Origin: Phycisphaerales bacterium
Lineage (GTDB): Bacteria; Planctomycetota; Phycisphaerae; Phycisphaerales; SM1A02
DNA length: 64,000 nt
Reading direction: 5' to 3'
Assembly: GCA_029242715.1 (NCBI GenBank)
Contig: JAQWTL010000007.1
Location: 62,001 to 126,000 of the forward strand
Made by a program: the position numbers and the translations under genes. The notes below the pieces were generated by a model. That model saw only the letters and a list, made by a program, of their open reading frames with translations, did not search any database and was not told the DNA's origin. This document shows positions 1 through 64,000 of this stretch, one piece after another (position 1 is the stretch's first letter; each line of letters opens with the position of its first letter).

Positions 1-116
1 ATGTCCTGCTCGTGATATCGGGCTGGAACACAAGTGAAGGTGATGTTGACGGTGATGGCATAACTGGGGTGGAAGATTTACTGATCCTTCTGGCGCGTTA
101 TGGAGAATGCCCGTGA
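1..116 (+). CDS. C-terminal end of a protein with a dockerin-like EF-hand (partial, 5' end outside window)
   Basis: Reading from base 3, the last 37 codons before the TGA at 114-116 encode a tail ending in GDVDGDGITGVEDLLILLARYG. The spacing of Asp and Gly (DVDGDG, then VEDLLILL) matches one half of a dockerin type I calcium-binding EF-hand, which planctomycetes often carry at the C-terminus of large secreted proteins. The rest of the protein lies to the left, so its catalytic or structural part cannot be named. Its stop overlaps the start of the next gene, a pseudopilin, by 10 bases, which suggests co-transcription. The calcium-binding role is inferred from the motif. Confidence 0.7.
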   Translation, partial: VLLVISGWNTSEGDVDGDGITGVEDLLILLARYGECP

Positions 117-1033
117 CACGATCTCTTTCTAATCGAAACGCTTTTACGCTCATCGAGTTGATGATTGTCATCGTCATCCTCGGGCTCATGGCGTCGCTGC
201 TTATCGTTACCACCGGTTCAATCAGTGCAACGGCAAAAAGTGCCCAGGACTCCACCCACCTTCGTTCTATCGCGTTGGCCAATGCCACGTTTGCCGCAGA
301 TAACAAAGAAAGATTGTTCTGCCCCCGGACGGAAACAAATGATGGCATTCCAGGTGATCCTGTCAACCCGTCCACGACTCCTGAACAGATCAAGAGAATG
401 TGGGTCCATGGATTCGATGACAACGTGGAAAACATGGGAAGCGATCTCACCGAGTTGAATAGCGCACTGACAGAAGGCGCTGCCTGGGACTACCTCGGTG
501 ATTCATCCATCTACAAATCACCACTGGACACGACTGAGCGGCTTCGAAGCTATTCACTGAATGCCTTTGTCGGTGTTGACCGCTGTGCGGATGAATACCC
601 CGAAATGGTTGGTGTATTCCTTCCTGCCTATAACACGAGGTACCGCGTGCCCTGCAGAACTGCGGCGGCCATCCCCCAGCCAGGCATGACGATCTGCGCC
701 ATCGGCGAGGTCGACGCAGGAACAAGCGCCGGTTTTTCTCAGAGTGCCAACATCAATGGTTGGCTTGTCTCCCCCAATCCCAACATGCCGCTCTGGAAAG
801 ACACCCCTGCCCTCTGGAACCAATCCAGGGTCAACTTCTCTCTGATGGATGGTTCTGTTGACACCGTCACAGTTCAGCAAGCTGACCTGATTCGAGCCAA
901 GATCGCCCAGACTGGGTCCTCACACAACATCATGATCGGGGCAACCGATCAGGACAAGGTGGACTTTCAGACATTCAATTCGCGGCTGCTTCCTGGCGTG
1001 CTCAACTTCCGAACGGACGCTGATCAAGAATAG
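107..1033 (+). CDS. Type IV pilin-like / type II secretion pseudopilin
   Basis: A 308-residue protein with a class III (prepilin peptidase) signal: a short basic leader ending at Ala-12, then FTLIELMIVIVILGLMASLL, with the conserved Glu five residues into the hydrophobic helix. This marks a substrate of a prepilin peptidase that is anchored in the inner membrane and can enter a pseudopilus. The remainder is a large periplasmic domain of the planctomycete type; FSLMDGSV near residue 247 corresponds to the DGSV motif usual near the end of such proteins. The ATG overlaps the preceding dockerin-bearing gene by 10 bases. The specific partner machine is unknown, and a GspE-type ATPase lies 1.5 kb downstream. 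Confidence 0.85.
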   Translation: MPVTRSLSNRNAFTLIELMIVIVILGLMASLLIVTTGSISATAKSAQDSTHLRSIALANATFAADNKERLFCPRTETNDGIPGDPVNPSTTPEQIKRMWVHGFDDNVENMGSDLTELNSALTEGAAWDYLGDSSIYKSPLDTTERLRSYSLNAFVGVDRCADEYPEMVGVFLPAYNTRYRVPCRTAAAIPQPGMTICAIGEVDAGTSAGFSQSANINGWLVSPNPNMPLWKDTPALWNQSRVNFSLMDGSVDTVTVQQADLIRAKIAQTGSSHNIMIGATDQDKVDFQTFNSRLLPGVLNFRTDADQE

Positions 1034-1038
1034 GTTGC

Positions 1039-2367
1039 TCAGACCGCTGCCGCCTTCGTTGCAACTGATTCAACTGCATTGAGCAGCAGATCCGATTCCG
1101 ACTGGGTCATGACCAATGGCAGTCTGAAACGCATGGCCGTATCGCCACATTGCAGGACGATCACGTTCTGGTTGAAGAGTTCACGAACCATGTGATCTCT
1201 GGATTCGGGCGTATCGAAACTGCAGGCAATCAAGCTGCCCACTCCACGAACATTCCGGAAGGCGCCTGTTGAAGCCGCAATGCTTCGCATTCCTGCAATC
1301 ACATGCTCGCCAAGTTCCAGGACATGCTCACAGAGATTGTCTTCAGCAATGATCTCCATGTAGCGGCGGCTTCTCACCATGTCGACGAGGTTGCCACCCC
1401 ATGTGGAATTGATACGGCTGGATCGACGGAACACGTTGTGCTCGACTTCGTCCATCCGAGGTCCCGCATAGATTCCGCATACTTGCGATTTCTTTCCAAA
1501 CGCAGCGATATCGGGTGCGACACCCAGATGCTGCCAGAACCATGGGGCACCTGATCCGAAGAAACCGGTCTGGACCTCATCAAAGAGCAGAAGGCACTGA
1601 TGCTCATCTGCATATTGCCGCAGCTTCTGCATGAATTCCGGTCGGAAATGGTTGTCTCCGCCCTCGCCCTGCATGGGCTCGATGAGAATGCCCGCAACAC
1701 GATTATGCGTCGGGGAGCCCTTTGCAAATACCGCATCCAGTTCCGCACAGGCCTGAGCCTCTGCAGCTTCGATGTCGTTGCAAATAGCGCCGTCTGAATC
1801 AAATTCGACTTTCGGATTCGAGATGCGTGGCCAGTTGAATTTCGGGAAGAGGCCCACCTTGTCAGGCAAGGTGTTGGTGACGCTCATGGTGTAGCCAGTA
1901 CGACCGTGAAAAGCTTCCTTGAAGTGGACGATCACAAGATCGTTCACGTCGTCTGCGAAGTTTGTCCGGCCAAGCAGCCTGGCCTTCCAGTCAAAGGCGG
2001 CTTTCATTGCATTCTCAACAGCCAGGCCACCGCCAGCAATCCAGAAGTGGTGGCAGAAATCCTCAGGAGTCGCGTGCGTGGCAAAGGTGTCCACGAAGTG
2101 AGCCATTTCCTGGGAGTACAGATCTGCATTGGAAATGTTGCACAAAGCCGATCGCTTGAGCGTATCCAGGAACTCCATGTCTTCCATGCCAGGATGGTTG
2201 TATCCCAATGGCATCGATGCGAAACATGTGAATGCATCGAGATAACGTTGACCGCTTGCAGCGTCGTGTATCCAGACGCCCTCTGATCGCTCAAGGTCGA
2301 CTACCAATGGATAGCCATCTACGAGTTGATGTCGAGCGAGTTCCTCGAGGACTCTGTTGGAATTCAT
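1039..2367 (-). CDS. lat: L-lysine 6-transaminase (lysine epsilon-aminotransferase)
   Basis: A 442-residue class III PLP-dependent aminotransferase. It should transfer the epsilon-amino group of lysine to 2-oxoglutarate, giving 2-aminoadipate 6-semialdehyde (or its cyclic piperideine form) in lysine catabolism. The N-terminus (ELARHQLVDGYPLVVDLERS) and the INSTWGGNLVDMVR stretch are typical of the LAT subgroup rather than of ornithine or GABA aminotransferases. LLLFDEVQTGF (Asp about residue 263) and AFGKKSQVCG (PLP Lys at 292/293) are present. The start is set at the ATG at 2367, because GGAG lies 6-7 bases upstream; the reading frame stays open further upstream without a comparable signal. 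It converges on the pseudopilin gene with only 5 bases between them. Confidence 0.88.
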   Translation of the reverse strand: MNSNRVLEELARHQLVDGYPLVVDLERSEGVWIHDAASGQRYLDAFTCFASMPLGYNHPGMEDMEFLDTLKRSALCNISNADLYSQEMAHFVDTFATHATPEDFCHHFWIAGGGLAVENAMKAAFDWKARLLGRTNFADDVNDLVIVHFKEAFHGRTGYTMSVTNTLPDKVGLFPKFNWPRISNPKVEFDSDGAICNDIEAAEAQACAELDAVFAKGSPTHNRVAGILIEPMQGEGGDNHFRPEFMQKLRQYADEHQCLLLFDEVQTGFFGSGAPWFWQHLGVAPDIAAFGKKSQVCGIYAGPRMDEVEHNVFRRSSRINSTWGGNLVDMVRSRRYMEIIAEDNLCEHVLELGEHVIAGMRSIAASTGAFRNVRGVGSLIACSFDTPESRDHMVRELFNQNVIVLQCGDTAMRFRLPLVMTQSESDLLLNAVESVATKAAAV

Positions 2368-2527
2368 TGTGATCTCCGGAATGGTCGTTCTTACTGCCCT
2401 GATAAGGCGGCGAATCTTCGAGCGTAGGGCCACTGGACCGCTTAGGCAACCCCCTTGAGCCCCTTCATCGGGCAACTGCCACCCTCAGGACGATTCCCAT
2501 GCAGATCCGGGGCGTTTGAGGACTAAG

Positions 2528-4201
2528 ATGGGACCCATGGGGATTGGCCTACTGCTCCAGGAACGAGGACTTGTCAGCCGAGACCAGCTGGACGAGGCCA
2601 TCGAGACTCAGACCCGCACGGGTGAGCGGCTCGATCACGTGCTGGTCAGGCTTGGCTATGTACGAAGTGAAGATGTCCTGCAGGCCATTGGCCAGCAGTT
2701 CTCCATGCCTATCGTGGACCTCTCCTCTCGGGAGGTCTCACAGGAGACGCTGGGACTTCTCCCACCCAGGCTCGTTTTCAAACAGCAATGTGTTCCGATT
2801 GAACGACAAGGGACCACCCTGCGGGTTGCAACCTGTGACCCCTTTGAACTGACCGCCTTCGATGAGCTCCGATTGCTCACCAATATGGATATCGAACTGG
2901 TTCTTGCAGATGAAGCCGATCTGCGAAAATTCATTCGAACCCACTATGGCGTAGCAGGCGACACCCTTGAAGCCCTTGGAGCTGGGCAGGACACCTCGGA
3001 TGCTTCAGCCAGCATCACTGATGATGCGCTTGATCAAGCGGAACAGGCCAGCGTCATCAGGCTGGTAAACGACCTGCTGGTAGAAGCGGTACGCGAGCGA
3101 GCAACCGACGTACACATAGAGCCCTACGAAGATTCTCTTGAAATCAGATACCGGGTTGATGGAATTCTCGTCCAGGCCGGCGTCCCCGCCACGGTCAATC
3201 AGTTCCGCAATGCCATCGTCAGTCGCTTGAAGATCATGGCCAACCTGAATGTGGCTGAAAAACGGGTCCCACAGGATGGACGGATCACTCTGAGACGTGA
3301 TGGGCGGGAATATGACCTGCGTGTTTCAATCATCCCCATGCTGTTTGGCGAAGGAATCGTCATCAGAATCCTTTCCAAGAGTGCTGCACTCCTGGCGCTT
3401 GATGAGTTGGGCATGGAGCTTGAGGTCAAGCAGCATTGGGATCACCTGATCACACGTCCTCACGGAATCCTCCTTGTCACCGGCCCGACAGGCTCAGGCA
3501 AATCGACAACTTTGTATGCGTCTCTCAACCAGATCGTTTCAGATGAAGTGAAGATCATCACGGTCGAGGATCCTGCGGAATACAACATCACTGGTGTGAA
3601 CCAGATCCAGGTTCAACGCGATGTTGGTCTTGATTTTGCAGCTGGCATGCGTTCCATCCTTCGACATGACCCCGATGTGATCATGGTGGGTGAGATCCGT
3701 GACCAGGAAACCGCAGTCATGGCGGTACAGGCATCCCTGACCGGCCACCTCGTTTTCAGCACGCTCCATACCAACAATGCCGCGGGTGCACTGCCTCGGC
3801 TCCTGGACATGGGTATCGAGCCTTTTCTTGTTTCAAGCACGATCGAAGGCGTCATTGCTCAACGGCTGGTTCGCAGAGTCTGCAGCCATTGCAGAATGCC
3901 ATGGCGACCTGAATCATCCGAACTGCCGATGGGCTGGCCTGTTCCTGAAGAACCCCTCTACCGTGGAGAAGGTTGCCGTGAGTGCCGGAATACCGGATAC
4001 CACGGCAGGCTCGGGATCTATGAACTCCTTCGAATCAATGAACATCTCAGAGAGCTGATCATCCAGAGGGTCAATGCTGGCCGACTCGCAGAGGCTGCTG
4101 AGGCCGATGGTCTTCTGCATGCCCTGGTCGCCAGCGGTCGCCTGAAGGTCGCTGGTGGGCTGACCACGCCTTCTGAGGTCGCCAGGGTCACCCGGGACTA
4201 G
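2528..4201 (+). CDS. GspE/PilB-family secretion or pilus assembly ATPase
   Basis: A 557-residue cytoplasmic ATPase that would power a type II secretion or type IV pilus-like assembly. Residues 1-145 form an MshEN/GspE N-terminal domain (two helical repeats such as GLVSRDQLDEAIETQ). The motor follows: Walker A GPTGSGKST near 319-327, Asp box ITVEDPAEY, Walker B DPDVIMVGEIRD and the His box LTGHLVFSTLHTN. A zinc-binding pair of CxxC motifs (CSHC ... CREC) sits after the motor, as in GspE and PilB. The ATG at 2528 is preferred over the in-frame TTG at 2516, because GAGG lies 6 bases before the ATG. No gspF/pilC or platform gene is adjacent, so assignment to T2SS or T4P is open. Confidence 0.93.
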   Translation: MGPMGIGLLLQERGLVSRDQLDEAIETQTRTGERLDHVLVRLGYVRSEDVLQAIGQQFSMPIVDLSSREVSQETLGLLPPRLVFKQQCVPIERQGTTLRVATCDPFELTAFDELRLLTNMDIELVLADEADLRKFIRTHYGVAGDTLEALGAGQDTSDASASITDDALDQAEQASVIRLVNDLLVEAVRERATDVHIEPYEDSLEIRYRVDGILVQAGVPATVNQFRNAIVSRLKIMANLNVAEKRVPQDGRITLRRDGREYDLRVSIIPMLFGEGIVIRILSKSAALLALDELGMELEVKQHWDHLITRPHGILLVTGPTGSGKSTTLYASLNQIVSDEVKIITVEDPAEYNITGVNQIQVQRDVGLDFAAGMRSILRHDPDVIMVGEIRDQETAVMAVQASLTGHLVFSTLHTNNAAGALPRLLDMGIEPFLVSSTIEGVIAQRLVRRVCSHCRMPWRPESSELPMGWPVPEEPLYRGEGCRECRNTGYHGRLGIYELLRINEHLRELIIQRVNAGRLAEAAEADGLLHALVASGRLKVAGGLTTPSEVARVTRD

Positions 4202-4377
4202 TCCCCATTGAGGCCTGCCCAGCCGCATGGGGCTCCATCTGGGCCTCACAATTCATGGGTTTGAAGGCCTGAAAGGGCCATCTCCTTGACTCTGGAGGCC
4301 CTTGGGGGGAAACTTCCTCGTTCATCAGTGTTCCGCTTCGGAACCACTCGATGTGGCTTCCCATGGAGACCAGTGTC

Positions 4378-5751
4378 ATGGCCATTCGATCCACGGCCGG
4401 AACAGGCGTCGTTGTTGCTCTGGTGGTATTTATCATCCTCAGTGCAGCCCTGCTTGCAACGACCATCATCTTCTACAGCCAGCGCGGCAAGGCTGTTGAG
4501 GAAAAGACCACGGCTGATTCCCAACTCAACAAGTTGGCGAGTGCCTCTGAACGATCTGGCGACGACTACCAGGCTATTGAAAGCCAGTCCGGTCGCAACA
4601 GCGTCTTTGGCTATCTCAACGAACAGCATGACCAGTTGATGGCCTATGTCGGCCGCGAAATGGAACTGGAAGCACTCAAGGAGGCATTCCAGACTTCACT
4701 GGATGTCCCCGAAAATGGCACACTCTGGACCCACCTCCAGACAACCCAGCAACAACTTCAGTCAGACGCCGATTCAATCAACCGTCTCAAGACAACCGTT
4801 CAGGATCTGCAGGAAGAAAAGGAAGACCTCCTTGGACGCCTTCAGGCTGCAGAACGCGAACGTGATGAGTCCCTGGAAGCTTCCGTTGATCGGCAGCTTG
4901 ATGGAATCCGAAAAGCTGACTCGAACTACGAGCAACAAGTTGCCCAGGCACTTGATGGACTTGATCAGGCCAAGGAGCGTTATCGAACTCGATACGTTGG
5001 GCAAATCCGAGACCTTGAAGGCGAAGTAGACAGACTCAACAGGGAGAACGTCGAAGGGGAAAGCCGAATCGAGGAGCTCCAAAGACAGATCAATCGCAAT
5101 CGAATCCAGGCAGAGGATCCCGCCCATCTGGCAGATGGTGAAGTGATCGAAGTGACTGGTCGCGGAGACCAGGTTTACATTGATCGGGGCAAGACGGACC
5201 AGATCGTTCTTGGCATGACCTTCGAGGTCTACGACCATGCCGCCCAGCTACGACCGGATTCCGAAGGCAACTTCCCTCGGGGCAAAGCAAGTATCCAGGT
5301 CGTTAAAGTCGGCGAAAGCACTGCTACAGGAAAAGTGATCCGGGGCACCCGGGGACGACCCGTCGTCAGAGGTGACATTGTTGCCAATGCCATCTATGAC
5401 CCGAACTACACCTTCAAGTTCCTGGTCCATGGCCGCTTTGACGTGAATGGCGATGGCATTGCAACACTCGAAGAAACGGATTTCATCCGGCGACAGATCG
5501 AGGGTTGGGGCGGCAAGGTGATCGTCGAAGACCGCATTACTGGCGATCTGGATTTCCTCGTGCTCGGTGTCGAGCCTCCAATGCCATCTAATCCCGATGC
5601 CAATGCAACAGAAGATGAGATCCAGCAGGTACTGGACATGGGAAGGATCCATGACAAGTACCAGGAGCTCTTTGATGCTGCAGGCAGAGCGGATATCCCG
5701 GTACTTAATACCAACCGCCTGTACATCCTTACTGGCCAGAACGGGCTTTGA
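4378..5751 (+). CDS. Membrane-anchored coiled-coil protein with FlgT-like and BRCT-like C-terminal regions
   Basis: A 457-residue protein of unknown function. Residues 8-35 form one transmembrane helix (VVVALVVFIILSAALLATTI). About residues 40-250 are a long, highly charged coiled coil (QLQSDADSINRLKTTVQDLQ and similar). A beta-rich segment follows (DGEVIEVTGRGDQVYIDRGK ... GMTFEVYD), like the C-terminal domain of FlgT-type proteins. The last 110 residues carry IRRQIEGWGGKVIVED ... LDFLVLG and IPVLNTNRLYIL, the pattern of a BRCT fold. The ATG at 4378 has GGAG 9 bases upstream; an in-frame ATG at 4351 is possible. It lies 176 bases after the GspE-like ATPase, so a role in the same envelope machine is plausible but unproven. 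Confidence 0.75.
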   Translation: MAIRSTAGTGVVVALVVFIILSAALLATTIIFYSQRGKAVEEKTTADSQLNKLASASERSGDDYQAIESQSGRNSVFGYLNEQHDQLMAYVGREMELEALKEAFQTSLDVPENGTLWTHLQTTQQQLQSDADSINRLKTTVQDLQEEKEDLLGRLQAAERERDESLEASVDRQLDGIRKADSNYEQQVAQALDGLDQAKERYRTRYVGQIRDLEGEVDRLNRENVEGESRIEELQRQINRNRIQAEDPAHLADGEVIEVTGRGDQVYIDRGKTDQIVLGMTFEVYDHAAQLRPDSEGNFPRGKASIQVVKVGESTATGKVIRGTRGRPVVRGDIVANAIYDPNYTFKFLVHGRFDVNGDGIATLEETDFIRRQIEGWGGKVIVEDRITGDLDFLVLGVEPPMPSNPDANATEDEIQQVLDMGRIHDKYQELFDAAGRADIPVLNTNRLYILTGQNGL

Positions 5752-5795
5752 GGCTGACAGTCCCTTACTCCAGCGGTTCCTAGGGTTTTCCCAAG

Positions 5796-6845
5796 ATGCC
5801 CCGCAGACGGTCTTCTCTCCAGAACTGGGCCGAGTATCTCCCCGCACGTGCTGCGGCAACGCTGCTGAACTGTTTTCCTGTGAATCAGAACATGGAAACC
5901 GCTGCCTGGGGCGGGAGGATGTACTTCAACCTCAGTGCCCGCAGGCGACGCCGAGCCGTCGACAACATCCGAAATGCCTTCCCTGCCTGGAGTGACAAAC
6001 GATGCCGACAAACGGCTTGTCGCTCGGTTGAAAACATGTTCCAGCTTGCCGCAGTAGATGCACTAGTCATGCCGCGGCTCATCACACCAGATCGCTGGCC
6101 CGAGTTCCTGGACCTGGGTGATGCAACAGATCATCTTCACCGTGTCATGGGTGATCGTTCGATGTTGTTCATCACTGGGCACTGTGGCAACTGGGAACTG
6201 CTTGGGTATGGCATGTCGGTCATTGGATATCCCATGGCCGCATTGGCAAGGCCATTGGACAACCCCCTGCTGAACAAATGGCTGCTGGGCGTCCGTCAGG
6301 CCCATGGTCTCCGGGTATTGACCAAATGGGGTGCCACGCCCGAGATGCAGAAGATCATCGAGTCCAATGGGCATGTCGGATTCATCGCCGACCAGAATGC
6401 AGGTGACAGTGGCACCTTCGTACCTTTCTTCGGGCGACTTGCCTCGACTTACAAATCCATCGGACTACTGGCCATGCGGTATGAACTCCCATTGCTGGTG
6501 GCCATGGCCGAACGTGTCAATGGGCAGTTTGCCTACAGAATCCATGTTGAAGATGTCATCGAGCCTGAAGATTGGGCCCAGCAGCCTGATCCGCTCTATT
6601 ACATCACGGCTCGTTATGTCCACGGCATTGAACAACTTGTCCGCCGTGCGCCTGAGCAATATCTCTGGATGCACCGTCGATGGAAAAGTCGCCCACGGCA
6701 TGAGCGTGCTGGTCGTGACATCCCAGAAACGCTCGAAGCCCAGATACGCTCGCTGCCCTGGCTTTCTGAAAGTGAAACCGAGTCGATCCTCGAGCAATCC
6801 AGGCGTGAAAGTCACATGAACGCAGCCCGCTCTTCTACTGCCTGA
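5796..6845 (+). CDS. LpxL/HtrB-family lysophospholipid or lipid A acyltransferase
   Basis: A 349-residue member of the bacterial lipid A biosynthesis acyltransferase family. These enzymes transfer acyl chains from acyl-ACP to lipid A precursors or related lipids at the inner membrane. The catalytic HX4E motif is HCGNWE at about residues 129-134. The family blocks GFIADQNAGDSGTFVPFFG and EQYLWMHRRWKSRP near the end are also clear. There is no strong N-terminal transmembrane helix, unlike E. coli LpxL, so it may be peripheral. It starts 44 bases after the coiled-coil gene. The exact acceptor lipid cannot be read from sequence. Confidence 0.87.
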   Translation: MPRRRSSLQNWAEYLPARAAATLLNCFPVNQNMETAAWGGRMYFNLSARRRRRAVDNIRNAFPAWSDKRCRQTACRSVENMFQLAAVDALVMPRLITPDRWPEFLDLGDATDHLHRVMGDRSMLFITGHCGNWELLGYGMSVIGYPMAALARPLDNPLLNKWLLGVRQAHGLRVLTKWGATPEMQKIIESNGHVGFIADQNAGDSGTFVPFFGRLASTYKSIGLLAMRYELPLLVAMAERVNGQFAYRIHVEDVIEPEDWAQQPDPLYYITARYVHGIEQLVRRAPEQYLWMHRRWKSRPRHERAGRDIPETLEAQIRSLPWLSESETESILEQSRRESHMNAARSSTA

Positions 6846-6879
6846 GCGTAAACCCACTACAAGCAGCTACAGTATCGCC

Positions 6880-7278
6880 ATGGTTGATCAGCGGCTCATG
6901 GACCGGAGAATCCTCATCGTCGATGACGATGAAGACATCCTTGGCAGCATGGAACTGGCTATTCGCGCAGAAGGTGCCACCACCATCACGGCCGCTGATG
7001 GCAACGAAGCCATCTTGAAGTGGCAAGACGAATCCCCGGACATGGTTGTCCTGGACATGATGCTGCCCAAGCGATCAGGCTTCCTTGTCCTGGAGGAGCT
7101 GATGCAATCGGATGCGCCCCCACTGGTCGTCATGGTTACTGCCAACGAGGGAAAAAGGCACATGGTCTACGCCGAGGGACTCGGGGTCCACGCCTACCTC
7201 ACCAAGCCCATCCCCCTTCAGCAACTGATTGACACCCTCTGTGAGCTGCAATCACAACACCTCGGCGACGAGGGGTAG
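6880..7278 (+). CDS. Single-domain response regulator (CheY-like receiver)
   Basis: A 132-residue protein that is entirely a receiver domain, with no output domain. The acidic pocket (ILIVDDDEDI), the phospho-accepting Asp (MVVLDMMLP), the switch Thr (VMVTANEG) and the conserved Lys (YLTKPIP) are all present. It would be phosphorylated by a histidine kinase and act through protein contacts. No kinase gene is adjacent; the nearest in the window is at 44980, and any pairing is a guess. The ATG at 6880 is used; an in-frame ATG at 6898 also precedes the whole domain, and neither has a clear ribosome binding site. Confidence 0.88.
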   Translation: MVDQRLMDRRILIVDDDEDILGSMELAIRAEGATTITAADGNEAILKWQDESPDMVVLDMMLPKRSGFLVLEELMQSDAPPLVVMVTANEGKRHMVYAEGLGVHAYLTKPIPLQQLIDTLCELQSQHLGDEG

Positions 7279-7316
7279 TACGATAGAAGCACCTGATTGA
7301 TTTCCGGAGCCCAGGC

Positions 7317-7640
7317 GTGTCTCATCGATTTGTAATCTGTTCAAAACAAGCTCCCAGCGAGAATGGCTTGTCGCCACTCGGCTCGCGAAGTGGAATCGTT
7401 GAACAACTTGGCACCATGAACACCGCCCCTGAACAGGCGGGGCAGAGTGTGCTGTACGGCCCGGGGATCCGACTGGAAATGAACCCGGACGAGGACCCTG
7501 TCAAACAGATGATCCTCACGATCGTCGAAGAAGAGATCGCCTGGCTGGTCATTGCCCGGATGGCTCATTCTCTTCAGTGGCGCATCATTGATGTCGAGAC
7601 CGGTGATCCCGTTGACATCGTCACCGAGGATGAGGAATGA
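7317..7640 (+). CDS. Small protein of unknown function (first of a coupled pair)
   Basis: A 107-residue protein that I do not recognise. The GTG start at 7317 is chosen because GGAG lies 7 bases upstream; an ATG at 7416 would remove 33 residues and keep the part that looks most structured (MILTIVEEEIAWLVIARMAH, then a beta-like WRIIDVETGDPVDIV). The protein is acidic, with no signal peptide or membrane segment. Its TGA stop overlaps the ATG of the next gene (ATGA), so the two are probably translationally coupled and may act together. It starts 38 bases after the receiver-domain gene. Confidence 0.65.
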   Translation: MSHRFVICSKQAPSENGLSPLGSRSGIVEQLGTMNTAPEQAGQSVLYGPGIRLEMNPDEDPVKQMILTIVEEEIAWLVIARMAHSLQWRIIDVETGDPVDIVTEDEE

Positions 7641-8002
7641 CTGAATCTGAATTGCCCAGGCAGGGCTACATTGCCGAACGTGCTGATCGAGAGACTTTCG
7701 AAGCCGCACTCGCCGCTGCCGTCGAGTATCGGGGCGATGTGACCATCTCTGTCGCTGATGGCTCGGTAATCGAAGGCTACATCTTTGATCTCACCGGAGA
7801 CATCGATGATGGCTCGATCGGTTTCATGACCTCCAGTGACAAGAGCCCTCGGCGGCTGGATGCCGGTTCGATCAGTCGTCTTGAATTCACAGGAAAAGAC
7901 ACTGCTGAAGGCAAGTCCTTTGAAACCTGGATTGAAAAGTATGTCCAGAAGAAGCTTGCAGGCGAGCGTGCAAGCATCGAATGTGACTCTCTTGAAGACT
8001 AG
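7637..8002 (+). CDS. Small protein of unknown function (second of a coupled pair)
   Basis: A 121-residue protein with no family that I can name. Residues 22-75 read as alternating beta strands (VTISVADGSVIEGYIFDL, then GSIGFMTSSDKSPRRL, then ISRLEFTG), which would suit a small SH3- or Sm-like barrel. The last 35 residues are helical and charged (FETWIEKYVQKKLAGER). There is no signal peptide, so it should be cytoplasmic. The start overlaps the previous stop as ATGA. It converges on the minus-strand SseB-like gene with 16 bases between the stops. Confidence 0.72.
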   Translation: MTESELPRQGYIAERADRETFEAALAAAVEYRGDVTISVADGSVIEGYIFDLTGDIDDGSIGFMTSSDKSPRRLDAGSISRLEFTGKDTAEGKSFETWIEKYVQKKLAGERASIECDSLED

Positions 8003-8018
8003 TGATCTCGCCCCTGTC

Positions 8019-8840
8019 TCAAGCCACTGAACGTACGGCATCAACCGGCGCCATCATGCGGCCCATCGGTATGAAGAAGGCGAAGGGGCCATCGTTGAAG
8101 ATCGCGCCTGCAATACCCCGTGTAGCCAGACTGCGGAACCACCACATTGCTTGACGAGGCGGCAGGGCCATCAGTCGATTGCCGTCCTGCTGCATGGTCG
8201 GATCAATCAAATCGGCACGTTGCCTGGCCTTGACAGGGTCCGTGAAGACGAGCACACATGGTTGATCCCGACAGATCCCCACCATTGGATCTGTCCGGAT
8301 CGCTGGGTCTGCTACGAAGTACCAACATGGCAATGACCACACAGCATGCCAGAATGAATCTACCTGCAGGCCGGGTTCAACCCCTTGAGCCTGCGCAACG
8401 AGCGTGTCGATGTCCGGCAAGGATTCTGGGCGATGAACCCAGGTGGATACGACAAGATCATCAATGCTCCACTTGACGGCCAGTGGCCCTGGATCAAATG
8501 TCGCTGTACGAACTCCCCACTGATGCAACCCTGTCAGAAACTCGGCTGCCTCTTGCGTAGAGATCGAAACCACACGGGCGGCCTCTGGCATCTCACCATG
8601 CAGCCGCAGCAATTTGTCAGCAGATTCAGCGGAGGTGAAGATGTAAACCGTAGGTTGACCGCTCTCCTCGATAACGAGGGGCAGGATTCCATTCCGGGAC
8701 CCCTGGTCAATCACGTACCAATGAGACAGGTTCGCGAGTGCTGAACACAATGATGCCCGGTTGCTTTCTGTTGGCAGTTGGCCAACCTCCATGAACAAGC
8801 GGGCGAGTGCTGTGCTGTGCGACGGGCTTTGGCGTGTCAT
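8019..8840 (-). CDS. SseB-like protein with two similar halves
   Basis: A 273-residue protein. Two segments follow the SseB N-domain pattern of a short strand, a proline turn and a VFTD/FTS motif: WYVIDQGSRNGILPLVIEE ... YIFTSAESADKLL near residue 60, and WYFVADPAIRTDPMVGI ... VLVFTDPVKARQRA near residue 190. SseB-like domains are of uncertain function. No signal peptide or membrane helix is seen. The ATG at 8840 is chosen because GGGAGG lies 7 bases upstream; the frame is open for 31 more codons without such a site. It is the last gene of the minus-strand run that begins with the ECF sigma factor, 93 bases after oppD. Confidence 0.7.
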   Translation of the reverse strand: MTRQSPSHSTALARLFMEVGQLPTESNRASLCSALANLSHWYVIDQGSRNGILPLVIEESGQPTVYIFTSAESADKLLRLHGEMPEAARVVSISTQEAAEFLTGLHQWGVRTATFDPGPLAVKWSIDDLVVSTWVHRPESLPDIDTLVAQAQGVEPGLQVDSFWHAVWSLPCWYFVADPAIRTDPMVGICRDQPCVLVFTDPVKARQRADLIDPTMQQDGNRLMALPPRQAMWWFRSLATRGIAGAIFNDGPFAFFIPMGRMMAPVDAVRSVA

Positions 8841-8933
8841 CAGAGAACCTCCCAAGGTGAACCGAAAGTGGATCCGGCTCCCCCCCTGATAATCCTCTAC
8901 GTGCCAAATCCGTTCGAAGGTTCGCCTAGTCAC

Positions 8934-9887
8934 TCAGACTGCAAGGAAGTGTCCTGGTGAAACGGCAACAAGTCTTGGTTTATCAACAGCTTGGGCGCTC
9001 TCAGAAGGCCACCAGGGCCTTACGGGGCCTTCCTGACTCTCCTGGGGCTCCCACGAGCCCGGATCGGCCAGGATGCCCTCCAGGCGGTCCAAATCGGCTC
9101 TATAGCCATCCACAGGTAATTGACTGGCCAGCAGACCACGGGTGTATGGATGCCTCGGGTCCTCCATCAGTTGTTTGGAGGCCCCTGACTCACAGACATG
9201 ACCCTCATGCATCACCACCAACTCGCTGGCTCGTCGAGCAACCAGCCCCAGGTCATGGGTCACCAGCAGCACGCCCAGACCCCGACGCTCGCACAACTCC
9301 TGAAGCAGTTCCATGACAGCATCCTGGGTCAGGGCGTCAAGGGCTGTCGTAGGCTCATCTGCAAGCAACAGGGACGGCGAACGGGCCAAGGCAAGCGCCA
9401 GAACGACCCGCTGCCTCATGCCTCCGCTGAGTTGGTGCGGGACGCTTCGCAGGCAACGCTTTGGATCCGGAACCCTCACCTCTTCCAACAAGGCCATGCC
9501 ATGTTCACGAGCCTGCTTTCGCTTGAAGTCATCAAGGGCCATCACGCCCTCGAAAAGTTCTCCGACAGTGAATACCGGATCCAATGCCGTCATGGGTTCT
9601 TGAAACACCATCGCGACACGACAACCGCGTATCCCGCGCCACTGCCTTGGTGAGAAATGACTGCATTCTTCGCCTTGCAGTCGAATTGAACCGGACGTTA
9701 CTCGGATCGCGGGTGGCAGCAGGCCAATGGCCGCCAATGTTGTCAGTGTTTTTCCACTTCCCGACTCGCCGACAAGGGCCGTGATCTGCCCTTCCTCAAC
9801 TTGTGCAGACAAGTCATGTACAACTGATTGCCTCGTCGAGATGACTTCGAGTTGCAAATGCTCGATTTCAAGAAGTGCAGAAGTCAT
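8934..9887 (-). CDS. Oligopeptide/dipeptide ABC transporter ATP-binding protein (OppD/DppD type)
   Basis: A 317-residue ABC ATPase. Walker A is GESGSGKT, the signature is LSGGMRQR, Walker B is LLLADEPTTALD and the switch His is LLVTHDLG. The HPYTRGLLASQLP motif followed by a C-terminal extension is diagnostic of the Opp/Dpp/Nik subfamily. It would energise uptake of peptides or similar solutes together with the permease encoded just upstream. The ATG at 9887 overlaps the oppC-like stop as ATGA. No second ATPase (OppF), second permease (OppB) or binding protein (OppA) is present nearby, so these must be encoded elsewhere or be absent. Confidence 0.9.
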   Translation of the reverse strand: MTSALLEIEHLQLEVISTRQSVVHDLSAQVEEGQITALVGESGSGKTLTTLAAIGLLPPAIRVTSGSIRLQGEECSHFSPRQWRGIRGCRVAMVFQEPMTALDPVFTVGELFEGVMALDDFKRKQAREHGMALLEEVRVPDPKRCLRSVPHQLSGGMRQRVVLALALARSPSLLLADEPTTALDALTQDAVMELLQELCERRGLGVLLVTHDLGLVARRASELVVMHEGHVCESGASKQLMEDPRHPYTRGLLASQLPVDGYRADLDRLEGILADPGSWEPQESQEGPVRPWWPSESAQAVDKPRLVAVSPGHFLAV

Positions 9888-10897
9888 GCTGCCTGTTCCG
9901 CTTGCCTCGGGTCCAGTCGCACACGAAGCCACTCACCCAGACAATTCAGTGACAGCAAGGTCAATGCAATCATCAGGCAAGGCCACGCAAGCAACCACCA
10001 GTGTGATCGAACGCCATTGATCTCGGACAAGCCGGCTGCGGCCAGATTGCCCCAACTTGGAAGTGGCTCGCGTATTCCAATACCAAGAAAACTCAGAAAT
10101 GCCTCACTGAGCATGGCCATTGGAATGGTGAGTGTTGCATAGACGATGATCGGGCCCATCACGTTGGGCAACAGATGCCGAAAGACCTGGCGACGCCAGG
10201 GGACACCCATGGCTCGGCAGGCTTCCATGAAGGGTTGTGACCGCAAACTCAGAACCTGGCCACGGATCACCCGTGCCATGGTCAGCCAACTCACCGCACC
10301 AATAGCCAGCCAAAGCGTCAAGACGTTTACCCATTGAGTCGTTGCCGATCCAAGGGTCATGCCCGTCCGTTCCAACCCACCCTCTACGGCCACCACCAAC
10401 AGGACGACAATGAGGATGTAGGGCAACCCATAGAGAACATCCACAACACGCATCATCAACCCGTCAACCCGGGGAGGTGATGTTGCCGCAATCATGCCCC
10501 AGAGGCCGCCAAGCACAATGGCCGTTGCCGCAGCGGCAAGGCCAACCATGAGGCTGATACCTCCACCTGCCAGCACACGTGCCAGAATATCCCGGCCAAG
10601 ATGATCACTTCCCAGCAAGTAGCCCGAGTCACCTACCCATGCCGGTGGCTGCAGGGCCTGCTCAGGATTGGTCGCTTCAAATCGGCGTGCCGTTACACGT
10701 GCCCCGTCAGCTGTCCCGTGCCCGAATGTCCAAGGCAGCGTAAGAAGCGTTGCCAGGATAATGAACACCAGAAAGCAACCACCCAGTATCCCCAGCCGCC
10801 TCACTGAAGCAGGTGAAGGATCACGACGTCCTGGGATCGCATGTGAAACCACGACAGAAGCATACGAGTTTCTGCGCGTTGCCACAGGACGTGTCAT
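9884..10897 (-). CDS. Oligopeptide/dipeptide ABC transporter permease (OppC/DppC type)
   Basis: A 337-residue inner-membrane permease of the binding-protein-dependent transport family. A helix at about residues 35-58 (LGILGGCFLVFIILATLLTL) is followed by the OppC-specific loop YLLGSDHLGRDILARVLAGG, which precedes the permease core. The EAA-type ATPase coupling loop reads EACRAMGVPWRRQVFRHLLP, and FLSFLGIGI near residue 265 is typical of OppC. The first 30 residues are basic and variable. The stop overlaps the start of the OppD-like gene, so they form one transporter half. The substrate is not readable. Confidence 0.88.
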   Translation of the reverse strand: MTRPVATRRNSYASVVVSHAIPGRRDPSPASVRRLGILGGCFLVFIILATLLTLPWTFGHGTADGARVTARRFEATNPEQALQPPAWVGDSGYLLGSDHLGRDILARVLAGGGISLMVGLAAAATAIVLGGLWGMIAATSPPRVDGLMMRVVDVLYGLPYILIVVLLVVAVEGGLERTGMTLGSATTQWVNVLTLWLAIGAVSWLTMARVIRGQVLSLRSQPFMEACRAMGVPWRRQVFRHLLPNVMGPIIVYATLTIPMAMLSEAFLSFLGIGIREPLPSWGNLAAAGLSEINGVRSHWWLLAWPCLMIALTLLSLNCLGEWLRVRLDPRQAEQAA

Positions 10898-10930
10898 TGA
10901 TTGAGGAATCTGGGATGAAGGCGGTCTGGC

Positions 10931-11677
10931 CTAACGGCCCTTGGCAGCTTCCACGGGATCCAGTTCACGCAGCATCTGCCGCATCTGTCGATCCAGTTCC
11001 GCGTCGAAATGAGTCTCTTCGTACTCCAACCGCTCCTTCAATGTCGCGATCCGATCATTGAGCTGCTCCAGTGAGCGTTCACGGTTGCTTATGGAGAGGG
11101 CCAGTCTGGCTCGCATGATCACTTCAAGGCTTGCCTTGAGCTGGATGGCTTCCTGACAATTCGGCCCCTGTGCCTCAATCACATTTCGGAGGGCCAAGGC
11201 GATGGTATTCGTTTCAGCATCGAGATGGAGCTCTTGGATCTTGCGTTCATAGAGTTCAGGATCTGTTGCCTGAAGATCTGCCAGAGCAACAAGCCCGCGA
11301 CCGTAACGGCGAATCATGCGTTCCAGCTCAGCTGGATCCTGGCCTCCATCAGAGCAGGAATCCATCAGGAGCTTGCCTAATCGAGGATCGATTTCATGGG
11401 CGACCTCGATGTACTGGTCGATGCTGCTGCGTGAAGATGACAAACGGCTGCTGCCAGGCGATGAGACACCATCAGCCTGACTGTTCTTGGCATTCATCTG
11501 GTTGGCAAATGACTGACCAAAGTCGCTCTGTGCAACAAAGGTGTTGGTCAACGAGAGAACGGACTTCAAATCATCCGTCGAAGAAGCATGGGAGCGAGCC
11601 GTGCCCATATTCAGCACGAGTGCCGTGCAAGACAAAGCAAGCAACCAACCCATTGCGATGGTGTAGCGAGTGCGCAT
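10931..11677 (-). CDS. Exported coiled-coil protein of unknown function
   Basis: A 248-residue protein with an N-terminal hydrophobic segment (MGWLLALSCTALVLNMG) ending near SHASS, so it is probably exported or membrane-anchored. Residues 40-80 are Ser-rich and look disordered. The last 120 residues are helical and highly charged (SNRERSLEQLNDRIATLKER, RQMRQMLRELDP), suggesting a coiled coil. The ATG at 11677 overlaps the preceding stop (TGATG), so it is translationally coupled to the probable anti-sigma factor. By position it may be a third component or an effector of that sigma system, but no family is recognised. Confidence 0.75.
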   Translation of the reverse strand: MRTRYTIAMGWLLALSCTALVLNMGTARSHASSTDDLKSVLSLTNTFVAQSDFGQSFANQMNAKNSQADGVSSPGSSRLSSSRSSIDQYIEVAHEIDPRLGKLLMDSCSDGGQDPAELERMIRRYGRGLVALADLQATDPELYERKIQELHLDAETNTIALALRNVIEAQGPNCQEAIQLKASLEVIMRARLALSISNRERSLEQLNDRIATLKERLEYEETHFDAELDRQMRQMLRELDPVEAAKGR

Positions 11678-12258
11678 CACCGAATCTCCACAGCAAGGTA
11701 ACCCCAGGCATCCGAGTCATTCTCAGCTGCCACGATTGACAATAATTCTTCGTGAGCCTCTGCCCAGGTCAGATCATGACTGGCCAACAGCCCCGACCCA
11801 TCTGCCTCGACAAGAAAGTCCAAGGGAAACTCAACCGATCGCTCCATGCCGCCACTCCTGGCCTGCATGGTCCCAACTGGAACCAGGCTTGGGCTGGTCA
11901 GCCAGAATGCCGCCAAGGCCGCGATCGCTACACAAGCAGCCAATGCCAGTCGCTTGGTGGCAATTGTGGCCCTGGATGGAGTAAATCGCATCCGAACCTG
12001 CTGCTGCCTCGCCAAAGATGCCTGTTGGACCCGATCGACAAGCCCTTCTGGAACAGGGATCTGCCGGAGCGATTCCCCGACCAGAATGTCCAGGTCGCGG
12101 TCTCTGGGCTCGTAGTCCGAGCCCAGGGGGTCAGGCCCATCGGGCCGGATATCGGGTTGGTTCCTTGAGGAAAACATTGTCTCGTCACCTCTAGAACGAC
12201 TATCACTGGCTTCTGATTGCATATTTCTTGTGATCTTTTTGCCTGGTATTTCACTCAT
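11677..12258 (-). CDS. Probable anti-sigma factor (single-pass membrane protein)
   Basis: A 193-residue protein with about 90 hydrophilic N-terminal residues, a single transmembrane helix (LALAACVAIAALAAFWLTS) and a periplasmic tail of about 70 residues. This topology, directly downstream of an ECF sigma gene, is that of an anti-sigma factor which holds sigma at the membrane. The cytoplasmic part has a helical stretch (DLDILVGESLRQIPVPEGLVDRVQQ) like the segment before the helix in such proteins, but no HxxxCxxC zinc motif. The assignment therefore rests on context and topology. The ATG at 12258 has AAGGG 7 bases upstream. Confidence 0.7.
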   Translation of the reverse strand: MSEIPGKKITRNMQSEASDSRSRGDETMFSSRNQPDIRPDGPDPLGSDYEPRDRDLDILVGESLRQIPVPEGLVDRVQQASLARQQQVRMRFTPSRATIATKRLALAACVAIAALAAFWLTSPSLVPVGTMQARSGGMERSVEFPLDFLVEADGSGLLASHDLTWAEAHEELLSIVAAENDSDAWGYLAVEIR

Positions 12259-12269
12259 CGACAAACCCT

Positions 12270-12839
12270 TTATCCATCCGTATTTGCGTCGCCCAGACGT
12301 TCCCGAAGCCGCTTTATTGCCCTGAAATGCCGAGCCAGGACCGTACCCAAAGGCTGATCGAGGACCTCGGCAATGGTCTTGAAGCTCATTTCAGCTACAT
12401 GCCGAAGGTGCAATACCTGCTGCTCAGACTCGGGCAACTCCCCCATGACCTCATTAAGCCGGTCAAGGACCTCGGCCTCCTCAGCCGGACTTTGCTCCTG
12501 CTCCGCGGGTGGCGCGATGGCCTTCAGGGCATCATCCGCCACTGGTATGGCCTGCCTTGACCGCCGCCTCATCTCGTCACGAAGTCGATTCATGGCAATC
12601 CTGAACAACCAGGATTCGAATCTCCCCAGCTCGGTGTACTCCGACAACTTGGCGACCACTGTGCAGAAAGTCGATTGGGTGACCTCTTCTGCGAGCTCCG
12701 GATCGCGACATTGGGCGAGCACGACCCGATAGACACGGGGAGAAAAGTCCTGCACCAGCCTCAACCAGGCAGCTTCATCACCACCAATGGCGGCCTGCAA
12801 GACGATCCCGAGCCGATCTCTATCCAGGGGGGTGCTCAT
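12270..12839 (-). CDS. ECF-type RNA polymerase sigma factor
   Basis: A 189-residue sigma-70 family protein with only regions 2 and 4. Region 2 is visible in LAQCRDPELAEEVTQSTFC and GRFESWLFRIAMNRLRDEM, which bind core polymerase and the -10 element. Region 4 is ELPESEQQVLHLRHVAEMSF ... LGTVLARHFRAIKRLRERL, the -35-binding helix-turn-helix. An Ala/Pro/Glu linker joins them. It heads the minus-strand run sigma, anti-sigma, coiled-coil protein, oppC, oppD, SseB-like. Such genes are commonly autoregulated, but no promoter was confidently identified in the 97-base divergent gap before the CaCA gene. Confidence 0.92.
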   Translation of the reverse strand: MSTPLDRDRLGIVLQAAIGGDEAAWLRLVQDFSPRVYRVVLAQCRDPELAEEVTQSTFCTVVAKLSEYTELGRFESWLFRIAMNRLRDEMRRRSRQAIPVADDALKAIAPPAEQEQSPAEEAEVLDRLNEVMGELPESEQQVLHLRHVAEMSFKTIAEVLDQPLGTVLARHFRAIKRLRERLGDANTDG

Positions 12840-12936
12840 GTGTTGTAAAGATCACTCCCAATGGACCAGTGAGGACAGCATAAACCATGGTTCGAGTTCA
12901 TAGACTGATATACCCCTATACAATCGGCCAGATCAC

Positions 12937-13950
12937 ATGATTGCGCTTTTCGATACCGCAAGCGAATCGATGATCAGTTGGCCCATAGCGACCTTACTGG
13001 TCATTGTGGGCGTCATCGGCCTGATCCTAGGCGGGCACCTGCTTGTTGAAGGCGCCGTTTCGATTGCCAAACGCCTCGGCATGTCGACGCTCATGATCGG
13101 CCTGACGATTGTTTCATTTGGAACCAGTGCCCCCGAACTGGCTTTGAACACCATTGCCGCTATGGGAGGTGAAACAGGTCTCGCCTTTGGCAATGTGATC
13201 GGCTCGAATATCGCCAACTTGGCACTGGTCCTGGGATTGGCTGCCTTCATAGCCCCGATACCAATTCCCAAAGCCGCCCTCAGGTGGGGTGGCATCCCCT
13301 GGTTGATCGTGGTGACCGGACTGGTCATCCTCCTGCCCTGGATCGGCAATGGCGTTGACGGCAACCCCGGTTATGCACGATGGAGTGGGCTGGTGCTCCT
13401 GGGCCTGATACCGGTCACCTTGTTTCTGTGGAAACGGCATGGCGGAAACTCCGATTCCGAAGAGCAGGAAGAGGCCGAAAAAATTGGCGGGCGTTCCCTG
13501 CCTTGGAGTTGCCTGTTCATTCTCGGGGGGCTTGCGCTCTTGATCGCTGGCGGCCGCTCCACCGAGTACGGAGCCGTCAACCTGGCCCGTTGGATGGGCC
13601 TCTCTGAAGCCGTGATCGGATTGTCAATCGTTGCCGTAGCCACAAGCCTGCCAGAAGTCGTGACCTCCATGATTGCCGCACGTCGTGGTGTCCCTGGCCT
13701 GGCTGTTGGAACCGTGATTGGATCCAATCTGTTCAACCTTGTGCTTGTTCTTGGCACAACGACAGTCATTGCTCCTGTTGCCATTCCAGCACATGGTGGC
13801 CTGTTCGATCTTCTGGTCATGGGCGGGCTGACCGTCCTGCTGCTTCCGCTGGCGATGACCGGACGGCGCATCACTTCACTGGAGGGCACACTGCTGATCC
13901 TCGCATGGGCTGCAGCGATCGTCTTCAGCATTGTCCGAGAGATGGGCTGA
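12937..13950 (+). CDS. Calcium/sodium (CaCA family) cation antiporter
   Basis: A 337-residue integral membrane protein of about ten helices in two inverted halves. Each half has the CaCA alpha-repeat: SFGTSAPELALN ... GNVIGSNIANLALVLG and AVATSLPEVVTSM ... GTVIGSNLFNLVLVLG. These hold the ion-binding Glu and Asn residues. It resembles YrbG-type exchangers, exporting calcium against sodium or protons. A central acidic linker (HGGNSDSEEQEEAEK) separates the halves. The ATG at 12937 is used; the ATG at 12970 sits nearer to the first helix and is a fair alternative. It converges on dnaB, the two stop codons being adjacent. Confidence 0.93.
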   Translation: MIALFDTASESMISWPIATLLVIVGVIGLILGGHLLVEGAVSIAKRLGMSTLMIGLTIVSFGTSAPELALNTIAAMGGETGLAFGNVIGSNIANLALVLGLAAFIAPIPIPKAALRWGGIPWLIVVTGLVILLPWIGNGVDGNPGYARWSGLVLLGLIPVTLFLWKRHGGNSDSEEQEEAEKIGGRSLPWSCLFILGGLALLIAGGRSTEYGAVNLARWMGLSEAVIGLSIVAVATSLPEVVTSMIAARRGVPGLAVGTVIGSNLFNLVLVLGTTTVIAPVAIPAHGGLFDLLVMGGLTVLLLPLAMTGRRITSLEGTLLILAWAAAIVFSIVREMG

Positions 13951-15429
13951 CTACACAGGCAGGTCGCTGCTGATATCCATCGCGCTCACTGGCAGAGGCG
14001 TTTGTGAGTAATCCTTGAATCGCGTTGTCGCATTGTCCCAGCCGAGCTTGACGGTCCCGGTCGGACCATTTCGCTGCTTGGCCAGAATCAATTCCGCCAG
14101 ACCTCGCTTATCTGGATTCGCTTCGATCCAGGCCTCATCGCGATGGTAATACTCCTCGCGATGCAACATCATCACAACGTCAGCGTCCTGCTCGATCGAT
14201 CCTGACTCACGAAGGTCACTCATGCGAGGACGGTGGCCCTCCCGCTGCTCAGCTGCTCGATTCAACTGGCTGAGCGCAATGATCGGTACGTTTAACTCGC
14301 GAGCGAGTGCCTTGACACCACGACTGAGTTCAGACACTTCCTGCTGACGTGACTCGGACCGGGAACCACTGGTCATCAACTGCAGATAGTCGATGTAGAG
14401 GCTCTGGATATTGAATTTCTGTTTCATGCGACGTGCCTTGGCCCGCAACTGCATGAGGGTGAGGCCAGGGGTGTCATCGATGAAAATAGGGGCTTTGCGA
14501 AGTTCGTCGCAGGCGGCAAAGAGCGCCTGGAAGTCACGATCATTGAGTGAGTTTCGCCGAAGGCTCTGACCACTGACGCCACTGCGGGCAGAGAGCAGAC
14601 GCTGAACGATCTGGTTGGAAGACATCTCCAGGCTGAATAGGCCAACAGGCTCGCCGCGGACTGCGATGTTCTCTGCCATGTTCAAGGCCAATGCCGTCTT
14701 GCCCATGGATGGCCGTGCGGCCAGGATGAGGAGTTCTCCAGGCTGCATGCCACCAGTCAATTCATCCAGGTCAACATAACCCGAAGGTGTTCCGGTCAAG
14801 GAACGGCCTTCCTGCTGCTCCAGAAGGTGAATGGCCTCGGTGATGAGATCAGACAGACCAACAATCCGACGACTCTCTGCCTGGTCGGCAATTCGGAAGA
14901 TCTTCCGTTCAGCGTCATCAAGAAGGGCTGATGCCGATTCGGGACGATCATGGGCATCCCTGAGGATTTCACCCGCCGCCGCAATCAACTGTCGGATCAT
15001 CGCCTTCTCGCGAATCAGACGTGCGTAGTGCAGAGCACTTGTTGCATCTGGAACCGATTCAGCGAGTTCAACCAGAAAATCAACGCCGCCAATGGGCTTC
15101 AGCGAGTCGCGATCCTTGAGCAGCTGCTGCAATTGGACGATATCGAGGGTGTTATGGCGGTCATAGAGCTCAAGTATCACCCTGTAGACCTCGCCATGTG
15201 ACTGGCGGAAGAAGTCCTCCGGTGATTTCACGACCTGCAGAACGTCACCACAGACATCCGGGTCGATCAAGATCGATCCTAGAAGACTGGCCTCTGCCTC
15301 GATGGCATGTGGCGGCATCTTGTCCAGCAATGAGCCGAACGATTGGCGATCCGTGCCTGGCACCTTGTTTTCCTGAATTCTGCTCACGCCCTCGACCACA
15401 GTTCCATCCGTTGGAACTCCTCTCACCAT
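13951..15429 (-). CDS. dnaB: Replicative DNA helicase DnaB
   Basis: A 492-residue RecA-fold hexameric helicase that unwinds DNA at the replication fork. The N-terminal domain begins near MPPHAIEAEASLLGSILID and mediates ring assembly and primase contact. Motifs in the ATPase half: Walker A ARPSMGKTALALN, Walker B SLYIDYLQLM, ALSQLNR and LRESGSIEQDADVVMMLHR. The ATG at 15429 (AGGG 5 bases upstream) is preferred over a GTG at 15459. No intein is visible. The HU/IHF-type gene upstream on the same strand is followed by a terminator, so dnaB is probably transcribed separately. Confidence 0.96.
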   Translation of the reverse strand: MVRGVPTDGTVVEGVSRIQENKVPGTDRQSFGSLLDKMPPHAIEAEASLLGSILIDPDVCGDVLQVVKSPEDFFRQSHGEVYRVILELYDRHNTLDIVQLQQLLKDRDSLKPIGGVDFLVELAESVPDATSALHYARLIREKAMIRQLIAAAGEILRDAHDRPESASALLDDAERKIFRIADQAESRRIVGLSDLITEAIHLLEQQEGRSLTGTPSGYVDLDELTGGMQPGELLILAARPSMGKTALALNMAENIAVRGEPVGLFSLEMSSNQIVQRLLSARSGVSGQSLRRNSLNDRDFQALFAACDELRKAPIFIDDTPGLTLMQLRAKARRMKQKFNIQSLYIDYLQLMTSGSRSESRQQEVSELSRGVKALARELNVPIIALSQLNRAAEQREGHRPRMSDLRESGSIEQDADVVMMLHREEYYHRDEAWIEANPDKRGLAELILAKQRNGPTGTVKLGWDNATTRFKDYSQTPLPVSAMDISSDLPV

Positions 15430-15553
15430 ACACGCCCTATCGCCAGTGACGACGATCACTTTCCAATTTCGGCCGCATCAATTGGTCGAAGCATACCCGG
15501 CTGATGCAATCTCCCTGATCACAACCCCCACAAGCCGTGGCGACCTGTGGACA

Positions 15554-15582
15554 GAAAAAAACAACCCCCGGATTTTCGGGGG
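15554..15582 (-). terminator. Rho-independent terminator of the HU/IHF gene
   Basis: On the minus strand CCCCCG, a six-base loop and CGGGGG form a perfect 6-bp stem (15565-15582), followed by a TTG then seven T residues. It lies about 30 bases beyond the stop of the HU/IHF-like gene, so it should end that transcript before dnaB. Confidence 0.85.
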
Positions 15583-15612
15583 CTGAGCAAAGGTAAATAC
15601 GATTTGGGTCGG

Positions 15613-15933
15613 CTACTCGATTATCTCGATCCCGTGATCTTCAAGCGCTTCCCGCATGAGGCGGCCGATCTTGAACTTGACGGTCTTCTTCGCAGGAACT
15701 GGGACTCGTTCTAGCGTTCGCGGGTTCTGAGCAACACGTGCTGCCCGCTCCCTAATCTCGAATACACCAAAATCCCGGAATTCAAGCCTGCGACCATCGC
15801 CTAGTTCCTTGATGACATTGTCGAGGAAGCTCTGAACAGTCATCTTCACGACTGTTCGCTTCTGATTCGTTTCCTCAGCAATCCTGTCAATAAGGTCTTT
15901 CTTGGTCGTGGTCGTTCGTGCGATTTCTGACAT
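15613..15933 (-). CDS. HU/IHF-family DNA-binding protein
   Basis: A 106-residue nucleoid protein. After a short Thr-rich lead, the helical dimerisation part (KKDLIDRIAEETNQKRTVVK) is followed by the beta-arm region: RRLEFRDFGVFEIRERAARV, then AQNPRT, VPVPAKKTVKFKIG. The conserved Pro at the arm tip (NPRT) is present, so it should bend DNA. The Arg/Glu-rich body and VPVPAKKTVKF are closer to IHF than to classic HU, but subunit assignment from one sequence is not safe. The good terminator downstream implies a monocistronic, probably abundant, transcript. Confidence 0.93.
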   Translation of the reverse strand: MSEIARTTTTKKDLIDRIAEETNQKRTVVKMTVQSFLDNVIKELGDGRRLEFRDFGVFEIRERAARVAQNPRTLERVPVPAKKTVKFKIGRLMREALEDHGIEIIE

Positions 15934-16171
15934 GGCTTATCCTCACACAAGCGATGTGCCGTTCCAAATTGGAGCCACGAACTGCCAATCCATACTCGTC
16001 GAACACCATGTGTCTGACGGTGGAACCCGATAGTGTGGACGCCTGCAAGAAAAGTTGCTGGCCTCGTGAGGCCCCCCCCACTCCTCTTCTCCCTGACATC
16101 CACAGACGCCAGTATGGAGAGCCAGATCAAGGTCGTCAAGACCGTGATTGACTGGTTTGGTGGCCTAGTGA

Positions 16172-16199
16172 ATTCAGGCAGGCAAAAATTTGCCTGAAT
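16172..16199. repeat. Palindromic stem-loop downstream of the lipoprotein gene
   Basis: CAGGCAAA-AA-TTTGCCTG (16179-16196) is a perfect inverted repeat, and an alternative outer stem ATTCAGGC/GCCTGAAT spans 16172-16199. It begins 16 bases past the stop of the minus-strand lipoprotein gene, so a transcription stop or mRNA-stabilising role is likely, although no T-run follows. The 281 bases between the HU/IHF and lipoprotein genes hold no convincing gene; this is the only structure I see there. Confidence 0.5.
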
Positions 16200-16214
16200 C
16201 ACCCAAAAAGAGGG

Positions 16215-16598
16215 TCACCGGCTTCGAATCTGGAGAGATCTTGTGGTTTGAAGGTAATTATCCCAGGGGCGGCCATTTAGGATCCACTGCTGATCCCGGA
16301 TATAGACCTGAGACACGTTCACAGGAGCCACTGCTGGAGGCAGATCCGCTCCCAGCATCACATCTTTTCGAGAATTCAAGATACGGGCATCATTGCTCTG
16401 AAGGCCCTCGGCTCCCAGGAGTGCCAGGGTTGCTGCAGAGGGCAGTACGAGAGGAGGCGGTGGACTGGCTGTGGATTTCCCCGCTGCCACACAGGCTGAC
16501 TGCACTGTGGAGCAGCCAGCAGATGCGACCACCATGATGCCAGCAGCCAGAAGTCCGGGCATCAGACACTTTCTTCCTGTCTTTCTAGTCGAGAACAT
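16215..16598 (-). CDS. Small lipoprotein of unknown function
   Basis: A 127-residue protein with a basic N-terminus, a hydrophobic stretch (LLAAGIMVVASAGC) and a lipobox ASAG-Cys at about residues 26-29, so it should be lipidated and anchored in a membrane facing the periplasm. The mature part is Pro- and Ala-rich at first, then ends with a short unique region (VYIRDQQWILNGRPWDNY). No domain is recognised. The ATG at 16598 has a strong AAGGGAG site 8 bases upstream. It is divergent from trkA, and the intergenic region contains inverted repeats. Confidence 0.75.
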   Translation of the reverse strand: MFSTRKTGRKCLMPGLLAAGIMVVASAGCSTVQSACVAAGKSTASPPPPLVLPSAATLALLGAEGLQSNDARILNSRKDVMLGADLPPAVAPVNVSQVYIRDQQWILNGRPWDNYLQTTRSLQIRSR

Positions 16599-16700
16599 GG
16601 CTCAACTCCCTTCCACCAACCCATCCTACAAATGACGCGCCATGGACTGGAAGCACAAATTTGGTTCCGGTTGTTCTGAAAGCTGTCCTTTAAACGCATC

Positions 16701-16747
16701 AATGTTGCCCTGAATCAACATTCCCCCCGATAACCTCCAAATGGAGG
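16701..16747. promoter_or_regulatory. Two inverted repeats between the lipoprotein gene and trkA
   Basis: AATGTTG at 16701-16707 is repeated inverted as CAACATT at 16716-16722 (8-base spacer). A second perfect stem, CCTCCA-AA-TGGAGG, lies at 16734-16747. They sit midway in a divergent 236-base gap, so either could be an operator for trkA or the lipoprotein gene, or a leader structure. No binding protein is known, and the role is inferred only from position and symmetry. Confidence 0.35.
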
Positions 16748-16834
16748 CGGGTCATACAAAGATGGGTCTGAAGCTAGACTGAAGGCCCCTGACTACGTCA
16801 TGTTCTGCTTGATACACAGGGCCGAGGACCTCCC

Positions 16835-18175
16835 ATGGACATCATCATCTGCGGTGGAGGCGACATTGGAGGGGCTGCTGCCGAAGCCCTGGCAAAGCGT
16901 GGGAACAACGTCACGGTGATCGATACCGATGAGTCCAGGCTTACTTTCCTTGACGAGCATCTGGATATCGCCAAGTTGCGTGGTGTTGCCAGTTCTGCCG
17001 AAACCCTTCGGGCTGCTGGCGCCGCTTCAGCAGATGCCGTCATTGCCGCCACCGGAATCGATGAGGTCAACCTTGTCTGCGCAACGGTGTCTGCATCACT
17101 TGGTGCTGATCGCACCTTGGCCAGAGTTGATCACTCGCTCTATCTCGGCAACGAGTCGATGGACTACGCAACATTGTTCTCGGTAGATCGACTCTTCTCA
17201 CCTGACCGGGCAACAGCGAGAGCCATGGCCGCCAGACTTTCGAATCCCGCAGCCCTTGTGGTTTCACGGGTCGCCCGTGGCACGGTCGAGGTTCAGGACT
17301 TCGAGATTGATGTCAATGGTGAAGTAGCAGGCAAGCGTCTTCGTGAAACAAACATGCCCCCAGGCTCCCGGGTCGTTGCCATTCGCCGAGATGATCACTG
17401 GAGGTTGCCAACCGCGGACTCCCGTTTCAAACCCGGTGACCGGGTGACCGTCGTTGTTGATTCCACGAAATTCGATGAACTTGACGGCCTCTTCACCTCC
17501 CATCGTGCTCGCCGGCGAAATGTCGTGATATTCGGAGGTTCGCCGGCCGCTGTCTGGCTGTGCCGAGCATTACGAAACCGAGCGGGCAGCATCAGGCTCT
17601 TCGAAGTTGATCAGGAACGGTCTGAAACACTTGCTGACAAGCTTGATTGGGTAACGGTCATGAATGCTGATCTCACAGCCGGTTCAGTCTTCGAGGAGCT
17701 GGCAGGAAACAAGGTCGATGCCTTCCTGGCGCTTGGCGATGATGATGAGAACATGTTGACCTGTGCCTTGGCCAAGCGGCATGGAATCCCAATGATTCTC
17801 ACGATGACACACCGAACATCCCTCACGCCATTGCTGGAGGATCTCGGAGTCACGGCTTCCTTCAACCCTTGCACCTCTGCACTGGAAGACATCATCCATT
17901 TCATTTCCGATGCGGATTTCGAAAGAGTGAGCCCCCTTGGCAGTGACGGATTGGAACTCGTGCGAGTCCGGATCGGAAAACGTTCCGCCCTTGCAGACAA
18001 GCCCTTGAATCAAGTGCCGCCGGATGCCGGACTCGTCGTTGCTGTCGTCGAGGACCAGGGGGAACATGGCCATGTTCCGAAACCCGATGACATCCTCGCC
18101 GCTGGTCGTCATGTCCTTGTAGCGTGCGAAACCGGACGGGAAAAACAATTGCGCAAGATGTTTGACGCAGAGTGA
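16835..18175 (+). CDS. trkA: Trk potassium uptake regulatory subunit TrkA
   Basis: A 446-residue peripheral protein with two RCK-N/RCK-C pairs, as in canonical TrkA. It binds NAD(H) or nucleotides and gates the TrkH channel. The first Rossmann repeat has the full GGGDIG dinucleotide motif and an acidic VIDTDE end. The second (VVIFGGSPAAVWLC ... LFEVDQE) has a looser Gly motif, so it may bind nucleotide weakly or not at all. GDDDENMLTCALAK is typical of the family. trkH follows after 7 bases, giving a two-gene operon. Confidence 0.94.
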   Translation: MDIIICGGGDIGGAAAEALAKRGNNVTVIDTDESRLTFLDEHLDIAKLRGVASSAETLRAAGAASADAVIAATGIDEVNLVCATVSASLGADRTLARVDHSLYLGNESMDYATLFSVDRLFSPDRATARAMAARLSNPAALVVSRVARGTVEVQDFEIDVNGEVAGKRLRETNMPPGSRVVAIRRDDHWRLPTADSRFKPGDRVTVVVDSTKFDELDGLFTSHRARRRNVVIFGGSPAAVWLCRALRNRAGSIRLFEVDQERSETLADKLDWVTVMNADLTAGSVFEELAGNKVDAFLALGDDDENMLTCALAKRHGIPMILTMTHRTSLTPLLEDLGVTASFNPCTSALEDIIHFISDADFERVSPLGSDGLELVRVRIGKRSALADKPLNQVPPDAGLVVAVVEDQGEHGHVPKPDDILAAGRHVLVACETGREKQLRKMFDAE

Positions 18176-18182
18176 TGACACC

Positions 18183-19775
18183 ATGAACATGCGCATGGTC
18201 CTTGGCCAACTTGGAAAAGTGATCGCCCTGCTGGGAATCATCCTGGCGATCATTGGCGTCTGGGGCTTCATCGTGCCCTTTGATGAGGGGCTCCGCGAAG
18301 AACGCGCCGACCTTGCCCTCCTGATCAGCAGCGGATCCGCTCTCGTCATCGGCGGCTTCACCTGGGTTCTGATGCTTGGCTTTCAGGATGTGCGGCGAAC
18401 CATCCTCCGTGGTGAACCGCATGGAATCGAAGCGGGTCAGCGCATGGGCCGCCGCGAAGCGTTACTGCTGGTCTCATCCGCCTGGATCGTAGGTGCGTTC
18501 TTCATTGGCTTGCCATACCTGTTGTGGGCATACCTCGATGGCAACGTGTCTGAGTCTCATGCTTTTCGATCCCCCGTTGACTGCTACTTCGAGGCCATGA
18601 GTGGCCTGAGTACAACAGGCGCCACCGTTCTCTCGGATGTCGACGGGCTGCCCTTGACACTTTTGTTCTGGCGTGCGCTTTCCCAGTGGCTGGGCGGACT
18701 GGGCATCCTTGTCCTTCTGGTTGCGCTGCTGCCTGGAGCAGGTGTATCCGCGAAACGACTGTTCCGCTTTGAGGCGCCGGGTCCCGACTCCGAAGGCGTA
18801 CGTCCCACGATGCGTGACACGGCTCGAAGACTGTGGACCATGTACCTCTTTCTGACCGGATTGCAGGTTGTCTGCCTGCTCTTTGCGGGCATGTCCGTCT
18901 TCAATGCGTTCTGTCATACGTTCACCACTCTGGCCACGGGTGGATTTGCCACTCACGATCACAGCATGGCCGGAGCTGAAACTGTTGGCATCCAGGTGAT
19001 CGTCATCGTGTTCATGGTCATGGCCGGAACAAATTTCGGCATCCTGCACATGGTTCTCCAGAGGCAATGGAAGAACATCTGGCGTGATACGGAACTGAGG
19101 GTCTATCTCGGGATCCTGCTGATCGGCTGCGGTCTTGTCATTGGAAGCCTTCTCGTGAACGGTGGCACGATGTACTTCGTCAATGGAACCGAGGCCCCTG
19201 TCACCGCCGGAAATGCCGTACTGGATGGAATCTTCACGACGGTATCGCAACAGAGTACGACCGGCTTCACCTCTGCTGATTACAACGCATGGCCCTTTGT
19301 TGCAAAGACCGTGATCATCTCAGTGATGTTCGTCGGTGGCTGCGGTGGTTCTACAGCTGGTGGCATCAAGGTCATCCGGATCTGGATCACCCTCCGTGTC
19401 CTCTGGCGACAAATGGCGCGAGTAGCCAACCCGACCGTCGTTCGCCCCATACGGATCTCAGGGCAGTCTCTTGATTCGGAACAGATGCTTGGTGCCATCA
19501 GCTACACGATGACCATCTTCATTCTGTTTGCGCTGAGCGCCGTCATTCTGCAGCTGCTCGAGGGCAATGAATGTGGATTTGTCACATCAGCGACCGCAAG
19601 CCTTGCCACACTCTGCACGGTCGGGCCTGGCCTCAATCAAGTCGGCGCCATTGAAAACTATGCATGGTTCTCGGATGCCAGCAAGATCTTCATGTGTTTT
19701 CTGATGTTGGTCGGCCGGCTCGAATTGTTTGCCGTCTTCGTGCTCTTCCAGCCCCGGTTCTGGAGCGGACGCTGA
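18183..19775 (+). CDS. trkH: Trk potassium transporter membrane subunit TrkH
   Basis: A 530-residue inner-membrane potassium channel-like transporter. The four pore loops of the SKT superfamily are visible with their Gly filters: MSGLSTTGATVL, TTLATGGFATHD, QQSTTGFTSADY and ATLCTVGPGLNQVG. The intramembrane-loop-like stretch GGCGGSTAGGIKVIRI is the TrkH/KtrB signature. The ATG at 18183 follows the trkA stop by 7 bases; a TTG at 18162 in frame would overlap trkA. The first 60 residues hold two extra helices before the core, as in TrkH rather than KtrB. Confidence 0.95.
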   Translation: MNMRMVLGQLGKVIALLGIILAIIGVWGFIVPFDEGLREERADLALLISSGSALVIGGFTWVLMLGFQDVRRTILRGEPHGIEAGQRMGRREALLLVSSAWIVGAFFIGLPYLLWAYLDGNVSESHAFRSPVDCYFEAMSGLSTTGATVLSDVDGLPLTLLFWRALSQWLGGLGILVLLVALLPGAGVSAKRLFRFEAPGPDSEGVRPTMRDTARRLWTMYLFLTGLQVVCLLFAGMSVFNAFCHTFTTLATGGFATHDHSMAGAETVGIQVIVIVFMVMAGTNFGILHMVLQRQWKNIWRDTELRVYLGILLIGCGLVIGSLLVNGGTMYFVNGTEAPVTAGNAVLDGIFTTVSQQSTTGFTSADYNAWPFVAKTVIISVMFVGGCGGSTAGGIKVIRIWITLRVLWRQMARVANPTVVRPIRISGQSLDSEQMLGAISYTMTIFILFALSAVILQLLEGNECGFVTSATASLATLCTVGPGLNQVGAIENYAWFSDASKIFMCFLMLVGRLELFAVFVLFQPRFWSGR

Positions 19776-19781
19776 CTGGAA

Positions 19782-20339
19782 TCACATGGGCTTTTCTTCG
19801 GCTGTCTGATCGTAGATTTCGAGCAGCTTCGCCTTGTCAAAGACCATCTCGTTTCGAGTCAGCCCGACAACCTCGTAACGAGGCGTCAACTCAATGGCGT
19901 CAACTGGGCAGGCTTCCTCGCACATGCCACAGAAGATGCAACGCAATTCGTCAATATCGAACTGCTTGGGGTACTTCTCGCGGTCATCCCATGGCGATTC
20001 CTCGCCAACGATATGGATGCAGTTTGCTGGACATGCCGTGGCACACATGAAACAGGCCACGCATCGCACGCGGCCGTCTTCATCCCGGTTCAACCGGTGA
20101 ACACCTCTGAAGGTCTCGCGATACTGGCCGCCATCCAGGACATCACGGTCATCCCGCTTTTCTTCGGGATACTGAACAACGTGGATGTTCCGCTTGTTCT
20201 TGCCATCCCGACCCACATTCCCCAGGCAGTGCCGGAGAGTGGTCCCCAGGCCTTTGAATACAGCCGGAAGGAACAGACGCTCCGCAGCGTTGAAGCCCTT
20301 GGGGGTGACATCGATGAATGAATGGTCTTCTTTGGACAT
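19782..20339 (-). CDS. nuoI: NADH-quinone oxidoreductase subunit I (NuoI-type 8Fe-8S ferredoxin)
   Basis: A 185-residue iron-sulphur protein. Two complete ferredoxin motifs, CVACFMCATACP and CIFCGMCEEACP, would hold clusters N6a and N6b that carry electrons to the quinone in complex I. Flanking blocks (YRETFRGVHRLNRDEDGRVR, DIDELRCIFCG, VFDKAKLLEI) match NuoI and not a free ferredoxin. The ATG at 20339 is used; the GGAGGAG site lies 16 bases away, a little far, so the start is uncertain. No other nuo gene is adjacent: the gene stands alone between trkH and the atp operon. Confidence 0.9.
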   Translation of the reverse strand: MSKEDHSFIDVTPKGFNAAERLFLPAVFKGLGTTLRHCLGNVGRDGKNKRNIHVVQYPEEKRDDRDVLDGGQYRETFRGVHRLNRDEDGRVRCVACFMCATACPANCIHIVGEESPWDDREKYPKQFDIDELRCIFCGMCEEACPVDAIELTPRYEVVGLTRNEMVFDKAKLLEIYDQTAEEKPM

Positions 20340-20441
20340 GCGAGTCTCATGGTAGCTCCTCCAAGGCCCACTGCGAACACCCGACAGGTCAATGGAGACA
20401 ACGTTAGGCTGTAGGCCCCGGAGGCCCGGCAGGAGACGACA

Positions 20442-20744
20442 ATGCCTGATGCCCGACCGCCAGTAACCAAACCCGACATCGGGGCCACCATGCAGACTGC
20501 CAGCATGATCTGGCAATCCATCAGCGAGGTTGCTTCAGGCGCGATCATCGGCTGGGTACTGGACTGGGCCTTTGATACGGACCGGATTTTCCTTCTGATT
20601 TGTGGCCTGATCGGGATTGGCGTGGGAATGACCACCTTCATCAGGACCGCCCTGAAGGAGAGCAGAAAGGCCGCACAGGAGAGCCTTCGATTCCGGTCAC
20701 ACCGGAATCCTGATGGGCCTGGAAACACTGGAGATCAGGATTGA
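20442..20744 (+). CDS. atpZ: AtpZ/AtpI-family ATP synthase accessory protein (first gene of the atp operon)
   Basis: A 100-residue small membrane protein. Its two short helices (VASGAIIGWVLDWAFDT, FLLICGLIGIGVGMTTFI) match the AtpZ (ATPase gene 1) family that precedes many F-ATPase operons; family members have been linked to magnesium or calcium transport and c-ring assembly. GWVLDW...GLIGIGVG is the usual core. The ATG at 20442 has AGGAG 7 bases upstream. Its stop overlaps the start of the next gene. It marks the 5' end of the atp operon. Confidence 0.82.
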   Translation: MPDARPPVTKPDIGATMQTASMIWQSISEVASGAIIGWVLDWAFDTDRIFLLICGLIGIGVGMTTFIRTALKESRKAAQESLRFRSHRNPDGPGNTGDQD

Positions 20745-21190
20745 ATAGCCCCTCATCACTCGGGAAACAGCCTTCTGGCCCGTTGCCAATGGGGACTCTC
20801 CTCGTCGGACAGCTGGTCGCTGGCTGTATCGCCGCCATTCTGTGGACTCTGGGGACCCTGGGAGGCGGATTTGGGACCACAGTGCTGTTTGAAGGGCTGG
20901 CTGAGGTGGGCCTGGTCACAGCCGTCGCCCTCCTCTGCACCATCGCAATCGCCCCTTGGACTGTCAGGCCAGCTGGGACCTGGGCAATAGTCCTGATGAC
21001 CACCTCACTTGTCCGGCTGGTGATCATCATCGGCCTGTCGCTATTGCTATACTCCGCGGCTCGCATGGCCCCTAAAGCCCTTGTCGTATCGGCTTTCGTG
21101 ACCATTGCGGCCGTCCTGATCGCAGAAACTCTGGTGACCACACGCTTCCTGAGCCGGTTGAAAAGCGAAAGCAAGACAACCAGTCCCTAG
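20741..21190 (+). CDS. atpI: AtpI-like membrane protein of the ATP synthase operon
   Basis: A 149-residue protein with four predicted helices (LLVGQLVAGCIAAILWTLG, LAEVGLVTAVALLCTIAIA, LVRLVIIIGLSLLLYSAA, ALVVSAFVTIAAVLIAE), the size and position expected for AtpI, which helps assemble the c-ring. Sequence similarity to named AtpI proteins is weak by eye, so the name relies partly on gene order. The TTG at 20741 overlaps the atpZ stop and has GGAG 7 bases before it; an ATG at 20789 lacks a site. Confidence 0.7.
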   Translation: MNSPSSLGKQPSGPLPMGTLLVGQLVAGCIAAILWTLGTLGGGFGTTVLFEGLAEVGLVTAVALLCTIAIAPWTVRPAGTWAIVLMTTSLVRLVIIIGLSLLLYSAARMAPKALVVSAFVTIAAVLIAETLVTTRFLSRLKSESKTTSP

Positions 21191-21223
21191 CACTTCATTA
21201 CTTACTGCAAGAGCACCAAATTC

Positions 21224-22174
21224 ATGCTCCCGCTGCTGGCCTCCTCAAATCCAACTCACCATGTCATGGACAAGCCCATCATTGGTGGAGAAGGCGCGCT
21301 TTTCAGTGGCCCGGAAATTTTCGGTCAACCAACACTGACCATGCATATGGTCACGCTTTTCATCGCAGGAATCATCTCGTTCCTCGTACTGCTTCGTGCG
21401 GCGAAAGCCATCTCCACCGGAGATGAAGGTCAAGGCATGTATCGCTACCTCACGAAAGGTCGCGTCTCGCAGTTGATCGAAGTCTTCACGCTCTTCCTCG
21501 TTGAGAACACCATTCGGCCGATTCTCAAGGAAGACACCCGACGCTTCGTTCCGATTCTGCTTTCCCTGTTCTTCTTCGTGCTCACGTGCAACCTGATGGG
21601 ACTGATTCCATTCCTTGACGTTCAGCATGTCATTGGCCCTGATGTCGAAGGCCAGAAGATCTGGACGGTCTTTGGTGGCACCGCCACGGCCAACCTGAGT
21701 GTGACACTCGGCCTTGCAATCGTTGCCTTCATGGCGATTCAGTACCAGGGATTCCGTTCACTGGGAGTCAAGGGCTACCTTTCTCACCTCACCGGTGGCG
21801 CCCCGATGGCACTGCTCCCGATGATGATTCCGCTCGAGATTGCTGGCATGCTCATCAAGCCTGCCGCACTGGCCATTCGTCTCTTTGCAAACATGTTTGC
21901 CGGCCACACCATGATGGCGGTAATCGCCATGTTCGGAATGCTGACCTACCAGGCCACTGAAAGCATTGCAGTGACTGGCGCCATCTCGATTATTTCCGTG
22001 ATTGCCGCCCTGGCCATCAGCTTCCTGGAGCTGTTCGTGGCCTTCCTTCAGGCATTCATCTTCATGTTCCTGACCACGGTGTTCCTCGGCCAGATGACAC
22101 ACCACCATGAACATGACGAACACCATGAACAAGACCATGCTCATGACGGGCTAGAACTCGCAGGGGCACACTGA
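21224..22174 (+). CDS. atpB: F0F1 ATP synthase subunit a
   Basis: A 316-residue integral membrane subunit that forms the ion half-channels of the F0 motor. The essential Arg is in LIKPAALAIRLFANMFAGH (about residue 219). Earlier helices include PILLSLFFFVLTCNLMGLIP, another family hallmark. It is longer than E. coli AtpB (271), mainly through the N-terminus and a His/Asp/Glu-rich C-terminal tail (HHHEHDEHHEQDHAH) of unusual composition, which could bind metal. It lies between atpI and atpE in the standard order. Confidence 0.96.
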   Translation: MLPLLASSNPTHHVMDKPIIGGEGALFSGPEIFGQPTLTMHMVTLFIAGIISFLVLLRAAKAISTGDEGQGMYRYLTKGRVSQLIEVFTLFLVENTIRPILKEDTRRFVPILLSLFFFVLTCNLMGLIPFLDVQHVIGPDVEGQKIWTVFGGTATANLSVTLGLAIVAFMAIQYQGFRSLGVKGYLSHLTGGAPMALLPMMIPLEIAGMLIKPAALAIRLFANMFAGHTMMAVIAMFGMLTYQATESIAVTGAISIISVIAALAISFLELFVAFLQAFIFMFLTTVFLGQMTHHHEHDEHHEQDHAHDGLELAGAH

Positions 22175-22290
22175 CAGACTTTTCCCGGAATGGGCCGGGA
22201 TCGATCTTTGACTGTTTCCGGGTGTCTCCCATTACACCCGATCACATGCTCACTCAATACGAGTACCCAGTAAGGAAAGCGACGAGAATA

Positions 22291-22620
22291 ATGAAGCACT
22301 TCCTGATCCTCATCGGAACCACCTTCGCCGCACTGCTCTTTTTTGGTGGTGATACCGCCATGGCAGCCGAAGGTGATGCCGCTACCAACGTTGTAAGCAT
22401 TGGCCAGGGCCTCAAAGGCATTGGTGGTGGCATTGCCGCCGCCTTCGCTGCTGTTGGCGCTGGCATTGGCATCGGCCGCATTGGCGGCAGTGGTGTCGAA
22501 TCAATCGCCCGTCAGCCAGAACTGGCCGGCACGATCTCAACCCAGATGATCATCTTCGCGGCCCTCGTCGAGGGCGTTGCCCTCTTCGCAGTAGTCGTCG
22601 GACTGCTTGCGATCCTCTGA
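22291..22620 (+). CDS. atpE: F0F1 ATP synthase subunit c
   Basis: A 109-residue proteolipid forming the rotating c-ring. The ATG at 22291 gives an N-terminal signal-like helix (FLILIGTTFAALLFFGG ... AMAA) before the two-helix hairpin; such leaders occur in several planctomycetes. Helix 1 holds AVGAGIGIGRIGG, the loop is ARQPE, and the ion-carrying Glu is in FAALVEGVALF (about residue 94). Gly rather than Ser/Thr after the Glu, and no Gln in helix 1, point to protons rather than sodium. The frame is open upstream to 22222, but no good start is there. Confidence 0.94.
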   Translation: MKHFLILIGTTFAALLFFGGDTAMAAEGDAATNVVSIGQGLKGIGGGIAAAFAAVGAGIGIGRIGGSGVESIARQPELAGTISTQMIIFAALVEGVALFAVVVGLLAIL

Positions 22621-22687
22621 TCTGACCGTGTGCATTTGAGCCCGGTGGTGACTCGATTTACCCCGGGCCGGTGCTTGGAGACGTTCG

Positions 22688-23218
22688 ATGAACGGTATGT
22701 TGATACTGGCTGCAGGACAGTCACCCGTTGATGTTCAGTTGATCTCACTGATCACGACGATTGTCGTATTCCTGCTGTTCTTCTTTGCAGCGGCCTACCT
22801 TGTGTGGCCCAAGATCATGTCTGGTCTCGATGAACGAGAACAGAAGATCCGGCGTGAAATCGAGTCTGCGGAAGCAGCTCGTGCCGAGGCTGCCGAATCA
22901 CTCAAGCGGCAGGAAGAAGAACTCAACGAGGCACGACGGCAGGCTACCGCCATGGTTGCCAAGGCCAAGGCCGATGCAGAGCACCACGCTGGTGAACTGC
23001 GTCGACGGGCTGAAGACGAACTCCATTCGATGCGGACCCAGGCATCGAAGGAGATCAAGGCTGCCAAGGAGTCTGCCATCAGCGAGCTCAATGCTCAGGC
23101 CGCCAGCATGGCGACCTCGATCGCCGGCCGCATCCTCCATCGTGAAATCTCCGCGGACGACCAGCGTGACCTCATTGATGATTCACTGAAGTCCTTTGCA
23201 GCATCAAACGACAACTGA
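22688..23218 (+). CDS. atpF: F0F1 ATP synthase subunit b
   Basis: A 176-residue peripheral stalk subunit. One membrane helix (LITTIVVFLLFFFAAAYLVW) is followed by a long charged amphipathic coil (ESAEAARAEAAESLKRQEEE and onward) that dimerises and reaches to the delta subunit. PKIMSGLDEREQKIRREIE is the usual junction. The ATG at 22688 has GGAG 7 bases upstream. Only one b-type gene is seen in this operon, with no b' duplicate. Confidence 0.94.
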   Translation: MNGMLILAAGQSPVDVQLISLITTIVVFLLFFFAAAYLVWPKIMSGLDEREQKIRREIESAEAARAEAAESLKRQEEELNEARRQATAMVAKAKADAEHHAGELRRRAEDELHSMRTQASKEIKAAKESAISELNAQAASMATSIAGRILHREISADDQRDLIDDSLKSFAASNDN

Positions 23219-23235
23219 ACTGAAACGGCCTGATC

Positions 23236-23841
23236 ATGGCGACTCATACTGACACCCTTGCTCGAATCTACGCACGCAGCCTCTTCGAACTCTGCGAAGA
23301 AGCTGGTGGTCGTGATCGTGCAATGGAAGTCGCTGATGAGCTGGAACAGATCTGCGAGCTGGCGCGATCCAACTCGTCGTTCAAGGAGTTCCTCAGTTCA
23401 CCGTTGCTTGAAGTCACTGCGCGTGGCGACAGCCTGAAGGCGATCTTCGAGAACAAGGTCAGCGACCTTGTTCTCAGATTCCTCCTGGTTCTCAACACGA
23501 ATGATCGACTTGGGCACCTTGAACCAATCGAGGCCGCTCTGATTCAGATCGTCCACCAGCAATGGGGACGTGTCGAGGTCGATGTGACAACGGCAAAGCC
23601 ACTTGATGATGCCGCCAAAGAATCGCTCGTCACTAAACTCAAGTCGGCACTTGGCAAGGACCCTGTGGTCCACTCGTATGTCAACCCTGACCTCATCGGT
23701 GGTGTCACACTGCGAATCGGTGATCAACTGATCGATGGATCGGTTGCCACGCAACTCCGCCGCCTTGAGCGTGATCTCAAGAAGGCCGGAGGCCATGAAA
23801 TCCGTATGCATCCCGACCGATTCCTCGGGGAGATCGCCTGA
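23236..23841 (+). CDS. atpH: F0F1 ATP synthase subunit delta
   Basis: A 201-residue OSCP/delta subunit connecting the peripheral stalk to the F1 head. The N-terminal helical domain starts with TLARIYARSLFELCEEAG. The C-terminal signature is seen in VDVTTAKPLDDAAKESLVTK and VNPDLIGGVTLRIGDQLIDGSVATQLRRL, the most conserved part of the family. It starts 17 bases after atpF. Its stop overlaps the start of the inserted SIMPL gene (TGATG) rather than leading to atpA, which is unusual. Confidence 0.94.
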   Translation: MATHTDTLARIYARSLFELCEEAGGRDRAMEVADELEQICELARSNSSFKEFLSSPLLEVTARGDSLKAIFENKVSDLVLRFLLVLNTNDRLGHLEPIEAALIQIVHQQWGRVEVDVTTAKPLDDAAKESLVTKLKSALGKDPVVHSYVNPDLIGGVTLRIGDQLIDGSVATQLRRLERDLKKAGGHEIRMHPDRFLGEIA

Positions 23842-24602
23842 TGACACCCCGCTGGGTCATCCTGATCCTCCTCTGTCTTCAGGCAGGCATGGTCCATGCC
23901 CAGCCCGCCCCATCGGTTCCACAGTTGACCATCACGGGTAACAGCGAGATGGATGTGCCTGCTGATGAACTGCTCATCAGACTTGGTGCCAATGTCAACA
24001 ATCAATCACTGGCTGCGGCCAGAAGCGATGTGGACAAGCGAATGAACTCGATTGTCGAGGCACTGGGCAAACTGGGGCTCAAGTCCAGCAAGGACTTCCA
24101 TACCTCGAGATATGACGTGCAGCCCCAGTGGAGCAAACGTCCCCGGCAGAGAAACCCGGACGCCGAATGGAAACCCGAATTGCTGGGTTATGAAGTGCAG
24201 TCGTTCGTCCAGGTAAAGACTGACAAGCTTCAACTTGCCGGCCAGATCATCGAAGCAACTGTGGCCGCTGGCGCCAACGACATCGGCGGAGTTCAATTCA
24301 GCCTGGCCGATCCTCGAACTCGTCGGGATGAAGCCATTCAACAAGCTGCCCGAAATGCGATGGATGATGCACGCACGCTTGCAGTCGCAACGAATACCCG
24401 CCTTGTTCGCATCATCGAGATGAGTATCAACAGTACAGGCTACAACCCGATCCCAGCCAAACGGTCAATGGCCGTTGGGCGAGTCGCCTCCGCCGGTTCG
24501 ACGCCCGTCATGGCGGCAGGCCAGGTCCAGGTGAATGCTTCGGTAACCATTGTTTATGAGATTGAATCCAACGGCGACAATGCCGTCCTCGGAAAAGAGT
24601 GA
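23841..24602 (+). CDS. SIMPL-domain (DUF541) exported protein, inserted in the atp operon
   Basis: A 253-residue protein with a Sec signal peptide (WVILILLCLQAGMVHAQ). The mature part fits the SIMPL/DUF541 family: LTITGNSEMDVPADELLIRLG, the central RYDVQPQWSK ... GYEVQSFVQVK, AGANDIGGVQFSLADPR, EAIQQAARNAMDDARTLA and a closing VQVNASVTIVYEI. Relatives are periplasmic or outer-membrane-associated proteins with suggested stress roles; no catalytic activity is established. The start overlaps the atpH stop, and atpA follows 18 bases after its stop, so it is an integral part of the operon. Nothing in its composition marks recent transfer. Confidence 0.88.
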   Translation: MTPRWVILILLCLQAGMVHAQPAPSVPQLTITGNSEMDVPADELLIRLGANVNNQSLAAARSDVDKRMNSIVEALGKLGLKSSKDFHTSRYDVQPQWSKRPRQRNPDAEWKPELLGYEVQSFVQVKTDKLQLAGQIIEATVAAGANDIGGVQFSLADPRTRRDEAIQQAARNAMDDARTLAVATNTRLVRIIEMSINSTGYNPIPAKRSMAVGRVASAGSTPVMAAGQVQVNASVTIVYEIESNGDNAVLGKE

Positions 24603-24620
24603 GACAGGAAGGAACGTATC

Positions 24621-26171
24621 GTGAAGATCAAGACTGACGAAATCACTTCAGTCATCAAGCAGGAAATCGAGCAGTACTCCAGCCAGCTTGAGATCTCGGA
24701 GGTTGGCCAGGTAGTCGAGGTCGGTGACGGCATCGCTCGCATCTACGGCCTCTCCAATGTCATGGCCAGTGAACTTCTCGAGTTCGAAACGAACAAGGGA
24801 ACGGTCATGGGCCAGGCGATGAACCTGGAGGAAGACACCGTCGGCGCCATCATTTATGGCGACTACCTCGCCGTTCGTGAAGGTGACACGGTCCGCTCGA
24901 CCAATCGCCTCCTTGAAGTGCCCGTGGGCGAAGCCATGCTCGGCCGAATGGTCGACCCGCTTGGCGAGCCGCTGGATGGCAAAGGTCCCATCGACAGCAC
25001 CACGACCATGAAGCTTGACATCGTTGCGCCTGGCATCGCTGCCCGACAGCCGGTGAAAGAACCGCTGCAGACGGGCATCAAAGCCATCGACTCCATGATT
25101 CCTGTTGGTCGCGGCCAGCGAGAACTGATCATTGGCGATCGAAAGACAGGCAAGACCGCTGTTGCGATCGACGCGATCATCAACCAGAAGGAATACTGGG
25201 GCACAGATGACGCAGTGGTCTGCATCTACGTCGCTGTCGGCCAGAAGGACTCCACGGTTGCCGGTGTCGTAGACACGCTGCGTTCCCATGGCGCCATGGA
25301 TTACACGATCGTCGTCAACGCTGGTTCGTCCAGTGCAGCACCACTTCAGTACATCGCCCCCTACGCCGGTACGGCCATGGGCGAGTATTTCATGTGGCAA
25401 GGCAAGGAAGGCAAGACGCCCAAGCATGTCCTGTGCATCTATGACGATCTTTCCAAGCAGGCCACTGCTTACCGCCAGCTTTCGCTGCTCCTGCGGCGCC
25501 CGCCCGGTCGTGAAGCCTACCCCGGTGACGTCTTCTATCTGCACAGCCGCCTTCTGGAACGGTCCACCAAGCTCTCTGATGAGAACGGTGGCGGTTCCCT
25601 GACAGCCCTTCCGATCATTGAAACCCAGGAAGGCGACGTCTCCGCATACATCCCCACAAACGTGATTTCAATCACCGACGGTCAGATCTACCTCCAGCCG
25701 GAACTCTTCGCCTCGGGCGTACGTCCGGCCGTAAACGTGGGTATTTCCGTGAGCCGCGTAGGTGGTAACGCTCAGATCAAGGCCATGAAGGAAGTCGCAG
25801 GCTCACTGCGTCTTGACCTGGCTGCCTTCCGTGAACTGGAAGCTTTCGCCCAGCTTGGAACCGAGTTGGACAAAGCCTCCAAGCAGCAGTTGGAGCGTGG
25901 TGCCAGGATGGTCGAGTTGCTCAAACAGGGCCAGTACCACCCCTTCACTGCCATTGATCAGTGCATCTCGATCTTCGCCGGTACCAAGGGCCTGTTGGAT
26001 GATCTCCCACTGCCATCTGTACATGCGTTCGAGGAAGCCATGCTGGATTACTTCCGTGGCCCCAAGTCGGAGCTCCGTGACAAGCTGGTGGAATCCAAGA
26101 GCTTCAAAGGGCTCGAAGGTGACTTTGAAGCAGCGATCAGGGAATTCAAGGATGGGTGGCAGGAAGCCTGA
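24621..26171 (+). CDS. atpA: F0F1 ATP synthase subunit alpha
   Basis: A 516-residue subunit of the F1 hexamer carrying the non-catalytic nucleotide site. Walker A is GDRKTGKT (residues 172-179). Family signatures include [40 protein letters not shown] and the Arg finger region [10 protein letters not shown]. The GTG start at 24621 has AAGGA upstream. Length and motifs are normal. Unexpectedly, the next gene is not atpG but a small lipoprotein gene, so atpG, atpD and atpC must be encoded elsewhere. Confidence 0.97.
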
Positions 26172-26677
26172 TGCCCTGGAGCATCCAGTTTCCTGTTCTG
26201 GCTACAGCTGCGCTGATCTGCGCAGCTGGCTGCCAATCGACATCCCGAACTGAATCCCTCGAAGATCGCTCACCGGGTCTGCGTGTCGCCAAGCCGGCGC
26301 AGGCATGGCCAGATGACATCATGGAAGGCACATGGGAAGGTGAAGCCTGGCGGATCAACTCCCGAGGGGCCAGCCATATCCTTGACCGCCTGGAAATCAC
26401 CAGCGAATCCAACGGCCTCCTGAAGGTCAAGCGGACCTGGAAGACCCTTGAGGGTGCTGGCGGTCACAAGGGCCGTACCCCGGTCATGAGCGACGAAGAA
26501 GATCTTGTTGGTGTCTTCGACCCCTCCTCCGGGCATTTCCGCCTGGTCGAAATGGATGAGCCAGGCACTATTGATGGCTGGCTTGTCGATCGAAACACCA
26601 TCGATTTCTTCAGCACTCAGCCTGGAAGACAACCCTCGACCTCCCATGAGCAGCTCACGCGAAAAACCAGCCCGTGA
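26171..26677 (+). CDS. Lipoprotein of unknown function coupled to atpA
   Basis: A 168-residue protein starting [21 protein letters not shown], with a signal peptide and lipobox CAAG-Cys at about residues 18-21. The ATG overlaps the atpA stop (TGATG). The mature part opens with a Trp-rich segment (DIMEGTWEGEAWRIN) and beta strands (LKVKRTWKTLEG, FRLVEMDEPGTIDGW), reminiscent of a lipocalin-like or DUF-type barrel, but no family is recognised. The end (RQPSTSHEQLTRK) is polar. It occupies the place of atpG, and any functional link to ATP synthase is speculative. Confidence 0.78.
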   Translation: MPWSIQFPVLATAALICAAGCQSTSRTESLEDRSPGLRVAKPAQAWPDDIMEGTWEGEAWRINSRGASHILDRLEITSESNGLLKVKRTWKTLEGAGGHKGRTPVMSDEEDLVGVFDPSSGHFRLVEMDEPGTIDGWLVDRNTIDFFSTQPGRQPSTSHEQLTRKTSP

Positions 26678-26772
26678 CCGCCCCCTTTTCCTACCCTGTG
26701 ACGAGTCGAGCCCATGCTTGACCGCGTTCTCATTCCCGAGTCACACTCTCACGAGCCGATGAAGATTCCCAC

Positions 26773-27801
26773 ATGACCACGTCCCGAGAAAACATGCTCC
26801 ATATCGCCCTCGAAGCCGTTGCTGCGGCGTGTGCTGTAACACGTTCCGCCCAGCAAGCCCGAGAGGCCTTTGGCAGCCTCACAAAGGACGATCGCAGCCC
26901 GGTCACGGTGGCTGACTATGCCGCCCAGGCGATTGTGGCAATGACCCTGAAGGAACGCCTCCAGAATCCCGCTGAATGCGCTCTGGTGGGTGAAGAGGAC
27001 AGTGGAGACTTGACCAAGGATGATGCCAAGTTGACCCGAGAGGGCGTTGTGAGGCTCGTCAGGACCTTCCGACAGGGTGTCGAGGAAGAGGAGGTTCTGG
27101 AGGCCATCGACTCTGGTGCCGATCAGGGCACAGGAGAGGCGTACTGGACGCTCGATCCGGTCGATGGCACCAAGGGATTCCTCCGAGGCCAGCAGTTCGC
27201 CGTAGCCCTGGCCCGTGTCGAACAGGGCAAGGTCCGTCTGGGTGTGATGGGATGCCCAGGCCTTCCGGTCGATCAGGCCACGACAACGGATGTGCCTGAT
27301 CCCGGTGGTGTCATCTATGCCGCCGTCGAAGGACAGGGTGCTTGGGAATATGCAGATTGTGATCCCAATGTGGACCCGATGCGGATCTCATGCGACATCT
27401 GGTCGGCTGATCGACCACTTCGCTACTGCGGTTCGGTGGAGAAGGCGCACGGCAGTGTTTCTGATGCCGGCCGGCTCATCGAATCCCTCGGAGGCGGAAC
27501 ACGAGTCGCAGTGGACAGCCAATGCAAGTATGCAATCGTCGCACGAGGACAAGCAGACGCCTACTTGCGCATGCCGAAGAATGCGGAATACGTGGAAAAG
27601 ATCTGGGACCATGGAGCGGGTTCAATCATCGCAACTGAATCCGGAGCCAAGGTGTCCGACATTCATGGGCGGCCACTGGACTTCGGACATGGTCGTGTTC
27701 TCAAGGCCAACTCTGGTGTCATCGTGGCAGTTCCTGGACTCCACGAAAAACTGATAGACGGTATTCGTGAACTTGGCCTGGGCCCGGCACCCTCGGCGTA
27801 A
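26773..27801 (+). CDS. 3'(2'),5'-bisphosphate nucleotidase (HAL2/CysQ type)
   Basis: A 342-residue member of the inositol monophosphatase superfamily. Metal-site motifs: VGEEDS (about residue 75), DPVDGTKGFLRG (about 127) and KIWDHGAGSIIATESG near the end. The GTKGFLRG variant and the insert between the first two motifs indicate the HAL2/PAP phosphatase group, which removes the 3' phosphate of PAP formed in sulphate assimilation. An inositol-1-phosphatase activity cannot be excluded. No signal peptide. It lies 95 bases after the lipoprotein gene; the gap has no gene. Confidence 0.88.
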   Translation: MTTSRENMLHIALEAVAAACAVTRSAQQAREAFGSLTKDDRSPVTVADYAAQAIVAMTLKERLQNPAECALVGEEDSGDLTKDDAKLTREGVVRLVRTFRQGVEEEEVLEAIDSGADQGTGEAYWTLDPVDGTKGFLRGQQFAVALARVEQGKVRLGVMGCPGLPVDQATTTDVPDPGGVIYAAVEGQGAWEYADCDPNVDPMRISCDIWSADRPLRYCGSVEKAHGSVSDAGRLIESLGGGTRVAVDSQCKYAIVARGQADAYLRMPKNAEYVEKIWDHGAGSIIATESGAKVSDIHGRPLDFGHGRVLKANSGVIVAVPGLHEKLIDGIRELGLGPAPSA

Positions 27802-27817
27802 TTCTGGCAGGCAGATC

Positions 27818-29647
27818 ATGGGATTTGACGCGTGGTTTACTCTGGCAACGATCGGCCTGGTGATGGCTGCGCTTGTCAGCAACCGAATGCAGGTGGACAC
27901 CGCCATGCTTGGCGGACTCATCCTGCTCATGGTCTTCAATATCATTGAATTCGAACAGGCCGCTTCAGGCTTTGCCTCGACAGCCGTCCTGATGATTGGC
28001 GGACTCTTCGTGGTTGCCGCCGGTCTCGAGGAAACCGGTGCGTTATCCCTGTTTTCTGATCGGATCCTGGGAAGACCCCGGACTATCGCACAGGCTAATC
28101 TGCGACTGTTGCCGCCGGTCGCCCTGTGTTCCGGCTTTCTCAACAACACCCCCATCGTCGCCATGTGCCTTCCAGTCGTGCGTGACTGGGCCAGGCGACA
28201 ACAACTCAGCACCTCCCACCTGCTCATGCCCCTGAGTTTCGCGGCAATCCTCGGTGGCAAATTGACGCTGATCGGAACGGCTTCCAATGTCGTGGTCATG
28301 GAGGAGTTCACGACCTGGCTGGATAATGACCACCCCTGGCTGGAACAAATCGGTTTCACCGAAATGCCTGGTTGGCTTGAGTTCTTCGGAATCGGCGCCA
28401 TAGGGTTGCCAACTGCCATCCTTGGTATTGGGCTGATGATGCTGATCACCACAAAGGTCCTCCCAGCACGCAAGCCTGCAATCAATGACGCATCCGATGG
28501 GCGTGAATACCAAGTAGAACTGGTCATTCAGCCTGGCTCTCCTGTCGTTGGGCAGACCATTGAGCAAGCGGGCCTTCGCCAGCTTCCTGATCTCTTCCTG
28601 AGTCAGATTGAACGCGGTGAAACTCTGCTTGCAGCGGTCTCTCCAGATGAAATACTTCATGCCGGAGATCGACTTGCCTTTGTCGGCGCACTGAATTCAG
28701 TACTGGATCTCCGCCGTCGCATTCGCGGACTCGAAACGCCGGATGACCAGGCAACCAAACTTCCCGTGTCACGAACGACTCGCCGGCTGGTGGAAGCAGT
28801 CGTTTCCTCTGCTTCACCCCTGGTTGGGCAATCCATTCGTGAAGCACGATTCCGTACGGCCTATGAAGCCGTTGTGATCGCCGTCAATCGGCAAGGCCAA
28901 CGGATCGATGGCAAGATCGGTGACATCATTCTGAAGGCCGGTGATGTCCTCCTCCTCGAGACTCATCACGCCTTTGCAGATCACTGGCGAAACCGCCAGG
29001 ATTTCTACCTGGTATCCAACGTCGACCACAGTCGTCCAACGAGGCATGAAAAAGCTTGGTTGTCATTGCTGATCATGCTGGCCCTTGTATTCCTTCTGAT
29101 CTTCAAGCCCTTTGGGCTGACCGCTGTGCCAGCCGTCTGGTTATGTGCGCTGTTAATGGTTTTGACACGATGCGTCACTGGAACTGTTGCCCGCAGGTCC
29201 ATCAACTGGCAGGTGCTCCTGGCCATTGCAGCAGCAATCGGAATCGGAAAGGCCATGGAAATTAGCGGTGCCGCTGAGGGCATCACGCAATCACTTATCA
29301 CCATCGCACATGGTCTTGACTTCGGACTGACCGGCATGTTGATCGTGCTCTTCGTACTTGCTTCAATCGTGGCCCAGCTTGTCACTCCATTCGGTGCAGG
29401 CGTTCTCATGTTCCCGATAGCCATGGGTATGGCTCAGCACTTCACGGTCAGCCCCCTGCCATTCGTGTTCACATTGATGATGAGTGTGGGGACGAGTTTC
29501 ATGACACCAGTCGGCTACACGACCAATCTCATGGTCTATGGTCCGGGCGGGTACCGTTTCATGGACTACATGCGACTGGGCCTTCCACTTGCCGTGCTGG
29601 CCGGCATCATCACCGTCGTGCTGACTCCATTGTTCTTCCCCTTCTAA
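27818..29647 (+). CDS. SLC13/DASS-family transporter with two RCK-C domains
   Basis: A 609-residue inner-membrane transporter. N-terminal helices contain LNNTPIVAMCLPVVRDWARR and LIGTASNVVVMEEF; the C-terminal half repeats this with TPVGYTTNLMV, the SNT-type motifs that bind sodium and the anion. Between the halves are two TrkA-C (RCK-C) domains (VELVIQPGSPVVGQTIEQAG; LVEAVVSSASPLVGQSIREA), as in the CitT-like subgroup often linked to sulphate or other anions. The ATG at 27818 is preferred; the frame is open back to 27767 inside the previous gene. A sulphate link would fit the PAP phosphatase beside it, but that is only inference. Confidence 0.88.
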   Translation: MGFDAWFTLATIGLVMAALVSNRMQVDTAMLGGLILLMVFNIIEFEQAASGFASTAVLMIGGLFVVAAGLEETGALSLFSDRILGRPRTIAQANLRLLPPVALCSGFLNNTPIVAMCLPVVRDWARRQQLSTSHLLMPLSFAAILGGKLTLIGTASNVVVMEEFTTWLDNDHPWLEQIGFTEMPGWLEFFGIGAIGLPTAILGIGLMMLITTKVLPARKPAINDASDGREYQVELVIQPGSPVVGQTIEQAGLRQLPDLFLSQIERGETLLAAVSPDEILHAGDRLAFVGALNSVLDLRRRIRGLETPDDQATKLPVSRTTRRLVEAVVSSASPLVGQSIREARFRTAYEAVVIAVNRQGQRIDGKIGDIILKAGDVLLLETHHAFADHWRNRQDFYLVSNVDHSRPTRHEKAWLSLLIMLALVFLLIFKPFGLTAVPAVWLCALLMVLTRCVTGTVARRSINWQVLLAIAAAIGIGKAMEISGAAEGITQSLITIAHGLDFGLTGMLIVLFVLASIVAQLVTPFGAGVLMFPIAMGMAQHFTVSPLPFVFTLMMSVGTSFMTPVGYTTNLMVYGPGGYRFMDYMRLGLPLAVLAGIITVVLTPLFFPF

Positions 29648-29662
29648 CGGACCTGGATAGCC

Positions 29663-30619
29663 ATGACCCGGCGCACCATCATCTCGATGCTGTTTCATAT
29701 CGCTGGATCACTGTTCCTGTTGTCAGCTGTGATTCTTCTTGTTGGCTGGATCATTGGTGTCATCTTCAGCGACCAGTGGACATGGACACAATGGCTCTCG
29801 TGGATACCGGAACTGATTCTTGTTCCTGCAGGCCTGTGCTGGTTGGCAGGAATATCGCTGGTTCAACGGTGGAGACGGCACTGGCAACCCGCCGTCCTCA
29901 TGCTCGTGCTTGGGCCAGCCCTGTTCCTGTTCATGAATTGGAAACCATCTGGACCCACAGACATTGGATCGCCCGAGGGCATCACGATTACCCAATGGAC
30001 TCTGGGAACGATCCTGGAAAATGAAGATGAGTTTGCAAGACCATTGATTGAAATCAATTCCGATATCAGCATTCTGGAAGGCGGCCGTCGCGTGAGGTGG
30101 TCAAAGCCGATCAAGGAGTGGCTTGGTTCGGATCACACCCCATTGTCTACCGGCATCTTCAGCATCTTCACTCAGCTACCAGTCGACACACTTCGTTCGA
30201 TCATCTGGGCCGAAGGCATTTATGCCGCCAAGTTTGTAGTGTCAGGGCCCGGCTTCGAAACAACACCTCTGAAGATTCTCTTGATCGATCTTCCATCTGA
30301 TCCGAACAGAAGCCGATGGGACATTGCCATACGGCTCAAGGAACTGCTTGCCAAGGTGTCGATGGAAGACGTCGATCTCATCATTGGTGATTTCAACATG
30401 CCATCAAACAGTGCGGCACTCGCCTCTCTGTTCCCTGGATACAAGGATGCGTGGGCGATTTCAGGAAATGGATGGGGCCCGACCTTTCCCAGAGAGTGGC
30501 CAATCGCACGACTCGATCATGTCCTGGTCGGGCCGACTGTCGAAGTAACGTCCATTCGAACAATCAATCCCGGCCTGGGACGACATAGCCTGCAAATCAT
30601 CCAAGTGGCTGGCAGGTAA
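29663..30619 (+). CDS. Membrane-anchored endonuclease/exonuclease/phosphatase-family protein
   Basis: A 318-residue protein with three N-terminal helices (SLFLLSAVILLVGWIIGVIF, ELILVPAGLCWLAGISL, LMLVLGPALFLFMN) and a C-terminal EEP domain. Visible EEP motifs are IIGDFNMPSNS and ARLDHVLVG. The final SDH motif is replaced by GRHSLQ, which keeps His but not the Asp, and the early Asn/Glu pair is weak (ISILEGGRRV). Catalysis may therefore be reduced or altered. Relatives are phosphatases or nucleases at the cell envelope. It starts 15 bases after the transporter gene. Confidence 0.78.
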   Translation: MTRRTIISMLFHIAGSLFLLSAVILLVGWIIGVIFSDQWTWTQWLSWIPELILVPAGLCWLAGISLVQRWRRHWQPAVLMLVLGPALFLFMNWKPSGPTDIGSPEGITITQWTLGTILENEDEFARPLIEINSDISILEGGRRVRWSKPIKEWLGSDHTPLSTGIFSIFTQLPVDTLRSIIWAEGIYAAKFVVSGPGFETTPLKILLIDLPSDPNRSRWDIAIRLKELLAKVSMEDVDLIIGDFNMPSNSAALASLFPGYKDAWAISGNGWGPTFPREWPIARLDHVLVGPTVEVTSIRTINPGLGRHSLQIIQVAGR

Positions 30620-30691
30620 GGTCGCCCATGCAGTTGATGCAACACCAGGACTGGATGAGTCCTTACTACAAACCTTGAATTGATTGGTTCA

Positions 30692-31537
30692 TCAGTGGGG
30701 CCTGAAGATGTCCCACATGGCCTGGATGACCTGGCCACCACTACCGATGGTGTCCTGCCCGTCAGGGGGAAGCACATTGGTCAACTGCCAGTCTTCCAGC
30801 CAATCGACTGACAAGTCCATGTGAAGCACATTGATGCCGCCCTCGAAATTGAGGTCACTGGATCGTCGCATGCCATCAGCCAGGAGGATGGATGAATACC
30901 CATCCGTAAACAGTCGTTCTCGCCACTGAGAGGGATTCATGTTCGGATCCCAATACTTGTGGCCGGCATAGTGGTAATTCGTGTAGATCGTCCGGCCGGG
31001 ATTGATGTCCTCGTTGCCGAATCTCATGGACAGGACCTGATTGAGGTCATGCCAGTTCTTCTCATACTCATCCCAACTGTGGGCGCCGATGTGTCCCGGG
31101 GAGTACATCACAGAAGGCTCGCGTAGAAGCTGGTGCTGGTAGAGGCGACCAAGGCCATCGAATCCTCTGCTGAGCCACCGTGCATGCTTCCGGTTGGGAT
31201 CGAAGAGATCCAGTTGCTCGGGGGTCCAAGCCCGCATCAACTCACCAAGATCCAGAGGAGATCTCTCAAGCGCAGCACTGGCTGGCAAGTCACCCTTCTG
31301 GCTATCCGCGAATAGTGAAATGGCCTGCCCGATATTCCGCTGATTGGATTTGCTGATCACGCGATTGGCTGCATCACGAACACTGGCCAACGTCGGCAGA
31401 AGCAGACCCGTCAGCAATGTGACGACAGACATGACTACGAGTAGTTCGAGGAGGCTGTAACCACGCCTTGGCAACCTTTTGGGTTGCTTGCATTCCTTCT
31501 CAGGAATGAAAGTCGCAGTTACCAGCGATCTAGGCAC
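30692..31537 (-). CDS. Type IV pilin-like / pseudopilin protein
   Basis: A 281-residue protein with a prepilin-type signal: a basic leader (KQPKRLPRRG) followed by YSLLELLVVMSVVTLLTGLL with the conserved Glu. The periplasmic domain is of the planctomycete type, and INVLHMDLSVDWL near residue 240 corresponds to the DGSV end motif, with Gly replaced. The GTG at 31537 is chosen because AGGAGGG lies 8 bases upstream; the frame continues upstream without a better site. No other secretion gene is adjacent. The 72-base gap to the convergent EEP gene has a small hairpin at 30647-30663 and nothing else. Confidence 0.82.
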   Translation of the reverse strand: MPRSLVTATFIPEKECKQPKRLPRRGYSLLELLVVMSVVTLLTGLLLPTLASVRDAANRVISKSNQRNIGQAISLFADSQKGDLPASAALERSPLDLGELMRAWTPEQLDLFDPNRKHARWLSRGFDGLGRLYQHQLLREPSVMYSPGHIGAHSWDEYEKNWHDLNQVLSMRFGNEDINPGRTIYTNYHYAGHKYWDPNMNPSQWRERLFTDGYSSILLADGMRRSSDLNFEGGINVLHMDLSVDWLEDWQLTNVLPPDGQDTIGSGGQVIQAMWDIFRPH

Positions 31538-31839
31538 GCTGACAGCCCTCCTGATGTTCCCGAAAGCGGTGGTAACACACACTCTCGAAATCGTCGGTGG
31601 CCAAGAAAAAAGGCCCCATCCGCAAATCCACATTACACAATCCTGACCGGAATCCTCCTTTTTGCTGCCCGGAATTCAGGGGAAAATCGACCGTCTGGCC
31701 CTCTTGTGCCCTCAAACCGCCAAAAACGAGGTCATGATATGAAGAAGACCGTCATATCTTCTGGGAACCGGTACCCCAGATCTTGCGGATTGAACCCATA
31801 GATGGGGGTTCGAGCTTGGACCATTTGGAGTCACATCTA
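31538..31839. other. Divergent intergenic region between pseudopilin and sigma genes
   Basis: These 302 bases hold no convincing gene. A 20-codon ATG frame at 31739-31801 exists but has no support. An inverted repeat TCTGGG ... CCCAGA at 31760-31780 lies 60 bases before the sigma start and could be an operator or leader hairpin. I found no promoter that I would defend, although the ECF gene's promoter is expected here. Confidence 0.4.
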
Positions 31840-32385
31840 ATGCAACGAATCGCCGCGGGTGAGGAATCCGCAGTGGCTGAGTTGTACGACCGTTTCGGGG
31901 GGCTTGTCTTTCGCGTCGCTCGGCAGCTGCTGCCTACACAGCCTGAGGCTGAGGACGCTGTACAGGAGATCTTTGTCCGCCTTTGGCAAACCGCTGAACG
32001 ATTTGATCCACAGAGAGCCAAGCTCATCACCTGGGTCATGTTGATTGCACGAAGGCATTTGATTGACCAGTTACGGCGTAAATCCGTAAGACCCAAGTCA
32101 ACCAGCATGGAACAAGACGCACTGCAATCTATTCCTCAGGGGCAACAAGGAGCGCCTGAGTATCAACATGAACAAGCTACGGCCTTGCAACGCTGCCTGG
32201 CCGACCTGCCCGAACTACAAAGAGTTGTTATTGAACGCTCTTATCTTCAAGGATTCACGCTCAGAGAAGTCAGTCGACAACTTGATGCCCCGCTTGGAAC
32301 TGTAAAATCGGCGCTCAGCCGTGGTCTCCAGAAACTGAGAGATCGCTCAATGACCGTCGAATTCCAAGAATGGGCAGCTTCCTGA
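31840..32385 (+). CDS. ECF-type RNA polymerase sigma factor (SigK-like)
   Basis: A 181-residue sigma-70 family protein. Region 2 is AVAELYDRFGGLVFRVARQL ... AEDAVQEIFVRLWQ ... LITWVMLIARRHLIDQLRRK. Region 4 is LPELQRVVIERSYLQGFTLR ... LGTVKSALSRGLQKLRD. The wording resembles SigK/SigL-type ECF factors that pair with RskA-like anti-sigma proteins, and such a gene follows. The ATG at 31840 has GGAG 9 bases upstream; in-frame TTG codons at 31816 and 31783 are possible starts. Confidence 0.92.
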   Translation: MQRIAAGEESAVAELYDRFGGLVFRVARQLLPTQPEAEDAVQEIFVRLWQTAERFDPQRAKLITWVMLIARRHLIDQLRRKSVRPKSTSMEQDALQSIPQGQQGAPEYQHEQATALQRCLADLPELQRVVIERSYLQGFTLREVSRQLDAPLGTVKSALSRGLQKLRDRSMTVEFQEWAAS

Positions 32386-32417
32386 CCGACTTCATTCAAG
32401 GATTGATTACTTTCGCC

Positions 32418-33251
32418 ATGACACTTTCAAAACCAATCTCAATTCCGGAACTCGTTGAAATGGCCTCTCTGGACGCCTTCGGCCTGCTTGACGCCGAGGA
32501 CGCTCTCGACTTCGAAGATGCCTTCCTCGCAGTACCTGACCGCGTTCGAGTTTCCATTCGTAATCTTCAGGCGGAACTGGTCTCGGATGAACGGCTCATC
32601 GGAAGTGATGAACCAGACGAGTCCCTCAGGGCCAAGGTCCTTGAAAGAGTCTCCGTAGCCATGGCTGAGCGTGACGATACGCTGCAACCCCTGGCTCAGA
32701 TTGGCCCGGGCATGAACCTGAAGAACCAGACGATCGATCGAAATGCCTTCAGCCAGTCTCTCTGGACCTGGCGTGCAGTCGCCCTTGTCCTTCTGGGCGT
32801 CTCCATTACCCTCGCGGTATTTGGGATCGTGGCAGATCGGAATCACCGAGAACTCATCCAGGCCATCAACAGCCGGCAGGCTGAGTTCATTCTCAACCAG
32901 GCTCCTGGCATGAGTGCACAGATCGCCTGGCCTACGGATAACGGCGAATACATGGTGGCCTCCCTGGTCGACCCAGTCACCAATAAGGGCCGTGTACGAA
33001 TCTTTGCCAACCCCGATGGCACCAACCCTCGGGTCGCTTTCGACCTGGACCGGCAGATTCAACCTCTCACGATCTATGCGATCGATGAAAGTGGTGAGTT
33101 CGGCGAACCCGGCAAAGCATACGTCGTCGCCCAGATTGATCCCAATCAAACGTCCGCTGATGTTGACCCGGGTTTCAACCCTGACTGGATCGGAAAAACG
33201 CGACTGATTGCACGGGACAGCATGGGACGCGATGTCCTCATCCAGGTCTGA
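32418..33251 (+). CDS. RskA-like anti-sigma factor
   Basis: A 277-residue membrane protein. The first 100 residues contain the anti-sigma-K zinc-free helical domain pattern (LVEMASLDAFGLLDAEDALD, FEDAFLAVPDRV). One transmembrane helix (AVALVLLGVSITLAVFGIVA) is followed by a periplasmic RskA-type beta domain (MVASLVDPVTNKGRVRIFAN ... LTIYAIDESGEFG ... YVVAQIDP). It should sequester the preceding sigma factor at the membrane until signalled. The ATG at 32418 fits the family N-terminus; an ATG at 32370 would overlap the sigma gene by 16 bases. A strong terminator lies downstream. Confidence 0.85.
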   Translation: MTLSKPISIPELVEMASLDAFGLLDAEDALDFEDAFLAVPDRVRVSIRNLQAELVSDERLIGSDEPDESLRAKVLERVSVAMAERDDTLQPLAQIGPGMNLKNQTIDRNAFSQSLWTWRAVALVLLGVSITLAVFGIVADRNHRELIQAINSRQAEFILNQAPGMSAQIAWPTDNGEYMVASLVDPVTNKGRVRIFANPDGTNPRVAFDLDRQIQPLTIYAIDESGEFGEPGKAYVVAQIDPNQTSADVDPGFNPDWIGKTRLIARDSMGRDVLIQV

Positions 33252-33277
33252 CTCCTTCACATCTTCAATCACATGAG

Positions 33278-33303
33278 ACCGCACGCCTTGGCGTGCGGTT
33301 TTT
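33278..33303 (+). terminator. Rho-independent terminator after the anti-sigma gene
   Basis: ACCGCACGCC-TT-GGCGTGCGGT forms a perfect 10-bp stem (33278-33299) followed by TTTTT. It lies 27 bases after the anti-sigma stop and before the convergent ABC-F gene. The T-run is on the plus strand. Confidence 0.9.
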
Positions 33304-33312
33304 CATTGGTGA

Positions 33313-35250
33313 TCAGGTGGATGTGTCCGCACGTCTCTGCCATTCCTCCTCCAGAGGAAGAATGGCTGACTCTACTTCCTGCCGTTCCATGGACAGTTTC
33401 TTGACGCGGTCGCCATCCGTGTACACCTCGGGAAGACCAAGCTGATTGTCAATCTCGGAACGCTTGTTCTCTAGTTGTTCGATCTTCTCTTCGAGCTTGC
33501 GCAGGCTCAACCTGGCCAGGGGATTCTCTGCTGCCGGCTTGGCCTGGGGGCGTGTCGCCCGCACAGGCTTCACTGTCTTGGCCTCTGAAGTCCGTTCCTT
33601 TGCAGCAGATTCCTCACGTTTTCTGATACGCAGCCAGTCAGACAACCTGCCTTCATGAACACGAGCCCCACCCTTGCCATCCAGCACGACGAGACGGTCG
33701 CAGGTTGCCTCCAGCAATGCTCTGTCATGGCTGATCAGGATCAAGGTGCCCTTCCATGGTCCTGTACGACCCAGGGCTTCCTCGACCTGCTCCGCTGAAG
33801 GGAGATCCAGGTGATTGGTGGGTTCATCCAGAACCAGAACGTTGTGCCCACCACCAACCAGCGAAGCCAGAACCAGTCGGGATCGCTCTCCACCTGAGAG
33901 CGTGTGAATGACTTGCTCCTGAACCTTGCCACTGAACAGGAACGCTCCTGCCAGATCCCGCGACTCCTGCTCGGAAGCCTGGCCGCTCTCACGCTCCTTT
34001 GCCAGACTGTCACGGAGCCATTGCCAGACCTCAAGATCCGGATCAAGGTGCTCCTGCTCCTGCCGATACCAACCAATCTTCAAACGTGTCCCCGTTTGAA
34101 CATCGCCCTCTTTTGGAGAAAGTTCTCCGAGCAAGCATCGCACCAGTGTCGTCTTGCCACTTCCATTTGGCCCGAGGATCCCAATGCGTTCACCCCGCTG
34201 AATCGTCAGGCTCAGACCAATCATGACGATCAGATCATCCCAGGCGGTTGTTACTTCCTGAGCGTTGAGAACGATGTCCCCGCTGCGTGGTGGTTCAGGC
34301 AATGAGAGATCTGCAACCTGGACAGCACGGAGCGGCTCATCCATGTCTTCACGAAAACGCTCCAGGCGAGATTCCCGACCACGGGCCTGCTTGGCGCGCT
34401 GTCCGGCCTTGTACCGCCGAATGAAAGCCTCTTCTCGGCGCACATGATCCTGCTGCCGTTTGAACGTGCGTTCCCTCGTGACTTCAAGTTCCTTTCGCTG
34501 GACCTTGTAGGCGGTGTAGTTGCCCGGGTACTCGAGAATCCGACCATGATCGAGTTCCAGTATCCGGTTCACCACGCGGTCAAGCATCCAACGGTCATGG
34601 CTTACGACGATGACTCCACCGGGAAACGTTTCGGCGAGAAAGGTCTCAAGCCACTGCCGCCCCTCCATGTCCAGATGGTTGGTCGGTTCATCCAGCAAAA
34701 GAAGATCGGGAGTCTCCAGTAGCAGACGCGCCAAGGCCAGGCGTGACTTCTGGCCTCCAGAAAGCGTGCTGGCCTCTTGGGCAAACTCCTCTTCCTTGAA
34801 CCCAAGACCATGCAACGTCGCTTCGACACGATGACCAACTTCCCAGCCACCTGCCGCTTCCAACTTGGATTCCAATTCTGATTGCTGTTGGAGCAAGGCA
34901 TCAAGGGCCTCTGCACTGGCCTCGGCCATCAACTCATAGATTTTCTCGAGTTCAGTTCGAATGGCGTCCAGGACCGCAAATGCCCCTGCGGCGACATCTC
35001 GGACACTTTGCCCTGGCTCAAACACCGGATGCTGAGGGAGCATTCCCACACGAATTCCCCGCTGGGTATCCAGCCGCCCCTCATCAGCAACGATCTCACC
35101 CGCAAGCAGCCTCAGAAGGGTCGTCTTTCCGCAACCATTACGTCCAATGAGACCGATCTTCTCACCGGGCTCAATGCCAAATGAGGCCCCTGAGAGGATT
35201 TCTCTGGTGCCAATTCGGTGAATCAGGTTGGAAGCGGCCAGCAGTGCCAT
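33313..35250 (-). CDS. uup: ABC-F family ATPase, Uup-like
   Basis: A 645-residue soluble protein with two ABC domains: Walker A GRNGCGKTTL and GPNGSGKTTL, signatures LSGGQKSRLALARLL and LSGGERSRLVLASLV, Walker B LLLLDEPTNHLDM and VLVLDEPTNHLDL. The inter-domain linker (about residues 240-310, Arg/Lys/Glu-rich) is the ABC-F hallmark that reaches the ribosomal exit or peptidyl centre. The C-terminal coiled coil (LRKLEEKIEQLENKRSEIDN) is as in Uup, which also binds DNA. No transmembrane helices. Translation quality control or DNA repair roles are known for relatives. It is divergent from the HIT gene. Confidence 0.9.
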   Translation of the reverse strand: MALLAASNLIHRIGTREILSGASFGIEPGEKIGLIGRNGCGKTTLLRLLAGEIVADEGRLDTQRGIRVGMLPQHPVFEPGQSVRDVAAGAFAVLDAIRTELEKIYELMAEASAEALDALLQQQSELESKLEAAGGWEVGHRVEATLHGLGFKEEEFAQEASTLSGGQKSRLALARLLLETPDLLLLDEPTNHLDMEGRQWLETFLAETFPGGVIVVSHDRWMLDRVVNRILELDHGRILEYPGNYTAYKVQRKELEVTRERTFKRQQDHVRREEAFIRRYKAGQRAKQARGRESRLERFREDMDEPLRAVQVADLSLPEPPRSGDIVLNAQEVTTAWDDLIVMIGLSLTIQRGERIGILGPNGSGKTTLVRCLLGELSPKEGDVQTGTRLKIGWYRQEQEHLDPDLEVWQWLRDSLAKERESGQASEQESRDLAGAFLFSGKVQEQVIHTLSGGERSRLVLASLVGGGHNVLVLDEPTNHLDLPSAEQVEEALGRTGPWKGTLILISHDRALLEATCDRLVVLDGKGGARVHEGRLSDWLRIRKREESAAKERTSEAKTVKPVRATRPQAKPAAENPLARLSLRKLEEKIEQLENKRSEIDNQLGLPEVYTDGDRVKKLSMERQEVESAILPLEEEWQRRADTST

Positions 35251-35294
35251 GGGTTGTCAGTTTATGGTGCTCATTGTCCATGGAGTGATTGAAC

Positions 35295-35813
35295 ATGCAA
35301 CATGAGAATCTCTGGGCTCCCTGGCGTCTAGCCTACCTCCGCCGACTCGATACACGTCGTGATGCGGCTGGAGATGATGTCGAAGGGCCCGTCAATTTCC
35401 TCGCACATTATTGGGCCCATCCTGAATGCGATGAATCCAATTTCGTCATCCACCGCTCTGAGCTGGGAATGATCCTTCTCAACCGGTATCCATACGCCAA
35501 CGGTCATCTCCTCGTAGCGCTTGGCGAGCCACACCCGGACCTGCTGCAGTATGAGCCATCCAGCAGGCAGGCATTCTGGGCCCTGGTGGAAAAATCAGTT
35601 GCACTGGTAAACCAGGTCCTTGAGCCGCAGGGAGTGAACGTCGGTATCAACCAGGGATCCGCTGCAGGCGCAGGTCTTCCTGAGCATATCCATGCACATA
35701 TCGTTCCACGCTGGAGCGGAGATACGAACTTCATGACTGTCACAGGTGATGTTCGGGTAATGCCAGCATCCCTGGAGGACATGGCAGCTCAATACCGTGA
35801 AGAATTGAGCTGA
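35295..35813 (+). CDS. HIT-family nucleotide hydrolase or phosphorylase
   Basis: A 172-residue histidine-triad protein. The motif is HIHAHIVPRW (H-x-H-x-H-x-x-P-R-W), and the Arg/Trp ending plus the N-terminus LWAPWRLAYLRRLD match the Ap4A phosphorylase-like HIT group. NRYPYANGHLLVAL is the second conserved block. It would cleave dinucleoside polyphosphates or nucleotide conjugates through a His-nucleotidyl intermediate. The ATG at 35295 has GGAG 9 bases upstream; a TTG at 35289 is in frame. A structured non-coding segment starts 8 bases after the stop. Confidence 0.9.
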   Translation: MQHENLWAPWRLAYLRRLDTRRDAAGDDVEGPVNFLAHYWAHPECDESNFVIHRSELGMILLNRYPYANGHLLVALGEPHPDLLQYEPSSRQAFWALVEKSVALVNQVLEPQGVNVGINQGSAAGAGLPEHIHAHIVPRWSGDTNFMTVTGDVRVMPASLEDMAAQYREELS

Positions 35814-35820
35814 ACCTGAA

Positions 35821-36083
35821 CCGGACGGGAGCCGAGGAAGCGGAGCCCCACGGGCCGCAGACCAGTACAGCGGACAAGTCCGATGCAACCAGCCCCGTGC
35901 GGACCTTGCTCGAACCCCAGGTTTAGGTGGGTTCACGGTCCATCGTTCCAGGCCTTCCACTCTGATCCTGCCTTGGCAGGGGAGGCTTGACCATCGACGC
36001 AGATCCGGTGATCCCAGGGGATCAAGCAGGAACGAGCAATGTGCCCGCAGGGGTCGCAGACCCGAGGGGCTCCGCCCCGTCGG
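35821..36083. ncRNA. Candidate structured RNA with long-range paired ends (family unassigned)
   Basis: The ends of this 263-base interval pair with each other: GCGGAGCCCC at 35840-35849 with GGGGCTCCGC at 36066-36075 (10 bp, perfect), and outside it 35821-35829 with 36076-36083 (8 bp, one bulge). Inside are several local hairpins: GGACC ... GAACCC ... GGGTTC ... GGTCC at 35901-35941; an 8-bp helix capped by CCTGC-CTTG-GCAGG at 35950-35988; TGATCC-CAGG-GGATCA near 36009-36024; GGGTC-GCA-GACCC at 36051-36063. No reading frame is convincing. The strand is undecided, but the plus strand follows the HIT gene. I could not match it to RNase P RNA, SRP RNA, tmRNA or a known riboswitch. Confidence 0.5.
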
Positions 36084-36180
36084 TTACTCAACACTAACAC
36101 GGGTCTGGGCCTATGAGGGTGGGTTTTCAGATAGTTTCGAGACAGGAAAATTGGCCTGATTCAAGCTTCTGGGGGCCTCG

Positions 36181-36209
36181 TTGACATAGGCTCCTGACTG
36201 CGGGACACT
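36181..36209 (+). promoter_or_regulatory. Candidate sigma-70 promoter of the small lipoprotein gene
   Basis: A perfect -35 TTGACA (36181-36186) is followed after 17 bases by GACACT (36204-36209), a partial -10. The transcript would begin near 36216, leaving about 50 bases before the ATG at 36269. Two other candidate promoters in this window have similar TANACT-type -10 elements. Confidence 0.5.
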
Positions 36210-36268
36210 GCCTCTCTACCCGGGTCGCTCCCGGGGCTTAGCCTGCCCTTACCCCTTCGAGGATTCCG

Positions 36269-36553
36269 ATGCGTATCCCCCACTCAGTCGTGTTTTCCAT
36301 TCTGGCCGGTGTTCTGGCCTCCTCTGGCTGTACCTCCGACAAATACCACACTTGGGGTTACATCAAGAACAACCTGACACCTGAAATGGCTGGGATCTCC
36401 GAAACGAAACTCGACCAGGAACGTGACCTTGCCGTCAGTAACGATACGGATTGGCGTGCTTTCTCGGATGACTGGGGCCGTGTGTGGCTCACAGACCAGC
36501 CCACCAAGCTCTCCCCCTATCCTCTCGTGAATACCGGCGGCAACCCCAACTAG
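36269..36553 (+). CDS. Small lipoprotein of unknown function
   Basis: A 94-residue protein with a short signal peptide (VVFSILAGVLASSGC) and lipobox ASSG-Cys at about residues 18-21. The mature part is about 73 residues, rich in Trp, Asp and Pro (DWRAFSDDWGRVWLTDQPTK), with no recognised domain. GAGG lies 6 bases before the ATG. A candidate promoter is at 36181-36209. It is probably monocistronic; the MFS gene starts 140 bases later. Confidence 0.78.
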   Translation: MRIPHSVVFSILAGVLASSGCTSDKYHTWGYIKNNLTPEMAGISETKLDQERDLAVSNDTDWRAFSDDWGRVWLTDQPTKLSPYPLVNTGGNPN

Positions 36554-36693
36554 TTGATTCACGGCCCAGCCTGCCCCTGGACAACAAAGCCTGCTCGTGT
36601 CCGACCGGTGTCCTGGAACATCGGCGATTTTCAATGATCACGCGACTCGCTCCACAGATCTCATGAAGCGACTCCTGACAGAACGGAATCCCC

Positions 36694-38061
36694 TTGCTCC
36701 GGTCGGCCAGCCACCTCTTTCTTTCAGCCTGCCGACGATATCTCCCGTCAGGCGTACCGCTTCGATACCGTCGCAACTATGCACGTGAACTGCTGGCATG
36801 GGGGCTGCTGCCCTTCATGCTCGGCATGCTCGAGGGTGGCGTCGTTGGAATTACCGCGAAGAAGTCATTCAGCGGCCACGTTGATCCTGACCTGCTGGAT
36901 CTTGTGATCGGCCTTTTAGTCGGACTGCCGGCCTCTGCAAACCTCACGAGCTTCGCATGGGCAGCGCTGGCAAACGGCAAACATAAGATTCGCTTCGTTG
37001 TCACCCTCCAGGCAATAACCATTCTGTCCATTGCAGCGGTCTGCTTTGCTGCACCAACAGCCTGGGGATTCATCGTCTTTGCACTCGCTGTTGCCTGTGG
37101 CCGAATTGCCTGGGCTGGTGTGGTGACGATGAGAACCATGATTTGGGCAAGCAACTATCCTCGCCCTGATCGGCCCCGAATCGCAGGTGCTTTTGCCTCT
37201 ATCCAAGCGCTTTGCTTGGCACTGGTCACGTTTCTTACTGGTTTCCTTCTGGATGAAAATCCAGACGCCTACCGCTGGGTCTACCCGCTCGCGGCCAGCA
37301 TTGGCTTAATGGGCGCGTGGTCATACAGCAGAATTCGAGTCCGCAGGCATGAAAAGATTCTTGAAGCTGAACGAAACCGAGGGGCGTCTGCAGGCAAACT
37401 GAGTCCAACGATCAATCCGCTTGGAATTCTGCGGCTTCTCCGTAGTGATCGAGGGTTTGCCGCCTTCATGTTGTGTCTGTTTCTCATTGGAACAGGCAAC
37501 ATCATGGTGACGGCTCCACTTGTCATCATTCTTGATGAACAGTTTCATCTCGATTACGTGAAGGCCATTGCCATTCTCACGTCCATTCCGATTCTGTTGA
37601 TGCCTTTTTCGATACCAATATGGTCACGTCTGCTCGCTCGTGTTCATGTTGTCCGTTTTCGCTCTATTCACAGCTGGGTCTTTGTCATCAAGAACCTTCT
37701 TGTCTTTGCCTGCATACTGGGCAACTGGTTGCCAGGGATCTACATCGCCGCTGTTATCCAGGGCATTGGATATGGAGGAGGTGTCCTGGCCTGGAACCTT
37801 GGTCATCACGACTTTGCTGCCCCGGAGTCTTCCACCCAGTACATGGGGGTTCATGTCACGCTCACGGGCATCAGAGGATTACTAGCCCCCCTGCTGGGTG
37901 TCTTCATTTACAAACTGCTCGTTGGCGATGGCAGTTCGACAGGTGGCGGGATCTTTCTCATCGCGGCCATCCTGGGGGTCCTTGGTGCCACTGGATTTCT
38001 CCTTCTGAGCAGGCGATTCAAAAAGCCTCCCGAATCACCTGAATCCCCCCTCTCTGCCTGA
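36694..38061 (+). CDS. MFS-family transporter
   Basis: A 455-residue membrane protein with about twelve helices, beginning ARELLAWGLLPFMLGMLEGG, in the wording common to planctomycete MFS proteins of unknown substrate. The middle loop holds SRIRVRRHEKILEAERNRG, and the second half has FMLCLFLIGTGNIMVTAPLV and FVIKNLLVFACILGNWLPGI. Only a TTG at 36694 is available as a start, because an in-frame TGA lies at 36676-36678; no strong ribosome site precedes it. An ATG at 36663 in another frame runs 42 codons into this gene, so a sequencing or natural frameshift near the start is possible. The C-terminus is Pro/Ser-rich. Confidence 0.8.
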   Translation: MLRSASHLFLSACRRYLPSGVPLRYRRNYARELLAWGLLPFMLGMLEGGVVGITAKKSFSGHVDPDLLDLVIGLLVGLPASANLTSFAWAALANGKHKIRFVVTLQAITILSIAAVCFAAPTAWGFIVFALAVACGRIAWAGVVTMRTMIWASNYPRPDRPRIAGAFASIQALCLALVTFLTGFLLDENPDAYRWVYPLAASIGLMGAWSYSRIRVRRHEKILEAERNRGASAGKLSPTINPLGILRLLRSDRGFAAFMLCLFLIGTGNIMVTAPLVIILDEQFHLDYVKAIAILTSIPILLMPFSIPIWSRLLARVHVVRFRSIHSWVFVIKNLLVFACILGNWLPGIYIAAVIQGIGYGGGVLAWNLGHHDFAAPESSTQYMGVHVTLTGIRGLLAPLLGVFIYKLLVGDGSSTGGGIFLIAAILGVLGATGFLLLSRRFKKPPESPESPLSA

Positions 38062-38153
38062 GGCCAAAGGGCCTTTATGGGCCCCAGATGAGCCTCTGGT
38101 GAGGGTATGTCCCCCAAGGAGCACCGAGAACCTGGCAGACAGCCAATCGATGC

Positions 38154-38201
38154 TTCGAATCAGGCCCAGGTCTCGCTATACTGACCGACTTGCCTGGGCT
38201 T
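38154..38201 (+). promoter_or_regulatory. Candidate rpsA promoter flanked by an inverted repeat
   Basis: TTCGAA (38154-38159) and TATACT (38177-38182) are separated by 17 bases, giving a plausible promoter with a 5' leader of about 135 bases before rpsA. The inverted repeat AGGCCCAGG (38162-38170) ... CCTGGGCTT (38193-38201) brackets the -10, so it may be an operator or an RNA structure at the transcript start. The remaining bases between the MFS gene and rpsA contain a weak AGGCC-AAAG-GGCCT hairpin at 38061-38074 and no gene. Confidence 0.45.
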
Positions 38202-38322
38202 CTGGCTCTTCATCGAGATACACAGCGGATGTGTTTTCCGCGACTCGATTGAAGGATGCCAAGTTCCAACCTGCGGACGCGACCCGCAGTGACCTGCCCT
38301 GGCCGTCGCACCCCTGAATATC

Positions 38323-40101
38323 ATGGTTGACTTTAATCTCATTGCCGAGCTGGGCATCCAGCAGGATGACGCCGACACATTGATCCGTGCACAGATGGGC
38401 GAGGACGTTGCCCAAGGTGACATGACCAGTGTGCTCAGCGGCGAAATGCAGCAATACAGCCGAGGAAAAATCCTCGAGGGCAAAATCGTTGGCAAGGCCG
38501 GCGACGATGCCATCGTCGACGTTGGCCTCAAATCAGAAGGCCTCGTCAACAAGGGCGAGTTCGATAACTGGGACACGCTCACGACCGGTGACACTGTAGA
38601 GGTCCTGCTTGAGGATCTTGAAGACGCCTCCGGCATCATCAAACTTTCCAAGCGAAAGGCTGATCGAATTCGCGGCTGGGAGCGAATCCTTGAAACCAAG
38701 GCAGAAGGCGACATCATCGAAGGTCGCTGCATGCGTAAGATCAAGGGTGGCCTGCTGGTCGACATCGGCGTACCCGTATTCCTCCCCGCCTCACAGGTCG
38801 ATGTCCGTCGTCCAAGTGATATCGGCGAGTTCATCGGCAAGACGATTCGGGCCGAGGTGCTCAAGATCGACGAGGAACGTCGAAACATCGTGATCAGCCG
38901 TCGCAAGCTCATCGAACGAGAACGTTCAGAAGCCAAGAACAAGCTGATGAATTCCATCGAGGAAGGCACTCTTGTGACGGGAACCGTCACGAATATCGCC
39001 GACTTCGGTGCCTTCATCGATCTGGGTGGAATCGACGGGCTCTTGCACATCACAGACATGAGTTGGGGCCGAGTGAATCACCCCAGCGAGATCTGCAAGG
39101 TCGGTGACGAGATCGAGGTCAAGATCCTCAAGATCGATCGCGATCGTGAGAAGATCGCCCTTGGACTGAAGCAGAAGGAAGCCTCCCCCTGGGAGGAAAT
39201 CGAGGCCAAATTCCCTGTCAACAGCCGCGTGAAGGGTGCCGTTGTCAGCCTGGTCTCCTACGGCGCCTTCATCGAGCTCGCAGAGGGCATCGAGGGGCTC
39301 GTCCATATCTCCGAGATGTCCTGGACACGCCGTATCAATCATCCCAACGAACTGGTCAATGTCGGCGACGAGATCGAAGTCGTCGTCCTCGACATCAACC
39401 AGGAAAAGCACGAGATCTCTCTTGGCATGAAGCAGACGGAGGTCAATCCCTGGGAGCTCGTCGCCGAGCGTTATCCTCCAGGAACGATCATCGAAGGCCA
39501 GGTCCGGAATCTCACGAACTATGGCTCCTTCATCGAAATCGAGCCTGGAATCGATGGGCTTCTCCACGTATCCGATATGTCGTGGACCGAGAAGATTTCA
39601 CACGCCAACGAGAAGTTCAAGAAAGGTGACGCCGTCGAGTGCGTTGTTCTTGATATCGACCAGGACAAGCAACGCGTTGGCCTGGGCATCAAGCAACTCA
39701 CGGAAGATCCGTGGGTCACCGCCATTCCCGAAGCTTACAAGCCTGGCATGGTCGTACACGGCACCGTCACCAAGATCACCAACTTCGGCGTCTTCGTACA
39801 ACTCGAAACCGGCCTCGAAGGCCTGCTGCACATCTCCGAGCTCTCCGATGAGAAAGTTGATGATCCACAGGATGTCGTCAAGCCCGGTGCTGAAGTCGAC
39901 GTCAAGATCCTCAGGGTCGACACGGATGAGCGGAAGATCGGCCTGAGCCTCAAGCGTGCGATGTGGGGCGAATCCGAGACACGTGAACATGAGCAGAACG
40001 CTCAGGATCCAGACGGAGATCCATCATCAGATCTGGACAAGCCCACCCGTGGCGGCATGGACGATCACGGTGCAATGGGAACCGACAAGATCTCGCTCTG
40101 A
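38323..40101 (+). CDS. rpsA: 30S ribosomal protein S1
   Basis: A 592-residue protein with six S1/OB-fold repeats. Domains 3-6 are the most regular, each with a GxxVxGxV...FGAFI...GLLHISEMSW core (for example VTGTVTNIADFGAFIDLGG; VKGAVVSLVSYGAFIELAEG; IEGQVRNLTNYGSFIEIEPG; VHGTVTKITNFGVFVQLETG). It binds mRNA and helps initiation on structured or weak sites. The C-terminal 50 residues are acidic and disordered. No ribosome binding site precedes the ATG, as is usual for rpsA. A strong terminator follows. Confidence 0.96.
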   Translation: MVDFNLIAELGIQQDDADTLIRAQMGEDVAQGDMTSVLSGEMQQYSRGKILEGKIVGKAGDDAIVDVGLKSEGLVNKGEFDNWDTLTTGDTVEVLLEDLEDASGIIKLSKRKADRIRGWERILETKAEGDIIEGRCMRKIKGGLLVDIGVPVFLPASQVDVRRPSDIGEFIGKTIRAEVLKIDEERRNIVISRRKLIERERSEAKNKLMNSIEEGTLVTGTVTNIADFGAFIDLGGIDGLLHITDMSWGRVNHPSEICKVGDEIEVKILKIDRDREKIALGLKQKEASPWEEIEAKFPVNSRVKGAVVSLVSYGAFIELAEGIEGLVHISEMSWTRRINHPNELVNVGDEIEVVVLDINQEKHEISLGMKQTEVNPWELVAERYPPGTIIEGQVRNLTNYGSFIEIEPGIDGLLHVSDMSWTEKISHANEKFKKGDAVECVVLDIDQDKQRVGLGIKQLTEDPWVTAIPEAYKPGMVVHGTVTKITNFGVFVQLETGLEGLLHISELSDEKVDDPQDVVKPGAEVDVKILRVDTDERKIGLSLKRAMWGESETREHEQNAQDPDGDPSSDLDKPTRGGMDDHGAMGTDKISL

Positions 40102-40126
40102 GCAGGATCTCAATCAAACTCACCAG

Positions 40127-40156
40127 GCCCGGCGTACCACGTACGCCGGGCTTGTT
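40127..40156 (+). terminator. Rho-independent terminator of rpsA
   Basis: GCCCGGCGTAC-CAC-GTACGCCGGGC forms a perfect 11-bp stem (40127-40151), followed by TTGTT. It lies 25 bases after the rpsA stop. Confidence 0.88.
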
Positions 40157-40227
40157 GCATCTATGCACACCAAAGAAAGCCGCTTGCTGGCTAGCACATG
40201 GCGATGAAGACGAGTGCTGACAACACG

Positions 40228-40247
40228 AGCAACCGCTTGCGGTTGCT
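40228..40247. repeat. Perfect 9-bp hairpin between rpsA and the next gene
   Basis: AGCAACCGC-TT-GCGGTTGCT. No T-run follows, so it is not an obvious terminator. It lies about 100 bases upstream of the ATG at 40348 and could be a leader structure. Confidence 0.4.
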
Positions 40248-40347
40248 GGTCATCCGGACCAGATCTGCAATTGAAACAGGCACTTCTTCCTACCCTCCAG
40301 AATCCAGGGCCTGATAACCCCCAGGGATCTAACGTTAGGATGCTCCA

Positions 40348-42162
40348 ATGCAGATGCTCAGTCCAGAAAAATCCCTGACTAGGCAGATCTCAGATACCTC
40401 TTCGGAGGCCTGCAGGCAGAGGTTGTTCCGTTTGGCCGGTTTATCCCGAACAATCCAGGCGATCACAGTGATCCTGGCATGTTTCGGGCTCTGCCGTGTC
40501 TCTGCTGCCAGTGATCTGGATCTTGAATCTTCAGTCGGGGCCTGGCTGGATGTTCGAAACTGGGTCGATGATATGGAAGCCCCAGATGCCTCGGAGTATG
40601 CCGTTGGAATTCCTGGAGCGTCTGCTGTCTGTGTCATCCTTCGACACCGTGGACGCGTTGTTGGCTTCGGGCTTGCTCATGCGGAAGACACTCGAACCGT
40701 TGGCCAGTCCCTGGTATGGACCGCGTCAGCCCAGGCGATCAATCTTGCAAGAAAAGACGATGTCATCTCCTCTCTTCCTGATTCGGTGCAACAGGAAGCA
40801 GGCAAACAATTGACTTTGGAAATGGAGATTGCCGGCCCATTGCAGGCACTCATGGGGCCTACTTTCCAGGCCGCAACAGAACGACTTCGCCCTGGCATTC
40901 ATGGGATGGCTTTGCGACATGATGACCGATGGTGGGTTCAGTTCCCCGCCCAATTGCGATTGACCAATGCCTTCGTTGGTCCAGAACGGCTCTATTCATT
41001 TGCGCTGGCAAGCGAACTCTCTCCACGACAGATCGAATCCCTCAGAGACCAGGGCAAGATCAGCCTGTATGGCTTCGAAACCATTGACCTGGCGCAAGCA
41101 ACCCCAGAGGGACTTCCGACGATGCTCGTGTCAGGGGACATGGAAGTTGTTCAATCAGATGTCACCTCTGAACGATTGGTGACCGCCCGGGATGATCTCG
41201 CCCGTCATCTGCTTTCCAGGATCTTCAAGACGGATGATGGCTATCGAATGGTCGGTAGTTTCACCCCGATGACAAGTAGTTTTGATCAGAAATTTGTTCC
41301 AACGCATGAACGCGCCTTCGTGGCACTGGCCCTCGCCAGATACTCGGCATTGAAGGGCCTTGACCCTGCGTTGTCAGAGGAAGCCCGCACTGTGGCTGTC
41401 GGACTCCTGACAAATGCTGCTCAACCATCCACTCGGAAGGAATTGGATCCAATCAGTGCTGCTGCATGGTGTCTTGCGGCAGCAAGCCTGGAACTGGAAG
41501 ATGATCAGGAGTATCGGAAGAAGCTGATCACCTTTCTTGAACTGATGATTGAAGCTGATGATGTTGATGTTCGGAAATACGCACATGACATCGTGCTTGT
41601 AGCAGCTGCATTGTCCGCATATTCACCAGACGATCGTGAGCTTGCCAGGGCAGCGTCGCTCAGGGCAAGTGATGTCCTGCCGTCACATCTTCATATGACG
41701 CTTCTGCCCTGGCTGAGCTGGATCGAACGCGACAATCGATCCGTCAACAATGATGAATTCTCTACTCCTCGCCTGGAATTACTACAAGAAATTCGTGAGC
41801 AGATCCTGGAACTCCAGGTGCAGCCAGAGGCGGATCTGACGGTGGGAATGAATGCCGGCGGCTTCCTTCTGAAACCCGGCGTCAATGGGGTGACGTCACA
41901 GTCACTTCGGCCAGGCATTTTTCTGGTTGAAACAACTGATGACCCTGCTTATTCAGATCCCGAAAGACAAGCAGAATTCGAACGCAGCAAGAACCTCTTT
42001 CTTCGATACCTTCTGCAACTGAGTTGTCGAGAAGACGTCTCTGGAAGCTGGAGGCAACCTGACCGCATTCAGGGGGGCATCAGAAAGGCCACATGGGATG
42101 CGAGAATGGATGCCATGGCACAGGCCATGGCGTTGATCGCGCTTTCAAATGCAACTCAGTAA
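40348..42162 (+). CDS. Large exported protein of unknown function with a helical-toroid-like C-terminal half
   Basis: A 604-residue protein. A hydrophobic segment at residues 36-53 (AITVILACFGLCRVSAAS) acts as signal peptide or anchor after a basic stretch. Residues 85-130 (SAVCVILRHRGRVVGFGLAH ... SLVWTASAQAINLA) recall the AMMECR1 fold, weakly. From about residue 290, repeated helical hairpins (HERAFVALALARYSALKG, ISAAAWCLAAASLELED, DIVLVAAALSAYSPDD, MDAMAQAMALIAL) suggest an alpha/alpha toroid such as in prenyltransferase-like or glycosidase-like proteins. No catalytic motif is recognised. AGGA lies 7 bases before the ATG. It converges on the STN protein gene. Confidence 0.72.
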   Translation: MQMLSPEKSLTRQISDTSSEACRQRLFRLAGLSRTIQAITVILACFGLCRVSAASDLDLESSVGAWLDVRNWVDDMEAPDASEYAVGIPGASAVCVILRHRGRVVGFGLAHAEDTRTVGQSLVWTASAQAINLARKDDVISSLPDSVQQEAGKQLTLEMEIAGPLQALMGPTFQAATERLRPGIHGMALRHDDRWWVQFPAQLRLTNAFVGPERLYSFALASELSPRQIESLRDQGKISLYGFETIDLAQATPEGLPTMLVSGDMEVVQSDVTSERLVTARDDLARHLLSRIFKTDDGYRMVGSFTPMTSSFDQKFVPTHERAFVALALARYSALKGLDPALSEEARTVAVGLLTNAAQPSTRKELDPISAAAWCLAAASLELEDDQEYRKKLITFLELMIEADDVDVRKYAHDIVLVAAALSAYSPDDRELARAASLRASDVLPSHLHMTLLPWLSWIERDNRSVNNDEFSTPRLELLQEIREQILELQVQPEADLTVGMNAGGFLLKPGVNGVTSQSLRPGIFLVETTDDPAYSDPERQAEFERSKNLFLRYLLQLSCREDVSGSWRQPDRIQGGIRKATWDARMDAMAQAMALIALSNATQ

Positions 42163-42185
42163 GCCCCATTGAGGCGACCGCTCGA

Positions 42186-43166
42186 TCACGGTCCTTGCGC
42201 TGGCTGGCCGATGACATCATTCTTCACGCGTTCCGACAGTGGTTTTTCTGCCATCACAGTCCGGCCCACGATCTTGATCATGCGGGCCCGCATGCCTTCA
42301 ACGCCAGGCACCTGAAATGGAAAACCATCAATCTGCCGCTGGATGTAACCAGGTGCACGCACTACCAATGTCGACTTGTGCACATTGATCGAGGCTGCGT
42401 CGCCACCATTAGCCTGCCAGGCCTCCGGCTCGATGTATGCCTGGAGTAAAAAGATCAGTCGTTGAAGATTTTCCTCTTCCAACTGCTCCCAATCCCAACT
42501 GCTTGGATGATCACCACCGCCGCCCCCGCCCCCGGAGCCGCCTCCAAATCCGCCTCCACCCCCGGCGCCTCCACTCCCAGCACCTCCACCAAATCCCCCG
42601 CCACCCGCTGTTCCTCCCAACTGCAACTCGGGTGGATTGTTGTAGTCAGGAATCAACATGATGATTTCTTCTACATCGTAGGTGCGGATAGTACGGAACC
42701 TGGCTTCATTCATGACCGACAGTGGGCCGACATAAACCATCCCCCATCGCAGTTGCCATGTGCAGGGCACCTGCCGACTTGAGCCACACTGGTCCAGAAT
42801 GTGCTCCAGGACATTGAGTGCCGGCATATCCTGAAAATCAAGCGTGATCTTGATGTCGGGATCAATTCCATCAAGCACCTTGTCATCCATCATGCTGATC
42901 TGGAATCGCGTTCCGATTTGCATGGCCAACCAATCCAGGGCTTCCTTGACCGGCATTTCATTGAATGTCGCGTCAACATCTGAATAGATGAGCTTGGTCA
43001 GGAGGACCGCATCTTCAGAAAGCAGTCCACCTTGTGAATCCCTCCGCTCTTGTACCTGCTTCCAACGATCATCAAGCCGCTGTGCGATTGTTGGAACCGA
43101 CACGGCCAGCCAGCAGATCACTGAAACCAGAATCATCAGAATCGAGACGGGACGATCTTTGAACAT
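42186..43166 (-). CDS. STN/secretin N0-like domain protein without a secretin barrel, Gly-rich
   Basis: A 326-residue exported protein with signal sequence VSILMILVSVICWLAVSVPTIAQ. Residues 65-140 (FNEMPVKEALDWLAMQIGTRF ... ITLDFQDMPALNVLEHILD ... VYVGPL) fit the STN/secretin N0 fold. A Gly-rich run at about residues 183-217 follows (almost pure Gly with Ala, Ser and Phe). Then comes an N1-like segment (NVHKSTLVVRAPGYIQRQI). There is no beta-barrel secretin domain, so it cannot form the outer-membrane pore alone. AGGAG lies 6 bases before the ATG. It is preceded on the same strand by the MacB-like permease, after 73 bases. Confidence 0.75.
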   Translation of the reverse strand: MFKDRPVSILMILVSVICWLAVSVPTIAQRLDDRWKQVQERRDSQGGLLSEDAVLLTKLIYSDVDATFNEMPVKEALDWLAMQIGTRFQISMMDDKVLDGIDPDIKITLDFQDMPALNVLEHILDQCGSSRQVPCTWQLRWGMVYVGPLSVMNEARFRTIRTYDVEEIIMLIPDYNNPPELQLGGTAGGGGFGGGAGSGGAGGGGGFGGGSGGGGGGGDHPSSWDWEQLEEENLQRLIFLLQAYIEPEAWQANGGDAASINVHKSTLVVRAPGYIQRQIDGFPFQVPGVEGMRARMIKIVGRTVMAEKPLSERVKNDVIGQPAQGP

Positions 43167-43239
43167 GGATCTCTCCTACGCGTGATTACGCTCGGTTCCT
43201 CACCCTGCCAGTATAGACCTGAGCAGGGAGGACGCAGCC

Positions 43240-44574
43240 TCACTCATGCCGAAGAGCTTCAATTGGATCCTGGCGACTGGCAAGCATGGCCGGATAGATG
43301 CCGAAAATGACCCCGGTCATCGAAGCTACAAGGAAGGACACGATGATGGACCAACCCGTGATCTGGGCCTCAAAGGAAATATCCACATCGATCAATCGTT
43401 GAATGGAGCCGAGTTCAAGCACCCATGGCAGGACATGTGAAACCGCCATCGAAAGCGAGACCCCGAGGAGTATTCCAAGAATACCGCCTACTGCTGACAG
43501 TGTTCCTGTCTCAACAAGGAACTGTGAAACAATATGTCGACGTGTCGCCCCAAGTGCGCGACGAATTCCAATCTCACGTGTACGCTCAATGACGGACGCC
43601 AACATGATGTTCATGATGCCGATTCCACCTACGAGCAGGCTGATGGCCGCGATGGCCGTCAGCAGGATATTCATTGCGAATGTCGTGCGCTTCACATTTT
43701 CAAGCAATTCCCATGGAACAATGATGACAACATCTTCACGTTCCTCATGATCAATGGCAATGATTCGACGAACTCTCTCCGCCGTTGGAATCACATCTTC
43801 AGGGGACTCCGTTGTCACGTATATCTCAGTGAATCGAACCTCTTCACGGGCAAATGAGCCGCTCATCCGACGTGTGTAGATATCGCTGAATTCAAGTTCT
43901 GCTGTTGTCAGTGGGATGTGGACATCAAGGTTCAGATCTCGACCAACCAACGCACCTCCCGCACCGCCCGACAAGCCAATTGGTTTGAGGACACCTACAA
44001 CCGTAACGATCCGTTCATCGATCCTGAGCTGCTTGCCAATTGGATTGTGCAGCGGGAAAAATTGCTCGGCAATGCTGTTACCAATGACCGCAACACGACT
44101 TCTCTGATCGATGTCAGCGGGCACCAGATAGCGTCCCCCGGGTTGTACCTCGAGGTTGAGTGCTCTTTTCAATTCAGGAAGTGTTCCAAACGTCTGACTG
44201 GTTGTTCTCTTCGAGCCATAAGAGACATCAGAGCCCACTGTCTTCACCGGAACAATATCAACAGCATCGGGTATGAACTCCTGGATGCGAAGAAGGTCTG
44301 CATCCAGCAATCCATATTTTTTTGCAATCCAGAACGCCTGTTGTTTGCCTGTACTTCTTTCTTCAGGAGGATTTTGCGACCGGATGATGATGTTCCTCGC
44401 ACCCAGTGACTGGATGTCCCGGATCGCAGCCAGTTTGTTGCCTTCTCCGATGGAGACCATCAGAATCACAGCGGCAACCCCCAGAATGATGCCCAGACTG
44501 GTCAAGGTCGAACGGAGCAGATGCAACCGCAGGTTCGTCAAGCCAAGTCGTAGTGTCTCGAGAAGAAAATTCAT
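43240..44574 (-). CDS. MacB-like ABC transporter permease (FtsX family)
   Basis: A 444-residue inner-membrane protein with an N-terminal helix (LTSLGIILGVAAVILMVSIGEG), a large periplasmic MacB_PCD domain (about residues 50-275) and three C-terminal helices that include GGIGIMNIMLASVIERTREI and AIGI-type RRALGATRRHIVSQFLVE. This layout is that of MacB or LolC-like mechanotransducing permeases. The ATP-binding partner (LolD/MacB-N) is not in this protein nor in adjacent genes. The ATG at 44574 is used; a GTG at 44580 is in frame. Confidence 0.9.
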   Translation of the reverse strand: MNFLLETLRLGLTNLRLHLLRSTLTSLGIILGVAAVILMVSIGEGNKLAAIRDIQSLGARNIIIRSQNPPEERSTGKQQAFWIAKKYGLLDADLLRIQEFIPDAVDIVPVKTVGSDVSYGSKRTTSQTFGTLPELKRALNLEVQPGGRYLVPADIDQRSRVAVIGNSIAEQFFPLHNPIGKQLRIDERIVTVVGVLKPIGLSGGAGGALVGRDLNLDVHIPLTTAELEFSDIYTRRMSGSFAREEVRFTEIYVTTESPEDVIPTAERVRRIIAIDHEEREDVVIIVPWELLENVKRTTFAMNILLTAIAAISLLVGGIGIMNIMLASVIERTREIGIRRALGATRRHIVSQFLVETGTLSAVGGILGILLGVSLSMAVSHVLPWVLELGSIQRLIDVDISFEAQITGWSIIVSFLVASMTGVIFGIYPAMLASRQDPIEALRHE

Positions 44575-44627
44575 GGGCACCCGTCCATTTTAGGCCCCAA
44601 GGGGTTCATGCGGGAAGTCCGGGTAGC

Positions 44628-44957
44628 ATGGGCTCCATGCACGATGAAGCATGCAGTTTTCGGCTCCAGGCGGAGAAGGAACTTGAAAACGGCTGGCGTT
44701 TCGAGGTGGTGCTCGACCTGGATCTCGACCACTCCCGAGGCTTCACCCTGCGGCTGAACTGGGCCGATTACAACCTCTGGTCTCCATCCGGGTCTGATCG
44801 GCCCTCAGATGTGGCACGAGCCGTTCTGGCGATTTTCATCGAGTCAATGGACCCTCGTGAGATCCCCATGAACCTCGATGCTGCCCGGATCCGCCGAGTC
44901 GTGCCCGATGCAGACACCAGGGTCCCCGCCATGATCCGGCAGAGCCCGCAATCCTGA
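44628..44957 (+). CDS. Small protein of unknown function
   Basis: A 109-residue cytoplasmic protein with alternating strands and helices (FRLQAEKELENGWRFEVVLDL, FTLRLNWADYNLW, DVARAVLAIFIESMD). No domain is recognised. The ATG at 44628 is a choice; an ATG 9 bases later is equally possible, and the frame is open into the divergent gene's start. It lies 22 bases before the histidine kinase gene, in the same direction, and could be co-transcribed. Confidence 0.6.
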   Translation: MGSMHDEACSFRLQAEKELENGWRFEVVLDLDLDHSRGFTLRLNWADYNLWSPSGSDRPSDVARAVLAIFIESMDPREIPMNLDAARIRRVVPDADTRVPAMIRQSPQS

Positions 44958-44979
44958 CTCTTGGATCTATACTCCCAGC

Positions 44980-46635
44980 ATGTCATCCGCCAAGACCCGG
45001 GGTATCAGCCTGGCCAACAAGTGCCTGATTCTCTTCGGATGCGCCTTGGCTGTGATCCTGATTCTTGCTCTTGCCACCCCATGGATTCGCACTGATCGCG
45101 TGGTAGCCGACTACCAGCTGGAAGTTGCACAGCAACTGGCCAAGACGGTGATCTATGACGACAACAAAGGAATCAGCAGGCCCATTTCGATGAAGAACCT
45201 GGTGACGCCCGACCTGACGGATCCCACCAGACCTGATGAACCGGATCTCGTTGTGGGGTACCTGGACTGGTTTGCAATAGAGTCAAACCTTCCTCCAACT
45301 GAAGCCCAGAGTCTGACCATGGAGCAGGACATCGCTCTGGAGTTCAAGAACGCATTCACCGAACCTGATCCGAAAAAGTATGTGTTTCTTCCTGAGCGAA
45401 TTACTGGCACATCCATCTACGTGTATGCCCAACCCATACCTCGAGACAAGCCGATCTCCACAAGCAACGTAACGGGCCCGACCATGCCCACAGATGGTCC
45501 CGTTACGCCTCGGGGCCTGGCCATCGTTCTCCGCAGCACTCAATTTGGTGAAGGGCTTCTCAGCACAAGCCGGGTGCTTATTCTCATTGCTGGCCTGGTC
45601 GCCATCGTGGTTGCAATGATTGTTTTCCGATTGATGCTCGCACGATTGATTTTCAGGCCCGTTACCCGACTCCAATCAGTCATTGAACAGGTGACGGAAG
45701 GTAATCTTGAAGCTCGATCCAAGATTCGAACCGGGGATGAGCTTGAACTGCTGTCCACAGGCCTTGATGACATGCTCAATGAGTTGACGGAAACCCAGGA
45801 TCGACTTCAACGCATGAATGAGAACCTGGACCTCAAGGTCGCGGAACTTGCCGAAGCCAATGTCGGCCTCTGGGAATCAACTCGTTTCAAGACCGAATTC
45901 CTTGCCAACATCAGCCATGAACTTCGCACCCCCCTCAACTCCATCATTGGCTTCACAGAACTGCTGCATGACCAGGCTCTGGCAGAAGAAGAACTGGAAT
46001 CCAGGCGTGTCCGCTACCTCACGAATATCCTGAACAGCAGCCGCTCGCTACTGGACATGATCAACGAGCTGCTCGATATGGCAAAGATCGAAGCTGGCCG
46101 CATGGAAGTCAACGTCGAGCCCACCAGCCTCGGGGATGTCATCGAACTCCTGATGCGGGCAATGAGTCCCCAGGCTGAAGCCCGTGGAATCAAACTGGTC
46201 TCCGACCTCCAGAAAGACCTCCCTGTTGTGGAAACCGATCCTGGCAAGGTTCAGCAGATCCTCTACAACCTGCTGTCCAACGCAGTGAAGTTCAGCCCGG
46301 ACAACGGCACCATCAGAATCACTGCAGCAACTGGTCGATCAGAAAAGAATACTGGCTCCTCTGAAGGTGTAATCGTCAGTGTTGCAGATGAGGGACCTGG
46401 CATTCCGGCAGACATGCACGACATCATCTTCGAGAAGTTTCGACAGGTTGACGCGAGTCACACACGAACACATATGGGAACAGGGCTGGGCCTGGCCATC
46501 TGTCGTGACTTGGCAGACATGCTTCATGGTGAGCTGTGGCTCAAATCCATTGAGGGCAAAGGCGCGACTTTCTTCCTGTCGCTGGATGTTCTTTACCGGA
46601 ACAAGGTCCCGCAATCACTCATGTCTGATCAGTAA
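44980..46635 (+). CDS. Membrane sensor histidine kinase
   Basis: A 551-residue kinase. One helix near residue 15-35 (LILFGCALAVILILALATPW), a periplasmic sensor of about 160 residues, a second helix (VLILIAGLVAIVVAMIVFRL), a HAMP domain (RPVTRLQSVIEQVTEGNLEA) and a coiled linker. The HisKA box is NISHELRTPLNSIIGF. The ATPase domain has the N box LLSNAVKFSPDNG, D box DEGPGIP, F box EKFRQVDASH and GTGLGLAI. No receiver domain or cognate regulator gene is adjacent, so it is an orphan by position. The sensory domain resembles no family that I can name. Confidence 0.93.
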   Translation: MSSAKTRGISLANKCLILFGCALAVILILALATPWIRTDRVVADYQLEVAQQLAKTVIYDDNKGISRPISMKNLVTPDLTDPTRPDEPDLVVGYLDWFAIESNLPPTEAQSLTMEQDIALEFKNAFTEPDPKKYVFLPERITGTSIYVYAQPIPRDKPISTSNVTGPTMPTDGPVTPRGLAIVLRSTQFGEGLLSTSRVLILIAGLVAIVVAMIVFRLMLARLIFRPVTRLQSVIEQVTEGNLEARSKIRTGDELELLSTGLDDMLNELTETQDRLQRMNENLDLKVAELAEANVGLWESTRFKTEFLANISHELRTPLNSIIGFTELLHDQALAEEELESRRVRYLTNILNSSRSLLDMINELLDMAKIEAGRMEVNVEPTSLGDVIELLMRAMSPQAEARGIKLVSDLQKDLPVVETDPGKVQQILYNLLSNAVKFSPDNGTIRITAATGRSEKNTGSSEGVIVSVADEGPGIPADMHDIIFEKFRQVDASHTRTHMGTGLGLAICRDLADMLHGELWLKSIEGKGATFFLSLDVLYRNKVPQSLMSDQ

Positions 46636-46638
46636 TCA

Positions 46639-46656
46639 GACTGAAGTCGTTCAGTC
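46639..46656. terminator. Hairpin between convergent kinase and four-CxxC genes
   Basis: GACTGAA-GTCG-TTCAGTC is a perfect 7-bp stem with a four-base loop. It starts 4 bases after the kinase stop and overlaps the stop of the minus-strand gene. Neither strand has a T-run, so any role in termination is weak inference. Confidence 0.35.
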
Positions 46657-47008
46657 AATCATCGCTGATCGGCTTCTCCCACGACCAATCCTTGCTCTTG
46701 TGCAGAACGCCTGCGGACTGCTTCACGCATCGCCGGCAGACTCGAGCCTGGCTGTTGAGTGATGAACACCACCAGGGACTTTCGCGTTCTGCCAGACACA
46801 TCGTGCACTTCCATCCATCCTCACCTTCAACACCACCCTTTTCAATGATTAGATGTTTCCATGCCTGCTCAAGGCAATCTGCGCAAAAAATGCTGCCATG
46901 ATGTCCTTCGACGGATGGGATATCCAATGACCATGTCGGTCGCATGCAGAAATCGCAGAGGATGTCCTCTGGCTGAATGTTCTCGGGATCGTGTCCTTGA
47001 CGATGCAA
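46655..47008 (-). CDS. Small protein with four CxxC motifs, probably zinc-binding
   Basis: A 117-residue protein with nine cysteines, eight of them in CxxC pairs: CDFC, CADC, CTMC and CRRC. Such pairs usually hold two zinc ions in a ribbon or treble-clef arrangement. The first pair follows DPENIQPEDIL. It is rich in Trp and charged residues, with no signal peptide. The TTG at 47008 is used: GAGG lies 9 bases upstream and straddles the trmB stop, 3 bases away. It is the last gene of the rpsU-hppA-rsfS-hydrolase-trmB run. Function is unknown. Confidence 0.68.
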   Translation of the reverse strand: MHRQGHDPENIQPEDILCDFCMRPTWSLDIPSVEGHHGSIFCADCLEQAWKHLIIEKGGVEGEDGWKCTMCLAERESPWWCSSLNSQARVCRRCVKQSAGVLHKSKDWSWEKPISDD

Positions 47009-47011
47009 AAC

Positions 47012-47665
47012 TTAGCGCCTCACAAGTGTAATGGCATGAAAATCACGGCCTTCACGCCGATATTTACGCTCGAAATTCGTACCTACGACTTCCTCGCTGC
47101 CAGCTGATTCCGGCGGCTCAAAGGGACGCGTGTCGAAGAGTTCCGAGGATTCCTCGATGCGGTCCTGATACCAATCCCACAGATCATCATGATCAGTCAC
47201 CAAGTGAACCAGTCCCCCTGGCTGAAGCACGCGATGAAAATGTTTCATCGATTCCGTCTGTACCAATCGGCGCTTGTGATGACGAGCTTTGGGCCAAGGA
47301 TCAAGAAAATAAAGATGCAGGACCATGGCTACGGACTCTGCACACCAGTAGGTAATGAATTCACTTCCATTCCCATGCATCATCTGGGTGTTACGCAGAT
47401 CATGTCGTCGCAACCGGTCCGCTGCAAACCGGAAGAATGGCCCGGCCCACTCGATGCCCAGAAAGTTCGTATCAGCCGAACCTGCAGCTTGCTGCACAAG
47501 GAATGTGCCCTTGCCGGATCCAATCTCGATCTCCAGGGGCTTGCCTGGTTCATCAAAGAAAGATCGAGGATCTACCGAAGCAGCTTCACCATTGGCCACC
47601 TCGTTCATTGAGAAGCCCCAGCCCTCGATCTTTGCTGGATTGCGACGCGTCAAGCCATGGCTCAT
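47012..47665 (-). CDS. trmB: tRNA (guanine-N7-)-methyltransferase TrmB
   Basis: A 217-residue SAM-dependent enzyme that methylates G46 in the tRNA variable loop. The SAM site reads LEIEIGSGKGTFLVQQA with the acidic GIEWAGPFFRFAADRL loop. The family block is YFLDPWPKARHHKRRLV, and the C-terminus (GTNFERKYRREGRDFHAI) is typical. The ATG at 47665 overlaps the stop of the upstream hydrolase gene as ATGA, so it is translationally coupled. Length is normal for the family. Confidence 0.93.
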   Translation of the reverse strand: MSHGLTRRNPAKIEGWGFSMNEVANGEAASVDPRSFFDEPGKPLEIEIGSGKGTFLVQQAAGSADTNFLGIEWAGPFFRFAADRLRRHDLRNTQMMHGNGSEFITYWCAESVAMVLHLYFLDPWPKARHHKRRLVQTESMKHFHRVLQPGGLVHLVTDHDDLWDWYQDRIEESSELFDTRPFEPPESAGSEEVVGTNFERKYRREGRDFHAITLVRR

Positions 47666-49455
47666 GGTGTATTCACCGGTTCAACAGGCAACACAGGAGT
47701 GGTAACTTCCAGAATCCAGTCTGTCACGATTCGCAAGGCACGAGGATCAACGGTAGCACGTATATAAGCAGAATTGCGAGGCTTGGACGAATTGACGGGC
47801 TGTAGACGATGATTCACATCCTTGATCTCGGCGATGTCAATCTCACCACTTGTCCGCTCCACAGCTGCCCTGATATATGGGAGTGAAAGTTCAACTGGCG
47901 TCTCCAAATCTTCTGAGCCACCAACTGCAAGCACCGGACAACGAAGGCGAGGAAGGATCTGCCGCGGATCAAATCTCAGGCTGCGTCTGTAGTTTTCTGA
48001 GGCAAATTGACGCATTTCCTTCTGGATAAGTTCTTCTGGAACTTCCTTCGACTCTCCTGTCGGCAAGCGACCAAGAGCATCAAGGTATCGAACGACGACC
48101 TGGCGTATTTCCTTGTCAGAGGCCACGGGATCCATGCAGACATCGAGGACCGTTCCATGGGCAACAAGAAGATCATGAATACGCTCTTGAGGCACCGGGA
48201 CATCTGCAAGCCGACGTTGCATCGACGCACGATCCATGTCGATGCCCGGAAGACCCGGAGTTGAAAGGAGTACGACGAAAGACACCTCTCGGTAAAGTCC
48301 CATGGCGACCTGCATGCAAACCAGTCCGCCCCGATCCCATCCGAGAACACCGATTTTGGAACCATCCACCCCGGGCTGTTGCCCAAGCCATTCCACGAGG
48401 TGGCGTGTATCAATGACCACGTCCTTTCCCGTGAGATCACTGGCAATCATGCCCTCAGGAAGATTGGTACTGCCAACGCCACGGTCATCGAATCGAAGAG
48501 AGGCGATTCCACGGCGAGCAAGAGCATCTGCCCAGACCGCCTGGTATCGATGGCCGTCTGCTCGATCGTCACGATCTCGACCACCATCACCCGGAACGAG
48601 TACTACTGCTGGATGCGTGTCTGCTCCGACCGGAACCGTCAATGTTGCACCAATGCTGTGCCCAATGGGATGGGCAATCACTTCCTGCCGCACTTCATAA
48701 GGAACCGGACCAACTGGATCCTGCGGCCTGCTCAGATCGAGAGGCTTGTCCCCCTGCTGCTGCTGGAGAATGAAGGTCGACGTGGTTCCAGCCTCTTCCC
48801 AGGCTGCCAGAACCTGTCGGGGCGCATCTTCCGCGCCCAGCGGCCGAGGGGTGATGAGTTTCAGTTTGATCGGTGACTTCTCAGGCACTTCAATCAACAG
48901 TGAAGCCTCATTCTCCTGGACAATTGCAGGATGACCGGAGCACTGCCGTTCAGGAAGATCAACTTCTCCGATCCAGCCATCTGCACTCTGAACAAGTTGA
49001 AGTCGAATCTGTTCAAAGTCCCTTCCTGGAACGATCACACTCCCCACCCAGCGGTGAGAACCTGGCAGTGAGCTGACACGTGGAATTCGTGACAGATCAA
49101 ACGTTCCAATCTTCTGACCTTGTACCGTGATCGCTCCGCGATAGGTACTCCCTGATTGATCGAGCTCACCTATCCAGGCCTGAAACTGATCACCCACGTT
49201 TGGACGGATGAAGACCCTGTTTTCTTCGACAGAAGTTTGCAGGATTGGCTGGTGCTTTCGATTTTCAGACAGCTGTGTGAAACGAACAACCCAGTCACCG
49301 TCCAGGAATTCAGCATCCACTAGGGTTGGAAGCAGTTGGCCATCATTGAACGTGGCCTCTCCATACCAACGACCCGAAAATGCCGGCAGATCACCGTCCT
49401 TGACCGGATCTGCCTGGAAGGCCAGGCTGATCAGCAAGAGAACCAATGCTTTCAT
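47662..49455 (-). CDS. Exported alpha/beta hydrolase with Asp at the nucleophile position
   Basis: A 597-residue protein with a short signal peptide (MKALVLLLISLAFQADP). Residues 25-240 form beta-rich N-terminal domains of unknown type (SGRWYGEATFNDGQLLPTLV, VILPGRDF-like repeats). The C-terminal hydrolase starts at PAVVLVPGDGGRDRDDR. The nucleophile elbow is GWDRGG with Asp-374 where relatives have Ser (GHSEGG). The acid (GGSEDLETP) and His (DVNHRLQP) are present. The Asp codon (48334-48336, GAT read on the minus strand) is clear. Relatives with this build are esterase- or peptidase-like; haloalkane dehalogenases and epoxide hydrolases use Asp. The substrate is not inferable. Confidence 0.82.
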   Translation of the reverse strand: MKALVLLLISLAFQADPVKDGDLPAFSGRWYGEATFNDGQLLPTLVDAEFLDGDWVVRFTQLSENRKHQPILQTSVEENRVFIRPNVGDQFQAWIGELDQSGSTYRGAITVQGQKIGTFDLSRIPRVSSLPGSHRWVGSVIVPGRDFEQIRLQLVQSADGWIGEVDLPERQCSGHPAIVQENEASLLIEVPEKSPIKLKLITPRPLGAEDAPRQVLAAWEEAGTTSTFILQQQQGDKPLDLSRPQDPVGPVPYEVRQEVIAHPIGHSIGATLTVPVGADTHPAVVLVPGDGGRDRDDRADGHRYQAVWADALARRGIASLRFDDRGVGSTNLPEGMIASDLTGKDVVIDTRHLVEWLGQQPGVDGSKIGVLGWDRGGLVCMQVAMGLYREVSFVVLLSTPGLPGIDMDRASMQRRLADVPVPQERIHDLLVAHGTVLDVCMDPVASDKEIRQVVVRYLDALGRLPTGESKEVPEELIQKEMRQFASENYRRSLRFDPRQILPRLRCPVLAVGGSEDLETPVELSLPYIRAAVERTSGEIDIAEIKDVNHRLQPVNSSKPRNSAYIRATVDPRALRIVTDWILEVTTPVLPVEPVNTP

Positions 49456-49503
49456 TAGAACGCCCTCCTTGCTCCAAGTCCTTTGATACCTGAATGATGG
49501 TAT

Positions 49504-49917
49504 TCAATCGGCAGTTGAAGGACGCTGAAAATCAATCTCCGGGGCATCCGCCCAGAGCGTCTCAAGATCGTAGTACTGCCGACGACCTGGCTCAAAGAGA
49601 TGAACGATCAGATTGATGAAATCAACGACGATCCATGTGTCCAGGGAATCACCTGTTACACGGAATCGCTGATAACCGTCCGCCTGGCCCAGATCTTCGA
49701 GCTCTGATGCCACCGACCGCATCTGGCGATCGCTGGTTCCGGAGGCAACAAGGATGATGTCGCAGATCTGGCTCAGACCTCGAACATCAAGCAGTCGAAC
49801 ATCCTCGCAGTGTCGATCACATGCCAGTCGAGCTGCTGCCTTGGCAAACTCGACTGGTGACGCTACTTCGGCCGACTTGTCGTACGAAGAACCACGGCCT
49901 TCTGGAGGTGATTCCAT
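49504..49917 (-). CDS. rsfS: Ribosomal silencing factor RsfS
   Basis: A 137-residue protein of the RsfS/YbeB/Iojap family. It binds L14 and blocks subunit joining in starved cells. The family pattern is clear: DVRLLDVRGLSQICDIILVA, SGTSDRQMRSVASEL, WIVVDFINLIVHLFEPGRRQ and YYDLETLWADAPEI. The first 20 residues are polar and variable. The ATG at 49917 lies 3 bases after the hppA stop, so translation is probably coupled. The usual neighbours nadD and obg are absent here. Confidence 0.95.
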   Translation of the reverse strand: MESPPEGRGSSYDKSAEVASPVEFAKAAARLACDRHCEDVRLLDVRGLSQICDIILVASGTSDRQMRSVASELEDLGQADGYQRFRVTGDSLDTWIVVDFINLIVHLFEPGRRQYYDLETLWADAPEIDFQRPSTAD

Positions 49918-49920
49918 GGA

Positions 49921-52566
<2,646 letters not shown>

Positions 52567-52692
52567 GCCTGCAACTCCTCTAAAGAGACCGCGCTGTTGA
52601 ATACGAGGCGGTGTTCATTCGTTGTCATGGGGTATCTGCTGGGAAACAGCAATCTCGAAGCACCGCCTAAGAAAGCAGGCGGATGGGATACG

Positions 52693-53004
52693 CTAAGCAC
52701 GACCGCTTCGCGGACCGCCACCACCACCGCCACTGCCGCCACTGCCGCCGCCGCCGCCGCTGCGACCACGTGCTGGGCCACCAGGGCCACCACCTTGTGG
52801 ACTACGGGGAGGGGGACCGGCCTGCAAGCGGGCCATTCTGGCGATCGACTTCCGCAAGGCTCGGCGACGTCGCTCCGAAGGTTTCTCGAAGTACTGGCGT
52901 CGCTTGACGTCCTTCGTAAGGCCCTCTTTTTCACAGAGCTTCTTGAAGCGACGGAGCATTTGATTGACGGACTCGCCGTGACGAGATTTGATCCGGATTG
53001 CCAT
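52693..53004 (-). CDS. rpsU: 30S ribosomal protein S21 with Gly-rich extension
   Basis: A 103-residue protein. Residues 1-60 are bS21: MAIRIKSRHGESVNQMLRRF, KKLCEKEGLTKDVKRRQYFE, PSERRRRALRKSIARM. Beyond that, about 40 residues are almost only Gly, Pro, Arg and Ser. bS21 is normally 58-75 residues, so the tail is an addition; it might bind RNA. It starts the minus-strand run that continues with hppA 126 bases later. Confidence 0.93.
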   Translation of the reverse strand: MAIRIKSRHGESVNQMLRRFKKLCEKEGLTKDVKRRQYFEKPSERRRRALRKSIARMARLQAGPPPRSPQGGGPGGPARGRSGGGGGSGGSGGGGGGPRSGRA

Positions 53005-53147
53005 AAATTTCGGTACTCGGGGTCAAGACCTTGTGGAAAGCGGAGTATTAGAACCGATCCGGGTTCTGGCGGCAAGGGTTTAGCGTTCAAGATAATGAGG
53101 ATCCAAAGGCTAAAATTGGTGATTTACGAGATACTGGGGATCGGTCA

Positions 53148-53945
53148 ATGAGGCTCCTGATCGATACATTCAATGTCCTGCACGTCACAGGGGTGCTCCC
53201 ACCGGGCCTGGCTGGTCCTGACGTGGCCGGTTTGGCCACTCTGCTGGCCTCCAGCCGCTGGGGAGAGGCCCATATTGCCCTGGTTTGTGACGGGACCCCC
53301 CCGGCAGGAAAAAAACCCAAATTACCGGCCAATATCAGGGCAATTTATGCTGGGAAGGTGGAAGCGGACGAGATCCTGGAGCGGCTGATTGCCGACTCCT
53401 CGGCCCCAGGACGGCTTCTCGTGGTCTCCTCGGACAGACGTGTCAGGAAGGCTGCCAAGCGGCGTGGAGCCAAGGATCTGGACGCGGTGAGCTTCCTTCG
53501 GGCCCTCCTGGAGGACCGTCGCCAAGGTCGGGGGAAACCTGAGTCGATCCATCGGCCTGCCAATCTGAAGCCAGGGGAGGTCAATCAATGGCGTGATGAA
53601 TTCCAAGTGGAATCAGAAGCCATCATTGTCACAGATGAAGATCTCCCCCCCCATCTTCAGGCGGCTGAACAACCTCAAACCCAACCAGTAAAGCCAGAGC
53701 CAGGAAACCGCTCAAAGAAGGCTGATAAGCCTCCTGCCGATCTCGCTTCACTTCTGCCAGCCGATCTGCTGAAGGAAGCCAGAGAATTGCTTGATGCAGA
53801 ACCTTCACCAGCAAGCAGTCAACCGCCTGCTGAAGAAGCACCGAAACCAACCAGATCAGATGCCCCGCCAATTCGAAGTGATCTCCCTGAGGACATCATT
53901 CGCGAAGCAGAAGATCTTCTGGGCGATCCACCTGCTGAAACATAG
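53148..53945 (+). CDS. YacP-like NYN-domain RNA endonuclease, with disordered C-terminal half
   Basis: A 265-residue protein. Residues 1-130 are a PIN/NYN domain: LLIDTFNVLHV (catalytic Asp), AHIALVCDGTPP, EADEILERLIADS and LLVVSSDRRVRKAAKRRGAKD, as in YacP/Rae1-type ribosome-linked nucleases. The remaining 130 residues are Pro-, Ala-, Glu- and Ser-rich and look disordered. Two similar short helices occur there (LPADLLKEARELLDAEP, LPEDIIREAEDLLGDP). No signal peptide is present. It is divergent from rpsU across 143 bases with no other gene. Confidence 0.82.
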   Translation: MRLLIDTFNVLHVTGVLPPGLAGPDVAGLATLLASSRWGEAHIALVCDGTPPAGKKPKLPANIRAIYAGKVEADEILERLIADSSAPGRLLVVSSDRRVRKAAKRRGAKDLDAVSFLRALLEDRRQGRGKPESIHRPANLKPGEVNQWRDEFQVESEAIIVTDEDLPPHLQAAEQPQTQPVKPEPGNRSKKADKPPADLASLLPADLLKEARELLDAEPSPASSQPPAEEAPKPTRSDAPPIRSDLPEDIIREAEDLLGDPPAET

Positions 53946-53963
53946 AGACATCAGTTGATGTGA

Positions 53964-54563
53964 TCAGGGCCACAGACGACACACCGTCCAGGTGCCATCT
54001 GCCTCGGCTGAGTAGAGCAGCCGGTCATGCATCCTGAACCCGCCGCCCTGCCAGAACTCGATTGACTCTGGACGAACACGATAGCCCACCCAATGTGGCG
54101 GTCGTGGAACAGGCTGCCCCTCGTATTTCGATTCCACTTCCCGGACGCTGGCTTCCATCGTCTCACGATCTGGACAAGGCCGAGATTGATCACTGGCCCA
54201 GGCCCCGATCTGGCTCCCTCTCGGGCGTGTGGTGAAATAGTCGTCAGCTTCCTTGTCAGATACAACCTCTACGGATCCATTGATGCGAATCTGGCGTTCC
54301 AGTTCATCCCAGAAGAACAGCAGTGACGCCTGCTGAGATCCGTCCAGTTCGATACCTTTTTGGCTCTGACGATTGGTGTAGAAAACAGGGCCACGTCGGT
54401 CAAATCCCTTCAAGAGCACCATTCGACATGATGGTCGCCCCTGGTCATCAACCGTCGACAGGGCCATGGCGTGCGAATTGGGAACAGAACAACGCTCGCG
54501 CGCTTCACTGAACCACGCTTCGCAAGTGGCAATGGGGTCGGCTGGTGGCGAATCAAAGTTCAT
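53964..54563 (-). CDS. pdxH: Pyridoxamine 5'-phosphate oxidase
   Basis: A 199-residue flavoprotein that oxidises pyridoxamine or pyridoxine 5'-phosphate to PLP, using FMN. Blocks: PNSHAMALSTVDDQGRPSCR, MVLLKGFDRRGPVFYTN, SQKGIELDGSQQASLLFFWD, ERQIRINGSVEVVSDKEADD, RPRGSQIGAWASDQSRP and the C-terminal GFRMHDRLLYSAEADG. The PLP-binding and FMN-binding residues in these blocks match the family. It follows purE by 17 bases on the same strand. Length is normal. Confidence 0.95.
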   Translation of the reverse strand: MNFDSPPADPIATCEAWFSEARERCSVPNSHAMALSTVDDQGRPSCRMVLLKGFDRRGPVFYTNRQSQKGIELDGSQQASLLFFWDELERQIRINGSVEVVSDKEADDYFTTRPRGSQIGAWASDQSRPCPDRETMEASVREVESKYEGQPVPRPPHWVGYRVRPESIEFWQGGGFRMHDRLLYSAEADGTWTVCRLWP

Positions 54564-54580
54564 GGACTTGCATGACTCCC

Positions 54581-55096
54581 TCAGGAATGCCCCGGCGCTC
54601 CGGGAAGCTCGAAGGTGGCCGCAGATTGTTCTGCTCGGAAGGCAAGTACACGGGAACGAATGTCCTTATCAGACAAGGCCATGATCTCTGCAGCGAAGAT
54701 GGCCGCATTGACTGCCCCGGCACCACCGACAGCCAACGTCCCAACTGGTATCCCACGAGGCATCTGGGCCATTGACAGCAGTGAATCCAGGCCTTCTGTA
54801 GACCAAGCCTTCATCGGACAACCCAACACCGGAAGATGTGTCAAGGCTGCCGCCACACCTGCGAGGTGCGCTGCACCGCCTGCTGCACAGATGAGCACCT
54901 GAATACCACGATCCTCCGCGGTGGAACAATACGCTTCCAGCCGCTGAGGAGCACGGTGCGCAGAGATCACGTTGCACTCATGGGTGATACCCAGTGATTG
55001 CAATGTCTTGGATGTTTTTTCCATGACGGGCCAGTCAGAAGCACTCCCCATGAGAACTCCCACACGAGCACCGTCAACAGTCACGAAATCAGCCAT
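54581..55096 (-). CDS. purE: N5-carboxyaminoimidazole ribonucleotide mutase PurE
   Basis: A 171-residue class I PurE that converts N5-CAIR to CAIR in purine synthesis. The family signature is visible: GVLMGSASDWPVMEKTSKTL, VISAHRAPQRLEAYCS (catalytic His), VLICAAGGAAHLAGVAAALT, LPVLGCPM and MPRGIPVGTLAVGGAGAVNA. AGGAG lies 8 bases before the ATG at 55096. No purK gene, its usual partner, is next to it; pdxH follows. Confidence 0.95.
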   Translation of the reverse strand: MADFVTVDGARVGVLMGSASDWPVMEKTSKTLQSLGITHECNVISAHRAPQRLEAYCSTAEDRGIQVLICAAGGAAHLAGVAAALTHLPVLGCPMKAWSTEGLDSLLSMAQMPRGIPVGTLAVGGAGAVNAAIFAAEIMALSDKDIRSRVLAFRAEQSAATFELPGAPGHS

Positions 55097-55172
55097 GAAT
55101 AAGGCTCCTGTAGACGTTTCAGATTGGAATCCTAGCCCGAACCTCGACAGAATGAACAGTCGACTTCAGGGG

Positions 55173-55201
55173 GGGACATGGCCTCGAAGTGACGATACAC
55201 T
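55173..55201 (+). promoter_or_regulatory. Candidate promoter of tRNA-Gln, with two leader hairpins
   Basis: GGGACA (55173-55178) and TACACT (55196-55201) are 17 bases apart. Downstream, before the tRNA, lie two perfect hairpins: GCATGCT-CCAG-AGCATGC (55212-55229) and GCCCGC-TGA-GCGGGC (55232-55246). They would be in the 5' leader removed by RNase P. Confidence 0.4.
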
Positions 55202-55272
55202 GCCCGTTGCGGCATGCTCCAGAGCATGCAGGCCCGCTGAGCGGGCACCCCCGGGCCCCGGACGCCCATGAA

Positions 55273-55343
55273 TGGGGATTGGTGTAACGGTAGCACGGCT
55301 GACTCTGAATCAGTTAGTCAAGGTTCGAATCCTTGATCCCCAG
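55273..55343 (+). tRNA. tRNA-Gln (anticodon CTG)
   Basis: A full cloverleaf of 71 bases. The acceptor stem TGGGGAT pairs with ATCCCCA; the discriminator base is G. The D-loop region is GGTGTAACGGTAGCA. The anticodon stem GCTGA/TCAGT holds the loop CTCTGAA, giving anticodon CTG, which reads CAG. The T-arm is CAAGGTTCGAATCCTTG. No CCA is encoded, so it is added afterwards. A strong terminator follows directly. Confidence 0.97.
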
Positions 55344-55348
55344 TTAAA

Positions 55349-55387
55349 GGACCCCCGGGTGGTAAACCACCCGGGGGTCCTGCTTTT
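55349..55387 (+). terminator. Terminator after tRNA-Gln, possibly bidirectional
   Basis: A 14-bp perfect stem: GGACCCCCGGGTGG (55349-55362), loop TAAA, CCACCCGGGGGTCC (55367-55380), then TGCTTTT. On the minus strand the stem is followed by TTTAACT, so it may also end the convergent Met-rich gene's transcript, whose stop is 24 bases away. Confidence 0.9.
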
Positions 55388-55410
55388 CAAATCCTGGAAG
55401 GGAAGAGCCC

Positions 55411-57117
55411 TCAGTTGGCCATGGCGGCCTTCTGGTGGTTCTTGTCGGCAATAGCCTCCATCTCCTTGATCATCGTTGCAAAGCCACCGAGATTGAAATC
55501 GATGATCATCTGACCGCCCTTGGTCATCGCGGTACAAGTTGCATTCAAGCGAATGGGGTCGCCTGCAGGTGCACTGCTTGGCACATCATTGAGCTCGGAC
55601 TTGAGTGCCGGCACCGAATGCATGAAACCAAGAATTTCGCCGAACATGGATCGGAACTCAAGGCTCATGACCATCGTGGGTGATCCCTGGGCAGTAGAGA
55701 CCAGTGAATCCAGGGTGTTGGGTTTTCCAGCATCATTGGACTCGAGGATCTGCTTGGCTCGGCCAAGAACCTGACCGTTACGACCACAGACCACAGCAAC
55801 CTTGTTTCCATTGGTCAGGTAACGAATCTGCATGCCGACTTCGCCGCCCAACAGAGCATCGACAACAGAAGTAATCATGGCCATTTCCTTCGGGGGAATC
55901 ATGCCAGCCATGCCCATCTTGGAAAATATTTCCTGCATGTCGACTCGTACCGTGTAACCGACACCAGGCTGAATCAGCTTGAGATCAGAAACACTGACTC
56001 CGATTCCGGCATCGTTGACGGCCGCGAACATCGCCGCGGTCTCCTTCATGTACGCATCCTTGTTCTTCAGCTTGAAGAGCTGCAGGCACCAAAGACCCTT
56101 GCTGCCAAGGCCGTAAGACACGCCTGAGGATCCATCCATGTCATCAATCATGTTGGTGGCATGGGTCATGACGATCTTCATGAAATCGCCAAATGCTGCA
56201 GGCATGGCCATATCCTGATCACTCTGCATTTGAATCATCATTTTCAGAGCGCTGTGGCTCATGACCATGGCCAGTGGACTGTCATTGACCAGAACTTTGG
56301 AGTACTCACCGAGATCAGCGGAACCAGTTGCTTTCATATTCGGATCGGTAGGAATCCACCGAACGGTCGTGGACATGTCCGGTCCATCAAAGGTCATGGC
56401 GAAATCCCATGACTTGAACATTTCCATGAACATCTTGAGCTGAGCGGCAGAGCGTGCTGCCTGCTCCTGCATCATCTTGGCTGCAGGATCATTGTTCTGC
56501 TGCATGGCCGGGTTGCCGCCCATTTGCGACATCATCAAGTCGATCATGGGTCCGTACTGTTTGTAGAACAGTTGCTGGTCAAAGGCGATGTTGATCTCGC
56601 CCGGAGGGATGTTCTGAAGTAGCTGGGCACCAGAAGCCATTGCAGGGCCTTCCACTGCGTTGGTCATCGCGACCAGGGAGCTGTCCTTGATGGAGCTCAT
56701 TCGCATGCCGGGCTGAAGGGGCTTGAGTCCCTTGTGATCACCCTTTACACCAATGATGACGGTCATGGAAGGCTCGATACCAGCAGCACCCTGTGAAAGT
56801 GCAAGTGCCGCAGGTGCATCAAGATCCAATTGAGCCTGCTTGGATGGGTCTTCGTTGCTGAACAACATCATCCCGCCCATCATTGGCATCCTCTGCAGTT
56901 GCATGGCGGTCTGAGGATCGACGGATCCAACGGTCGTGCCCAACGCGGAAATCAGCTTCTGTGCTGATGGTGTATAGACAAGCAGAAACGCATCAGCAGG
57001 TACATGCTGGCGAATGTTGTCGGGAATGGAGATCGAACTCGGTGCCGCTGAAGCGGGCGAGAGAACTCCGAAAATGGCGATGAAAATCACCCCAATAGAC
57101 GTTCGAATAGCTGACAT
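55411..57117 (-). CDS. Met-rich exported protein of unknown function
   Basis: A 568-residue protein with signal peptide SIGVIFIAIFGVLSPASAA. It opens with IPDNIRQHVPADAFLLVYTP, the start of a DUF3352-like pattern seen in exported proteins (a protein of suspected beta-rich repeats). Met is very frequent, for example MPMMGGMMLF, MMSQMGGNPAM and MFMEMFKSW. A Gln/Asn/Ala-rich stretch is at about residues 200-225. The ATG at 57117 has AAGGAG 8 bases upstream. It follows the lipoprotein gene on the same strand with a 145-base gap that has no gene. Its role is unknown; it may be a partner of the secretin. Confidence 0.75.
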   Translation of the reverse strand: MSAIRTSIGVIFIAIFGVLSPASAAPSSISIPDNIRQHVPADAFLLVYTPSAQKLISALGTTVGSVDPQTAMQLQRMPMMGGMMLFSNEDPSKQAQLDLDAPAALALSQGAAGIEPSMTVIIGVKGDHKGLKPLQPGMRMSSIKDSSLVAMTNAVEGPAMASGAQLLQNIPPGEINIAFDQQLFYKQYGPMIDLMMSQMGGNPAMQQNNDPAAKMMQEQAARSAAQLKMFMEMFKSWDFAMTFDGPDMSTTVRWIPTDPNMKATGSADLGEYSKVLVNDSPLAMVMSHSALKMMIQMQSDQDMAMPAAFGDFMKIVMTHATNMIDDMDGSSGVSYGLGSKGLWCLQLFKLKNKDAYMKETAAMFAAVNDAGIGVSVSDLKLIQPGVGYTVRVDMQEIFSKMGMAGMIPPKEMAMITSVVDALLGGEVGMQIRYLTNGNKVAVVCGRNGQVLGRAKQILESNDAGKPNTLDSLVSTAQGSPTMVMSLEFRSMFGEILGFMHSVPALKSELNDVPSSAPAGDPIRLNATCTAMTKGGQMIIDFNLGGFATMIKEMEAIADKNHQKAAMAN

Positions 57118-57262
57118 TTGGCATGCTCCTTCCAAGCTCTTCCAGTTGGCTGCGGCTCCCACGATCTCGAGCAGGATGCTCATTCCGCAGCGCGGAGGGC
57201 CATTCTAACGATATTGGGTTGGTGATACCACTGGAGGCCAAAATGACCTCCTTTGGAGGAGT

Positions 57263-57820
57263 TCAGCCGGTATTGCCCAGCCTCACAAGCCGTTGGTCAG
57301 GAACGCATTTGACTGGAGGGCCGCCAGCAGCAGGCTGGAAGGTGGCTTCGATATTGACAACTTTCGCTGGCATGGGTCCATCGCCGATCTTGCGAACATC
57401 CAACTGGAAGCGATAGCCGGGAAATCCGAACATGGTCGGCCCCTCGGCGGCCCCGGTCTGGTCTTGATTGAATCGCCACTTCAATATCGATACATCTGAT
57501 TTGCTGTCCGTATGAAGTGGAACCGCCTCGAACTCGAAAGTCCCAGGGACGATCACCGGCTCGGGTCTTGGCTCACTGAAGAGAACGACTGAGACATTGA
57601 TGAGATCGGCCTTGCCATCACCCTCGATGTCTTCAGCCTTCGGAGCAACGATGAGCGCCATCCGGTTTGGTCGCACATCCCGAAGGACCTTCATCACCTT
57701 TGGCTCAGGCCTCGGGGGCGTATATCGCCGACGTGAGGTCTTGGTGGCATCTTCGCAACCAATTGTCAATGTGCAGGAGACAACCAGCAAAGCCAGCAAA
57801 GCCAGCGGGGCCCTACTCAT
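57263..57820 (-). CDS. Lipoprotein coupled to the giant secretin
   Basis: A 185-residue protein with signal LALLALLVVSCTLTIGC and lipobox TIG-Cys at about residues 20-22. The mature part starts basic and Pro-rich (RRRYTPPRPEPK), then is beta-rich (MALIVAPKAEDIEGDGKADL, VSVVLFSEPRPEPV, YRFQLDVRKIGDG). EGDGKADLINV has a calcium-site look. The ATG overlaps the secretin stop (ATGA), so it is translationally coupled. A pilotin-like role is possible by position and lipidation, but no pilotin family is recognised. Confidence 0.75.
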   Translation of the reverse strand: MSRAPLALLALLVVSCTLTIGCEDATKTSRRRYTPPRPEPKVMKVLRDVRPNRMALIVAPKAEDIEGDGKADLINVSVVLFSEPRPEPVIVPGTFEFEAVPLHTDSKSDVSILKWRFNQDQTGAAEGPTMFGFPGYRFQLDVRKIGDGPMPAKVVNIEATFQPAAGGPPVKCVPDQRLVRLGNTG

Positions 57821-60800
57821 TCATCGCCCCGATCCGATTCAGAGTCCGGCTTGTCCTCTGGCAGAACGCCTTCGTACTTCTCCGCCTCGATGAGATCCTT
57901 GAGCTGGAGTTCGTTGCCGTCCTTGTCAAAGATGCCTTCCCCATCAAATCGACCCTTGCGAATCTGCTCACGAAGAGATTCTGGAACAGAAATCAGATCG
58001 ACCTGCTGGTTGGTCAGTTCGGTGATGCGTCCGTGGTCTGCGGGGCTCCTGATCACATGCGGCGTAAGGACGATGACCAATTCCGTCCGACGAAGATTTT
58101 CCGTCTCGCCCCTGAAGAGGAAGCCGATCAGAGGCAGATCACCCAAGAACGGAATGGACTGCTCGTTGTACTCGTATTCCTCAAGAATCAGCCCACCCAG
58201 GATGATGGTCTGACCGTCATAGACCGTCACCGTCGTATCAGCAGTACGTTGTTGAATACGAGGCGTCGTAACGCCGACTGCCGGCTCATCAAGCTGATCC
58301 GTTACACGAGAAAGCGTTGGTGTCACATCCAATCGAACAAATCCATCCGGATTGATCGATGGCGTGACATCCAGGATGACGCCTGTCTCCTTGGCCTCAA
58401 GCGGAACACTGACAAGGCCCGTGTCGTATGTCTGGGAAGCAGTCGGGAGGTAGATCGTCTCACCCACATTGATCGTCGCCTGCTCGTTGTTGGCTGTCAT
58501 GATCGAAGGGTTGGCGAGAATATTGAGTCGATTCTGCTTCTCGAGCGCTCGCAACATGATGTTGAAGTCGCTGGAAGCAATGGAGAGCGTCGGCGCGCCC
58601 ATGGCCATCGTTCCAGCTACCAGGTCATAGAGGCCGCCAAGACCAACGGTCCCGATGTCGCCCGAAGCATCGACACTGATGCCCCAGTCAAACCCACCTT
58701 CAAGGGTCACCTCTGCCAGCATCAACTGGATGAGAACCTGAGGAGGATCGACATCAAGTTGCTTGATGACTTCCTCAATGCGATCCATGTACCGAGGACT
58801 GGTCGACACGAGTAACGTGTTCGATTTCTGATCGCCACGAATCGTGATCTCACGCTCGAGCAGGCGTGCTGCTGATCCGATCTGGTCGCCGCCAAGAGTC
58901 TGTACCAGTTTGCGTTGCTCCTCGGCGACGAAGTCACCAAGAACACTTGCCACACTCTCGGCCGTTGCATTTCTCAACTGGTAGACGAAGGTCTCCCGTT
59001 CATTGGCCTCCAGCTCATCCAACTCGTTCACGACGCTCTCGACAAGGTCCAGATAGGCCGGGCTTCCTGATACAAGCAGACTGTTCGTTCGACTGTCAAC
59101 CGTGATTGCCAATTGCTGTCTTGGATCCGGAACTGCAGTGAGCTCGGTACCAGAGACAATGCTCTCGGCACCAGGAATGGTTGCGATGCCCTCTATTGCC
59201 GGCATATCGAATCCATCGGTGTCACGGGGCTTGAGGACAAGCAGGTCCTCGCCTTCATCCAGGCGGAAGAGGTCGTTAAGAACCTCTCGCATGGCGAGTG
59301 CATCCGCATTCTTCAGCTTGAAGATCCGAATGTTCTTGGAACCCTCGGAAGAGTCATCGAGATCCCGAATCATGCGACCGATCAACTCGATCGATTCATG
59401 GGGCGCCCGAACGATCACGGTGTTTGTCCGGATATCAGGCGTAAGACTGATTGATTCACGGAGAGCCGCACTGACCTGGAACTCTGTCTCGCCCAGTGCA
59501 TCTTCAATTTCTCGAACATAGCGAAGCACCGTGGTCTGCTGAGTGCTGCCCCGGCGAGATCCGATGCCACGTCCTGACAGAACTTCCTCGATAAGCCGAA
59601 CTGTTTCCAAGGCATTAGCTGACTTCAGAGGGAAGTGACGGATTTCGATGATATAAGCAGGACGCGCGCCATCAAGGCGAGCCACAAGCGTTCGAATCTC
59701 GTCAATATCCGAACGTGGTGCGCTGACCACGATGGAGTTCAGCCTGGGTTCGGCAGTAACACGAACTGTTCCAGAGCCTCGGTTACGGTTCGCTTCTTCG
59801 ACGTACAAATCATCCAGAACATCAACAAGCTCGTCGGCAGAACTGGAACGCAGCGCGAGAACTTCGAACTCTCGACCTGACGCACTTTCAGCTTCCGCCT
59901 CAACAAGCAACGTCACCATTTCCTGAACGATCATCAGGTTTTCCTGGCTGGCCGCAACGATGAGGCTGTTACTGGAAATTTCTGCAGTCACGGAAACGCG
60001 GTCAGAAGCTGTTGCCGAATCACCAAGTGATTGACGTCTGTCCCGCATCAACTGCTGGAGCCGCGGCGCCAATCGATCAGCATTGGAACCGGATGCCACA
60101 GGAATGACATGCAGATCAACCGCTTGTGCAATTGGCGTTGCCAACAGCTGCTTGACCAGATTCCGGATAGACGCCAGGTCTTCGGGGTCAGCCGAAACCA
60201 GGAGACTGCTGGTACGAGGATCGGTCAGAACCAGCGGCTGTCGTCGATCCTTGAGATGGCCGGGAAGATCTGCGTACCGACGTTCCATGATCGAGTTGAT
60301 GGCCGAGGCAAGGCGGTCAGGGTTGGAGTCCCCTACCCCGACGACTTCGACGAGACCGTTCTCAAGAAGATTTGGCTCATCCATCTGCTCAACAAGCATC
60401 TTGATGACGTCATAGGACTCATTGCCAGCGGCAATCACCAGTGTATTGGTGCGATCATCGGGAATAATGGTGGCACGCTGCAGATCCGCCGTCTCGGGCT
60501 CGACGAGCCGCAGACGCTCAACCCTTGCATCCATCAATCGCTGTACCACGTCAGCAAGTCGTGATGCTGAAGCATGGGCCACGGTCACACGACGGATTTC
60601 CTGAAGATCAGGATCCATTTCCGAGTCAAGGGCGCCCAGCAGACTCTCAACGATCGTGAAGCTGCGGGAGCTGGTCGTAACCACCAGCGAGTTCGTTCGC
60701 TCATCAGCCTGGATGACGACACGGTCCTCCTTGCGGACCGAGCCCGAAGCGACTTGCTGACGGAAGAGATTTCCGATGGTTGATGACAAGCGAGCTGCCG

Positions 60801-63800
60801 AAGCATGCTCTACGGGATAGATTCGAACCGTGGAAGCAGGTGACGCCGCCTCGACATCAAGCATCGCGATCAATTCGGATACGAGATCCAGATTGATGGG
60901 CGGTCCGACCAGAACCAACGCTCGCATCTCAGGCTGAGGCTCGATGATCAAGCGATTCATCGGCTGGAAGACTTCCGATTCGATGACCCGGGAGGTTTCC
61001 ATACGGGCCATTCGAATACGGCCAACCTGTTCCTGAAGCGGACCTGCCTGTGGAAGATCCGTAGCGCCCTCAACCAGCACTCGATTCAAGGTGCCTGCAA
61101 GTTTCTCCGCATCAGCCCAAGTTAGTTTGACCAAGCGTGGCTCGATCCATCCGGATTGCAGATCGGAATCGAGCCGTTCGGAGATCACTTCGACAGCGGC
61201 AACAGAATCTTCCTTGCCCGCGATGATGACCGTATTTGTTCGCTCATCTATTGCAATTGCGATCTGATCCATGAAGGCACGGCCCAGCATGCCTGCTGGA
61301 ATACCGAAGAGCTTGGCACCAGGAACACCTCCCAGAGCCTTGCCCTGCTCAAACAGGGTTCGCACGATTCGGGCAAAGTCGTTGGCCGCAATATTTTCCA
61401 GTGGGAACATTCGGACGATTACGGCATCCGTAACCGGAAGCTGATCAAGCATGGCAACCAGTTCGATGATGGCAGCGACATTGGAATCACTGGAACTCAC
61501 AAGCAACGCGTTGCGTGTCTCATGAGGAATGATCCGGATCGGCATGGTGAGATCCAGGCCCACATCAGGACGGTTCAAACCATCCTGGTGCACTGCCAGT
61601 CGACGGACCTGTTCCTGAACAGCCTTGGCCATGGGAGTATTGACCTGCTGAGAGCCAGGCGAGAGCACCTGCTCCAGAAGTGTGGCAATGGCCCCCGCTT
61701 CTGCATTCTTCAGTAGAACAACTTCCATTTTCGCAGTCGCGAGTTCTGGCTCGGCATCCAACGCCTTGAAGATGCCCGTCACGGTTCGTTCGTCTGCAGG
61801 GGAAGCTACGACAACAACGGCACTGCGACCACGCAAAGGGGAGACCCGGATGGGCTCGCCGAGCAAACGCATGGCCGAACCTTCTGGCTGGGCGCGATCC
61901 AGGCCAATGGTCTTGATGACACGAATCGCCTCGGCAGGATCCACATGCTCGAGCTCGATGATGAAGATGCCAAGGCCCGACGCAGGTGCCAGATCATCAA
62001 GTTGAGCCACCGTGTCCCTGATTTCATCTACAAGATCCGCGGTCGCCGCAACGACAAGGCTGTTCGTTGCCGAATCGATCTCCACTTGCAACGGAGCATT
62101 GAGCGTCTTGGCACGAGTAGCAAAGGTCGAACGGATCGCGTCTGCAACGCGTGCAGCAGGCGCATCCTTAAGGCGAATGACATACACGCCCATGCCGCCA
62201 TCGTCACCGTGCTCTTCAAGCGCCTTGGCCAAGGCCATGATCTGCAGAAAATCCTCCTCCGGCGCACGGACGATGAGTGTGGATGATTCCACATCACCAA
62301 CGATCCGGAGATTGACTCGACCTTCTCTTGACGGCGTCTCATAGAGTTTTTTCACCGACTCTGCGAGGCGTTCCGGATTCGCAGTTCGAACAGGAATAAG
62401 TCGAGCCGGCGGCAAGCTGGCATGATCTGCAACATCCAATTGCGAAACGATGGTCTCGATCTTGCCCAGTGTCTTGCGGGTTGCTGACACCACAATCGAG
62501 TTCGTCAGAGGTTCTGCTGAAGCCCTGACCCAATCCTCCGCCTGGACCAGAACCGTCGGGGTCTCGATATCCTGGCGAGATCCATCGCGGTTCTGCGTAC
62601 GGTTTGTTTCCTGGTTGCTCTTGCCTCCACGCCTTACCTGCTGCTGAAACGCATCATTGATGGCCCGGGCAACAGAAACGGCATCGGCGTATGTCAAAGG
62701 AATAACCTTCAACTGGAGCGAGGCGTCGTACTGCTCGGCGTCAAGCTCCGTGATCAAGGCTTGAAGGGCGTCCCATTCCTTCGCTTCAGCCGAGATCACG
62801 AGACTGTTACTGGCGGGATCTGCCACGATCCTGACATTGAGTTTTGAAGGCGTGTCCGCATCCAGCGCGAATGGACCATAGAAGACCGTCAAGGCCTCCT
62901 GGACTTTCTCTGCTTCCGCGAATTCGAGTGGGATGAAACGCGTGCTTCTATCCGTGACTGATGGCTGATCAAATTCCGTGATGATTGTCTCGATCTGCTT
63001 CAACTGATCCGGTGTTGCCGACACGATCAGTTGGTTCTCGATCCGGTTGTAGGAAACACGGGGATTGGGATCGCCCATGGTCGGAAGGATGTCAAACAAG
63101 TTCCAACGCACATCCTCGGCCAATGCATGTTCCAACTGGAAGATCCGGTATTCGACCTGAATGGCTGCCGGCTCCTCATCAAGCTGTCGAATCAATGTCT
63201 CGATGACTTCAAGGGAAGCTGCAGGCGCTGTGACTACCAGGCTGTTGGAGCGATCGTCGGCAACTACTCGCCCACGCACTTCCACAGCAGGCTTGTCGGT
63301 ATCGATGCGAACAGAGACACCACGGGATTCACCCGTAGCATCCAGTTGGAGTGTTTCTCGCAGGATGGCAACGACATCGCGGGCCCGAGCGCCTTTAAGT
63401 GCGAACGTCTGGATCATGGACTGGTCCTCTGCCAGTTCCATCTCCAGTTCGTCAATAAGCGTTGCGATTTCCTCGTGCTTGTTTGGCAGGGCTGCAACAA
63501 TCAAGGCGCCCCGAGTGTTGTCGACGATGATTTCGACATCCTGATCCGTACGAGGCTGCCACCATCGGCGGCGGTCGTTCGTGCCATGCAGATCATTGAT
63601 GACATCTTCGAGCATGTTCACCGAAACGTTATCTGCCCGGTAGACCTTCATTTCCCGCTTGTTGCTGGGCGTCTTGTCGGCATCCATGACGTCAACGATC
63701 CGCTCGACCATCTCAACAGAGTCCTCACTGCCTGAGACCACGAGCGCATTGAGCCTGTTGTCAGGGTAGACAGCCATCCTGCCCTGCAATTTCTTGCGGG

Positions 63801-64000
63801 CTCCGGCTTCAAACCACCACCCACCTCCGGTGCCCATTTCAAGCTGGGACACCATTTCCTGCACGGTCTCAGCAATCTCCATGGCACGTGCATTCTCGAG
63901 CGGGATGGCCCTGATCTCGATCGATTCGGCAGCTTGTGGGCTATCGAACTGCTTGGCCAGTTGTTGAACCTGTACAAAATCCTCATCAGAAGCGGACACG
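57817..64000 (-). CDS. Giant type II/III-type secretin with at least 20 N1-like repeats (partial, 5' end outside window)
   Basis: More than 2060 residues, running off the right edge. The C-terminal 330 residues are a normal GspD-type secretin: VLIQLMLAEVTLEGGFDWGI, NRLNILANPSIMTANNEQAT, NVGETIYLP, GVILDVTPSINPDGFVRLDV, DGQTIILGGLI and IPFLGDLPLIGFLFR. Before it lie at least 20 tandem NolW/N1-like domains, each ending in a RTN-S-LVVSA motif (for example DERTNSLVVTT, DDRTNTLVIAA, DSRTNSLLVSG). Ordinary GspD has three such domains. The last 50 residues are acidic (DKPDSESDRGDE). No N0 domain or signal is visible because the start lies outside. It should form an outer-membrane channel with a very long periplasmic vestibule. 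Confidence 0.93.
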   Translation of the reverse strand, partial: VSASDEDFVQVQQLAKQFDSPQAAESIEIRAIPLENARAMEIAETVQEMVSQLEMGTGGGWWFEAGARKKLQGRMAVYPDNRLNALVVSGSEDSVEMVERIVDVMDADKTPSNKREMKVYRADNVSVNMLEDVINDLHGTNDRRRWWQPRTDQDVEIIVDNTRGALIVAALPNKHEEIATLIDELEMELAEDQSMIQTFALKGARARDVVAILRETLQLDATGESRGVSVRIDTDKPAVEVRGRVVADDRSNSLVVTAPAASLEVIETLIRQLDEEPAAIQVEYRIFQLEHALAEDVRWNLFDILPTMGDPNPRVSYNRIENQLIVSATPDQLKQIETIITEFDQPSVTDRSTRFIPLEFAEAEKVQEALTVFYGPFALDADTPSKLNVRIVADPASNSLVISAEAKEWDALQALITELDAEQYDASLQLKVIPLTYADAVSVARAINDAFQQQVRRGGKSNQETNRTQNRDGSRQDIETPTVLVQAEDWVRASAEPLTNSIVVSATRKTLGKIETIVSQLDVADHASLPPARLIPVRTANPERLAESVKKLYETPSREGRVNLRIVGDVESSTLIVRAPEEDFLQIMALAKALEEHGDDGGMGVYVIRLKDAPAARVADAIRSTFATRAKTLNAPLQVEIDSATNSLVVAATADLVDEIRDTVAQLDDLAPASGLGIFIIELEHVDPAEAIRVIKTIGLDRAQPEGSAMRLLGEPIRVSPLRGRSAVVVVASPADERTVTGIFKALDAEPELATAKMEVVLLKNAEAGAIATLLEQVLSPGSQQVNTPMAKAVQEQVRRLAVHQDGLNRPDVGLDLTMPIRIIPHETRNALLVSSSDSNVAAIIELVAMLDQLPVTDAVIVRMFPLENIAANDFARIVRTLFEQGKALGGVPGAKLFGIPAGMLGRAFMDQIAIAIDERTNTVIIAGKEDSVAAVEVISERLDSDLQSGWIEPRLVKLTWADAEKLAGTLNRVLVEGATDLPQAGPLQEQVGRIRMARMETSRVIESEVFQPMNRLIIEPQPEMRALVLVGPPINLDLVSELIAMLDVEAASPASTVRIYPVEHASAARLSSTIGNLFRQQVASGSVRKEDRVVIQADERTNSLVVTTSSRSFTIVESLLGALDSEMDPDLQEIRRVTVAHASASRLADVVQRLMDARVERLRLVEPETADLQRATIIPDDRTNTLVIAAGNESYDVIKMLVEQMDEPNLLENGLVEVVGVGDSNPDRLASAINSIMERRYADLPGHLKDRRQPLVLTDPRTSSLLVSADPEDLASIRNLVKQLLATPIAQAVDLHVIPVASGSNADRLAPRLQQLMRDRRQSLGDSATASDRVSVTAEISSNSLIVAASQENLMIVQEMVTLLVEAEAESASGREFEVLALRSSSADELVDVLDDLYVEEANRNRGSGTVRVTAEPRLNSIVVSAPRSDIDEIRTLVARLDGARPAYIIEIRHFPLKSANALETVRLIEEVLSGRGIGSRRGSTQQTTVLRYVREIEDALGETEFQVSAALRESISLTPDIRTNTVIVRAPHESIELIGRMIRDLDDSSEGSKNIRIFKLKNADALAMREVLNDLFRLDEGEDLLVLKPRDTDGFDMPAIEGIATIPGAESIVSGTELTAVPDPRQQLAITVDSRTNSLLVSGSPAYLDLVESVVNELDELEANERETFVYQLRNATAESVASVLGDFVAEEQRKLVQTLGGDQIGSAARLLEREITIRGDQKSNTLLVSTSPRYMDRIEEVIKQLDVDPPQVLIQLMLAEVTLEGGFDWGISVDASGDIGTVGLGGLYDLVAGTMAMGAPTLSIASSDFNIMLRALEKQNRLNILANPSIMTANNEQATINVGETIYLPTASQTYDTGLVSVPLEAKETGVILDVTPSINPDGFVRLDVTPTLSRVTDQLDEPAVGVTTPRIQQRTADTTVTVYDGQTIILGGLILEEYEYNEQSIPFLGDLPLIGFLFRGETENLRRTELVIVLTPHVIRSPADHGRITELTNQQVDLISVPESLREQIRKGRFDGEGIFDKDGNELQLKDLIEAEKYEGVLPEDKPDSESDRGDE
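58740..64000 (-). repeat. Tandem coding repeats of N1/NolW-like secretin domains (20 or more)
   Basis: Each repeat is about 70-150 codons. It consists of a strand-rich opening (hydrophobic I/V-P-L pattern such as VIPLTYADAVSVARAIND), a helix, a linker of variable length and the signature R-S/T-N-S/T-L-V-V-S-A followed by a helix ending in LD. The copies are diverged in sequence, so this is protein-level duplication, not recent DNA repeats. Inserts range from none to about 60 residues. Confidence 0.85.

Follow-up and report, generated by a model that had tools for sequence, protein, structure and literature searches.

The stretch of DNA analysed here (the window) comprises 64,000 nucleotides, G000:C41:62001-126000, of a genome of 46 contigs and 3.2 Mb. 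Its right end is occupied by the 3' part of a giant gspD gene on the minus strand (57817..63999), whose frame translation gives the C-terminal 2060 aa (residues 1822-3881) of a secretin. The initial annotation had noted that the N-terminus was missing from the window, and the gene indeed runs on for 5462 bases past the edge, to G000:C41:131462 on the same contig. The full gene (L005 818-12463) codes for 3881 aa from an ATG start, in an open frame of 3887 aa with no stop codons. The GspD-type C-terminal domain that had been proposed was confirmed by a single Secretin domain in the protein (PF00263; residues 3639-3805; window 58048..58548, minus strand), with a Pfam E-value of 1.2e-49 and 168.6 bits against a cut-off of 27.5. 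On its N-terminal side, the window holds exactly 20 complete consecutive N-type (Secretin_N) domains (58732..63912, minus strand; numbers 21-40 by the profile of this study), as many as the N1-like domains first counted, and domain 20 (63916..64000, minus strand; residues 1768-1849), which is cut by the window edge. The GspD equivalog TIGR02517 scored 1147.7 against a cut-off of 351.35, a sum inflated by 23 repeated stretches, and the PilQ subfamily TIGR02515 scored 421.8 against 284.35, also a repeat-inflated sum (6 stretches) and lower than the GspD score. An assumed 15 copies of this GspD would amount to about 6.3 MDa. The secretin stop is overlapped by 4 bases by the start of a gene for a lipoprotein of 185 aa (57263..57820, minus strand), a candidate pilotin or partner of the tower proposed below.

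In the whole protein, Pfam found 36 Secretin_N stretches (E-value 0), not four or fewer. A repeat profile iterated from the last domain found 40 domains at E < 0.01 (38 at E < 1e-5), and an extra diverged N-type domain (residues 449-522), recognized by eye only, brings the total to about 41. The profile was trained on 10 loci that it later scored, and it does not enter into the Pfam counts; in three secretins of a second planctomycete class its counts exceed those of Pfam (31, 11, and 9 versus 24, 8, and 6), and against shuffled versions of 51 secretins it gave no matches. As a control, Pfam found 3 Secretin_N stretches each in a relative's GspD of normal length (L045) and in another GspD-type secretin encoded by the genome of the window (L091). 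At the start of giant GspD, the N0 family scored 16.4 bits in Pfam, under its cut-off of 27, while residues 53-298 matched solved GspD N0-N1-N2 chains (four entries, E 1.3e-6 to 2.7e-6) and residues 100-296 matched 3ezj at 7e-9. The N-type domains follow each other at a median spacing of 80 aa, with gaps of at most 5 aa between neighbors and one exception. No tandem DNA array was detected in the gene by TRF. When each repeat is compared with its closest counterpart in the protein, the median identity is 32% (maximum 56%), so the array is ancient rather than the outcome of recent slippage or assembly.

The giant gspD gene stands in an operon with the order (aa) F(397)-G(198)-H(266)-I(163)-J(233)-K(517)-L(496)-M(390)-D(3881)-lipoprotein(185), where F to M lie upstream on the same strand. 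T2SSF, T2SSG (PF08334), and T2SSK exceed the Pfam cut-offs, and GspG also exceeds that of the NCBIfam equivalog TIGR01710 (93.1 against 88.85). GspF remains under the cut-off of equivalog TIGR02120 (311.3 against 424), as do the minor pseudopilins under theirs in NCBIfam (GspH 20.0 against 80, GspI 30.6 against 44.35, and GspJ 24.3 against 64.85); for L and M, PilM_2 reached 24.8 against a cut-off of 27 and T2SSM an E-value of 0.083. Thus F, G, and K are named from family matches over cut-off, and H, I, J, L, and M from weaker matches and position. A pilMNOP cluster was not found beside giant gspD, whose neighbors are GspF, GspG, and GspK by Pfam. These results indicate that giant GspD is likely to function in type II secretion. 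T2SSK was also tried as a marker of co-occurrence and dropped, because many of its matches fell in frames that were short or looked unrelated.

No GspE or GspC gene was recognized within the giant operon. The end of GspM looks HR-like by eye, without support from Pfam or PDB, and a GspC function for this end was set aside; Pfam also misses the proteins in the GspC position of L091 and L045, so its silence on GspC carries little weight. Since no GspE was recognized in the operon, a GspE/PilB-type ATPase of 561 aa with an MshEN domain (window 2516..4201, plus strand; TIGR02533 599.2 against 630.25) is a candidate motor, although its assignment to the giant system is only a guess, and the genome holds 11 T2SSE matches. 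A second T2SS-type locus (C11) has T2SSE and T2SSF family matches, a T2SSK match under cut-off, and pseudopilin-like genes and genes in the L, M, and C positions, named by position; no separate GspG was picked out there. Its secretin of 1002 aa has 3 Secretin_N stretches, and its best NCBIfam match is GspD (324.9 against 351.35). A pilus-type locus (C30), with a pilMNOP-like gene order named by position and sequence starts, codes for a 703-aa secretin with 1 Secretin_N stretch, whose best match is PilQ (203.8 against 284.35). An orphan secretin of 995 aa is located at C46.

The giant secretin is conserved in related genomes. Its nearest named relatives are encoded by marine planctomycete MAGs. 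The protein of the Phycisphaerae bacterium isolate NAT149 (L047) shares 92% identity over the C-terminal 360 residues and 86.6% over 3761 aligned residues, and those of SP4365 (L048) and ALOHA_ZT_39 (L049) share 75% over 3288 and 77% over 3289 residues, respectively. All 40 domains of giant GspD have colinear reciprocal best matches in G013, G033, and NAT149. The pairing falls to 38/40 (37 colinear) in G063, 32/40 (30 colinear) in G012, 31/40 in G024, and 30/40 in both G144 and G018; it is 35/40 in each of L048 and L049, both truncated in their first domains. Giant GspD and L048/L049 differ by entire blocks of about 329 aa (4 domains) and 146 aa (2 domains), and close relatives have 40 versus at least 41 domains, the latter with a missing 5' end. 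In G013 and its kin, some additional domains resemble duplicated five-domain blocks, and domains five apart are 54-60% identical in G013, G033, and G063 and 44% in G012. Against NAT149, dN/dS over the entire gene was 0.053, at a dS of 1.65 that is near saturation, and pN/pS was 0.05-0.27 in each of the 40 domains and 0.046 in the secretin core. Against L048/L049, at dS > 2, pN/pS was 0.06-0.40 in 35 comparable domains and 0.22 and 0.19 in the core. Taken together, these comparisons indicate that the array is old, gains or loses whole-domain blocks, and is retained domain by domain.

A draft genome of 46 contigs might suggest an artefact of assembly or annotation, but long frames also occur in genomes listed with one contig (G033, G012, and G068, with 4856, 4634, and 3776 open-frame aa), the orthologous domains are colinear in separate assemblies, the frame has no stop codons, and pN/pS is well under 1 throughout. 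The artefact is refuted by this evidence and retains practically no probability. The giant gspD gene is genuine and conserved, and it takes a known kind of secretin to an extreme. Genome size was considered as a driver of domain number and dropped (Spearman -0.10, p 0.59 over the 35 frames intact at the 5' end, 0.91 in 8 genomes of the window's family, with rounded sizes).

The same data bear on the suggestion, made initially as an alternative, that the repeats form a binding array, in which the N domains would present numerous binding sites (for cargo, pseudopilus, or polysaccharide) and their number would reflect capacity. The domains are many and similar, some carry long insertions (e.g., residues 3379-3491), and they have a KH-like fold, with KH family matches across giant GspD in Pfam and KH structure rows at Z about 6, all of which would suit such an array. 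However, a domain is only about 32% identical to its best partner elsewhere in the array, and conservation between species follows the position of the domain, in contrast to a set of interchangeable sites. Because of this position-specific conservation, and because the domains have an N0-like start on one side and an outer-membrane secretin on the other, a structural tower fits better; the binding array is kept as an alternative that we consider decidedly unlikely.

Secretin N-type domains are ring builders. The AlphaFold2 model of five consecutive domains of the window, run as a monomer without inter-domain error output, shows five beta-alpha-beta-beta-alpha units (pLDDT 78.2, pTM 0.62). The alignment used (A3) contained these five domains and a further 20 blocks of five, taken from the window and from L047-L049, with three misregistered rows left out; an alignment of 90 rows (A1) was discarded because its register slipped between overlapping repeats. 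Single modelled domains matched the N domains of T2SS secretins best (5wln, Z 10.9, 2.2 Å over 68 residues; 6i1x, Z 9.0, 1.0 Å over 57 residues), and beyond one domain a match was found to 5mp2 (Z 11.2, 5.3 Å over 176 residues). Over all five domains, solved protomers gave a TMq of 0.13-0.27 (secretin matches with E <= 0.001) and an rmsd of up to about 40 Å. A TMq of at most 0.27 over several domains means that the predicted arrangement of neighbors is unlike that of solved protomers, or is unreliable. The model supports the fold of each domain, and the rings are what we infer.

The poor superposition over several domains on solved protomers slightly lowers the odds of a ring-stacked tower and slightly raises those of loose, tethered chains, in which rings would form only from N0 and the last few domains, and the other domains would be a flexible bundle of beads tying the outer-membrane pore to the inner membrane over a variable distance. 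Such chains would also agree with the different domain numbers of close relatives, with the gain or loss of the 4- and 2-domain blocks, and with the flexible ring spacing of Thermus PilQ described in passages of PMC5745081. Yet the domains are evenly spaced (median 77-87 aa among the long secretins of the first set described below), and the gaps of at most 5 aa, bar one pair, leave little slack. Moreover, the single domains show the ring-building fold, and each keeps its own identity. We therefore regard tethered chains as unlikely, though as a reading to be taken seriously.

A comparison of orthologues in related planctomycetes had been proposed with the initial annotation, and it showed long frames well beyond the nearest relatives. 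With the last 360 residues of giant GspD as the query, some match was found in 149/151 genomes of the order, and 61 of the 151 have a strong match (E <= 4.7e-58), with a frame length of 1519-5073 aa. In the class, 129/298 genomes matched at E <= 1e-50, and 102 of these have a frame of at least 1500 aa; several of the shorter frames sit on small contigs. From the first set, 51 secretins were read, with L041 excluded: 8 are of normal length with 3-4 domains, 5 have 12-15 (including L086, which is cut at a contig end), 1 has 22, and 37 have 31-63 N-type domains in 3100-6150 aa. The highest count, 63, was found in G189, whose frame extends a few residues past the stretch fetched. The long secretins seemed at one point to be confined to the window's class (48/392 genomes at E <= 1e-40), a view that was overturned by a second planctomycete class (118 genomes, centre G623) with many frames of 1200-3270 aa among the matches listed. 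Twenty loci of the second class, picked mostly for long frames and counted at the laxer E < 0.01, include 14 with 7-13 domains, 2 with 31 (G740 and G743), and 4 with 0-2; the profile of this study found no Secretin_N in G768 and G780, and G780 carries T2SS-T3SS_pil_N in Pfam.

In an unrooted maximum-likelihood tree of the 51 C-terminal regions, the 43 long rows fall on one side of a branch with support 100/99, opposite the 8 normal rows. When the 20 second-class rows were added (71 rows, also unrooted; three distant long-branch paralogues were left out of both trees), the 16 second-class long secretins grouped as a single clade (100/100), while a branch with support 97/88 again set the 8 normal rows apart. 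All 59 long rows lie on one side in the best tree, at a support of 47/69; this branch appears in 52% of 200 bootstrap trees and may be disturbed by long distant rows. Because support falls to 47/69 on inclusion of the second class and of four short distant rows, the claim of a single clade for all long secretins is weakened. A single origin of the lengthening is likely within the first set, judging from these trees, and no more than possible for the whole set of long secretins.

The lipoprotein gene follows the long secretins closely. A homologue lies downstream of 59/59 long secretins read versus 2/12 others; these numbers come from related genomes and are not independent events. In the first set, it was found at 43/43 long or mid-length secretins and at 2/8 normal ones (L083, 4e-9; L088, 8.5e-5), with a profile that was seeded from the window's family, iterated on frames of at least 100 aa within 1.5 kb downstream of the 51 secretins, and in its final form includes the rows of L083 and L088, both from outside the class. 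Unchanged, the profile matched at 16/16 long secretins of the second class (E <= 7.7e-10) and 0/4 others (E >= 0.0069), as E-values for small sets. Across all the loci, with 3819 frames of 100-400 aa, it gave 82 matches, never more than one per locus. A genome-wide search in the order, based on alignment A5 (21/32 rows used; the L089 lipobox frame and ten others left out), found the lipoprotein in 59/61 genomes with a long secretin and in 6/90 without, and 57 of those 59 matches adjoin the secretin; the remaining two, in G096 and G030, are on a different contig, that of G030 by a second secretin frame. Five of the 59 (G069, G040, G146, G044, and G030) span one stop codon as scored, and the search is incomplete, as it missed G006, where the locus profile finds the lipoprotein. 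No Pfam family matched the lipoprotein; its model (pLDDT 70.1) had a best Z of 7.7, with mostly beta-sandwich proteins in the top rows, and Foldseek returned no match at E <= 0.001. Linkage across these genomes indicates that the lipoprotein is a previously unnamed partner family.

Long secretins with the lipoprotein in 16/20 second-class loci read also raise the thought of a structural fastener, in which both would belong to the crateriform structures of planctomycetes, fibre-bearing pits of the outer membrane that touch the cytoplasmic membrane. In Planctopirus, these structures contact the cytoplasmic membrane, bear pili-like fibres, and are called enigmatic in passages of PMC5394234. However, PMC8882080 and PMC7783415 report no crateriform structures in isolates of Phycisphaeraceae, and nearly all of the longest secretins read come from the class of the window, which makes the fastener highly improbable.

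The usual N-module of a T2SS secretin consists of N0-N1-N2-N3. With ring-builder domains following an N0-like start and leading to a secretin end in the outer membrane, a stacked tube is the simplest product. The best reading of giant GspD, and one that we hold to be moderately probable, is a ring-stacked tower of roughly 100-160 nm that would serve type II secretion at sites of widened periplasm. The periplasmic N-module would have been lengthened to an N0-like start and about 41 ring-building domains, and about 12-15 protomers would assemble so that these domains form a long hollow tower of stacked rings. N0 would lie near the inner-membrane platform of L and M, plus a putative GspC function, while the barrel of the secretin would sit in the outer membrane. 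Such a tower would be a guided path for the pseudopilus and exoproteins through a periplasm whose local width may far exceed that of other diderms. If each ring is assumed to add 2.5-4 nm, 41 rings would measure roughly 100-160 nm; the upper value was chosen from the 35 nm of a six-ring PilQ, including its secretin domain. The downstream lipoprotein might serve the tower, most simply as a pilotin or collar. The analysis establishes the full-length gene, its domain count and operon, the predicted fold of five domains, the position-specific conservation, and the linkage of the lipoprotein; we infer the ring stacking, length, orientation, cargo route, and role of the lipoprotein.

Giant GspD resembles an ordinary T2SS GspD in its putative N0-like start, its Secretin_N domains of the same predicted fold, its C-terminal secretin domain, and its T2SS-type operon, and differs from it in having about 41 N-type domains versus 3 in its 3881 aa. 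Its operon also differs in being without a recognized GspC or GspE and in the lipoprotein without a Pfam family after gspD. Secretins average 555 +/- 151 aa in a published survey (PMC4827864), and no description of a secretin like giant GspD was found among the titles and abstract openings of a literature search that covered few subscription journals and no bioRxiv preprints. The closest parallel is PilQ of Thermus thermophilus, described in parts of PMC5745081 and PMC4463427 as a protein of 757 aa with six stacked rings that is 35 nm long and spans most of a wide periplasm; six is called an unusual number of rings (PMC5745081, in part). Both would have an N-module lengthened by additional ring-building domains, the rings of giant GspD being putative, but PilQ serves the type IV pilus and DNA uptake with 6 rings, while giant GspD has about 41 domains and a probable role in a T2SS. 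The long secretins of the second class are similar in being GspD-type, in their homologous downstream lipoprotein, and in lying on the same side of the tree, with the weak support of 47/69; they have 7-13 domains in 14/16 loci and 31 in two, versus about 41.

The initial annotation had related the length of the protein to a wide periplasm such as that of planctomycetes. The idea is plausible, and the periplasm of Planctopirus can be "greatly enlarged" according to a passage of PMC5394234, but it is incomplete, because the same genome codes for secretins with 3 and 1 Secretin_N stretches. Envelope width alone thus cannot set the length everywhere, and these secretins of ordinary domain number favor towers at locally widened sites rather than a cell-wide distance. 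That other machines in the same genome manage with such secretins is an observation that counts against the tower, as do the N0 score under its cut-off, the missing recognition of GspE and GspC in the giant operon, and the scores of GspF and of H, I, J, L, and M under the cut-offs given above. In Thermus, a PilQ of 35 nm stands in a periplasm of about 70 nm (PMC4463427, in part), so the length of a tower and the width of the periplasm need not match.

A broader proposal, which we put forward tentatively as possible rather than probable, is that Phycisphaerae have the longest known secretin towers, with 30-60 rings, 100-200 nm, and a lipoprotein partner of their own for each, and that the ring number, changed in blocks, sets the span between the membranes at dedicated sites, beside machines of ordinary length. 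If this were true, long secretins would be molecular rulers of the locally widened planctomycete periplasm. Secretins with 31-63 N-type domains would rank among the largest outer-membrane channels. They provide a molecular handle on the old question of how planctomycete machines work across an enlarged periplasm, a question that becomes testable by comparing the ring count with the measured distance between the membranes in different species.

Two components in the window lie apart from the long secretin gene. Family matches identified a GspE/PilB-type ATPase with an MshEN domain of the c-di-GMP-binding type (2516-4201, forward strand), and the Pfam scan returned no match for one neighbouring frame, at 4351-5751. 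On the reverse strand, 42186-43166 codes for a secreted-looking protein of 326 aa, in which one stretch resembles by eye the secretin/TonB N-terminal (N0/STN) domain and is followed by a glycine-rich part; Pfam and NCBIfam scans of this protein gave no matches at E <= 0.001.

Two further secretin frames were examined by Pfam scan. Contig C46 of the window's own genome carries a 995-aa secretin (locus L093, 4867-7854, reverse strand) without a Secretin_N match, the N-terminal part of which has a repeat-like look by eye. The 2316-aa frame of locus L105 (1508-8458, forward strand) ends in a secretin domain and contains T2SS-T3SS_pil_N, with Secretin_N absent, and its long N-terminal part may be a partly spurious open frame.

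The order-wide search also gave weaker matches to the lipoprotein family (E-values 3e-11 to 1.6e-4) in six genomes where no long secretin passed the applied threshold (G010, G025, G041, G094, G109, and G118); these matches could be relics, chance matches, or other uses of the family.

In another planctomycete class (f122), the repeat profile counted 31 domains in the secretins of two genomes, encoded at L098 (1335-11057, forward strand) and L099 (1063-10872, reverse strand). Their domain spacing is unusually regular, mostly 67-72 residues across about 20 domains. These secretins possibly represent a separate lengthening event.
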